This document shows, piece by piece, positions 1 through 32,933 of a stretch of DNA of 32,933 nucleotides. Position 1 is the first letter of the stretch. Every line of letters starts with the position of its first letter. Both the position numbers and the translations under genes were made by a program. This DNA comes from an uncultured Caryophanales bacterium (GTDB lineage: Bacteria > Bacillota_I > Bacilli_A > RF39 > UBA660): positions 1 through 32,933 of the forward strand of contig CAMYVT010000019.1 in NCBI GenBank assembly GCA_947302515.1, in the 5' to 3' direction. The notes beneath the pieces are model-generated. The model saw nothing but the letters and a program-made list of their open reading frames with translations, had not been told where the DNA came from and did no database searches.

Positions 1-32
1 CCACCAGCAACCACTATTTTCTTATAATTCAT
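1..32 (-). CDS. N-terminus of an unidentified protein (partial)
   Basis: Only the first 11 codons lie in the window. Read on the minus strand they begin at ATG (30-32) and give MNYKKIVVAGG. A good ribosome binding site, TAAGGAGA (38-45 reversed), lies 5 bases upstream, and a TATAAT -10 box is at 64-69 on the minus strand. The short beta strand followed by Gly-Gly resembles the start of a Rossmann NAD(P)-binding domain, but eleven residues cannot identify a family. Confidence 0.6.
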   Translation of the reverse strand, partial: MNYKKIVVAG

Positions 33-101
33 ATGATTCTCCTTACTTTTATTAATATATACTATTATAACATTTTATTAAAAAAAAAGAATCTTTTAAA
101 A

Positions 102-117
102 AGAATCTTTTTATTCT
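102..117 (-). terminator. possible terminator of tRNA-His
   Basis: On the minus strand AGAAT (117-113) and ATTCT (106-102) form a 5-bp hairpin followed by a T run. It lies directly after the tRNA-His 3' end. The stem is short and the region is a low-complexity repeat of A and T runs, so this is tentative. Confidence 0.35.
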
Positions 118-121
118 AAAC

Positions 122-198
122 TGGGGCGTCATGTGAGAATCGAACTCACGCATACTGGTGCCACAAACCAGCGTGTTAACCACTTCACCAATGGCGCC
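122..198 (-). tRNA. tRNA-His (GTG anticodon)
   Basis: Minus-strand cloverleaf with anticodon loop TTGTGGC (anticodon GTG, His). T arm GTGAG-TTCGATT-CTCAC. The 5' extra G at 198 pairs with the discriminator C at 125, the G-1:C73 pair that is the identity mark of tRNA-His. CCA is encoded (124-122). One acceptor pair (C4-A69) is mismatched. Confidence 0.95.
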
Positions 199-217
199 AT
201 TTCTAAATACATACAAT

Positions 218-246
218 ATTTTATCGCACAAAACTTTATTTGGCAA
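218..246 (-). promoter_or_regulatory. promoter of tRNA-His
   Basis: Minus strand: -35 TTGCCA (246-241), 17-bp spacer, -10 TAAAAT (223-218). The predicted start is a few bases before the tRNA 5' end. Confidence 0.6.
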
Positions 247-291
247 GTCCCAAAGTATTTTTTAATAAAAAAGGCTATCAACAAAAAGAGG

Positions 292-320
292 TTGACAATT
301 ATTGATAAATGAGTTATGAT
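292..320 (+). promoter_or_regulatory. promoter of the tandem leader RNA and exporter operon
   Basis: Consensus -35 TTGACA (292-297), 17-bp spacer, -10 TATGAT (315-320). The predicted transcript starts near 327, just before the first structured element, so both elements are in the 5' leader of the ABC operon starting at 614. Confidence 0.75.
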
Positions 321-327
321 GTTGGCA

Positions 328-425
328 AGTCGAGTGAGTATGCATAAGGAAACGAGCTGCATAGAGAGTTAATCTTACACGTAAATACGGAGTCACTACT
401 ATTGTTAGTAGTGACTTTTTATTTT
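328..425 (+). promoter_or_regulatory. structured leader element 1 (candidate riboswitch or cis-regulatory RNA)
   Basis: First of two homologous leader elements. P1 pairs AGTGA (333-337) with TCACT (393-397). P2 pairs TATGCA with TGCATA around a core TAAG-NNNN-CGAGC. P3 is AGA/TCT, followed by TACACGTAAA and ACGGAGTCACT. Element 2 repeats these blocks almost exactly but varies the P2 apical tetraloop (GAAA here, TTAT there) and changes one P3 pair from A-T to G-C, which supports the fold. The 3' strand of P1 is also the 5' strand of the terminator at 391-421, so the two structures exclude each other, as in an ON riboswitch. The whole element is also flanked by a 7-bp complement (328-334 with 426-432). 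I cannot match it to a known riboswitch class from memory. Confidence 0.7.
391..421 (+). terminator. terminator of leader element 1
   Basis: Perfect 11-bp stem, AGTCACTACTA (391-401) with TAGTAGTGACT (406-416), loop TTGT, then a T tract. Its left arm contains the 3' half of the P1 helix of element 1. Confidence 0.85.
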
Positions 426-446
426 CTCGACTAGTTTTCATAGATT

Positions 447-540
447 TAAGTGAGTATGCATAAGTTATCGAGCTGCATAGGGAGAAATCCTACACGTAAA
501 CACGGAGTCACTATAGTATTAGGTTTACCGTGTTTTTTGT
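447..540 (+). promoter_or_regulatory. structured leader element 2 (tandem homologue of element 1)
   Basis: Second copy. AGTGAGTATGCATAAG (449-464), CGAGCTGCATAG (469-480), TACACGTAAA (491-500) and ACGGAGTCACTA (502-513) match element 1. P1 is AGTGA (449-453) with TCACT (508-512), and P3 is GGA/TCC around a GAAA loop. It ends in its own terminator, about 70 bases upstream of the exporter start codon. Two complete element-plus-terminator units in series suggest two-step attenuation of the same operon. Confidence 0.7.
498..538 (+). terminator. terminator of leader element 2
   Basis: AAACACGG (498-505) pairs with CCGTGTTT (528-535) and is followed by TTT. The left arm lies inside the conserved 3' core of element 2 (CGTAAACACGG), so it competes with the aptamer-like fold by a different overlap than in element 1. 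Confidence 0.7.
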
Positions 541-613
541 TTGAATTTATATTATAATAGTTTTGATGATAAGAAGTCTATGAAAATGAAATATTTAGAA
601 AGGAGTGATTAGT

Positions 614-1594
614 ATGGCTGTCATTACTGTAAAAAACTTAACAAAGAGTTTTAAAGTAAAACAAAAAGAAAAAGGATTAAAAGGTAGTTTAAAAACTTTT
701 ATTAAACCAAAATATAATATCATCAAAGCTGTTAAAAACATATCTTTCTCAGTAGAGAAAGGTGAAATGATTGCCTTCATTGGACCAAATGGAGCAGGAA
801 AATCTACATCTATTAAAATGATGACGGGAATTTTATTTCCAGATGGTGGAAAAATTGACGTCTTAGGTTATGATCCAACAAAAGAGAGAAAGAAATTGGC
901 GTATGAAATTGGCTGTGTCTTTGGACAAAAAGAACAATTATGGATGCATCTAACACCATATGATAACTTTAAATTCTTCGGAGCCATCTATGATATTCCT
1001 TCTAGTATAGTTGAGAAAAAAATAGATGAATTAAAAGAATTGTTTGAGTTAGATGAATTTATTAATACACCAGTACGTAATTTAAGCTTAGGTCAAAGAA
1101 TTCGTTGTGAAATAGTTGCTTCTCTAATTCATGAACCAAAAGTATTATTCTTAGATGAACCTACTATTGGATTAGATCCAGTTGTAAAAGAAAAGATAAG
1201 GACTTTAATTAAACGAATGAATAAAGAATATAAAACTACTGTAGTATTAACATCACATGATGTATCTGATATAGAAAAATTATGTAAAAGAGTAATTATT
1301 GTTAATAAAGGTCAAATTGTCTTAGATGATACAATGGAGAACTTAAAGTACCATTATCTTAATAAAAAGATAATAGATGCTAAAATGAAAGAAAAAGTAA
1401 ACTTAGATAGTGTAGAAGGAATTAATATTCTAAAAGATAAAGACTATAATTTAAAACTAGAAGTAGATTTAAAAAAGAAAAGTATTAGTGATGCTATTAA
1501 ATTATTAAATCCTGATAATATGATAGATATTAATATATCAAATGTTCCTCTAGAACAAATAATTAGTGAAATATATAAAGATGGTGATAAATAA
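614..1594 (+). CDS. ABC-2 type exporter, ATP-binding subunit
   Basis: 326-residue ATPase that would power the two permeases encoded next. Walker A GPNGAGKST is at about residues 57-65, the signature is LSLGQR, Walker B is VLFLDEPTIGLDP and the H-loop is TSHD. A C-terminal extension of about 90 residues follows the ATPase core. With its two partners it matches the uncharacterised COG4586/COG4587/COG3694 exporter set, whose studied relatives export drugs or small toxic compounds. I chose ATG 614 because AAGGAG (600-605) is well spaced for it; the upstream GTG at 605 lies inside the binding site. Its stop overlaps the next start by one base (1594). Expression is probably controlled by the tandem leader RNA at 328-540. 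The substrate is unknown. Confidence 0.9.
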   Translation: MAVITVKNLTKSFKVKQKEKGLKGSLKTFIKPKYNIIKAVKNISFSVEKGEMIAFIGPNGAGKSTSIKMMTGILFPDGGKIDVLGYDPTKERKKLAYEIGCVFGQKEQLWMHLTPYDNFKFFGAIYDIPSSIVEKKIDELKELFELDEFINTPVRNLSLGQRIRCEIVASLIHEPKVLFLDEPTIGLDPVVKEKIRTLIKRMNKEYKTTVVLTSHDVSDIEKLCKRVIIVNKGQIVLDDTMENLKYHYLNKKIIDAKMKEKVNLDSVEGINILKDKDYNLKLEVDLKKKSISDAIKLLNPDNMIDINISNVPLEQIISEIYKDGDK

Positions 1595-2385
1595 TGAAGA
1601 AGTATTTATACATCTTTAAATCAGAATTAATGACTAATCTTCAATATACATTTGATATTATAATTGGATTTATTAGTTATATTATCATGATATTTATCTT
1701 TTTAAATCTATGGAAGTATATCTACAGTGATCCAAATGAAGTAATTAATGGATATACTATGAATCAAATGATTTGGTATGTTATTGTTACTGAAATATTA
1801 TGGATGAGTTTAGGTGGTAGAAAACTATGTAAAAAGATCTGTAATGATGTACGTAGTGGTAATATTTCATATAATATTACAAAACCATATAACTATGTAG
1901 AATTTAGTTTGTTTAGTCATTTAGGAATTACTACTTTAAAGTTCTTTCTAATTACAATAATAGGTATGTTATTAGGATTATTATTCTTAAATGAATTTCC
2001 TAATTTAACAATATTAAGTATCTTAGGAATATTACTATCTTGTTTATTTGCAACAATAATTAATATTTTAATAATTGTTACTATAGGTTTAATATCATTC
2101 TTTATAGAAGATGCTAATCCAATATATTGGTTATATAGTAAACTAATATTAGTAGTAGGAACAATATTTCCAATAGAATTCTTTCCTAATATCTTGCAAC
2201 CATTTATAAAGTATAGTCCTATCTATGTAGTTAGTTATGGACCTGCTAAATTATTTGTAGATTTTACAACAAGTAAATTTATAGAAATAATGATTATACA
2301 AGTAATCTATCTAGTAATATGCTTTATAATTGCTCATTTATTATATAGGAAAGGGGTGAAAAAATTAAATGTTAACGGAGGCTAA
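1594..2385 (+). CDS. ABC-2 exporter permease, first subunit
   Basis: 263 residues with about six hydrophobic segments, an ABC-2 membrane subunit of the COG4587 kind. The order ATPase, permease, DUF990-type permease and the length fit that family. It is translationally coupled to the ATPase (one-base overlap) and overlaps the following permease by 17 bases. It would form half of the membrane channel for the unknown exported compound. Confidence 0.8.
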   Translation: MKKYLYIFKSELMTNLQYTFDIIIGFISYIIMIFIFLNLWKYIYSDPNEVINGYTMNQMIWYVIVTEILWMSLGGRKLCKKICNDVRSGNISYNITKPYNYVEFSLFSHLGITTLKFFLITIIGMLLGLLFLNEFPNLTILSILGILLSCLFATIINILIIVTIGLISFFIEDANPIYWLYSKLILVVGTIFPIEFFPNILQPFIKYSPIYVVSYGPAKLFVDFTTSKFIEIMIIQVIYLVICFIIAHLLYRKGVKKLNVNGG

Positions 2386-3163
2386 AAATCAAATAAGAGT
2401 AACTTTCCAATCAATTAAATATGCTTTACAAAGAGAAATGTTAAATAAAGTAACATTTATCTCTAATATACTTTTCATGATACTTAATAATGCATGTTTT
2501 ATTGTTCAATGGATTATTCTTTACTCATTAAAAGATGAAGTTGGTGGATATACTTTTAAACAAGTATTATTGTTATGGGGTATGGCTGCATTAACTTATG
2601 GTATTTCAAGATTCTTCTTTAGGGATTCATTTGAATTATCAGATATTATTAATAGTGGTAAACTAGATAATTATTTAGTACAACCAAAAAATGTCCTAAT
2701 TCAATCTATTACAAGTAGTGTAGAAGTATCTGCTATAGGAGATATGATCTATGGATTTATTATGTTATTTCTATTTGGTCTTGATTTAAAAAGCTTTTTA
2801 TTATTTATCTTCTGTGGAATCTGTGGAGCTCTAGTAATAGTCAGTATTGCAGTTATTTTTTCATCTCTATCATTCTGGTTTGGTAGAACTGAAATGATTG
2901 CTAATACAGTAAATAGTTTAATGGTTAATTTTGCAACATATCCTGAAGGAATATTTAAAGGAATAATCAAAATACTATTCTATACAATACTTCCTTTAGG
3001 ATTAACTACATATATACCAATACAATTAATTAGTAATTTTAATCCAATATATTTAATATATATAGTTATAGGTACTATTATTTTTATAACAATATCATTC
3101 TTAATATTCTATAAAGGATTAAAGAGATATAGTAGTACTAATTTAATGAATGCAAGAATTTAG
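2369..3163 (+). CDS. ABC-2 exporter permease, DUF990 family
   Basis: 264 residues, about six membrane segments. The motif GKLDNYLVQPKNVL near residue 95-110, after a long cytoplasmic N-terminal helix, is typical of the DUF990 (ABC2_membrane_6, COG3694) permeases. A purine-rich site (about 2350-2358) precedes ATG 2369, inside the end of the previous gene. It pairs with the upstream permease to make a heterodimeric exporter. Confidence 0.85.
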   Translation: MLTEAKNQIRVTFQSIKYALQREMLNKVTFISNILFMILNNACFIVQWIILYSLKDEVGGYTFKQVLLLWGMAALTYGISRFFFRDSFELSDIINSGKLDNYLVQPKNVLIQSITSSVEVSAIGDMIYGFIMLFLFGLDLKSFLLFIFCGICGALVIVSIAVIFSSLSFWFGRTEMIANTVNSLMVNFATYPEGIFKGIIKILFYTILPLGLTTYIPIQLISNFNPIYLIYIVIGTIIFITISFLIFYKGLKRYSSTNLMNARI

Positions 3164-3171
3164 GTGATTTT

Positions 3172-3954
3172 ATGAAAATATTAAAAGATGATTTATTAAA
3201 AATAGATTCATTTCAAGAAGAAAAAGAAAAATTTTATGTAATATCATTAATCTCTACGGGAGATAATCCCCTTATTATTTCGGATTTAGATAATTATGTA
3301 ATAGCAAGAAGTGAAATTGGTTATCCTACATGGATTTGGACAAAAGATAATATATCTAAAGATATAATATTAGAATTAGAAAAAGAATTAGATAATTATT
3401 TTGTATCCGGAGAAAACAAATTTACTTGTAAAAAAGAATTATTTGAATTATTAAAGAAAAAGAATGATACTTACAAAGAATTAGAAATGGGATTTTTATC
3501 TTGTGATGAACCAGTTAAACCATCAAAAGGAAAAGGTATATTTGTAAGACCAAATTATAGTGATAAAGTCACTATTGCTGAATATCTAAGAGCTCATAAT
3601 AAAGAATTATTTAATAAAGAAACAACACAAAAAGATGCTTTAGAAGAAGTAGAGGGATGGCTAGAAGAAAATAATTTTTATGTTTTAAAAGATTCAAGTG
3701 GAGAAATTGTATCAATGGCAAGTTTTGGAATAGTAGGTAATCTTGCTAAAATATCTCATGTCTATACTACCCCAGAAGAAAGAGGAAAGGGTTATTGTCA
3801 ATATTTAATCTATTCCTTAGCAAAAAAATTAATAGATGATGGATATAAACCAATATTATATACAGATTATGATTATAAAGCGTCCAATGAAGCCTACAAA
3901 AAAGTGGGATTTCAAGATAATGGTACATTAATGAATTTTAGTATTGATAAATAA
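3172..3954 (+). CDS. GNAT family N-acetyltransferase
   Basis: 260 residues with two parts. The N-terminal ~120 residues have no motif I recognise. The C-terminal ~145 residues are a GNAT fold: the acetyl-CoA loop EERGKGYCQYL follows the strand ISHVYTT (about residues 190-210), and the last motif is NEAYKKVGF. It would transfer an acetyl group to an unknown amine. The binding site AGGTGA overlaps the stop codon of the exporter permease, so it is the last gene of that operon, and a terminator follows. Linkage to the exporter makes modification of the exported compound possible, but that is inference. Confidence 0.8.
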   Translation: MKILKDDLLKIDSFQEEKEKFYVISLISTGDNPLIISDLDNYVIARSEIGYPTWIWTKDNISKDIILELEKELDNYFVSGENKFTCKKELFELLKKKNDTYKELEMGFLSCDEPVKPSKGKGIFVRPNYSDKVTIAEYLRAHNKELFNKETTQKDALEEVEGWLEENNFYVLKDSSGEIVSMASFGIVGNLAKISHVYTTPEERGKGYCQYLIYSLAKKLIDDGYKPILYTDYDYKASNEAYKKVGFQDNGTLMNFSIDK

Positions 3955-3966
3955 ACGCATACTTAT

Positions 3967-3996
3967 TAAAAGATAGATTAAGTTCTATCTTTTATT
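3967..3996 (+). terminator. terminator of the exporter-GNAT operon
   Basis: 11-bp stem, TAAAAGATAGA (3967-3977) with TCTATCTTTTA (3984-3994), then a T-rich run. Confidence 0.75.
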
Positions 3997-4044
3997 ATTT
4001 TATAAAATATGTTATAATAACTTCTACCAAATGGGGGGATAGCT

Positions 4045-4707
4045 ATGACAAATAGCAATTATGAAATTCGGGTAATAAACCATAATCCTGAAGAAGTATA
4101 TAATGCTATAGAAGGATTAGAAGAAAGTGATTATTTAACACTATTTAAGAATTGTAAATCTTACTTAAGAGTAGGAAATAAAAGAATTAATATTCAGTTT
4201 GATACAGCTTTAATAAGCGAAGATAAAGACAGAATGGTTTTATTAATGAAAGATGGATTATTAGGTTCTGACTCTTTAGAATCTATATTAAATAAAAAGA
4301 ATATAAAGTATAATTCAGTTACTTTTATGGATAGTATACCAATGAATATAGATGATCAAAGAGAAATATGCTTTGCCAGAGAAGAATCTAATTTAAGAAG
4401 TGCTTTAAAAGATAGTAAAGAAAAAGGTATAAGTGTTTGTGGTTATTATCCTGATATGAGTGGTAGATTTGAATTAAGATATCCACTTGAAGATAATCAT
4501 TTAGTACCGTTTGAAAGACAAGCAATAAAAGGAGTTGTTTTATTAGAAGATAAAATGATTCTAATGATGAGTAATTCAAAAGATATGAATTTAAAGTATC
4601 ATGATGTTATAAAAGCTTTATATGAAGAAGATATTGTTCCTATGATAGTAATGGGAGAATATAATATAGAAGATGAAAAAGTAAAACAATATATAAAAGA
4701 ACAGTAA
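4045..4707 (+). CDS. hypothetical soluble protein
   Basis: 220 residues. No signal peptide, membrane segment or motif that I recognise. The composition is that of a mixed alpha/beta cytoplasmic protein. It has its own -10 box (TATAAT, 4013-4018) and a very G-rich binding site GGGGGGA (4033-4039) before ATG 4045. It is monocistronic: its stop codon sits in the loop of its terminator. Confidence 0.75.
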   Translation: MTNSNYEIRVINHNPEEVYNAIEGLEESDYLTLFKNCKSYLRVGNKRINIQFDTALISEDKDRMVLLMKDGLLGSDSLESILNKKNIKYNSVTFMDSIPMNIDDQREICFAREESNLRSALKDSKEKGISVCGYYPDMSGRFELRYPLEDNHLVPFERQAIKGVVLLEDKMILMMSNSKDMNLKYHDVIKALYEEDIVPMIVMGEYNIEDEKVKQYIKEQ

Positions 4708-4719
4708 TGTTCTTTTTTT
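4695..4719 (+). terminator. terminator with the stop codon in its loop
   Basis: AAAAGAACA (4695-4703), loop GTAA (containing the TAA stop of the gene), TGTTCTTTT (4708-4716), then Ts. Confidence 0.85.
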
Positions 4720-4723
4720 ATGC

Positions 4724-4729
4724 TATAAT
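4724..4729 (+). promoter_or_regulatory. extended -10 promoter
   Basis: TGCTATAAT (4721-4729) is an extended -10 box only 15 bases before ATG 4745. The leader must be very short; GGTGAT (4736-4741) is the only plausible ribosome binding site. Confidence 0.5.
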
Positions 4730-4744
4730 TATAATGGTGATATT

Positions 4745-5308
4745 ATGGAAAAAGATGAATATAAATTAACAATTAAAAAGATATGGGGACATTTTAAAGT
4801 GGTTAATACTCATAGATGGAAAGTGTTTTGTCTTTGTTGCAAAGTGGGAATTCCTCTACAAGGATTCATGCATGATATGTCTAAATACTTACCAGTAGAG
4901 TTCTTTGAAACGGCAAGATATTTTGATCAAGGTAAATATAGCCCTATTCGTAAATGTAAAGAAGAAAAAGGTTATAGTATGGCCTGGATTCATCATAAAA
5001 ATCATAATAAACATCACTATGAATATTGGTATGATTACAATGCCAATACTCCATCTCCTATAATGCCTTTTAAATACTTTTTAGAGTTATTATGCGATTC
5101 TTTTGCAGCAGGTCAAACATATCAAGGAAAAAATTGGAATAAAGAATATCAATTAAAATATTGGTCTAATGTAAAAACAAAAGCAATTATTCATCCTAAA
5201 ATGGAAAAATTATTAGATAAAGTATATACTGATGTAAGTATCGAAGGATTAGATAAAGTTTTAAAAAGAAAAAGATTAAAAAAACTAAATGATGATTATA
5301 CTTCTTAA
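4745..5308 (+). CDS. DUF5662 family protein (HD-like)
   Basis: 187 residues rich in His, Tyr and Trp. HDMSKY at about residues 43-48 and the cluster HHKNHNKHHYEYW at about residues 82-94 look like metal-binding positions of an HD-type fold. The pattern matches the DUF5662 family, which has no established reaction. The gene has its own promoter (TATAAT 4724-4729) and terminator (5314-5350) and is separate from clpB downstream. Confidence 0.7.
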   Translation: MEKDEYKLTIKKIWGHFKVVNTHRWKVFCLCCKVGIPLQGFMHDMSKYLPVEFFETARYFDQGKYSPIRKCKEEKGYSMAWIHHKNHNKHHYEYWYDYNANTPSPIMPFKYFLELLCDSFAAGQTYQGKNWNKEYQLKYWSNVKTKAIIHPKMEKLLDKVYTDVSIEGLDKVLKRKRLKKLNDDYTS

Positions 5309-5313
5309 GATAT

Positions 5314-5350
5314 AAAATAAAGTAACAGAGTAATCTGTTATTTATTTTCA
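5314..5350 (+). terminator. intrinsic terminator
   Basis: Long stem 5314-5329 with 5334-5348, with one bulged G (5322) and loop GTAA. It separates the DUF5662 gene from the clpB promoter. Confidence 0.75.
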
Positions 5351-5356
5351 AAACAA

Positions 5357-5383
5357 TTAGCACTCTATATTGACAAGTGCTAA
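5357..5383 (+). promoter_or_regulatory. CIRCE element (HrcA operator)
   Basis: TTAGCACTC (5357-5365), 9-base spacer, AAGTGCTAA (5375-5383). This matches the CIRCE consensus TTAGCACTC-N9-GAGTGCTAA except for one base in the right arm. HrcA binds CIRCE and represses heat-shock genes. It overlaps the clpB -35 box, the expected place for repression. Confidence 0.92.
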
Positions 5384-5397
5384 AAATGTAGTATAAT
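5370..5397 (+). promoter_or_regulatory. promoter of clpB
   Basis: -35 TTGACA (5370-5375), 16-bp spacer, -10 TATAAT (5392-5397). The -35 box lies inside the CIRCE operator. Confidence 0.85.
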
Positions 5398-5419
5398 ATA
5401 CTAATGAGAGGTGATAGAT

Positions 5420-7528
5420 ATGTATAATTATCCAGAAGAACAACAAGAAGAAAATGTCTTAGAAAAATATGGTAGAGACATAGTCGCAGACGCTAAAGCA
5501 GGAAAAATAGATCCTGTTATTGGTAGGGATGAAGAAATACGTAGTATTACAAGAGTATTATCAAGAAAAACTAAAAATAATCCTGTTCTTATTGGAGAAC
5601 CGGGAGTTGGTAAAACTGCAATAGTAGAAGGTTTAGCTTTAAGAATTCTAAAAGGTGATGTTCCTAGCTCTTTAAAAAATAAAAAGATTTGGGAACTAGA
5701 TATGGCATCTTTAGTAGCAGGAGCTAAATATCGTGGAGAATTTGAAGAAAGAATTAAAAATGTCCTAAATGAAGTAAAGAAAAGTGAAGGAGATATTATC
5801 ATGTTTATTGATGAAATACACATGATAGTAGGAACTGGATCAGCAGAAGGTTCTATGGATGCCTCTAATATTTTAAAACCAATGCTTGCTAGAGGAGAAA
5901 TTCATGTAATAGGAGCAACTACTCTAAATGAATATAGAAAATATATTGAAAAAGATGGAGCATTAGAAAGACGTTTCCAAAAGATTAAAGTAGAAGAGCC
6001 TAATGTTGAAGATACTATTACAATACTTAGGGGATTAAAGGAAAGATTTGAAATACATCATGGAGTAACTATTCAAGATAAAGCATTGATATCTGCAGCA
6101 ACTCTATCAAATAGATATATAACAGATAGATATTTACCGGATAAAGCAATAGACTTAGTAGATGAAGCTTGTGCTACGATAAGAGTACAAATGGATTCTG
6201 TTCCATTTGAATTAGATAGCTTAACTCATAGAATAATGAGATTAGAAATAGAACGTCAAGCTATTAAGAAAGAAAAAGATGAGTTATCTGTTAAAAGAAA
6301 AGAAGATATTGATAGAGAACTAGAAAGTATGAAAGAAAAAGAAAAAGAATTAACAGAAGCTTGGAATAAAGAAAAAGATATTAATAATCAAATAAGTAAA
6401 AAGAAAAAAGAATTAGAAAAACTAAGATTTGAATTAGAACAAGCAGAAAATAAATATGATTTAGAGAGAGCAGCAATACTTCGTCATGGAGAAATACCAA
6501 AAGCAGAAAAAGAATTAGAAGAATTAAATAAAGTAGAAAAAAATAAATTATTAAGTGATACTGTAACAGATGAAGATATTTGTAATATTATTGCTAAATG
6601 GACTAATATTCCAGTAACTAAGTTAATGGAATCTGAAAAAGAAAAATTACTTCAATTAGAAGAAGAAATGAAGAAAAGAGTAATGGGTCAAGATGAAGTC
6701 TTAAAAATAGTAAGTGATGCTATATTAAAATCAAGAAGTGGTATTAAAGATCCAAATAGACCAATAGCTAGTTTTATGTTTTTAGGTCCAACAGGAGTAG
6801 GTAAAACTGAAGTAGCAAGAACTTTAGCCTATGAATTATTTGATGATGAAAGACATATGGTAAGAATAGATATGTCAGAGTATATGGAAAAATTCTCTGT
6901 ATCAAGATTAATTGGATCTCCTCCAGGATATGTAGGTTATGAAGAAGGGGGACAATTAACAGAAGCAGTAAGACGTAATCCATATAGTATTGTATTATTT
7001 GATGAAATTGAGAAAGCTCATCCAGAAGTATTAAATCTATTATTACAAATTCTAGATGATGGTAGAGTAACAGACTCTAATGGACGTACAGTAGACTTTA
7101 AAAATACTATTATAATTATGACTTCTAACTTAGGAAGTGAATTTGTCTTAGATAATCAAAAAGATAAAGTAATGCAAGAAGTAAAAGCTAACTTTAGACC
7201 AGAATTTATAAATCGTATAGATGAAATAGTAGTATTTAATTCTTTATCTAAAGATGCAATTAATAAGATATTAGATAAGATTATTAATGAAATAGAATAT
7301 AGATTAAAAGATATAGATCTTCATATAGAATTAACAGATAAAGCAAGAGAAGAATTCATTGAAGAAGGTTATGATATTAACTTTGGAGCGAGACCACTAA
7401 AAAGATTAGTAGGTAGAACTCTAGAAGTAGATTTATCAAGATTATTAATTGATGGTACTCTAAAAGAACATGATACTGTAGTAGTAAACTACGTAAATGA
7501 TAAATTTGTAATAAAGAAGAGAATCTAA
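5420..7528 (+). CDS. clpB: ClpB-type disaggregase lacking the N-terminal domain
   Basis: 702-residue AAA+ unfoldase. Walker A1 GEPGVGKT is at about residues 59-66 and Walker B1 IIMFIDEIH at about 126-134. A long coiled-coil middle domain spans about 263-372, Walker A2 GPTGVGKT 456-463, and Walker B2 [11 protein letters not shown] is near 523-533. The long middle domain and the lack of a ClpP-binding tripeptide mark it as ClpB rather than ClpC. It threads aggregated proteins through its ring and usually works with DnaK. Full-length ClpB is about 860 residues; here the ~140-residue Clp_N repeats are absent and the protein starts directly before the first AAA module. ATG 5420 follows AGAGGTG; the GTG at 5411 lies inside that site. 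CIRCE implies control by HrcA and heat. Confidence 0.93.
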
Positions 7529-7546
7529 TAAAGGTTTTCTTCTTTT
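7513..7546 (+). terminator. probable terminator of clpB
   Basis: AAAGAAGAGAA (7513-7523) pairs with TTTTCTTCTTT (7535-7545) with one G-T pair. The clpB stop codon (7526-7528) lies in the loop. The T tail is short. Confidence 0.55.
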
Positions 7547-7578
7547 ATTATGATATAATAAGAAAGAGGAGTGAAATA

Positions 7579-8301
7579 ATGGGTAAAATAATTAAACTTA
7601 TAACTTTAACAATAACTCTGACTTTATTAATAATTATTCTAATATTAAATATTACATCTAAAGCAGTAACTAATGAAATAATTACAGGAATCTGGAATAA
7701 AATTATTCCACAAGAAACAGTGGAAAAAGCAAAAGATAATAAAGTAACTAATTGGTTTAAAGATTTATCAAATAATGAAGAAGTACAAAGTTTTATAGAT
7801 AAATATATTGATAGTGAAGAAGTAAATAAAATAAAAGATAAAATAAATGATACAAAAGAACAAGTACAAGAAGAATTATCTAAAAAGATGAATGATTTTA
7901 TTAAAGAACAAGAGGAAAAATTATCTCCTTCACAAAAGTTTGCTCTAAATACATATAGATTTATAACAAATGCTAAATTAAAAGGAATTATAATTATCGC
8001 TATTATAATTAACTTATTATTAATAGCAATTACTAAATTATCTCTATATAAATGGATTAAAAACTTATCTTACTCACTTATTTTAAGTGGATTAGGTATT
8101 ATATTCTTAGCAGCATGGCTTAAGAGTAAAATATATTACATAATAAAAGTAAGTGTTAATCTGGGAGTATTATCAAGACCCGGATATATATTATTAATTA
8201 GTGGAATAATAATAATATTTATATACTTTGTAACTAGTATAATTATTAAATCTAATAAAAAAGATAAGGAGGAAGAAGATGAAGTATCCGAAGTTTCTTA
8301 A
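7579..8301 (+). CDS. membrane protein of unknown function
   Basis: 240 residues. One hydrophobic segment lies near residues 5-27, followed by a charged, helical middle (about 40-120), then three more membrane segments and an acidic tail KEEEDEVSEVS. I recognise no family. TATAAT (about 7554-7559) and GAGGAG upstream suggest it opens the envelope operon that continues to 13211. Its last 23 bases overlap the LD-carboxypeptidase gene, so the two are translationally coupled. Confidence 0.75.
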   Translation: MGKIIKLITLTITLTLLIIILILNITSKAVTNEIITGIWNKIIPQETVEKAKDNKVTNWFKDLSNNEEVQSFIDKYIDSEEVNKIKDKINDTKEQVQEELSKKMNDFIKEQEEKLSPSQKFALNTYRFITNAKLKGIIIIAIIINLLLIAITKLSLYKWIKNLSYSLILSGLGIIFLAAWLKSKIYYIIKVSVNLGVLSRPGYILLISGIIIIFIYFVTSIIIKSNKKDKEEEDEVSEVS

Positions 8302-9265
8302 AGAAAATTCAACAATAGGTATAACAGCACCTTCTTCTGGAGTAGGATGGCAATTAGAAGATTATGAAAAGTCATTAAATAATCTAAAGAAGAATAATTG
8401 GAATATTGTAGAAACATCTAATGTAAGAGTAGAAGGAGATGTATCTTCTCCAGCAAAACAAAGAGGAGAAGAATTCATGGATTTAATATCTGATGATAAT
8501 GTAGATGCGGTTATTTGTGCTACTGGAGGAGACTTTCTAACAGATATGCTTCCCTATGTAAATAGTGAAGAAATTATTTTAAATCCAAAATGGATAATGG
8601 GAGCAAGTGATCCTACTAATTTACTTTATTACATAACAACAGCTCTTGATATCTCAACAATCTATGGACATAATGCCGGTAGTTTTGATGCTAAAAAGTT
8701 ATATAAATCTCAAGAAATAGCATTAGAATTTTTAAAAGGAAATATTCTTTCTCAAGAAAGTTATGATTATTATGAAACTGATAGAGAAGGAAGAGTAGAT
8801 GGAGCATACAATCTAACAGAAAAAAGCATCTGGAAATCTAATAAAGATGAAATAGATATTACTGGTAGATTAATAGGTGGTTGTATTGATTGTTTACAAT
8901 ATCTTCCAGGAACAAAATATGATTGTACAAAAGAGTTTATTAACAAGTACAAAGAAGATGGATTTGTTTGGTACTTTGATGTATTTGCTTTAAGATCAGC
9001 AGACTTCTACTTATCATTATTTGAATTAAAAGAAGCAGGCTGGTTTGAAAATGTTAAAGGAGTAATTGTAGGAAGAATATTATTTAAAAATGAAGATACA
9101 TCTATGACCTATGAAAAAGCCTTAAAAGAAATATTTGGAGATATACCAATTATTATGGATGCTGATATTGGTCATGTTGCTCCTAAGATGACACTTATTA
9201 ATGGAGCAATTGCTCATGTAACATATAAAAATAATAAAGGTACTATAGAACAATATCTAAAGTAG
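8279..9265 (+). CDS. S66 family LD-carboxypeptidase / MccF-like peptidase
   Basis: 328 residues. The N-terminal half carries the nucleophile in GASDPTN (Ser110). The C-terminal half has GGCIDCLQ, the segment WYFD (Asp234) and DIGHVAPK (His299). The spacing of Ser110, Asp234 and His299 is close to that of the MccF triad Ser118, Glu243, His311, but an Asp stands where MccF has Glu. S66 enzymes trim the L-D bond of muropeptides in the cytoplasm or inactivate microcin C-like compounds. A strong site, AAGGAGG (8266-8272), precedes ATG 8279. Neighbours are membrane and ABC export genes, which suits cell-envelope recycling or self-protection; the choice cannot be made from sequence. Confidence 0.85.
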   Translation: MKYPKFLKENSTIGITAPSSGVGWQLEDYEKSLNNLKKNNWNIVETSNVRVEGDVSSPAKQRGEEFMDLISDDNVDAVICATGGDFLTDMLPYVNSEEIILNPKWIMGASDPTNLLYYITTALDISTIYGHNAGSFDAKKLYKSQEIALEFLKGNILSQESYDYYETDREGRVDGAYNLTEKSIWKSNKDEIDITGRLIGGCIDCLQYLPGTKYDCTKEFINKYKEDGFVWYFDVFALRSADFYLSLFELKEAGWFENVKGVIVGRILFKNEDTSMTYEKALKEIFGDIPIIMDADIGHVAPKMTLINGAIAHVTYKNNKGTIEQYLK

Positions 9266-9277
9266 AAAGGAATAAGT

Positions 9278-9511
9278 ATGGATAAAGAAGAATTAGAAAG
9301 AACAAACTTAATGAAGACTATGATGATTGAAGTAGATGAAGAAGAAACTATTGATGAAAACATAGATCAATTTGAAGAAAAACTAGAATACGCAGATATA
9401 CCTGAAGAAAAAAAAGAAAAATTAAAAGATTTGTGTGAACAAATCAAAAAAGAAGAAGATGAAAATACAAAAGATTATTTATTTAAATTATTACAAAAAG
9501 AAGCTAACTAG
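9278..9511 (+). CDS. small acidic protein, unknown
   Basis: 77 residues, strongly acidic, with many Glu and Lys and a predicted helical character. AAAGGA precedes ATG 9278. It lies 12 bases after the S66 gene and 12 bases before the ABC ATPase gene, well inside the operon. It has no recognised motif. Confidence 0.7.
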   Translation: MDKEELERTNLMKTMMIEVDEEETIDENIDQFEEKLEYADIPEEKKEKLKDLCEQIKKEEDENTKDYLFKLLQKEAN

Positions 9512-9523
9512 AGGAGTGATAAT

Positions 9524-10231
9524 ATGAAACTTGAAATACATGATTTAGAAAAAAGTTATGGTAAAAAAGAAGTATTAAAAGATATTACTTTTACATTTGA
9601 AGAAGGAAAAATATATGGATTATTAGGAAGAAATGGAGCAGGTAAAACTACTTTCTTTAATGCTTTAAATAATGATATTCCAGTAGATAATGGAAGATTT
9701 TATTTAGAAGATGAATATGGAAAAAATGTTCTTCGTACAACAGATATAGGTTATGTTGTATCTACTCCAACTGTACCAGAATTTTTAACAGGAAGAGAAT
9801 TTTTAAAGTTTTATTTAGATATAAATAAAGATAAAATTAGTGATTTAAAAGATATAGATTATTATTTTGATCTAGTAAAACTAACTAAAGAAGATCAAGA
9901 CATCTTATTAAAAGAATACTCTCATGGTATGAAAAATAAAATACAAATATTAGTAAATATTATAGCTAATCCTAAAGTAATACTTTTAGATGAACCATTA
10001 ACTTCTCTAGATATAGTAGTTCAAGAAGATATGAAAAAACTATTAAAAGGACTAAAAGAAAATCATATTATTATATTCTCAACACATATTCTAGAACTAG
10101 CAACAGATTTATGTGATGAAATTGTTGTAATAACAAATAAAAATCTAGAATTAATAAAGAAAGAAAATTTAAATTCAAAGAAGTATAAAGATAAAATAAT
10201 AAAAGCCTTAAAGGAAGATATTAATGATTAA
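9524..10231 (+). CDS. ABC transporter ATP-binding protein
   Basis: 235 residues. Walker A GRNGAGKTT (about residues 35-43), signature YSHGMKNK, Walker B VILLDEPLTSLDI and H-loop STHILE are all present. The length and the SHGM-type signature fit ATPases of ABC-2-like exporters. GAGGAGTGATA precedes ATG 9524. It overlaps the permease gene by 8 bases and must be its partner. Confidence 0.88.
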   Translation: MKLEIHDLEKSYGKKEVLKDITFTFEEGKIYGLLGRNGAGKTTFFNALNNDIPVDNGRFYLEDEYGKNVLRTTDIGYVVSTPTVPEFLTGREFLKFYLDINKDKISDLKDIDYYFDLVKLTKEDQDILLKEYSHGMKNKIQILVNIIANPKVILLDEPLTSLDIVVQEDMKKLLKGLKENHIIIFSTHILELATDLCDEIVVITNKNLELIKKENLNSKKYKDKIIKALKEDIND

Positions 10232-11801
10232 TACATTATTAAAAACCCTACAAATAGATCTTTATTATTCAGTAAATTCATTTATCTATATCTTAAGTAA
10301 ATTACCAATACTTAAAGATTTAATAACAAATGATATTTACAAGAGTAAAACAATAAAAAGAATAGTAGGTTTTGGAGGAATATTATTTTCTATTGCTAGA
10401 GCAGTATTTCTCAAATTTATGTACTTCTTTGTAATACTATTTATCTGCTATAAATTATTTCCAGATAACATAGTAAAATCATTCTTTCATATATATTTCT
10501 TTTTAACAATATTAGGAATGTTTATTAATAATAAGTTGTTAAATACCGGTAAAAAGAAATATTTTTCATTATTAGTATTTAATATGGATGCAACTAAATT
10601 CTTTAGAGCAAATCTTTTCTGGAATATAATAACCAGTACAATAATGAATACTATAATTATCTATTTATTTGTAGATTACTTATTACTATCTCCAAGCATT
10701 CTTTATAGTATAATTCTAGTACTATTTACTTTAGGAGTAAGACTAGTAGGAGAAATGTTAAATATAATGTTCTTTAGAAAATATAAATATGTATGGTATA
10801 CAAATAATAATATTTATTTTCCAGTATTAGTAACGTTATTAGGATGTTGTTTCTTACCATATCTAAACATATTTGTACCATTTAAAGTAATAATTGGATG
10901 TATGATATTATTCTTACTTATAGGAATCTATGCTTTTGTTAGTTTAATGAAAGTAAAAGATTACAAATTAATATATAAGAGATTAAGTCAAATAACTAAT
11001 GTAATGGATCCTAAACACGAAAAAGATTATTTAAAACAAGCAATGGTAGATGTAAAAGATAAAGATAAAGAAATAGATAAATCAATTATAGATAAAAAAG
11101 AAGGATATGACTTATTTAATACTATCTTCTTTGAAAGACATAAAGAGATATTACTACGTAGTGCTAGAAAATACTCTATTATTATTGCTATAGTATATGC
11201 AATACTAGCATATCTAGTATTAAATTATACAAATTATAATAAAAGTATTGCAGAATTCTTACATGTAAAACTAGCAGTATTTGTAATTATAATGTTCTTT
11301 ATAAATAGAGGAGCTATTATTACTCAAGCAATGTTCTTTAATTGTGATCATGCTATGTTAAGATATAATTTCTATAGAGAACCAAAAGTAATATTAGAAT
11401 TATTTAAAAAGAGATTAATGATAGTAACAAAAGTTAATCTTTTACCAGCCTTTACAATAGGTATAGGTAATACCGTAATAATGTTATTATCAAGTACTAA
11501 TTATAATTTACTAACTATTATTACTTCATTCTTATTTATTATTTGTTTAAGTATATTCTTCTCAGTACATTACTTAGTAATATACTATTTACTACAACCA
11601 TTTAATAAAGATCTAGAAGTAAAAAGAGCAAGTTATTCTTTTGTAACAATGGGAACTTATATTGTAAGTTACTGGTTTACTGGACTTGTTGTTACTTCAG
11701 AAATACTATCTATATTTGGAATACTATTTGTAATAATCTACATAATATTAGCTTTATTATTAGTATATAGAGTATCTCCAAGAACATTTAAATTAAATTA
11801 A
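10224..11801 (+). CDS. large membrane protein, putative ABC permease
   Basis: 525 residues with roughly ten or more hydrophobic segments and one charged hydrophilic stretch at about residues 245-305. I recognise no named family, but it is coupled by an 8-base overlap to an ABC ATPase that lacks any other partner in the operon, which makes it the probable transmembrane subunit. The substrate is unknown. Confidence 0.75.
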   Translation: MINTLLKTLQIDLYYSVNSFIYILSKLPILKDLITNDIYKSKTIKRIVGFGGILFSIARAVFLKFMYFFVILFICYKLFPDNIVKSFFHIYFFLTILGMFINNKLLNTGKKKYFSLLVFNMDATKFFRANLFWNIITSTIMNTIIIYLFVDYLLLSPSILYSIILVLFTLGVRLVGEMLNIMFFRKYKYVWYTNNNIYFPVLVTLLGCCFLPYLNIFVPFKVIIGCMILFLLIGIYAFVSLMKVKDYKLIYKRLSQITNVMDPKHEKDYLKQAMVDVKDKDKEIDKSIIDKKEGYDLFNTIFFERHKEILLRSARKYSIIIAIVYAILAYLVLNYTNYNKSIAEFLHVKLAVFVIIMFFINRGAIITQAMFFNCDHAMLRYNFYREPKVILELFKKRLMIVTKVNLLPAFTIGIGNTVIMLLSSTNYNLLTIITSFLFIICLSIFFSVHYLVIYYLLQPFNKDLEVKRASYSFVTMGTYIVSYWFTGLVVTSEILSIFGILFVIIYIILALLLVYRVSPRTFKLN

Positions 11802-11813
11802 AGGAGAATTAAA

Positions 11814-13211
11814 ATGAAAGAAATATTTATAGGAACAATCATTCTATGTTTATTACATTCAATTTTATTAACTAATCAAGATTTAGGCATTAACGTAATA
11901 TTATTTGCTATTGCTTTATTAGGATTTATTATTTATATGATGAAAACAAATAGAGTAATAAAGAATAAATATGGATTATTATTTATAATTCCAATAATTA
12001 TTCTATCTTTAACATATTTTATCTATGATAATACATTTAAATATCTAAATATATTGGTAATACCAGTATTGTATTTATTGATGTTTATATTTACTATTAA
12101 GCCTACAAAGACATTTGGAGATACTATAGTAGAGTTTTTAAATATATTAGTAAAACCAATTAATAGTATTGGAGTATTTACAAGAGAAGAATTAAAATTA
12201 ATTCCTAAATATAATAAACAAATGAAGAAAGAGAAAAAAGATTATAGACTATTAAAATCACTATTAATAGTAATACCAGTAGTTGTAGTGGTACTTATGT
12301 TATTATCAAGTGCAGATAGTATATTTGCTTCTATCTTCAATTTTAATTTAAATATACCAAATTTAGATGAAGTATTAATAAGACTATTTAGATTTGTATT
12401 ATTATTCTTTGTTTTGGGTTCTACAATATATTTTATTACTAAAGAATACTTAAAAGAAAAGAGAATAAAAAATAAATCCAAAGAAAGAGATCCATATACA
12501 ATAAATATGTTATTAATTGTATTAAATATTATTTATATAATATTTGATATAATTCAAATTAATTCATTATTATTACACAGAGTAGCAACAAGCTTTAATT
12601 ATGCTGAATATGCTAGAAGTGGATTCTTCCAATTAATGATTATTTCATTTATTAATATAAGTATTATTCTATTCTCAAAGAAATGCAAAGAAGAAACAAA
12701 AACTAAAGTATTAAGTATTGTTATGGTAGTTTTAACACTAGTAATAATTTATTCTTCATATTACAGAATGTCTTTATATGAAATAGCTTATGGATATACT
12801 GTATTAAGACTCGGAGTATATGCAATACTTTTAACAGAAGCAATTCTTATGCTGCCAACACTATATTATATAATTAATAAAAATCTAAATATTTTAAATT
12901 ATTATTTAATAATTACAGTTGCAATGTATACTGTAATTAACTGTTTCTCAGTAGATAGAATAATTGCTAATAATAATATCAATAGATATATAAAAACAGG
13001 TCAAATAGATATCGATTATTTGGAAAACTATAATTATGATAATTTAAATCAATTAAGAGATTTATATAATAAAGTTGTGGTAGATAGTGAAATATCATCA
13101 CTCCAAAAAAGCAATTTTAGAATATATATAGAAAGAATGGATAAAAGAAACGAAACTAGTTTATTTGGATATAATATATCTAAAGAACAAGCAAAAGAAA
13201 AAAGAGATTAA
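11814..13211 (+). CDS. DUF4173-type multi-pass membrane protein
   Basis: 465 residues with about eleven to twelve membrane segments. The late motif RMSLYEIAYGYTVLR and the following DRIIANNNINRY are typical of the DUF4173 group of membrane proteins, for which no reaction is established. AAAGGAG precedes ATG 11814. It is the last gene of the envelope operon; its stop lies in the loop of the bidirectional terminator shared with the convergent sirtuin gene. Confidence 0.8.
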   Translation: MKEIFIGTIILCLLHSILLTNQDLGINVILFAIALLGFIIYMMKTNRVIKNKYGLLFIIPIIILSLTYFIYDNTFKYLNILVIPVLYLLMFIFTIKPTKTFGDTIVEFLNILVKPINSIGVFTREELKLIPKYNKQMKKEKKDYRLLKSLLIVIPVVVVVLMLLSSADSIFASIFNFNLNIPNLDEVLIRLFRFVLLFFVLGSTIYFITKEYLKEKRIKNKSKERDPYTINMLLIVLNIIYIIFDIIQINSLLLHRVATSFNYAEYARSGFFQLMIISFINISIILFSKKCKEETKTKVLSIVMVVLTLVIIYSSYYRMSLYEIAYGYTVLRLGVYAILLTEAILMLPTLYYIINKNLNILNYYLIITVAMYTVINCFSVDRIIANNNINRYIKTGQIDIDYLENYNYDNLNQLRDLYNKVVVDSEISSLQKSNFRIYIERMDKRNETSLFGYNISKEQAKEKRD

Positions 13212-13223
13212 ATCTCTTTTTTT
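13198..13223. terminator. bidirectional terminator containing both stop codons
   Basis: AAAAAAGAGAT (13198-13208), loop TAA, ATCTCTTTTTTT. The sequence TTAA (13208-13211) supplies the TAA stop of the plus-strand gene (13209-13211) and of the minus-strand sirtuin (13210-13208). A and T runs on both sides make it work in both directions. Confidence 0.9.
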
Positions 13224-13933
13224 ATTTTACTAAATACATCTCCCAAATTATCATGTATAACTAAATCACACATAGAGTCATATTGAGTAGCATCTCTATT
13301 AATAAGTACTAAATGTTTACCTTTAAAGTATCTTATAAACGATGCAGCAGGATATACATTTAAACTAGTACCTCCAATTATTAATAAATCACACGATGAT
13401 ATTTCTTTAATAGTTTCATTTACTATTTCATCATCTAATCCTTCTTCATATAGTACAACATCAGGTTTAATTAAACCTCCACAGCTACAAGTAGGAATAT
13501 TTTTACTTTCAAAAACAATTTTTTCATCATAAAACTTATGACATTTAGTACAATAATTTCTTTTGATAGATCCATGTAACTCTAATACTTTTTTAGATCC
13601 TGCTTCTTGATGAAATCCATCTATATTTTGTGTAATTACAGAAGATAATTTACCTTTTTTCTCAAGATCTGCTAAAACTAAATGAGTAATATTAGGTTTA
13701 CAATTCTTTGTATTTAATTTATCTCTATAAAATTTATAAAATTCTTCTGTATTATTCATAAAAAAATGATGAGAAAGTATCTCTTCTGGGGGATAATCAT
13801 ACTTTTCATTATAAAGGCCATCTTTGCTTCTAAAATCTTTTAATCCAGACTCAGTAGATACACCTGCACCTCCAAAAAAAACTATTTTTTTAGACTCTTT
13901 TATCCACTCAATTAGTGTGTCAATTTTATCCAT
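13208..13933 (-). CDS. Sir2 family NAD-dependent protein deacetylase
   Basis: 241 residues. GAGVSTESG (22-30) and KDFRS form the NAD pocket. TQNIDGFH (101-108) and ELHGS with the catalytic His120 are in place. Zinc ligands are Cys128, Cys131, Cys149 and Cys151, the second pair spaced C-x-C. KPDVVLYEEG and GGTSLNVYPA follow. The enzyme removes acyl groups from lysines using NAD. I chose ATG 13933 because GGTGA (13942-13938) precedes it and the -10 box TATAAT (13954-13949) lies just upstream, which excludes the longer reading to 14002. Confidence 0.93.
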   Translation of the reverse strand: MDKIDTLIEWIKESKKIVFFGGAGVSTESGLKDFRSKDGLYNEKYDYPPEEILSHHFFMNNTEEFYKFYRDKLNTKNCKPNITHLVLADLEKKGKLSSVITQNIDGFHQEAGSKKVLELHGSIKRNYCTKCHKFYDEKIVFESKNIPTCSCGGLIKPDVVLYEEGLDDEIVNETIKEISSCDLLIIGGTSLNVYPAASFIRYFKGKHLVLINRDATQYDSMCDLVIHDNLGDVFSKIKKEI

Positions 13934-13961
13934 ATAATCACCATCTACATTATAGCATAAT

Positions 13962-13990
13962 TTGACTAAGAGTCTAAAATATAGTAAAAT
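13962..13990 (+). promoter_or_regulatory. promoter of the 3D-domain hydrolase gene
   Basis: TTGACT (13962-13967), 17-bp spacer, TAAAAT (13985-13990). It lies back to back with the sirtuin -10 box on the minus strand. Confidence 0.65.
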
Positions 13991-14028
13991 TAATACAAGC
14001 AATTAAAAATTGTGGGGTGAACAAATAC

Positions 14029-14631
14029 ATGAAAAAAAGAGTTGTTTGCTATGGAATAATACTTGTTGGAGCCTTTGCTTTGCTTGGCGGTATGGCAGCG
14101 CATGAAAATAACATAGCTAAGACCTTAGATACAAAGAAAATGGCTGCAGGAGTAGGATTATTAGTACATCAAGAAGAATCACAAGCAGCTAATGAAAGTA
14201 GTAGTGATTTTGAAGCCGTTGAAATGGAAATAACTCCAGCCTCGGTTCAATTAACACCAGTAGAGATATATGATTCTATGTCTATTGCTGAAAGAGAAGC
14301 TGCATTATATGCAGGTACTCTACACATGGAATATTCTGGATTATATACATATTCAGGAGATAGATTATCCGTAAGTAAAGGTGCCCAATATTATAATGGA
14401 CATAAAGAAACATATTATTCACAACGTGTACTTCCAGGAAATACTTTAAATATTCCAGGACGTCATGTGGCTGATGATGGAACTGTTAGAGATGGAGATG
14501 GCTTCATTTGTGTAGCAGCTGATCCAGGATTTATGCCAAAAGGCTCTGTCTTAATAACATCATTAGGTCCAGCAAAAGTATATGATTCCGGTTGTGCTTA
14601 TGGAATAATAGATTTATATGTGAATTGGTAA
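14029..14631 (+). CDS. membrane-anchored 3D-domain (DPBB) wall hydrolase
   Basis: 200 residues. An N-terminal hydrophobic segment (about 6-24) acts as signal or anchor, then comes a low-complexity linker with VEMEITPASV (64-73). The C-terminal domain has VAADPGFMPKGS, VYDSG and IDLYVNW, with Asp165, Asp186 and Asp195 as the three aspartates that name the 3D domain. That double-psi barrel is found in lytic transglycosylases acting on peptidoglycan outside the membrane. ATG 14029 is preceded by GGGGTG (14014-14019). The next gene has a closely related N-terminal half with a different catalytic domain. Confidence 0.8.
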   Translation: MKKRVVCYGIILVGAFALLGGMAAHENNIAKTLDTKKMAAGVGLLVHQEESQAANESSSDFEAVEMEITPASVQLTPVEIYDSMSIAEREAALYAGTLHMEYSGLYTYSGDRLSVSKGAQYYNGHKETYYSQRVLPGNTLNIPGRHVADDGTVRDGDGFICVAADPGFMPKGSVLITSLGPAKVYDSGCAYGIIDLYVNW

Positions 14632-14657
14632 AAAAACTAGAGAAATCTAGTTTTTTT
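14631..14657 (+). terminator. intrinsic terminator
   Basis: AAAAAACTAGA (14631-14641), loop GAAA, TCTAGTTTTTT (14646-14656). Confidence 0.9.
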
Positions 14658-14718
14658 ATTTATTGTTATAACAACAAATTAGAGTAATCACTCACCATAT
14701 TTCAACAAATTATATCGA

Positions 14719-14747
14719 TTGACAAAGAAGCATGATTGTAATAGAAT
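14719..14747 (+). promoter_or_regulatory. promoter of the glucosaminidase-like gene
   Basis: TTGACA (14719-14724), 17-bp spacer, TAGAAT (14742-14747). Confidence 0.75.
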
Positions 14748-14779
14748 ATTTATTAATTAAGATTGAATGAGGTAATTAT

Positions 14780-15463
14780 ATGAGAAAGATGAAAATAATG
14801 TACATATTCACATCATTAGTTGGAGTACTTATGATTTGTATTGGATTAATTATTCAAAATGATAGTGCTCATTCTATGGACAATATTAAAAAATCAGCTA
14901 GCTTCGATATTAATAATATGGCAGCTAGTGCAAATATGGTAATAAAAGAAACTGAAAAAGAAGAAACAGAAGAGCCAAATCTTTTCTTAACAGAAGTTGA
15001 AATGGAAACAACTCCAGCATCTGTAATTGTTCCTCCTCGTGTAGAAGTATATGATGGACAAACATTAGAAGAACTAGCAGAACATTTAAATAGACATTTA
15101 GGAAATGATGTTGTTGCTGGAAAAGGAGCTTTAATTGCAACTGAGTGTATTAATAAAGGAGTAGATCCTTATATTACTGTAGCAATCATTCTTCATGAAA
15201 CTGGTTGCGGATCTCATTGTTCTAATTTAGCAAGAAACTGTTATAATTTTGGTGGTCAAAAAGGAAGTCCAAGCTGTAATGGAGGATCATTTAAACAATA
15301 TAGTACTGTAGATGAAGGACTTGTAGGAATGATTGATAATTTATCAAGAAATTATTTTGCCATAGGCTTAAATACACCAGAAACTATTGGTCCAAAGTAC
15401 TGTGAAGGAAATGAATGGGCTGGTAAAATTACATGGTTTGTAAATAAAATAAGAAATAATTAA
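14780..15463 (+). CDS. membrane-anchored glucosaminidase/lysozyme-like hydrolase
   Basis: 227 residues. A hydrophobic anchor (about 6-25), then an acidic linker with VEMETTPASV (73-82). The C-terminal domain (about 95-225) has HETGCGSHCSNLARNCYNFGG, typical of GH73-like and related lysozyme-fold enzymes; Glu140 in HETG is the likely catalytic acid. Several cysteines (143, 147, 154, 166) could form disulfides outside the cell. It would cut the glycan chain of peptidoglycan. It is a partial paralogue of the preceding gene in its N-terminal half. A terminator follows directly. Confidence 0.82.
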   Translation: MRKMKIMYIFTSLVGVLMICIGLIIQNDSAHSMDNIKKSASFDINNMAASANMVIKETEKEETEEPNLFLTEVEMETTPASVIVPPRVEVYDGQTLEELAEHLNRHLGNDVVAGKGALIATECINKGVDPYITVAIILHETGCGSHCSNLARNCYNFGGQKGSPSCNGGSFKQYSTVDEGLVGMIDNLSRNYFAIGLNTPETIGPKYCEGNEWAGKITWFVNKIRNN

Positions 15464-15489
15464 AACTACTAATAAATAGTAGTTTTTTT
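15463..15489 (+). terminator. intrinsic terminator
   Basis: AAACTACT (15463-15470) pairs with AGTAGTTT (15478-15485), followed by Ts. It isolates the RNA gene promoter downstream. Confidence 0.85.
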
Positions 15490-15524
15490 GTTAAAAAAAT
15501 AGCCTTAAGCACCGGTTTACACAT

Positions 15525-15553
15525 TTGACATTTTTACTAAAATATGCTATAAT
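15525..15553 (+). promoter_or_regulatory. perfect consensus promoter of the large RNA gene
   Basis: TTGACA (15525-15530), exactly 17 bp, then TATAAT (15548-15553) with a TG extension (TGC before the -10 box). Every position matches the housekeeping sigma consensus, which predicts strong constitutive transcription from about 15560. Confidence 0.92.
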
Positions 15554-15559
15554 GCTTTA

Positions 15560-16186
15560 TGTAATTGATGGCACATTATTCTAGTCAATTACTTTATTAT
15601 GAAGACGACCCTAAAAAGTCGTTAAAGGGCATATCTGTGAAACCTTTGGTGTCTGCTTCTTACGCCCAGTTTGGGGTGGATGCTGGAGATGAGAATTTTG
15701 GGCGACTCATAATGGCATATGAATCACGACCCACTATTCGTGGAGACCTGTTCTTGTGGTAAATCTATACGTACAACAACTGATGATTTATTACGAAACA
15801 GGATAGAACCTGTATTGTGGCGAAAGCTATGTGCAGTGTAGCCTGTCTTGAGTGAGAATATTGGGATAAATGAACTTACTAATGATAAGAGGCCACTTAT
15901 TATTAGGAATTGCATTTTGAAATTATTCTTGCAAAAAAGGACTAATTTTAAAGTGTTGGAGAGGAAATCTCCTAGAGTGTATTTCGTTTGTAGGATTGCA
16001 GTGGGCACTAAGTGGTAATCAAGTCGTATGGTATGGTAACACCATATTAATTCTATTAAAGGGGAACCGCAAGTCTGGTAACGGATTTGTAAGAATTAGG
16101 GAAATCCTACTTGACCTAAGGCTCAAAGTTTACTATAACGAATGCCAAACAATTCCAAAATTAAAGTAGTATAACTACTTTTTTTT
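15560..16186 (+). ncRNA. large structured non-coding RNA, about 625 nt, class unassigned
   Basis: The stretch between promoter and terminator has no convincing gene, is richer in G and C than its flanks (26 of 60 bases at 15601-15660), and is dense in hairpins. Helices I can see: 15561-15568 with 15585-15592 (8 bp, right at the 5' end); 15604-15609/15618-15623; 15624-15628/15643-15647; CCAC/GTGG around 15732-15743; ACAGG 15798-15802/CCTGT 15809-15813; a GAAA-capped stem near 15816-15829; GGAGA 15958-15962/TCTCC 15968-15972; TATGGT 16032-16037/ACCATA 16041-16046; TAGG/CCTA near 16098-16109. It lacks the marks of RNase P, tmRNA, SRP RNA and group II introns. Size, solitary placement and strong promoter resemble ROOL, OLE or GOLLD RNAs, but I cannot assign it. 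Confidence 0.85.
16164..16186 (+). terminator. terminator of the large RNA gene
   Basis: AAGTAGT (16164-16170), loop ATA, ACTACTT (16174-16180), then a long T run. Confidence 0.9.
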
Positions 16187-16216
16187 ATGTTATAATCATA
16201 ATAAGAGGTGAATAAT

Positions 16217-18550
16217 ATGAGTAATAATTATACTGGAATCATTTCATCTGTTATATCAGACACAAGAATAATGCATCCTATTGAGGTAAGCGGTAATTTA
16301 AGATTAGATCAACATGAGCAATTAGGTATACCTTTTTATCATTTGCAAAATAATCCCAGAGTTCCTTATTTTAGAGATATAATATTAGAATACTTAAAAC
16401 AGGATTCTATAAAATTCTCTGCAACTGTTGCAATTACAAAAGATATTTTGGATGACGATGAGTTATTTGGAGCAATTAGGGAAAAGATAGAAAGAGATAA
16501 CAACGTATTTGTCATTAGAATTGTAGATGAAGATTATACACTAACACAAGAAGATTTTAATAAGTTATCATTTGCTAAATGTATTGCCGTTGATAATTGT
16601 GTGGAAGAACTTAACAATGAGCCAAAACTTGTTATTCAACACGGAATATTTAAGTATGGTCAACAAGCAACTGCTCAACCAGTTCTAGAAAGAAGAGATA
16701 ATTTTGATGATTTAGAATCAAGAATAACATATCATATTAATCACAGATTAACTGAAGATGAATTTGTTATTTTAGCAAGACATTTAAATAGTTCATCAAT
16801 ATCAGCAATAGAATTAGATTATTTTGATCCATCATATTATGAAGATTTCTTAAGAGGATTACAAAGACATAATGTTAGAAATAATATTAATATTCAAATA
16901 ATAGGATATTTATTAGAAGATCAATTAGAAACATATGAAAGATTACAAGGATATCCGTATGAAATAGATGTGGTTTATAGTACATGTCATGATAAAGTAG
17001 ATATGTATCAAAATGAACCATACACTGAAAATAGATTATATTATTCACAAATTGAAGGTGGAGGAAAAACATCTTTACAAAATTATTTAAATGTACTAAG
17101 AGTTGTTCATGATTTTGAATCAGTGGTTGCTAAAGGTAATCTTTCTCCATTAGAAACAGCTATTTTAGCAAAAATGCAGATAGACTTAGAATATATTTAT
17201 GATCCAGATGCTGATTTCGTTGATGAATGGGATAATATTAATTTAAGTCAAATAATTAATCATGAAGTAGATGGTAAAAAAAGAGCAGTATGTATGGGAT
17301 TTTCTACTTTATATTCTGCTTTACTAAGAAGATCAGGTATACCAATGTTCCGTTATAGTACAACTGGTCATTCTAGAAGTATTGGTAGAATTAAAGATGA
17401 GAAATATGGAGTAGATACAATTTGTACTTGTGATATAACATTTGATTTGCAATCAAGTCATAACGAAAGACCAACATATACTTATTTTATGGTTGCTCCA
17501 AGAGAATACTTAGGATATACATATAATGATGAATTTGAACATATGACTATAGCTGATACTCTTGCTTTACCAATTGATGAATATCAAAGAGTAGTACATG
17601 ATACAAATTTGTTTTATGAAGAGTTCTATCATCCAGTAGGTTATGAACCTATGGGATATACTGCTAGAATGTTAGAATTAATGGATGTTGTTCCACAAGA
17701 AGGAATAGGTATAGATGTTTATGATGTTATTTATACTCTATGTGAAAATGGTCAGTTAGAATCAATTCCACAAGAAACAATACTTCAAGCAATAGATAAT
17801 GTTCTACAATTTTTAAGAGTTGATCAATCTACATTAGAATTCTATCATTCAGAAGCAGAAGAAAGTTTTGATGATCGTTTTAGTGTTTATGGTGATTTAC
17901 CAACTATTCGTGGAGATTTTAATCAAGAATATGAAGTAGAACCTTTAACACAAGATAATGTAAGTGAATATAGAAGCCAATTACCAGAGGAAAGACCTAA
18001 ATATTATATGTCTTTACCAGATGATTATGGACAGACACAAGAAGAACCAATAATAACAAATAATCCATCAGAGAGTCCAACAAACAGTGAAATACAAGAT
18101 ATGCTTGATGATAATGAAGATTATATTCCTGGAGCAACTATTCCCAAACCCCGTAATAGAGAATATAATGAAACAGAAGAAGAATATGTTGAATATTTAA
18201 GACAATATTATACTGAAAATTTCCCTAATTATAGGTATTTAGAAACATTGTTAAAGCATGTTGAAGATTCAAATATAACAATATATGATTACTATGTAGA
18301 AGTAGCAGATCATTATAGAAATAATGAAGAAGGATTAATTCCTGATTTTGAAAAGAATAATCCATTTATAAGAGTTGAAGATCTTAAATTATTAGTAGAT
18401 TCTAAAGATGAAAGAATATCATTGTATTTTGCAATGACACTTTCTAAAACAGTAGAAAAGAATCTTCCACAATATATTAAATTACAATCACAAAATGCCT
18501 TTAGAGATCAAACAGATGATTATTTAAGAGAAATTGAGAGAAGAATGTAA
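16217..18550 (+). CDS. large transglutaminase-like protein
   Basis: 777 residues, acidic, with no signal peptide or membrane segment. The centre holds a transglutaminase-like core: AVCMGFSTLYSALLRRSGIP with Cys359, TTGHSRS with His385 and TCDITFD with Asp406, in the Cys-His-Asp order of the fold. The N-terminal ~300 residues and the C-terminal ~330 residues match nothing I know; residues about 585-630 are rich in Pro, Glu and Asn and look disordered. The activity may be proteolytic or transferase. ATG 16217 is preceded by AGAGGTG (16204-16210); a GTG at 16208 lies in that site. It directly follows the large RNA gene but should have its own promoter (TATAAT 16190-16195). The CorB-like gene begins one base after its stop. 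Confidence 0.75.
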   Translation: MSNNYTGIISSVISDTRIMHPIEVSGNLRLDQHEQLGIPFYHLQNNPRVPYFRDIILEYLKQDSIKFSATVAITKDILDDDELFGAIREKIERDNNVFVIRIVDEDYTLTQEDFNKLSFAKCIAVDNCVEELNNEPKLVIQHGIFKYGQQATAQPVLERRDNFDDLESRITYHINHRLTEDEFVILARHLNSSSISAIELDYFDPSYYEDFLRGLQRHNVRNNINIQIIGYLLEDQLETYERLQGYPYEIDVVYSTCHDKVDMYQNEPYTENRLYYSQIEGGGKTSLQNYLNVLRVVHDFESVVAKGNLSPLETAILAKMQIDLEYIYDPDADFVDEWDNINLSQIINHEVDGKKRAVCMGFSTLYSALLRRSGIPMFRYSTTGHSRSIGRIKDEKYGVDTICTCDITFDLQSSHNERPTYTYFMVAPREYLGYTYNDEFEHMTIADTLALPIDEYQRVVHDTNLFYEEFYHPVGYEPMGYTARMLELMDVVPQEGIGIDVYDVIYTLCENGQLESIPQETILQAIDNVLQFLRVDQSTLEFYHSEAEESFDDRFSVYGDLPTIRGDFNQEYEVEPLTQDNVSEYRSQLPEERPKYYMSLPDDYGQTQEEPIITNNPSESPTNSEIQDMLDDNEDYIPGATIPKPRNREYNETEEEYVEYLRQYYTENFPNYRYLETLLKHVEDSNITIYDYYVEVADHYRNNEEGLIPDFEKNNPFIRVEDLKLLVDSKDERISLYFAMTLSKTVEKNLPQYIKLQSQNAFRDQTDDYLREIERRM

Positions 18551-18551
18551 T

Positions 18552-19148
18552 ATGTTTAAAAAATTAAAAAAACAGAATGAATTACAAAATTTAATAGAAG
18601 TAACTAAAAGAAAAGAAAAAATAAAAAAAGAAACTGTAGACTGGAAATGGATTTTTATAGTTCTAATATTATCATTTTTTATATCTTTTGGAATGGCTTT
18701 TATTGCAGAAATAACAATTCCTCATTTTGAAATATGGTTAGGAGTTATTATTACTTTATTATTTATCTTTTTAGGAATTATGTTTGATTTGATAGGAGTA
18801 TCTGTAACTGCAGCAGATGAAGCGGTATTTCATTCTATGAATTCAAGAAAAGTAAAAGGAGCTAGTGTAGCAGTTAAATTTAAAAAGAGTGCTGATAAAG
18901 TATCCAGCTTCTTTTGTGATGTTATAGGAGATATTTGTGGAATAATATCAGGTGCAGCAGGTACTTCAATAGCCCTAAATTTAATAAATACTTTTCATTT
19001 TAACGCATTAATTACATCAATTTTAGTAGCAGCTATAATTGCTTCTTTAACAATAGGTGGAAAAGCTATTGGAAAGAGCTTTGCTATTAATAAAAGTTCA
19101 ATTATTTTATATGAATTCTCAAAATTTATTTCTAATTTTTATAAATAG
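18552..19148 (+). CDS. CorB-like membrane protein
   Basis: 198 residues. A basic N-terminal helix is followed by four hydrophobic segments (about 32-52, 58-78, 127-150 and 152-175). The stretch VTAADEAVFHSMNSRKVKGA and the following SGAAGTS resemble the short Firmicutes proteins annotated as Mg2+/Co2+ transporter CorB-like; true ion transport is not shown. I chose ATG 18552, immediately after the previous stop, over an upstream TTG (18534). The two genes are probably co-translated. Confidence 0.7.
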   Translation: MFKKLKKQNELQNLIEVTKRKEKIKKETVDWKWIFIVLILSFFISFGMAFIAEITIPHFEIWLGVIITLLFIFLGIMFDLIGVSVTAADEAVFHSMNSRKVKGASVAVKFKKSADKVSSFFCDVIGDICGIISGAAGTSIALNLINTFHFNALITSILVAAIIASLTIGGKAIGKSFAINKSSIILYEFSKFISNFYK

Positions 19149-19153
19149 TGTGT

Positions 19154-19159
19154 TATAAT
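19154..19159 (+). promoter_or_regulatory. -10 box for the kinase-fold-like gene
   Basis: TATAAT preceded by TGT, 24 bases before ATG 19183. No clear -35 box. Confidence 0.45.
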
Positions 19160-19182
19160 ACTCGACAAGGGAGTCGGGATAT

Positions 19183-19854
19183 ATGGGATATAAATTAGAA
19201 GGAAGAGAAGTAGATTTATCTGGTTTAAGAAAATTAACATTTACTCCATCATCTAAAGCAGGGGATGTTTATCGCTATAAGAACTATGCTATTAGAATAT
19301 TTAGAGATGGAGAAGAACCAATTGATGTAGAAACAGCTAATTATTTAACTAACATAAGAACAGATAGAATAATACTTCCTAAAAAATTATTATTTTATAA
19401 TAATGCTTTTAAAGGTTATACAATGAAACTTGTATCACAAAAGGGTGCAGGCAAAAGAATTTCTACAACTCCAAAAGAAGAATTTATTGATAATCTAATG
19501 GCATTAGAATATGATATTGAAACACTAAGTCAAAGAAAAGTATTACTAAATGGAGCAACTCCAGGTTATACTTTATATAATGGAGAATTATATATTGTAG
19601 ATCCTAGTAATTATAGAATATTAGATTCAGTAGATCCAGAAAAATTAGAACAATTAAATCAATTTCAATTACACTTACTTATAACAGAATTAGTAGCGGC
19701 TGATTTAAGAAAAGCAAATGTTCCTCAATCATCAATACAAAGAGTAAAAGAAGTATTAGGATTAAGGGACATTGATCAATCAAGCAGTAGTTATTTTAAT
19801 GAGCTAATGCAGGAACAAAAAAACTTAAAAGAGTTAGTAAAGAAGATAGGTTAG
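19183..19854 (+). CDS. hypothetical protein with kinase-fold features
   Basis: 223 residues. The pattern GDVYRYKNYAIRIF, then a helix and TDRIILPKKLLFYNNAFKGYTMKLV, then GYTLYNGELYIVDPSNYRIL, recalls the N-lobe, hinge and metal-binding strand of a protein kinase-like fold. The glycine loop is not clear, Arg stands where the ATP-binding Lys would be, and no HRD-type catalytic loop is visible, so it may be a pseudokinase or only a look-alike. AAGGGAG (19167-19173) precedes ATG 19183. It ends in a terminator that overlaps its stop. Confidence 0.6.
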   Translation: MGYKLEGREVDLSGLRKLTFTPSSKAGDVYRYKNYAIRIFRDGEEPIDVETANYLTNIRTDRIILPKKLLFYNNAFKGYTMKLVSQKGAGKRISTTPKEEFIDNLMALEYDIETLSQRKVLLNGATPGYTLYNGELYIVDPSNYRILDSVDPEKLEQLNQFQLHLLITELVAADLRKANVPQSSIQRVKEVLGLRDIDQSSSSYFNELMQEQKNLKELVKKIG

Positions 19855-19870
19855 AAACTTGTCTTTTTTT
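19843..19870 (+). terminator. terminator with the stop codon in its loop
   Basis: AAGATAGGTT (19843-19852) pairs with AACTTGTCTT (19856-19865) through two G-T pairs. The TAG stop (19852-19854) lies at the loop, and a T run follows. Confidence 0.7.
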
Positions 19871-19930
19871 GCTTTTTAAGGTAAAATATAATAAGTTTTG
19901 AGAAATACAAAAACATGTTGAGGTGATAAA

Positions 19931-21520
19931 ATGATACAAGTAAGTAATGTAAGTTTAAAATTTGGAAAAAGAACATTATTTGAAGATGTTAATTTAAAAT
20001 TTACTAATGGGAATTGTTATGGATTAATTGGAGCAAATGGTTCTGGTAAATCTACATTTTTAAAATTATTAAGTGGTGAATTAGATACTACAACAGGTGA
20101 AATAACTGTTTCTAAAGGAGAAAGAATATCATTTTTAAAACAAGATCACTATCAATATGATGAAAAAAGAGTAATTGATGTTGTAATAATGGGAAACTCT
20201 AAATTATATGAAATAATGGAAGAGAAAGACAAGATGTACCAGCAAACAGAATTTTCTGATGAAGATGGTATGAAATTAGCTAATCTTGAAGCAGAATTTA
20301 TGGAATTAGATGGCTGGAATGCTGAACCAGATGCTGCACAACTTCTAAATAATTTAGGTGTTCCTGAGGAAAATCATTATATGTTAATGAAAGAAATACC
20401 AGTAAAACTTAGAGTAAAAGTTTTATTAGCACAAGCTTTATTTGGTAATCCTGATATTTTATTATTAGATGAACCAACAAACTCCCTAGACTTAGAAGCA
20501 ATAAGATGGTTAGAAGAATTCTTAATAAATTTTCCAAATACAGTAATAATCGTATCTCATGACAGACATTTCTTAAATAAAGTATGTACTCATATATGTG
20601 ATATTGATTATACAAAAATTAAATTATATATAGGTAATTATGATTTCTGGTATGAATCAAGTGAATTATTACAAAGACAAATGAGAGAATCTAATAAGAA
20701 GAAAGAAGAAAAAATAAAAGAATTACAAGCCTTCATAGCAAGATTCTCTGCTAATGCATCTAAATCAAAACAAGCAACTTCTCGTAAAAAAATGCTAGAA
20801 AAAATTGAATTAGATGAAATAGTTCCAAGTAGTAGAAAATATCCATTTATAGATTTTAAAATAGAAAAACCAGCAGGTAAAGAAATATTAAAAGTAGAAA
20901 ATCTTACTAAAGAAATAGATGGAAAGAAAGTTTTAGATAAAGTATCATTTACTGTATTAAAAGGAGATAAAATTTGTATCTTAGCAAAAGATGATATGGT
21001 TAAAACTACATTATTTAATATTCTTGCAGGAAAAGAAAAGTATGATAAAGGTACAATTGAATGGGGAAAAACTATTATTCCAGGATACTTACCACAAGAT
21101 AATACAGAATTCTTTAATTCTGAAAAAAATATCATGGAATGGATGGGCTCATTCTATGATATTAAAGATGAACAAGTACTTAGAGGATTCTTAGGTAGAA
21201 TGCTATTCTCTGGAGATGATGTATTTAAAAAAGTAAATGTTTTATCTGGTGGAGAAAAAGCAAGATGTATGTTATCAAAAATAATGTTACAACAACCTAA
21301 TTTCTTAATACTAGATGAACCAACAAACCATTTGGATTTGGAAAGTATTACATCATTAAATAAAGGAATGTGTAATTTTACTGGAGAAATATTATTCACT
21401 ACACGTGACTATGAATTAAATAGTACTGTTGCTAATAGAGTTATAGAAATATTAGAAGATGGAAAAATAATAGATAGACAAATTCCATATGAAGAATATA
21501 TAGATAGAGTAGAAAAATAA
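19931..21520 (+). CDS. ABC-F family ATPase with one degenerate ATP site
   Basis: 529 residues, two ATPase domains joined by a basic helical linker (about 245-300), no membrane segments: an ABC-F protein of the YbiT-like length, expected to act on ribosomes. Domain 1 has Walker A GANGSGKST (34-42), Walker B LLLDEPTNSLD (177-187) and H-loop SHD (209-211). Domain 2 has signature LSGGEK (438-443) and Walker B LILDEPTNHLD. But signature 1 reads IPVKL (156-160), Walker A of domain 2 reads AKDDMVKT (352-359) and the domain 2 H-loop reads TTRD (490-493). These three all belong to the same composite site, which therefore looks inactive, while the other is intact. Confidence 0.9.
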   Translation: MIQVSNVSLKFGKRTLFEDVNLKFTNGNCYGLIGANGSGKSTFLKLLSGELDTTTGEITVSKGERISFLKQDHYQYDEKRVIDVVIMGNSKLYEIMEEKDKMYQQTEFSDEDGMKLANLEAEFMELDGWNAEPDAAQLLNNLGVPEENHYMLMKEIPVKLRVKVLLAQALFGNPDILLLDEPTNSLDLEAIRWLEEFLINFPNTVIIVSHDRHFLNKVCTHICDIDYTKIKLYIGNYDFWYESSELLQRQMRESNKKKEEKIKELQAFIARFSANASKSKQATSRKKMLEKIELDEIVPSSRKYPFIDFKIEKPAGKEILKVENLTKEIDGKKVLDKVSFTVLKGDKICILAKDDMVKTTLFNILAGKEKYDKGTIEWGKTIIPGYLPQDNTEFFNSEKNIMEWMGSFYDIKDEQVLRGFLGRMLFSGDDVFKKVNVLSGGEKARCMLSKIMLQQPNFLILDEPTNHLDLESITSLNKGMCNFTGEILFTTRDYELNSTVANRVIEILEDGKIIDRQIPYEEYIDRVEK

Positions 21521-21522
21521 TG

Positions 21523-21551
21523 TTGACACATTGACTTCATTTTAATATATT
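21523..21551 (+). promoter_or_regulatory. promoter of the thioredoxin-like gene
   Basis: TTGACA (21523-21528), 17-bp spacer, TATATT (21546-21551). A second TTGACT follows at 21531-21536. Confidence 0.65.
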
Positions 21552-21570
21552 GTAATAAAGGAGAGATAAT

Positions 21571-22098
21571 ATGAATAAAAAAGTTTTAACAATAGGTGGA
21601 ATAGTAGTTTTAGTAGTATTACTAGTTCTTACTATGTCAATTAAACCTAAAGAAGGAGCAGGAGAAGTAAAGAAAACAGTTTCAAATGATCCAAATGTAA
21701 TTCTTTCTAATGCAGAGAAAGAAAGTGCAGCAGTAAAAGAAGATGAAAAGGGAGAATTTATTCAAATAGATATCGATAAATATTTAGAGTATTACAATGG
21801 CTCTGAAGCAAAGATAATATTATTAGCAAGACCAACTTGCCATTATTGTCAAATTGCAGAACCAATTATTCAAAAATTGGTAAAAGATTATAATCTAGAA
21901 GTAAATTATTTAAATACAGATAATTTTACAGAAGATACTCAAACAACTTTTGTTCAATCAGACGAAGCTTTTAGTGAAGGCTTTGGAACACCATATTTAT
22001 TTATAGTAAAAGATTCATCAATAGTTGATTCAGTTGATGGTTTAACAGATACTGCTCACTATGAAAGTTTCTTTTCAACAAATGGGTTTATAGAATAA
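21571..22098 (+). CDS. membrane-anchored thioredoxin-like protein
   Basis: 175 residues. A single N-terminal membrane segment (about 5-22) is followed by a linker and a thioredoxin-type domain: ARPTCHYCQIAEP holds the redox pair Cys90 and Cys93, and GTPYLF supplies the cis-proline (Pro141). The domain faces outward, where it may reduce or form disulfides, for example in the Cys-rich hydrolase at 14780-15463; that partner is a guess. GGAGAG precedes ATG 21571, and the PH-domain gene follows 13 bases later. Confidence 0.82.
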   Translation: MNKKVLTIGGIVVLVVLLVLTMSIKPKEGAGEVKKTVSNDPNVILSNAEKESAAVKEDEKGEFIQIDIDKYLEYYNGSEAKIILLARPTCHYCQIAEPIIQKLVKDYNLEVNYLNTDNFTEDTQTTFVQSDEAFSEGFGTPYLFIVKDSSIVDSVDGLTDTAHYESFFSTNGFIE

Positions 22099-22111
22099 AA
22101 GGAGGAATTTT

Positions 22112-22555
22112 ATGGGAAATTCAGTATATAGACAAGTACTAAGATTTAAAGCACAATATCCAATGACTATTGGATGGAGATTAAAACAAAATTCATCTGT
22201 AGTAGAAAGACATCTAAACCCAGATGAAGAAGTTCTTTATGCCTTTGTTGCTCAAAAGAATGATAGTTCCTTTAGTATATTTGGTACAGCAGTAGTAGCT
22301 TTAACTAATAAAAGAATATTAATTGGTAGAAAAAGAGTAATTATAGGATATTTTTTAAATTCAATTACCCCAGATATGTATAATGATTTAAAAATATCAA
22401 GTGGAATCTTATGGGGAAAAGTATATATTGATACCATAAAAGAATTTGTAACATTATCTAATATTGATAATGCTGCTCTAACAGAAATAGAAACACAGAT
22501 TACAAGTTACATGATGGAGGAAAAAAAGAAGTATGGATTAAGAGAAGAAGACTAG
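22112..22555 (+). CDS. bacterial PH-domain protein
   Basis: 147 residues, soluble. The segment LNPDEEVLYAFVAQ, then VVALTNKRILIGRKRV (about residues 60-77) and YIDTIKEFVTLSN, follows the beta-strand pattern of bacterial PH (YokE/bPH) domains: a turn TNKRILIG at the end of a strand is the hallmark. The ligand and function are unknown. AAAGGAGGA precedes ATG 22112, in the same operon as the thioredoxin-like gene. Confidence 0.75.
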   Translation: MGNSVYRQVLRFKAQYPMTIGWRLKQNSSVVERHLNPDEEVLYAFVAQKNDSSFSIFGTAVVALTNKRILIGRKRVIIGYFLNSITPDMYNDLKISSGILWGKVYIDTIKEFVTLSNIDNAALTEIETQITSYMMEEKKKYGLREED

Positions 22556-22573
22556 AGAAAAGTCTTCTTTTTT
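22545..22573 (+). terminator. terminator overlapping the stop codon
   Basis: AAGAAGACT (22545-22553) pairs with AGTCTTCTT (22561-22569), followed by Ts. The TAG stop (22553-22555) lies at the stem-loop boundary. Confidence 0.85.
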
Positions 22574-22596
22574 GTTATACTTAGATAGGTGATACT

Positions 22597-23799
22597 ATGA
22601 AAAAGTATAAGAGTTATTTAACTATCGCAGTAATTATCTTATTAATACCTATTATTTATAAAACATTTATGACTCATAGTGAAAGAGAATATAAAGTAAA
22701 TAACTATAAAGTATTTGAAATTTTTAATAAAAAAGATAAAAATCATTATTATGATTTTATAATTAAAAATAAAAAAGAAAAATATTCTTATACCATTGAA
22801 AATAATGCTCATAAAAGGTTAAAAATAATAAAAGATATCAAAGTATATAATGAAAAAGATATAAGTTGTATAGTACCAATTTACAAGAATAATAAACAAC
22901 CAGATATTTATTGTTTAAAAGGAAAGGAACAAGTATCAAAATATTATTTAAAAGATAATAATAGTTTTAAAAAAATAGTAAAGAAAGTAAAAAAATATAA
23001 GATTAGTATTCCTAAATCAAGTAATACAAAAAAAGAATATAAAAATATAACAATATATACTAAAAATATTCCAGATAATAATAAGATAATAGTATGGGAT
23101 TATAAAGGAATAGTATTAATTGATAATAATGAGAATAAGTATATTAAGTTTTTAGAAAATGATTTATATGATAATATCATGGCAACAACAACAAAAAGAT
23201 ATTTTGCTATATTTGAAAATACTTCTGTTAATGGAATAGAAAATATTTATTGTTATGATTTAGAAAAGAACAAAGAAAAAACTATAACATTAAAAACATT
23301 AGTAAATAAAGACTCTTATATTAATGGAGTAGTAGATGATACTGTTTATGTAACTGATAGAAGAGCAAAAAAACAATTTACTATTAATATTAAGAAAGAA
23401 GAAATAAAAGAAGTTGGAAATGAAGAAATAGGATTTATTAAAGTAACTAGTAATAATAAAGAAAATTTATCAAAAAAAGAATTCTTAAAAGAAGATCAAC
23501 ATTTTAGTAATGAGAGATTAATAAATAAAGAGATTACTAAATCAAAAGATTTAATAAAAGAAAATAATTACTATTATTATTATGGAAAAGATAAAATGTA
23601 TAAACAGATGGATAGAGGTAATAGAGTATTATTGTTTGAAAGTAAAGATATAGAAGAGTGGAATATAAAAGATGGAGATATTATTTATAGAAAAGATGGG
23701 GGATTGTATCTATATAATGATGAAGTTGGATTAAGATTATTAATAGAATATAATGAATTAAAATATAATTATAATAATATCTATTATTTATGGAAGTAG
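22597..23799 (+). CDS. membrane-anchored protein, unknown
   Basis: 400 residues, very rich in Lys, Asn and Tyr. A single N-terminal membrane segment (about 6-24) is followed by a long outward part made of short strands with repeated IYCL, IYCYDL and LYLYND-like stretches, which could be a beta-propeller; this is a weak impression. No motif is recognised. AT content is high even for this window. GATACT with a weak AGGTG precedes ATG 22597. Confidence 0.7.
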   Translation: MKKYKSYLTIAVIILLIPIIYKTFMTHSEREYKVNNYKVFEIFNKKDKNHYYDFIIKNKKEKYSYTIENNAHKRLKIIKDIKVYNEKDISCIVPIYKNNKQPDIYCLKGKEQVSKYYLKDNNSFKKIVKKVKKYKISIPKSSNTKKEYKNITIYTKNIPDNNKIIVWDYKGIVLIDNNENKYIKFLENDLYDNIMATTTKRYFAIFENTSVNGIENIYCYDLEKNKEKTITLKTLVNKDSYINGVVDDTVYVTDRRAKKQFTINIKKEEIKEVGNEEIGFIKVTSNNKENLSKKEFLKEDQHFSNERLINKEITKSKDLIKENNYYYYYGKDKMYKQMDRGNRVLLFESKDIEEWNIKDGDIIYRKDGGLYLYNDEVGLRLLIEYNELKYNYNNIYYLWK

Positions 23800-23816
23800 A
23801 AATACTTCTTTTTTTT
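23793..23816 (+). terminator. terminator overlapping the stop codon
   Basis: GAAGTA (23793-23798), loop GAAA, TACTTC (23803-23808), then eight Ts. The TAG stop (23797-23799) is inside the hairpin. Confidence 0.85.
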
Positions 23817-23825
23817 ATAAAGTTA

Positions 23826-23854
23826 TTGTATTTTAAAAAGATAATTGCTATAAT
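23826..23854 (+). promoter_or_regulatory. promoter of the tRNA-Cys repeat transcript
   Basis: TTGTAT (23826-23831), 17-bp spacer, TATAAT (23849-23854); a second TATAAT follows at 23854-23859. Predicted start near 23861, upstream of both 44-nt repeats, so repeats and tRNAs share one transcript. Confidence 0.7.
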
Positions 23855-23865
23855 ATAATGCATGA

Positions 23866-23953
23866 GATGGGGCTTTAGCACAAGAAATAATCAGTGTTAA
23901 AAACCTATAGATGGGGCTTTAGCACAAGAGAAGATCTGTGTTAAAAAACTATA
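23866..23953 (+). repeat. two 44-nt tandem repeats copying the 5' end of tRNA-Cys
   Basis: Units at 23866-23909 and 23910-23953. Both begin GATGGGGCTTTAGC, the same 14 bases that open the tRNA-Cys at 23954 (three leader bases plus the first 11 of the tRNA), and both end with GTGTTAAAA and CTATA. The period is exactly 44 and the tRNA is in register as the third unit. In each unit AGCAC can pair with GTGTT; in unit 2 the stem is 6 bp. The rest of the tRNA body is missing from the repeats. Confidence 0.9.
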
Positions 23954-23956
23954 GAT

Positions 23957-24030
23957 GGGGCTTTAGCCAAGTGGTAAGGCGTGGGTCTGCAACACCCTGA
24001 TCACCGGTTCAAATCCGGTAGGCCCCTCCA
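23957..24030 (+). tRNA. tRNA-Cys (GCA anticodon)
   Basis: Acceptor GGGGCTT/AGGCCCC with one G-T pair, anticodon stem TGGGT/ACCCT, loop CTGCAAC (anticodon GCA, Cys), T arm ACCGG-TTCAAAT-CCGGT, discriminator T as expected for Cys, CCA encoded. Confidence 0.97.
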
Positions 24031-24036
24031 TTTTTT

Positions 24037-24111
24037 GCGAACGTGGTTCAATGGTTAGAATACGGCCTTGCCAAGGCTGTGATGGGGGTTCAATTCCCCT
24101 CGTTCGCTCCA
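24037..24111 (+). tRNA. tRNA-Gly (GCC anticodon)
   Basis: Acceptor GCGAACG/CGTTCGC, loop TTGCCAA (anticodon GCC, Gly), T arm GGGGT-TCAATT-CCCCT, discriminator T, CCA encoded. Six bases after tRNA-Cys, in the same transcript. Confidence 0.97.
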
Positions 24112-24129
24112 TTTTATAAAATTGAAATA

Positions 24130-24158
24130 AAACTTAATTGAAATGATTAAGTTTTTTT
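24130..24158 (+). terminator. terminator of the tRNA transcript
   Basis: AAACTTAA (24130-24137) pairs with TTAAGTTT (24147-24154), then a T run. Confidence 0.8.
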
Positions 24159-24161
24159 GTT

Positions 24162-24187
24162 AAAAAAAACCAGATAAATCTGGTTTT
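24162..24187 (-). terminator. terminator of the minus-strand gene at 24200
   Basis: AAAACCAGAT (24166-24175), loop AA, ATCTGGTTTT (24178-24187). The A run at 24162-24169 gives the U tail on the minus strand. Confidence 0.85.
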
Positions 24188-24199
24188 ATTTGAAATGAT

Positions 24200-24910
24200 T
24201 TATATTTTTGAATCTAATGTATAAACTAGTTTCTTTTCAAATGCTTTTTTATCATCATTTTCATCATATAAAGTATCATTATTAATATTTGATAAATTAG
24301 CTTCTCTAAAATACCTTATAATTTCTTTAACACATTCTTTTAGTTCATCCTCATTTTGAACAGTCCTATAGCCTCCATATATTGGATACCAGTTTCTTTT
24401 TTTATTCATAACATAATAAAAATCAAAGCCATCATCATGTTTATCGCAATGTAATTTTATATCATTTTCAACAATAAAATTATAAATAGTACTGCATGTA
24501 TATGCTTTGGAATATTCATGATTTTCAGTAAGATGCTCAGCATTTAATAAAACCAAACAAGTTTCATCAGGGATTTCATAATTTTCATCAGTTTTATTAG
24601 TTAAGGGAAGACTAGTTATAGGGTATAATTCATCATCAAAAAAAGTTAATCTATATATATTATCTTGCTTTTCTTTTTCATCAAATCTTTCTGGAGTAGT
24701 ATAACATCCAGCATCAACACCATCTAATAAAATATTACCATCTTTATCAGTTATAGTAATATAATGATTTTTATATTTTTCACTATAATTAATATTTGAA
24801 ATAAAACCACCAATACCTATTAATAATGCTTCATCAAGGACAGGAATTACTTCATCACCAACATTTAATCTTTCACCGTATACATCTCTACATTGTTTTT
24901 TGTTTGATAT
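24200..24910 (-). CDS. unknown protein, apparently starting at ATA
   Basis: 236 codons. The frame is open from the TAA at 24202-24200 back to a stop at 24958-24956. There is no ATG, GTG or TTG in its first ~118 codons; the first such codon is a TTG at 24556, in mid-domain. A perfect AAAGGAG (24925-24919) stands 8 bases before ATA (24910-24908), and a TTGACA-N17-TAGACT promoter lies just upstream, so the gene most likely starts at that ATA or lost its ATG by one substitution. The N-terminus then reads MSNKKQCRDVYGERLN with GDEVIPV and LLIGIGGFIS soon after, like a normal soluble protein. I do not recognise a family; the rest is acidic and Asn-rich. Confidence 0.65.
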   Translation of the reverse strand: MSNKKQCRDVYGERLNVGDEVIPVLDEALLIGIGGFISNINYSEKYKNHYITITDKDGNILLDGVDAGCYTTPERFDEKEKQDNIYRLTFFDDELYPITSLPLTNKTDENYEIPDETCLVLLNAEHLTENHEYSKAYTCSTIYNFIVENDIKLHCDKHDDGFDFYYVMNKKRNWYPIYGGYRTVQNEDELKECVKEIIRYFREANLSNINNDTLYDENDDKKAFEKKLVYTLDSKI

Positions 24911-24938
24911 CTCTATTTCTCCTTTAAAGTTATCGAGT

Positions 24939-24967
24939 AGTCTAACACAATTATTTTATAATGTCAA
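24939..24967 (-). promoter_or_regulatory. promoter of the ATA-start gene
   Basis: Minus strand: TTGACA (24967-24962), 17-bp spacer, TAGACT (24944-24939). It supports an upstream start for the following gene. Confidence 0.6.
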
Positions 24968-24970
24968 AAT

Positions 24971-24996
24971 AAAAACCCTTATTATAAGGGTTTATT
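24971..24996 (-). terminator. terminator of the minus-strand gene at 24992
   Basis: Near-perfect palindrome CCCTTAT/ATAAGGG with flanking A and T runs, directly at the TAA stop (24994-24992). Confidence 0.85.
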
Positions 24997-25594
24997 TTTC
25001 TCTTATTTTACTTAGGACCTTACTTGTTCTTTCTAGAGAATCCATTGTATCATGGAAATTACCAGATACTAACTGAGCTTGATGCATTTTTTTAAATTCA
25101 TCAATTGAAACAGTAACAATAGGTTCATCTGATATTCTAAATAATCCTCTTTGTTTATCTAATGATTTACCTTCTAATTCAGGACTATCAAATTGTTCAT
25201 TTTCAATTAAATACTCCATGTATGCATCTTCAGTAAGTTGAATTCTATAATCAGTTAAACCTCTATCAGGACTTAATAGAATTAAATCATCTCTAATTAA
25301 TACAGGATCATTCTTAAAAGAACCATTAATATAAAACTTACGAATCATATTAACTAAGTCAACTTGATCCATTTTAGTATAATCAAATTCTCTTAATGTA
25401 TAATTATCACATTCATAGACAATTCCTTTATCACGAGTAAACCATGAACGTGGATTATCCTTTCTTAATATTTGTTTTTTTTGAGGAATACCCTTCATTT
25501 CTTCCAAACGGAATAAAGCAAGTTTGTAACTTATTGGTTCAAAATCATAAACCTCAATTACTCCACTAGCTACATTATAAATCTTTCTTTTCAT
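24992..25594 (-). CDS. hypothetical soluble protein
   Basis: 200 residues, mixed charge, no signal peptide or membrane segment, no motif I recognise. A strong site GGAGG lies 7 bases before ATG 25594, and an extended -10 box TGCTATAAT is on the minus strand at 25634-25626. It is monocistronic with its own terminator. Confidence 0.75.
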   Translation of the reverse strand: MKRKIYNVASGVIEVYDFEPISYKLALFRLEEMKGIPQKKQILRKDNPRSWFTRDKGIVYECDNYTLREFDYTKMDQVDLVNMIRKFYINGSFKNDPVLIRDDLILLSPDRGLTDYRIQLTEDAYMEYLIENEQFDSPELEGKSLDKQRGLFRISDEPIVTVSIDEFKKMHQAQLVSGNFHDTMDSLERTSKVLSKIREK

Positions 25595-25697
25595 CTCAAA
25601 CCTCCATTTCGCGCTACGGCTACATATTATAGCACAAAATTAAAAAAACTCCAAATTTTCAGATTATATATTTACACTCTTAATGTAAAGTGATATT

Positions 25698-25726
25698 TTG
25701 ACAAATATAATAAGAAATGGTAGAAT
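25698..25726 (+). promoter_or_regulatory. promoter that fixes the start of the next gene
   Basis: TTGACA (25698-25703), 17-bp spacer, TAGAAT (25721-25726). Transcription would begin near 25733, after the upstream ATG at 25717, so translation starts at ATG 25753. Confidence 0.75.
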
Positions 25727-25752
25727 ATGCATTCGAAACAGGGGATAAAATT

Positions 25753-26544
25753 ATGGAAAGAGAAGAATTATTAAAAGATTATTTAGTTAGTAGAGTAATC
25801 TCTATGGGTAAAAGTGTAGATGGTTATAGTAAAATATTTTATAAAACAAATGAAGATTTAGTTGATGCTTATCTGGATGTAGATTTTGATAATAAAAAAG
25901 TTTTATCTGTATTAGCATCAGGAGATCATGTTTTAACATCAGATTTTTTAGATGCAAAAAGAACTGATTCATTTGATATGAACAGATTACCTCTTTATTA
26001 TTACTATTTAAGAATATGGTCTATAGAATATATGAATGAATTATATCCTAAAGTATTAGATGGTAATAGCTGGTTAAGAGAGTTATTAGAATATGTAGAA
26101 CCAAGAAATGAGCAAGAGAATAATGCTTTTAAATTTTTTAGACAGAATTTAAGTGTAAATACAGAAATAAGTAATTTATTTTATGATGTAGATGCTCAAC
26201 CTATAGGTAGTACTTTATTTTCAAAACCAGAAGAATTAATAGATATTATTAATCCAGAATTATCATTTAGACTAATAAATTTATTTGATAACAATGCTAT
26301 GGAAAATAATTATGATATTATTTTAATATCAAATATTTTAGAATTAACAAAAAGAGATCCTAATAAGATAAAAGCAGTTAGAGAAAACTTAAGTAAACTT
26401 TTAAAACAAGGTGGAGTAGTAATATGTAGTAGTATTATTCATAGAACATCAAAGGAAAAAGAAGCAGAAAGAAGAATATTTGATTCTTGCTTTGATTTTG
26501 AACCAAAAGAAAAAGGATATTTATATATAAAAAAGAATGCTTAG
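25753..26544 (+). CDS. SAM-dependent transferase-like protein (DUF3419-like)
   Basis: 263 residues. KKVLSVLASGDHVLTSDFL (about 47-65) resembles the SAM-binding loop of the DUF3419 group, followed by DSFDMNRLPLYYYYLR, the acidic-strand segment. Later YDIILISNILELTKRD and LLKQGGVVICSSIIH look like the C-terminal half of a Rossmann-type methyltransferase fold. DUF3419 relatives include 3-amino-3-carboxypropyl transferases; the substrate here is unknown. Start ATG 25753 follows CAGGGGAT. Its TAG stop sits in the terminator loop. Confidence 0.65.
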   Translation: MEREELLKDYLVSRVISMGKSVDGYSKIFYKTNEDLVDAYLDVDFDNKKVLSVLASGDHVLTSDFLDAKRTDSFDMNRLPLYYYYLRIWSIEYMNELYPKVLDGNSWLRELLEYVEPRNEQENNAFKFFRQNLSVNTEISNLFYDVDAQPIGSTLFSKPEELIDIINPELSFRLINLFDNNAMENNYDIILISNILELTKRDPNKIKAVRENLSKLLKQGGVVICSSIIHRTSKEKEAERRIFDSCFDFEPKEKGYLYIKKNA

Positions 26545-26557
26545 CATTCTTTTTTTA
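26530..26557 (+). terminator. terminator with the stop codon in its loop
   Basis: AAAAAGAATGC (26530-26540), loop TTA, GCATTCTTTTT (26544-26554). The TAG stop is at 26542-26544. Confidence 0.9.
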
Positions 26558-26613
26558 TTGCTTGAATTATCATTTCATACTATAATAAAAGTACAAGATA
26601 AGGAGAGTGTAAG

Positions 26614-28272
26614 ATGGAAGAAAATACAGAACAAAAAGTTGAAAATGAAGAGAAAAAAGAAGAAGTACAACCAGTTGAAAATGAAGCACAACAAGTAACA
26701 CCTGAAGTAAAAGAAGCAAAAAAGAAAAAGAAAGGTAAAGCAATTATAATTGTATGTATTATTGTTATTCTTGTTGCTATTTTAGGAACTGTAGCAGTAG
26801 TATTCTTAAAAGGACAACCTAAGAAGGAAAAAGTAAAAGTAGAAAAACCAGTATCAGCTTCTCCATATAAATTAAGTGGTAATGGGTTAGAAGATTTTGA
26901 CTTATATTTCCTTCAATTAGAAAATAAGCAAGAAAACATGATATATAGTCCATTATCAATTAAATATGCTTTAGCTATGTTAAATGAAGGTACTGCTGGA
27001 AAATCACATGAACAAATTTTAGCAGTAATTGGAGATTATAAACCAAAAAAATATAATAATAATGAACATATGTCATTTGCAAACTCTATGTTTATTAAAG
27101 AAACATATAAAGATGCTATTAAAACAGAGTATACTGATAAATTAAAAGAAAAATATGGGGCAGAAGTGTTTGTAGATCCATTCACTAGTCCAGATCCAAT
27201 GAACAATTGGATAAGTGACAAGACATTTCATTTAATAGAAAATATGTTAGATAATTCAGTGTCAGAATATGATTTCTTTATTATTAATGCACTAGCAATT
27301 GATATGAACTGGGTTAATCAATTACAATGTGAAACAACACAAGCAAGACAAGAACACAAAGTGAGTTGTAAATATTATTCAGTAAATTATAAACATGAAA
27401 ACTATTCTGATTATGTAAGAGATATAGAAGAAACTAAAAAATATGACACCATAGATTTCAATGGTAAACAAGCAAAATCATTAGAACTAGGAGCAAGTAT
27501 TAATAATTATGATATTGTTAAGACTTTAGGTGAAGATAATATTCGTAAGACAGTAGGAGAAAAACTACAGGAATATATTGATAATGGTGGAGAAATGTGT
27601 GGTAAAACATATGATGAATATATGGATGATTATATCAAAGATATAGATTCTAATTATAAGCAAGTAGATTTTTCAACAGATTTTTATCTATATGATAGTT
27701 CTGAACTAAAAGCATTTGCTAAAGATCTACAAACTTATGATAGAACAACCCTTCAGTATGTAGCAATTATGCCTAAAGAAGCATCATTAGAGTCTTATGT
27801 TAAAGAATTAGATGCTAAGAGTCTTAATACAGTTATTAGTAATTTAAAAGATATTAAATTAGAAAACTTTAAAGAGGGTGTAGTTACTAAGATTGAAGGG
27901 CATATACCTGTATTCAAATATGATTATCAATTAAAATTAAAAGAGGATTTACAAAAATTAGGTATTGAAGATGTATTCAGTGCAGAAAAAGCAGATTTAT
28001 CAAATATGATAAAAACAAAAGGTGGAGAGTTTATTGCAAAAGCAGATCATAAAGCTACAATTGAATTCTCTAATGATGGAATTAAAGCCTCTGCTGTTAC
28101 AGTGTTTGGTGGAAAAGGAGCTGCAAATTGTGAAACTTTTGAATACAAATATGATGTACCAGTAGAAACAATTGATATTACTTTCAATAAACCATATTTA
28201 TATATTATTAGAGACAAAGATACAGGAGAAGTATGGTTTACTGGAACAGTATATTCTCCAACAGAACAATAA
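26614..28272 (+). CDS. membrane-anchored serpin
   Basis: 552 residues. A cytoplasmic tail of about 42 residues, rich in Glu and Lys, is followed by one membrane segment (about 43-65) and an outward serpin domain from about 85. MIYSPLSIKYALAMLNEGTAGKS is the conserved N-terminal serpin region. Residues about 480-510 hold the hinge and reactive loop (FSNDGIKASAVTVFGGKGAA), and FNKPYLYIIRDKDTGEVWFTG is the serpin C-terminal signature. The hinge reads NDGIKASAVT where inhibitory serpins have EEGTEAAAAT. About 100 extra residues (roughly 245-355) interrupt the usual core. It may inhibit host or own proteases at the cell surface. AAGGAGAG precedes ATG 26614. Confidence 0.88.
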   Translation: MEENTEQKVENEEKKEEVQPVENEAQQVTPEVKEAKKKKKGKAIIIVCIIVILVAILGTVAVVFLKGQPKKEKVKVEKPVSASPYKLSGNGLEDFDLYFLQLENKQENMIYSPLSIKYALAMLNEGTAGKSHEQILAVIGDYKPKKYNNNEHMSFANSMFIKETYKDAIKTEYTDKLKEKYGAEVFVDPFTSPDPMNNWISDKTFHLIENMLDNSVSEYDFFIINALAIDMNWVNQLQCETTQARQEHKVSCKYYSVNYKHENYSDYVRDIEETKKYDTIDFNGKQAKSLELGASINNYDIVKTLGEDNIRKTVGEKLQEYIDNGGEMCGKTYDEYMDDYIKDIDSNYKQVDFSTDFYLYDSSELKAFAKDLQTYDRTTLQYVAIMPKEASLESYVKELDAKSLNTVISNLKDIKLENFKEGVVTKIEGHIPVFKYDYQLKLKEDLQKLGIEDVFSAEKADLSNMIKTKGGEFIAKADHKATIEFSNDGIKASAVTVFGGKGAANCETFEYKYDVPVETIDITFNKPYLYIIRDKDTGEVWFTGTVYSPTEQ

Positions 28273-28280
28273 TTATAAAT

Positions 28281-28310
28281 AAAAAAAGCATAACTTAGTT
28301 ATGCTTTTTA
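28281..28310. terminator. bidirectional terminator
   Basis: AAAAAGCATAAC (28283-28294), loop TTA, GTTATGCTTTTT (28298-28309). It serves the serpin gene and the convergent minus-strand gene. Confidence 0.88.
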
Positions 28311-29063
28311 TTTTTCTACAGATATATCATGAATTCTATTAATAATATCTTTGAAATTTTCATCAAATACTGCGAATGTACTTGATTCTTGTTGTTGAAT
28401 ATATCCAACATTAGTATTTTCATATAAATAAATATGAGTTTGATTATCTAAAATAACTTCTATCTTATATCCATTATCAAATGTTTTAAAATCATTTGGT
28501 AAAGTAATAGGATAATAAAGAAGAGAATTCTTAAGATAATCTAAATTATCTTTATTTTTTACTGTTATAGAAGAGCCATTCATTTTCAAAACAATTGATT
28601 CAAAACTATTAGTTTTTAATATTTTTTCATTATTCTCATCAATTATAGCATCTATATCATTTAATAATGAATTAGGAATATTAATACTATTATTATTTAT
28701 AATTCCCTCATTTTTATTAATTTTAATTACTGTTTTATCATTTAATAATAATTCTATTTTACTATTAAAATCATCAGTCTTTTTATCACTTTTTGTAATC
28801 TTTCTTAAATCACTTTTAATAATACTTGCTTTTCTTTCATCTAATTTAATCTCTTGTATTTTTATTTCTATTCCATCAAGTTCATTATTACCCTTAGCTT
28901 TTTCTATATCATATCCTGGAACATATTCTATTGTAATATTATTTATCTTAGTAGGAATTATTTTTTTACCAAACACCTCAGTATATTGATATAAATAGTA
29001 AAATCCTCCACCTAACAAAGCAAGAATTAGTATTACAATAATTGGTATAATTATTTTTTTCAT
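28308..29063 (-). CDS. membrane-anchored protein, unknown
   Basis: 251 residues. An N-terminal membrane segment (about 3-22) anchors an Asn-, Asp- and Lys-rich outer part with no motif I recognise. ATG 29063 is preceded by GGAGG (29073-29069), so it is preferred to an upstream start that adds eight residues. It converges on the serpin gene and diverges from the hydrolase-murF-ddl operon, sharing the intergenic region with two inverted repeats. Confidence 0.75.
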   Translation of the reverse strand: MKKIIIPIIVILILALLGGGFYYLYQYTEVFGKKIIPTKINNITIEYVPGYDIEKAKGNNELDGIEIKIQEIKLDERKASIIKSDLRKITKSDKKTDDFNSKIELLLNDKTVIKINKNEGIINNNSINIPNSLLNDIDAIIDENNEKILKTNSFESIVLKMNGSSITVKNKDNLDYLKNSLLYYPITLPNDFKTFDNGYKIEVILDNQTHIYLYENTNVGYIQQQESSTFAVFDENFKDIINRIHDISVEK

Positions 29064-29138
29064 ATTAACCTCCAATATTCTATTCAATAAAATTGTATCA
29101 TATAATAAAGAAATATACTATATATATAATCAAAAAGG

Positions 29139-29144
29139 TATAAT
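29139..29144 (+). promoter_or_regulatory. possible upstream -10 box
   Basis: TATAAT on the plus strand, 10 bases before the perfect inverted repeat at 29154-29171. No strong -35 box. Confidence 0.35.
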
Positions 29145-29153
29145 TGTAAAAAA

Positions 29154-29171
29154 GTGTAAAAGGTTTTACAC
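29154..29171. promoter_or_regulatory. perfect 8-2-8 inverted repeat, possible operator
   Basis: GTGTAAAA-GG-TTTTACAC, a perfect dyad in the divergent intergenic region. It has no T tail and a two-base centre, so it suits a dimeric regulator better than a terminator. It does not match the GlnR/TnrA spacing or the Rex and CcpA consensus as I know them. Confidence 0.55.
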
Positions 29172-29199
29172 AAATTTACGCATATATTAGATAATTAAT

Positions 29200-29230
29200 G
29201 ATATCAAAGGTTTTAAGGGGACTTGATATC
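29200..29230. promoter_or_regulatory. inverted repeat before the hydrolase-murF-ddl operon
   Basis: GATATCAA (29200-29207) and TTGATATC (29223-29230), 15-base spacer. The right arm ends 10 bases before the -10 box TATAAT (29241-29246) and so covers the -35 region. It could be an operator or an RNA hairpin if transcription starts upstream. Confidence 0.5.
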
Positions 29231-29263
29231 TTAAGTATGATATAATTTAAATGGAGTGGTTTA

Positions 29264-29983
29264 ATGAAAGTAAATGTTAAAAACTTGAATATTAATTACA
29301 TACAGTATGGAGAAGGAAAAGACATTATATTATTACATGGTTGGGGACAAAATATTGAAATGATGAAACCATTGGGAGATAATTTTTCAGATAGATTTAG
29401 AATCACTATTTTAGATCTTCCAGGATTTGGAGAAAGTGATGAACCAACAGAAAAATGGACTATTCAAAATTATAATGAAATGTTAGAAGAATTTATTAAT
29501 AAATTAAAAATCAAAAAACCTATTATAATAGGTCATTCTTTTGGTGGAAGATTAGCTATTAGATATTCAGCAGAGCATCCAATTGAAAAACTAGTTTTAT
29601 TTGGTAGCCCATGTATCCGTATTAAAGAAAATTTACCATTTACAGTAAAAATTTTAAAATCATTGAAACAAGTTCCGGGCTTAAATGATATTGGTGAATA
29701 TATGAAAAAATATATTGGATCAAGAGATTATAAAGCGGCAAGTCCAATTATGAGACAAACACTTGTTGAAGTAGTAAATGAAGATCTTTCAAAATATGCT
29801 AGAGAAATTGAAGAACCAACATTATTAATATGGGGAGATCAAGATACAGAGGCTCCTGTTGCAGAAGCTAGAGAACTTGAAAAAATTATGATAGATGCTG
29901 CTTTAATAATACTTCCAGGATCTCACTACGCTTATTTAGAAAATTTACCTCGAGTAGTAAGTATCTTAAATAATTTCTTTTAG
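29264..29983 (+). CDS. alpha/beta hydrolase
   Basis: 239 residues, soluble. LHGWGQN (about 25-31) is the oxyanion region, GHSFGGR holds the nucleophile serine (near residue 91), WGDQDTEAP holds the acid and GSHYAYLENL holds the catalytic His. The fold covers esterases, lipases and other hydrolases; the substrate is unknown. It is first in an operon with murF and ddl (9 bases to the next start), so an envelope role is plausible. GGAGTGG precedes ATG 29264. Confidence 0.85.
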   Translation: MKVNVKNLNINYIQYGEGKDIILLHGWGQNIEMMKPLGDNFSDRFRITILDLPGFGESDEPTEKWTIQNYNEMLEEFINKLKIKKPIIIGHSFGGRLAIRYSAEHPIEKLVLFGSPCIRIKENLPFTVKILKSLKQVPGLNDIGEYMKKYIGSRDYKAASPIMRQTLVEVVNEDLSKYAREIEEPTLLIWGDQDTEAPVAEARELEKIMIDAALIILPGSHYAYLENLPRVVSILNNFF

Positions 29984-29992
29984 GAGGTTAAA

Positions 29993-31609
29993 ATGATATT
30001 ATTATGTGTTTTATTATTAATTGCATTCTTTTATGCAGTTTATCATAAATCAAGAAGAAGCTTACATATGTTACAAGAACATCTTTATAATGAGAATAAT
30101 AGATATCTTAAATGGATATTTAAAAATCTATATGATTTTATTGATATAGATCTCATTATAATTATTATTTCTTTAATAGGAGTTTTTATTATTCACAATA
30201 TATTGTTTATTACTGATATGTGCTTAATAATAATGGCATTATTCTTAGTACTATTAGGATATAGATGGAATAAGAGAATAACAAATGATCAAAATAAAAA
30301 GAAATTAGTAGTAACTGCTAGAATTAGAAGATTGATAATAACAATATCTATTTTACATATAATACCTATGTTTATATTGTGTTTAAATCTAGAAAATACA
30401 TATATAGTATGGATAATTTTATTAATAGAATCTATTATGTTATATCTAAATTATTTTATAGTTTTTATTGCTATGATTATCAATACTCCAATAGAAAGAT
30501 TAATATATTTACATTTTAAAAGAAAAGCACAAAATAAGATTAAAAGTATGCCTAATTTAAAGATAATAGGTATTACAGGTAGTTATGGTAAAACAAGTTG
30601 TAAGAATATTTTAGGAGAAATACTAAATATAAAATATAATGCATTACCAACTCCTAGAAATCTAAATACATTTAATGGACTTATTATGACAGTAAATAAT
30701 CATATGGATAAATTTACTGATATATTTATTGCAGAAATGGGAGCATATGTTAGAGGAGAAATAGCAAGACTTTGCAAATTAATAAAACCAAAGTATGGTA
30801 TTTTAACAACAATAGGTACTGCTCATTTAGAAAGTTTTGGTAGTGAAGAAAACATTCAAAAAGGAAAATTTGAGCTTATTGAATCTTTACCTGATGATGG
30901 ATTTGGAATACTTAATGGAGATGATCCTAAACAAGTAAGTTATATATTAAAAAATAAAGTTAGAATTATTTGGATAGGTATTGATAATAAAGATGTTGAT
31001 GTCAGAGCAGAAAACATAAAGTGTTCTTATAAAGGTACTACTTTTGATGTAGTATTTAAAGGAGATAATAAAAAGTATAAATTTGAAACAAGTTTACTAG
31101 GAAAACATAATGTTTATAATATTTTATCCGCAATTGCTTGCGGAAAAGAATTTGGTATAGATATTGAAGAGTTACAAACTGCAGTATCTTCTGTAAGACC
31201 AGTAGAACATCGATTAGAATTAAAGAAATTAGGTAATTTTTATCAAATAGATGATGCTTATAATTCAAATCCTGTAGGAGCAAAAAATGCTTGTGAAATA
31301 TTAAAGAAGATGCCAGGAATGAAAGTAGTTGTTACTCCAGGAATGATTGAATTAGGAGATAAAGAAGATGAATATAATGAATTGTTTGGAGAACAAATAG
31401 CAGAAGTTGCCGATTATGCAATTCTAATTGGAGAAAAAAAGACAAAACCAATTAAAAATGGTTTGCTAAAGAAGGGATTTGACAAAGAAAAAATTATTGT
31501 ATTTAATGATGTTAGGGAGTCTTTCCCATATATAATGAATTTAGCAAATGATAATGAAGTTTATGCGTTATATGAAAATGATTTACCAGACTCATTTAAT
31601 GAAAAATAG
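29993..31609 (+). CDS. murF: MurF-like Mur ligase with an N-terminal membrane domain
   Basis: 538 residues. The first ~180 residues hold four to five hydrophobic segments instead of the MurF substrate-binding domain. From about 188 the Mur ligase core begins: ATP loop GITGSYGKTS (193-202), TPRNLNTFNG, AEMGAYVRGEI, TIGTAHLESFGS, GILNGDDP, then LGKHNVYNILSAIACG, PVEHRLEL and DDAYNSNP. Canonical MurF joins D-Ala-D-Ala to UDP-MurNAc-tripeptide. Its place between a hydrolase and ddl, whose product is D-Ala-D-Ala, supports that reaction, here tethered to the membrane. GGAGGTTAAA precedes ATG 29993. Confidence 0.85.
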   Translation: MILLCVLLLIAFFYAVYHKSRRSLHMLQEHLYNENNRYLKWIFKNLYDFIDIDLIIIIISLIGVFIIHNILFITDMCLIIMALFLVLLGYRWNKRITNDQNKKKLVVTARIRRLIITISILHIIPMFILCLNLENTYIVWIILLIESIMLYLNYFIVFIAMIINTPIERLIYLHFKRKAQNKIKSMPNLKIIGITGSYGKTSCKNILGEILNIKYNALPTPRNLNTFNGLIMTVNNHMDKFTDIFIAEMGAYVRGEIARLCKLIKPKYGILTTIGTAHLESFGSEENIQKGKFELIESLPDDGFGILNGDDPKQVSYILKNKVRIIWIGIDNKDVDVRAENIKCSYKGTTFDVVFKGDNKKYKFETSLLGKHNVYNILSAIACGKEFGIDIEELQTAVSSVRPVEHRLELKKLGNFYQIDDAYNSNPVGAKNACEILKKMPGMKVVVTPGMIELGDKEDEYNELFGEQIAEVADYAILIGEKKTKPIKNGLLKKGFDKEKIIVFNDVRESFPYIMNLANDNEVYALYENDLPDSFNEK

Positions 31610-31620
31610 GAGATGATTAT

Positions 31621-32847
31621 ATGAAGATTAGAGTAGGAGTAGTTTTTGGAGGAGAATCAGTAGAACATGAAGTAAGTATTATTTCAGCTATCCAAGCAAT
31701 TAATAAGATGGATGAAGAAAAATATGAAATAATACCAATTTATATTACAAAGGACAGAGAGTGGTATACAGGAGATATGTTAAAAGATATAGATGTATAC
31801 CAAGACTTAGATTTAATTAAAAGATATGGTACAAATGTTATTCTATACTATAAAAATGGTAGTTATGTACTTCAAAAGAAAAATGGTTTATTTAAACCAG
31901 TTGTAAAAGAAGTAGATATTATCTTCCCAGTAGTTCATGGTACTAATGTAGAAGATGGTGTATTACAAGGTTATTTACAGACAATAGGTATACCATTTGT
32001 GGGACCAAATGTTTATGGAGCAGTAGCTGGACAAGATAAAACTATAATGAAAGACATTTGGAAAAATGCTGGATTACCAATGACTGAATATATTTGGTTC
32101 TATGATGTTGATTATAGACAAAATCAAGATGAAGTATTAAAGAAAATAAAGAAATTAAAATATCCGTTAATTGTTAAACCAGCAACAACTGGATCATCTG
32201 TAGGAATTAGTGTTTGTGAAAATGAAGAAACATTAAAAGAAGGAATAGATGATGCTCTTCAATATGATACGAAGATAGTAGTTGAAGAAGTAGTACAAAA
32301 CCTAAAAGAAGTAAATATTGCTGTCATGGGTAACTATGAACATCAAAAAGTAAGTGAAATAGAAGAAGTATTATCAGCTAATAAATTCTTAACATACACT
32401 GATAAATATATTGGTGGTGGAAAGAATAGTAAAACAAAAGGTGGAGTAAAAGTAAAAGGTAAATCTAAAGGAATGGCTTCTACTAACCGTAAACTACCAG
32501 CTGATTTAGATAAAAAGACTAGAGAAGAGATTGAAAAAATTGCAGTTGAAGCATTTAAAGCATTAGGTAGTGCCGGAAACTCTAGAATAGATTTCTTAAT
32601 TGATGAAAAAACAAATAAAGTATATATTAATGAGATTAATTCAATTCCTGGATCATTAGCATACTATTTATGGGAAGCTAAAGGACAAGACTTTACTAAA
32701 GTACTAGATGAAATGATTAATATTGGAATTAAAGACTATAAGAAAAGAATTAGTAAAACTCATTCATTTGAAACTAATATTTTAGCAGGATTTGCTAATA
32801 ATGGTGGAGTAAAAGGAATGAAGGGTGCTAAAGGAAAATTAAAATAA
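31621..32847 (+). CDS. ddl: D-alanine--D-alanine ligase
   Basis: 408 residues, about 40 longer than typical Ddl. VVFGGESVEHEVS is the N-terminal motif, FPVVHGTNVEDGVLQGY and PFVGPNVYGAVAGQDK follow, the ATP-grasp core has LIVKPATTGSSVGIS, and YINEINSIPGSLAYYLW ends the active site. The omega loop contains KY (TDKYIGGG), the form of D-Ala-D-Ala rather than D-Ala-D-lactate ligases. The extra length is a Lys/Gly/Ser/Thr-rich insertion after KY (about residues 263-284) and a Gly/Lys tail. It makes the dipeptide used by the preceding MurF. GGAGATGATT precedes ATG 31621, 12 bases after the murF stop. Confidence 0.94.
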   Translation: MKIRVGVVFGGESVEHEVSIISAIQAINKMDEEKYEIIPIYITKDREWYTGDMLKDIDVYQDLDLIKRYGTNVILYYKNGSYVLQKKNGLFKPVVKEVDIIFPVVHGTNVEDGVLQGYLQTIGIPFVGPNVYGAVAGQDKTIMKDIWKNAGLPMTEYIWFYDVDYRQNQDEVLKKIKKLKYPLIVKPATTGSSVGISVCENEETLKEGIDDALQYDTKIVVEEVVQNLKEVNIAVMGNYEHQKVSEIEEVLSANKFLTYTDKYIGGGKNSKTKGGVKVKGKSKGMASTNRKLPADLDKKTREEIEKIAVEAFKALGSAGNSRIDFLIDEKTNKVYINEINSIPGSLAYYLWEAKGQDFTKVLDEMINIGIKDYKKRISKTHSFETNILAGFANNGGVKGMKGAKGKLK

Positions 32848-32872
32848 AAAAAGAAGCAAATGCTTCTTTTTT
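32846..32872. terminator. bidirectional terminator of ddl and tRNA-Lys
   Basis: AAAAAAGAAGCA (32847-32858), loop AA, TGCTTCTTTTTT (32861-32872). The A run serves as U tail for the minus-strand tRNA. Confidence 0.88.
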
Positions 32873-32881
32873 ATTTCTAAA

Positions 32882-32933
32882 TGGTGGGGCGTTAGGGATT
32901 CGAACCCTAGACCCACTGATTAAGAGTCAGTTG
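32882..32933 (-). tRNA. tRNA-Lys (CTT anticodon), 5' end outside the window
   Basis: Minus strand. Anticodon stem CTGA/TCAG with loop CTCTTAA (anticodon CTT, Lys), T arm TAGGG-TTCGAAT-CCCTA, acceptor 3' strand ACGCCCC, discriminator A and encoded CCA (32884-32882). The D arm and the 5' acceptor strand are cut off by the window edge. Confidence 0.92.

What the first reader, a model, noticed from the sequence alone, without database searches (positions are those of the whole stretch)
328..540. Two homologous structured RNA elements in tandem, each with its own terminator, upstream of an ABC-2 exporter operon
Seen: blocks AGTGAGTATGCATAAG, CGAGCTGCATAG, TACACGTAAA and ACGGAGTCACTA occur twice in the same order about 116 bases apart. 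The variable parts are where a structured RNA would allow them: the P2 apical tetraloop (GAAA versus TTAT) and one P3 base pair that changes from A-T to G-C, keeping the pairing. Both copies end in a U-tailed hairpin. Inference: a tandem riboswitch or other ligand-sensing attenuator for the exporter at 614-3163. I cannot match it to a named riboswitch class. The exporter suggests the ligand is a toxic small molecule or antibiotic.
Basis: partly seen in the sequence, partly recalled or inferred. Interest (0 to 1): 0.85.

Follow-up and report, generated by a model that had tools for sequence, protein, structure and literature searches.

The report
Candidate new riboswitch before exporter genes
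Two copies of an undescribed folded RNA sit at the start of a bacterial exporter operon, and about a hundred relatives at other genes in one group of uncultured bacteria suggest an RNA sensor whose signal molecule is still unknown.

Summary
Window 333-397 and 449-512 are two copies of one structured RNA, each running into a U-tailed hairpin, behind a near-consensus promoter (292-320) and before an ABC-2 exporter operon. Rfam 15 has no match. A pattern scan plus covariance models gave 95 retained copies (of 97) in 70 loci, in the samples searched all from one order of uncultured Bacilli (57 of 385 genomes, two doubtful). The fold is a four-helix junction with near-invariant joining bases; 15 of 18 pairs show compensatory changes and 95.3% of cells pair. 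In 84 of 95 copies P1's 3' strand re-pairs in the downstream hairpin, so aptamer and terminator exclude each other: a ligand should switch the genes ON. Promoters end 6-15 nt before the element in 67 of 77 units. Of 76 downstream units, 47 carry the exporter and/or GNAT acetyltransferases; 12 begin with a protein family predicted to resemble the Spo0A DNA-binding domain. No leader peptide is conserved. Best reading: a new orphan ON-riboswitch class, doubled in series at the exporter, probably sensing a toxic, perhaps amine-bearing, small molecule. The ligand is not established; no binding was tested.

The parts
292..320 (+). Sigma-70-type promoter TTGACA-17-TATGAT, ending 12 nt before copy 1
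   Evidence: 11 of 12 consensus positions; a promoter-like site ends 6-15 nt before the element in 67 of 77 units
333..397 (+). Aptamer copy 1: P1 333-337/393-397; P2 339-344/358-363 with UAA/GAGC internal loop and GAAA loop; P3 364-367/373-376; P4 380-382/387-389
   Evidence: R1 89.4 bits (this copy was in the model), R2 79.3 bits; covariation; MFE equals the consensus
389..422 (+). Terminator 1; its 5' arm takes all five bases of the P1 3' strand
449..512 (+). Aptamer copy 2: P1 449-453/508-512; P2 455-460/474-479; P3 480-483/488-491; P4 495-497/502-504
   Evidence: R1 85.9 bits (this copy was in the model), R2 80.1 bits; the MFE differs from the consensus only in the P2 apical part
500..538 (+). 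Terminator 2 (ACACGG/CCGTGT, then T run); its 5' arm takes the P4 3' strand and, in the MFE, 2 of 5 P1 bases
328..432 (+). Lineage-specific inverted repeat AGTCGAG (328-334) / CTCGACT (426-432) enclosing copy 1
   Evidence: a like helix in 6 of 6 window-type loci, but in single loci 2 to 47 of 100 shuffles do as well
434..587 (+). Lineage-specific inverted repeat GTTTTCATAGATTT (434-447) / AAGTCTATGAAAAT (574-587) enclosing copy 2
   Evidence: 0 of 100 shuffles in the window; clear in 3 of 6 window-type loci by this test
614..1594 (+). ABC exporter ATPase, first controlled gene
   Evidence: PF00005 5.6e-30, scanned from the upstream GTG at 605
1594..2385 (+). ABC-2 permease 1 (ABC2_membrane_6)
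   Evidence: PF06182 9.5e-20
2369..3163 (+). ABC-2 permease 2 (ABC2_membrane_6)
   Evidence: PF06182 1.7e-34
3172..3954 (+). GNAT acetyltransferase, probably in the same operon
   Evidence: PF00583 1.9e-10; follows the exporter in 6 of 6 window-type loci, the window included

Best explanation
An undescribed class of cis-regulatory RNA that works as an ON-type, terminator-controlled riboswitch. A strong promoter starts the transcript at the element. Without ligand, the growing RNA first forms the four-helix aptamer and then rearranges: the P1 3' strand and/or the P4 3' strand pairs downstream into an intrinsic terminator and transcription stops. A ligand that holds the junction closed keeps P1 and P4 paired, the terminator cannot form, and the exporter, acetyltransferase and other genes are made. 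In the window two such sensors stand in series, so both must be occupied for read-through, giving tighter shut-off and a steeper response. Shown by comparison: the fold, the conserved core, the overlap of aptamer and terminator, promoter position and gene association. Inferred: that the trigger is a small molecule, that binding turns genes on, and that it is a toxic, perhaps amine-bearing, compound.
For: 97 matches, 95 retained. On all 97: 95.3% of 1676 cells paired; 15 of 18 pairs and 310 cells with changes on both sides (0 of 500 shuffles each); further pair types 40 (6 of 500 shuffles reach it); covariation score 0.506 against 0.197 shuffled and at most 0.138 slid. On 42 representatives under 75% identity, 714 of 748 cells pair. 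RNAalifold gave the same fold on the first 10 sequences, aligned without structure. P2 apical helix mean 2.63 pairs against 0.64 shuffled. Near-invariant unpaired bases G6, UA, AGC, ACA, GAG. T-run in 94 of 95; P1 3' strand (3 or more of 5 bases) inside the downstream hairpin in 84 of 95, P4 3' strand in 54, either in 91. Stepwise folding of both window copies keeps P1 until the terminator arm emerges, then loses it. Promoter-like site in 70 of 77 units against 22 expected. First start codon within 125 nt in 66 of 76 units. No conserved leader ORF.
Against: No ligand, binding or expression data. P1's outermost pair is often not a standard pair (37 of 94 distinct rows). Window copy 2's terminator uses only 2 of 5 P1 bases in the MFE, and the isolated aptamers fold no better than shuffles. 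The terminator-overlap count had no shuffled control. A4 was fitted to the model's structure and leans towards it. The downstream genes are mixed (LeuA-like, YitT, methyltransferase, many unknown), which does not point to one pathway. All evidence comes from related genomes of one order.
Confidence: 0.75

Rival explanations
1. A protein-binding antiterminator site: an RNA-binding protein, not a small molecule, stabilises the junction and prevents termination.
For: Many different genes share the element, as in antiterminator regulons. Twelve units begin with a protein family of predicted Spo0A effector-domain-like fold, though that domain is known to bind DNA. One relative (L118) lists the bglG/LicT cis-element RF03530, but at 12.6 of 80 bits, E 6.1, over the terminator region.
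Against: The element is 60-109 nt (91 of 95 at most 85) with about a dozen near-invariant unpaired bases, larger than the simple RAT-type hairpins (recalled). No RNA-binding antiterminator gene was recognised among the families I scanned; I did not search for one genome-wide.
Confidence: 0.12
2. A very divergent member of a riboswitch class already known, with the same ligand.
For: Classes can drift below detection. One relative (L075) scored 22.6 bits with the trpB motif RF04312.
Against: That score is far under the 59-bit cut-off, E 0.19-0.22, and aligns one stem and the terminator but not the conserved core. No riboswitch family reaches E<=1 over the element in 20 relatives or E<=10 in the window. 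[quoted passage not shown]
Confidence: 0.07
3. A translated leader peptide or ribosome-stalling attenuator.
For: Window copy 1 holds a short frame from the ATG in P2.
Against: ATG in the first 14 nt in only 29 of 95; GTG frame open in 28 of 86; element lengths spread evenly modulo 3 (35/30/30). The predicted start site leaves little room for a ribosome-binding site.
Confidence: 0.02
4. A free small RNA gene with its own promoter and terminator, not a cis-regulator.
For: Promoter and terminator frame a short transcript of roughly 100 nt.
Against: A same-strand gene follows within 125 nt in 66 of 76 units. Four internal copies between genes lack a promoter-like site of 9 or more of 12 (L077, L107, L118, L123). 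P1 overlaps the terminator.
Confidence: 0.04

Closest known systems
Riboswitches with transcription-terminator expression platforms, ON type (general)
   Same: Aptamer with conserved core and covarying stems in the 5' leader; P1 3' strand shared with an intrinsic terminator
   Different: No ligand known; fold and core match no family in the Rfam 15 searches made
Guanidine-IV riboswitch and its variant Gd4v
   Same: Both control GNAT acetyltransferases and exporters; Gd4v is also an orphan (PMC9788692, abstract and passages)
   Different: Their exporters are MATE-like, and sugE for guanidine-IV; here ABC-2 with paired PF06182 permeases. No guanidine family was listed in any Rfam call
trpB motif RF04312
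   Same: Firmicutes/Fusobacteria orphan leader with a terminator; ABC transporter most often downstream (PMC11109978, passages)
   Different: Hairpin plus terminator rather than a four-helix junction; only 22.6 of 59 bits in one relative, no shared core blocks
Tandem riboswitches (T-box, c-di-GMP; glycine as adjacent aptamers)
   Same: Two complete sensors with two platforms in series; such pairs are described as independent and pseudo-cooperative (PMC12452182, passages)
   Different: Other aptamers and ligands; here 18 of 76 units are tandem and 15 of those front the exporter operon

Membership tests
Riboswitch (general kind) | Conserved secondary structure supported by compensatory changes | tested here: met
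   15 of 18 pairs, 310 cells, 0 of 500 shuffles for each; also on an alignment made without structure
Riboswitch (general kind) | Lies in the 5' leader of genes in the same orientation | tested here: met
   first start codon within 125 nt in 66 of 76 units; promoter-like site just upstream in 67 of 77
Riboswitch (general kind) | Aptamer and expression platform mutually exclusive | tested here: met
   84 of 95 by in-silico folding, no shuffled control; stepwise folding of the window copies
Riboswitch (general kind) | Direct, selective binding of a small ligand that changes expression | not testable with these tools
   needs in-line probing and reporters
Any Rfam 15 family | Score at or above the family's gathering cut-off | tested here: not met
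   none over 328-540 at gathering; at E<=10 over 200-620 only two miRNA families and one snoRNA family, all far below cut-off
trpB motif RF04312 | Gathering score of 59 bits and the motif's conserved core | tested here: not met
   22.6 bits in L075; not listed for the window, L118 or L125
Guanidine-IV / Gd4v | Match to the family's covariance model | tested here: inconclusive
   no guanidine family listed in any Rfam call; I did not check which guanidine models Rfam 15 holds
T-box leader | Match to RF00230 | tested here: not met
   no match over the element; one sub-threshold T-box match lies elsewhere in L039 (2227-2403)
BglG/LicT-type antiterminator element RF03530 | Gathering score of 80 bits | tested here: not met
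   12.6 bits in one relative, over its terminator
Spo0A effector domain (first gene of 12 units) | Same fold | tested here: inconclusive
Spo0A effector domain (first gene of 12 units) | Sequence match to the family | tested here: not met
   no Spo0A hit in the PDB profile search or in Pfam for 11 members; weak HTH-type hits in single members only

The most novel reading that the evidence does not exclude
A new riboswitch class that senses a toxic natural product or amine and acts as the master switch of a 'detoxification regulon' in an uncultured order of small-genome Bacilli: one RNA sensor, present up to four times per genome, directly turns on an ABC exporter, several acetyltransferases, nucleoside-processing enzymes and stand-alone Spo0A-like regulators, with doubled sensors where tight control of the exporter is needed.
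Probability: 0.35. Interest if true: 0.82.

Novelty: new member of a known kind. Interest (0 to 1): 0.65.

Why it matters
It adds a well-supported orphan riboswitch candidate, with an alignment, covariance models and about 100 examples, from bacteria known here only as metagenome-assembled genomes. The regulon gives a concrete hypothesis for the ligand. If the ligand is an antibiotic or toxic metabolite, it would be a direct RNA sensor for chemical defence, and finding it would tell what these bacteria are exposed to.

Tried and rejected
Rfam at gathering and at E<=10 on the window, and at E<=1 or E<=10 on relatives (20 loci whole; L118, L075 and L125 as short stretches): no class. The trpB-motif near-miss was inspected and rejected.

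Leader peptide: rejected.

Phage or plasmid origin: two exact core patterns in viral contigs gave 0 hits; blastn of 328-540 against plasmids and phages gave no match. These tests find close copies only.

Wider distribution: class sample 7 of 395, six being genomes of the order already seen and the seventh (G317, 22.3 bits) lacking the TACAC and GGAGTCAC blocks, taken as chance; phylum sample 1 of 392, the query genome itself. These searches used strict filters and can miss weak relatives. L001 (Tolumonas) is taken as a chance pattern match: it lacks the P1 strands and lies in what looks like coding DNA.

Rows dropped: L087:1049 (22.7 bits) and L093:5078 (16 bits) from the 97; the pair counts still include them. 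L072:5001 (20.1 bits) was kept because it is the tandem partner of a clear copy. G111 and G243 are doubtful. L045 and the second L015 copy were left out of A3. L088 has an element but no first gene of 80 aa before its contig end.

A different regulator at exporters without the element: the G241 and G055 exporter loci show no element, and their gene lists gave no clue. Helices enclosing each copy are mainly a feature of the window's close relatives; a strong one also appears at L121 (0 of 100 shuffles).

Spo0A membership of the 12 first genes: fold likely, sequence search negative.

Literature: seven searches showed no paper describing this motif in the rows listed; listings were capped (for example 20 of 369 papers). 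One 2017 candidate-RNA survey, known to me by recall, was not held. So absence from print is not proved. Papers were seen as search listings, abstracts and passages only (PMC9788692, PMC12452182, PMC11109978, PMC10043782); none was read whole.

Full report
OBSERVATION. The two blocks are real: direct repeats at 333-368/449-484 and 371-398/486-513. Copy 1 runs into a 13-pair terminator-like hairpin at 389-418, copy 2 into ACACGG...CCGTGT and a T run at 500-538. A promoter-like site with 11 of 12 consensus bases lies at 292-320. Downstream are an ABC ATPase, two PF06182 permeases and a GNAT. Rfam 15 gives no match over the element. Folding energy alone would not have made the case: without the terminators the pieces fold no better than shuffles.

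RELATIVES. An exact pattern scan of genome contigs found 6 stretches. One I take as chance (L001). The other five, from four Bacilli genomes, hold the same tandem or half of it before the same operon (L004 and L006 are two pieces of one contig). The first 10 copies, aligned by MAFFT, gave with RNAalifold the same four-helix structure that I had drawn by hand, with 7 of 19 pairs compensatory. A first covariance model found matches in 30 of 241 genomes of the order at E<=0.1. A second model, at E<=0.01, found 57 of 385 in the order (two doubtful), 7 of 395 in the class (six from that order, one chance) and 1 of 392 in the phylum, the query genome itself. So, within these samples and filters, the class is confined to one order. 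The named records are 'Bacilli' or 'Bacillales' MAGs; that the order may be RF39 is my recollection, not a result.

STRUCTURE. I fetched 70 stretches and searched them and the window: 97 matches, 95 kept, in 70 loci. On all 97, 95.3% of cells pair, 15 of 18 pairs have changes on both sides, 310 cells do, and the score is 0.506 against 0.197 shuffled; the number of further pair types is less distinct (6 of 500 shuffles reach it); sliding the partner drops pairing to 48% or less. This alignment was fitted to the model's structure, which leans towards it; the first alignment was not. With 42 representatives under 75% identity, 714 of 748 cells still pair. The consensus is P1 (GUGA/UCAC), G, P2 with a UAA/GAGC internal loop and a variable apical helix (2.63 pairs against 0.64 shuffled), P3, ACA, P4, GAG. 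A5, C147, A148 and G182 (alignment columns) are invariant in 95 copies.

MECHANISM. In 94 of 95 copies a T-run follows. In 84 of 95 at least three of the five P1 3' bases pair downstream in the hairpin, in 54 at least two of three P4 3' bases do, and in 91 one or the other holds (MFE of one stretch, first T-run, no shuffled control). Window copy 1 gives up all five P1 bases, copy 2 two of five plus all three of P4. Stepwise folding of both window copies keeps P1 until the terminator's 3' arm is made, then loses it. This predicts default OFF and ligand ON. Promoter-like sites score at least 9 of 12 in 70 of 77 units (22 expected by shuffling), and 67 of the 70 end 6-15 nt before the element: the RNA probably begins at or just before the aptamer. 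A leader peptide is not conserved.

EXPORTER LINK. Of 13 genomes with the exporter permease in 241 of the order, 10 have the element at that operon (loci L070, L077, L080, L083, L089, L095, L096, L100, L104, L107). G113 probably does across a contig break, G055 has it elsewhere, and at G241's exporter none was found. A Fisher value computed assumes that two draws of 241 genomes are the same set, which I did not verify, so I do not rely on it. The permease itself is rare outside: 3 of 149 genomes of the class, one being the query genome.

TANDEM. 18 of 76 units, the window included, have two copies at most 170 nt apart, and 15 of these precede the exporter operon. In the six window-type loci, copy 1 resembles copy 1 of other genomes (0.892) a little more than copy 2 of its own (0.850), while copy 2 does not show this (0.832; copy 1 against copy 2 of others 0.818). 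So the doubling may be old, but this test is weak. Independent sensors in series are described as pseudo-cooperative (PMC12452182, passages).

NOVELTY. About 100 orphan candidates were said in 2022 to await validation (PMC10043782, passages), so a new orphan class is a new member of a known kind. What is unusual is the breadth and character of the regulon for so narrow a lineage.

Noticed in passing
window 15552-16164 (+): A full-length OLE RNA (RF01071, 412.5 bits) in the same window, followed by a 780-aa frame without a Pfam match and a 204-aa frame with a sub-threshold OPT match.
   Followed up: partly
L107:12080-12676, L116:539-1159, L113:542-1093 and nine more first genes: A family of about 129-207-aa proteins, often first gene behind the element; the model of one member resembles the Spo0A DNA-binding domain, without a sequence match.
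   Followed up: yes
L125:693-1862, L129:3649-4812: 2-isopropylmalate-synthase-like proteins of about 390 aa, shorter than the 494-523-aa bacterial family models (L125 only), behind the element.
   Followed up: no
window 328-432 and 434-587: Inverted repeats enclosing each copy with its terminator, mainly in the window's close relatives; they could insulate the two switches from each other.
   Followed up: partly
L077, L107, L116, L118, L123: A second element lies between the first gene and the next gene of the unit, in four of five without a promoter-like site of 9 or more of 12: an internal attenuator.
   Followed up: partly
L073, L098, L103 (element at 5001): The P2 apical part is enlarged, in L098 by short direct repeats (GAAAAGTAT-like), up to a 109-nt element.
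   Followed up: no
window 8279-9265 (+) and 26614-28272 (+): An S66 peptidase (LD-carboxypeptidase type) and a serpin-domain protein lie further along the window.
   Followed up: no
window 5411-7528 (+): A 705-aa ClpB-like ATPase that aligns from model position 149, so the N-terminal domain seems absent.
   Followed up: no
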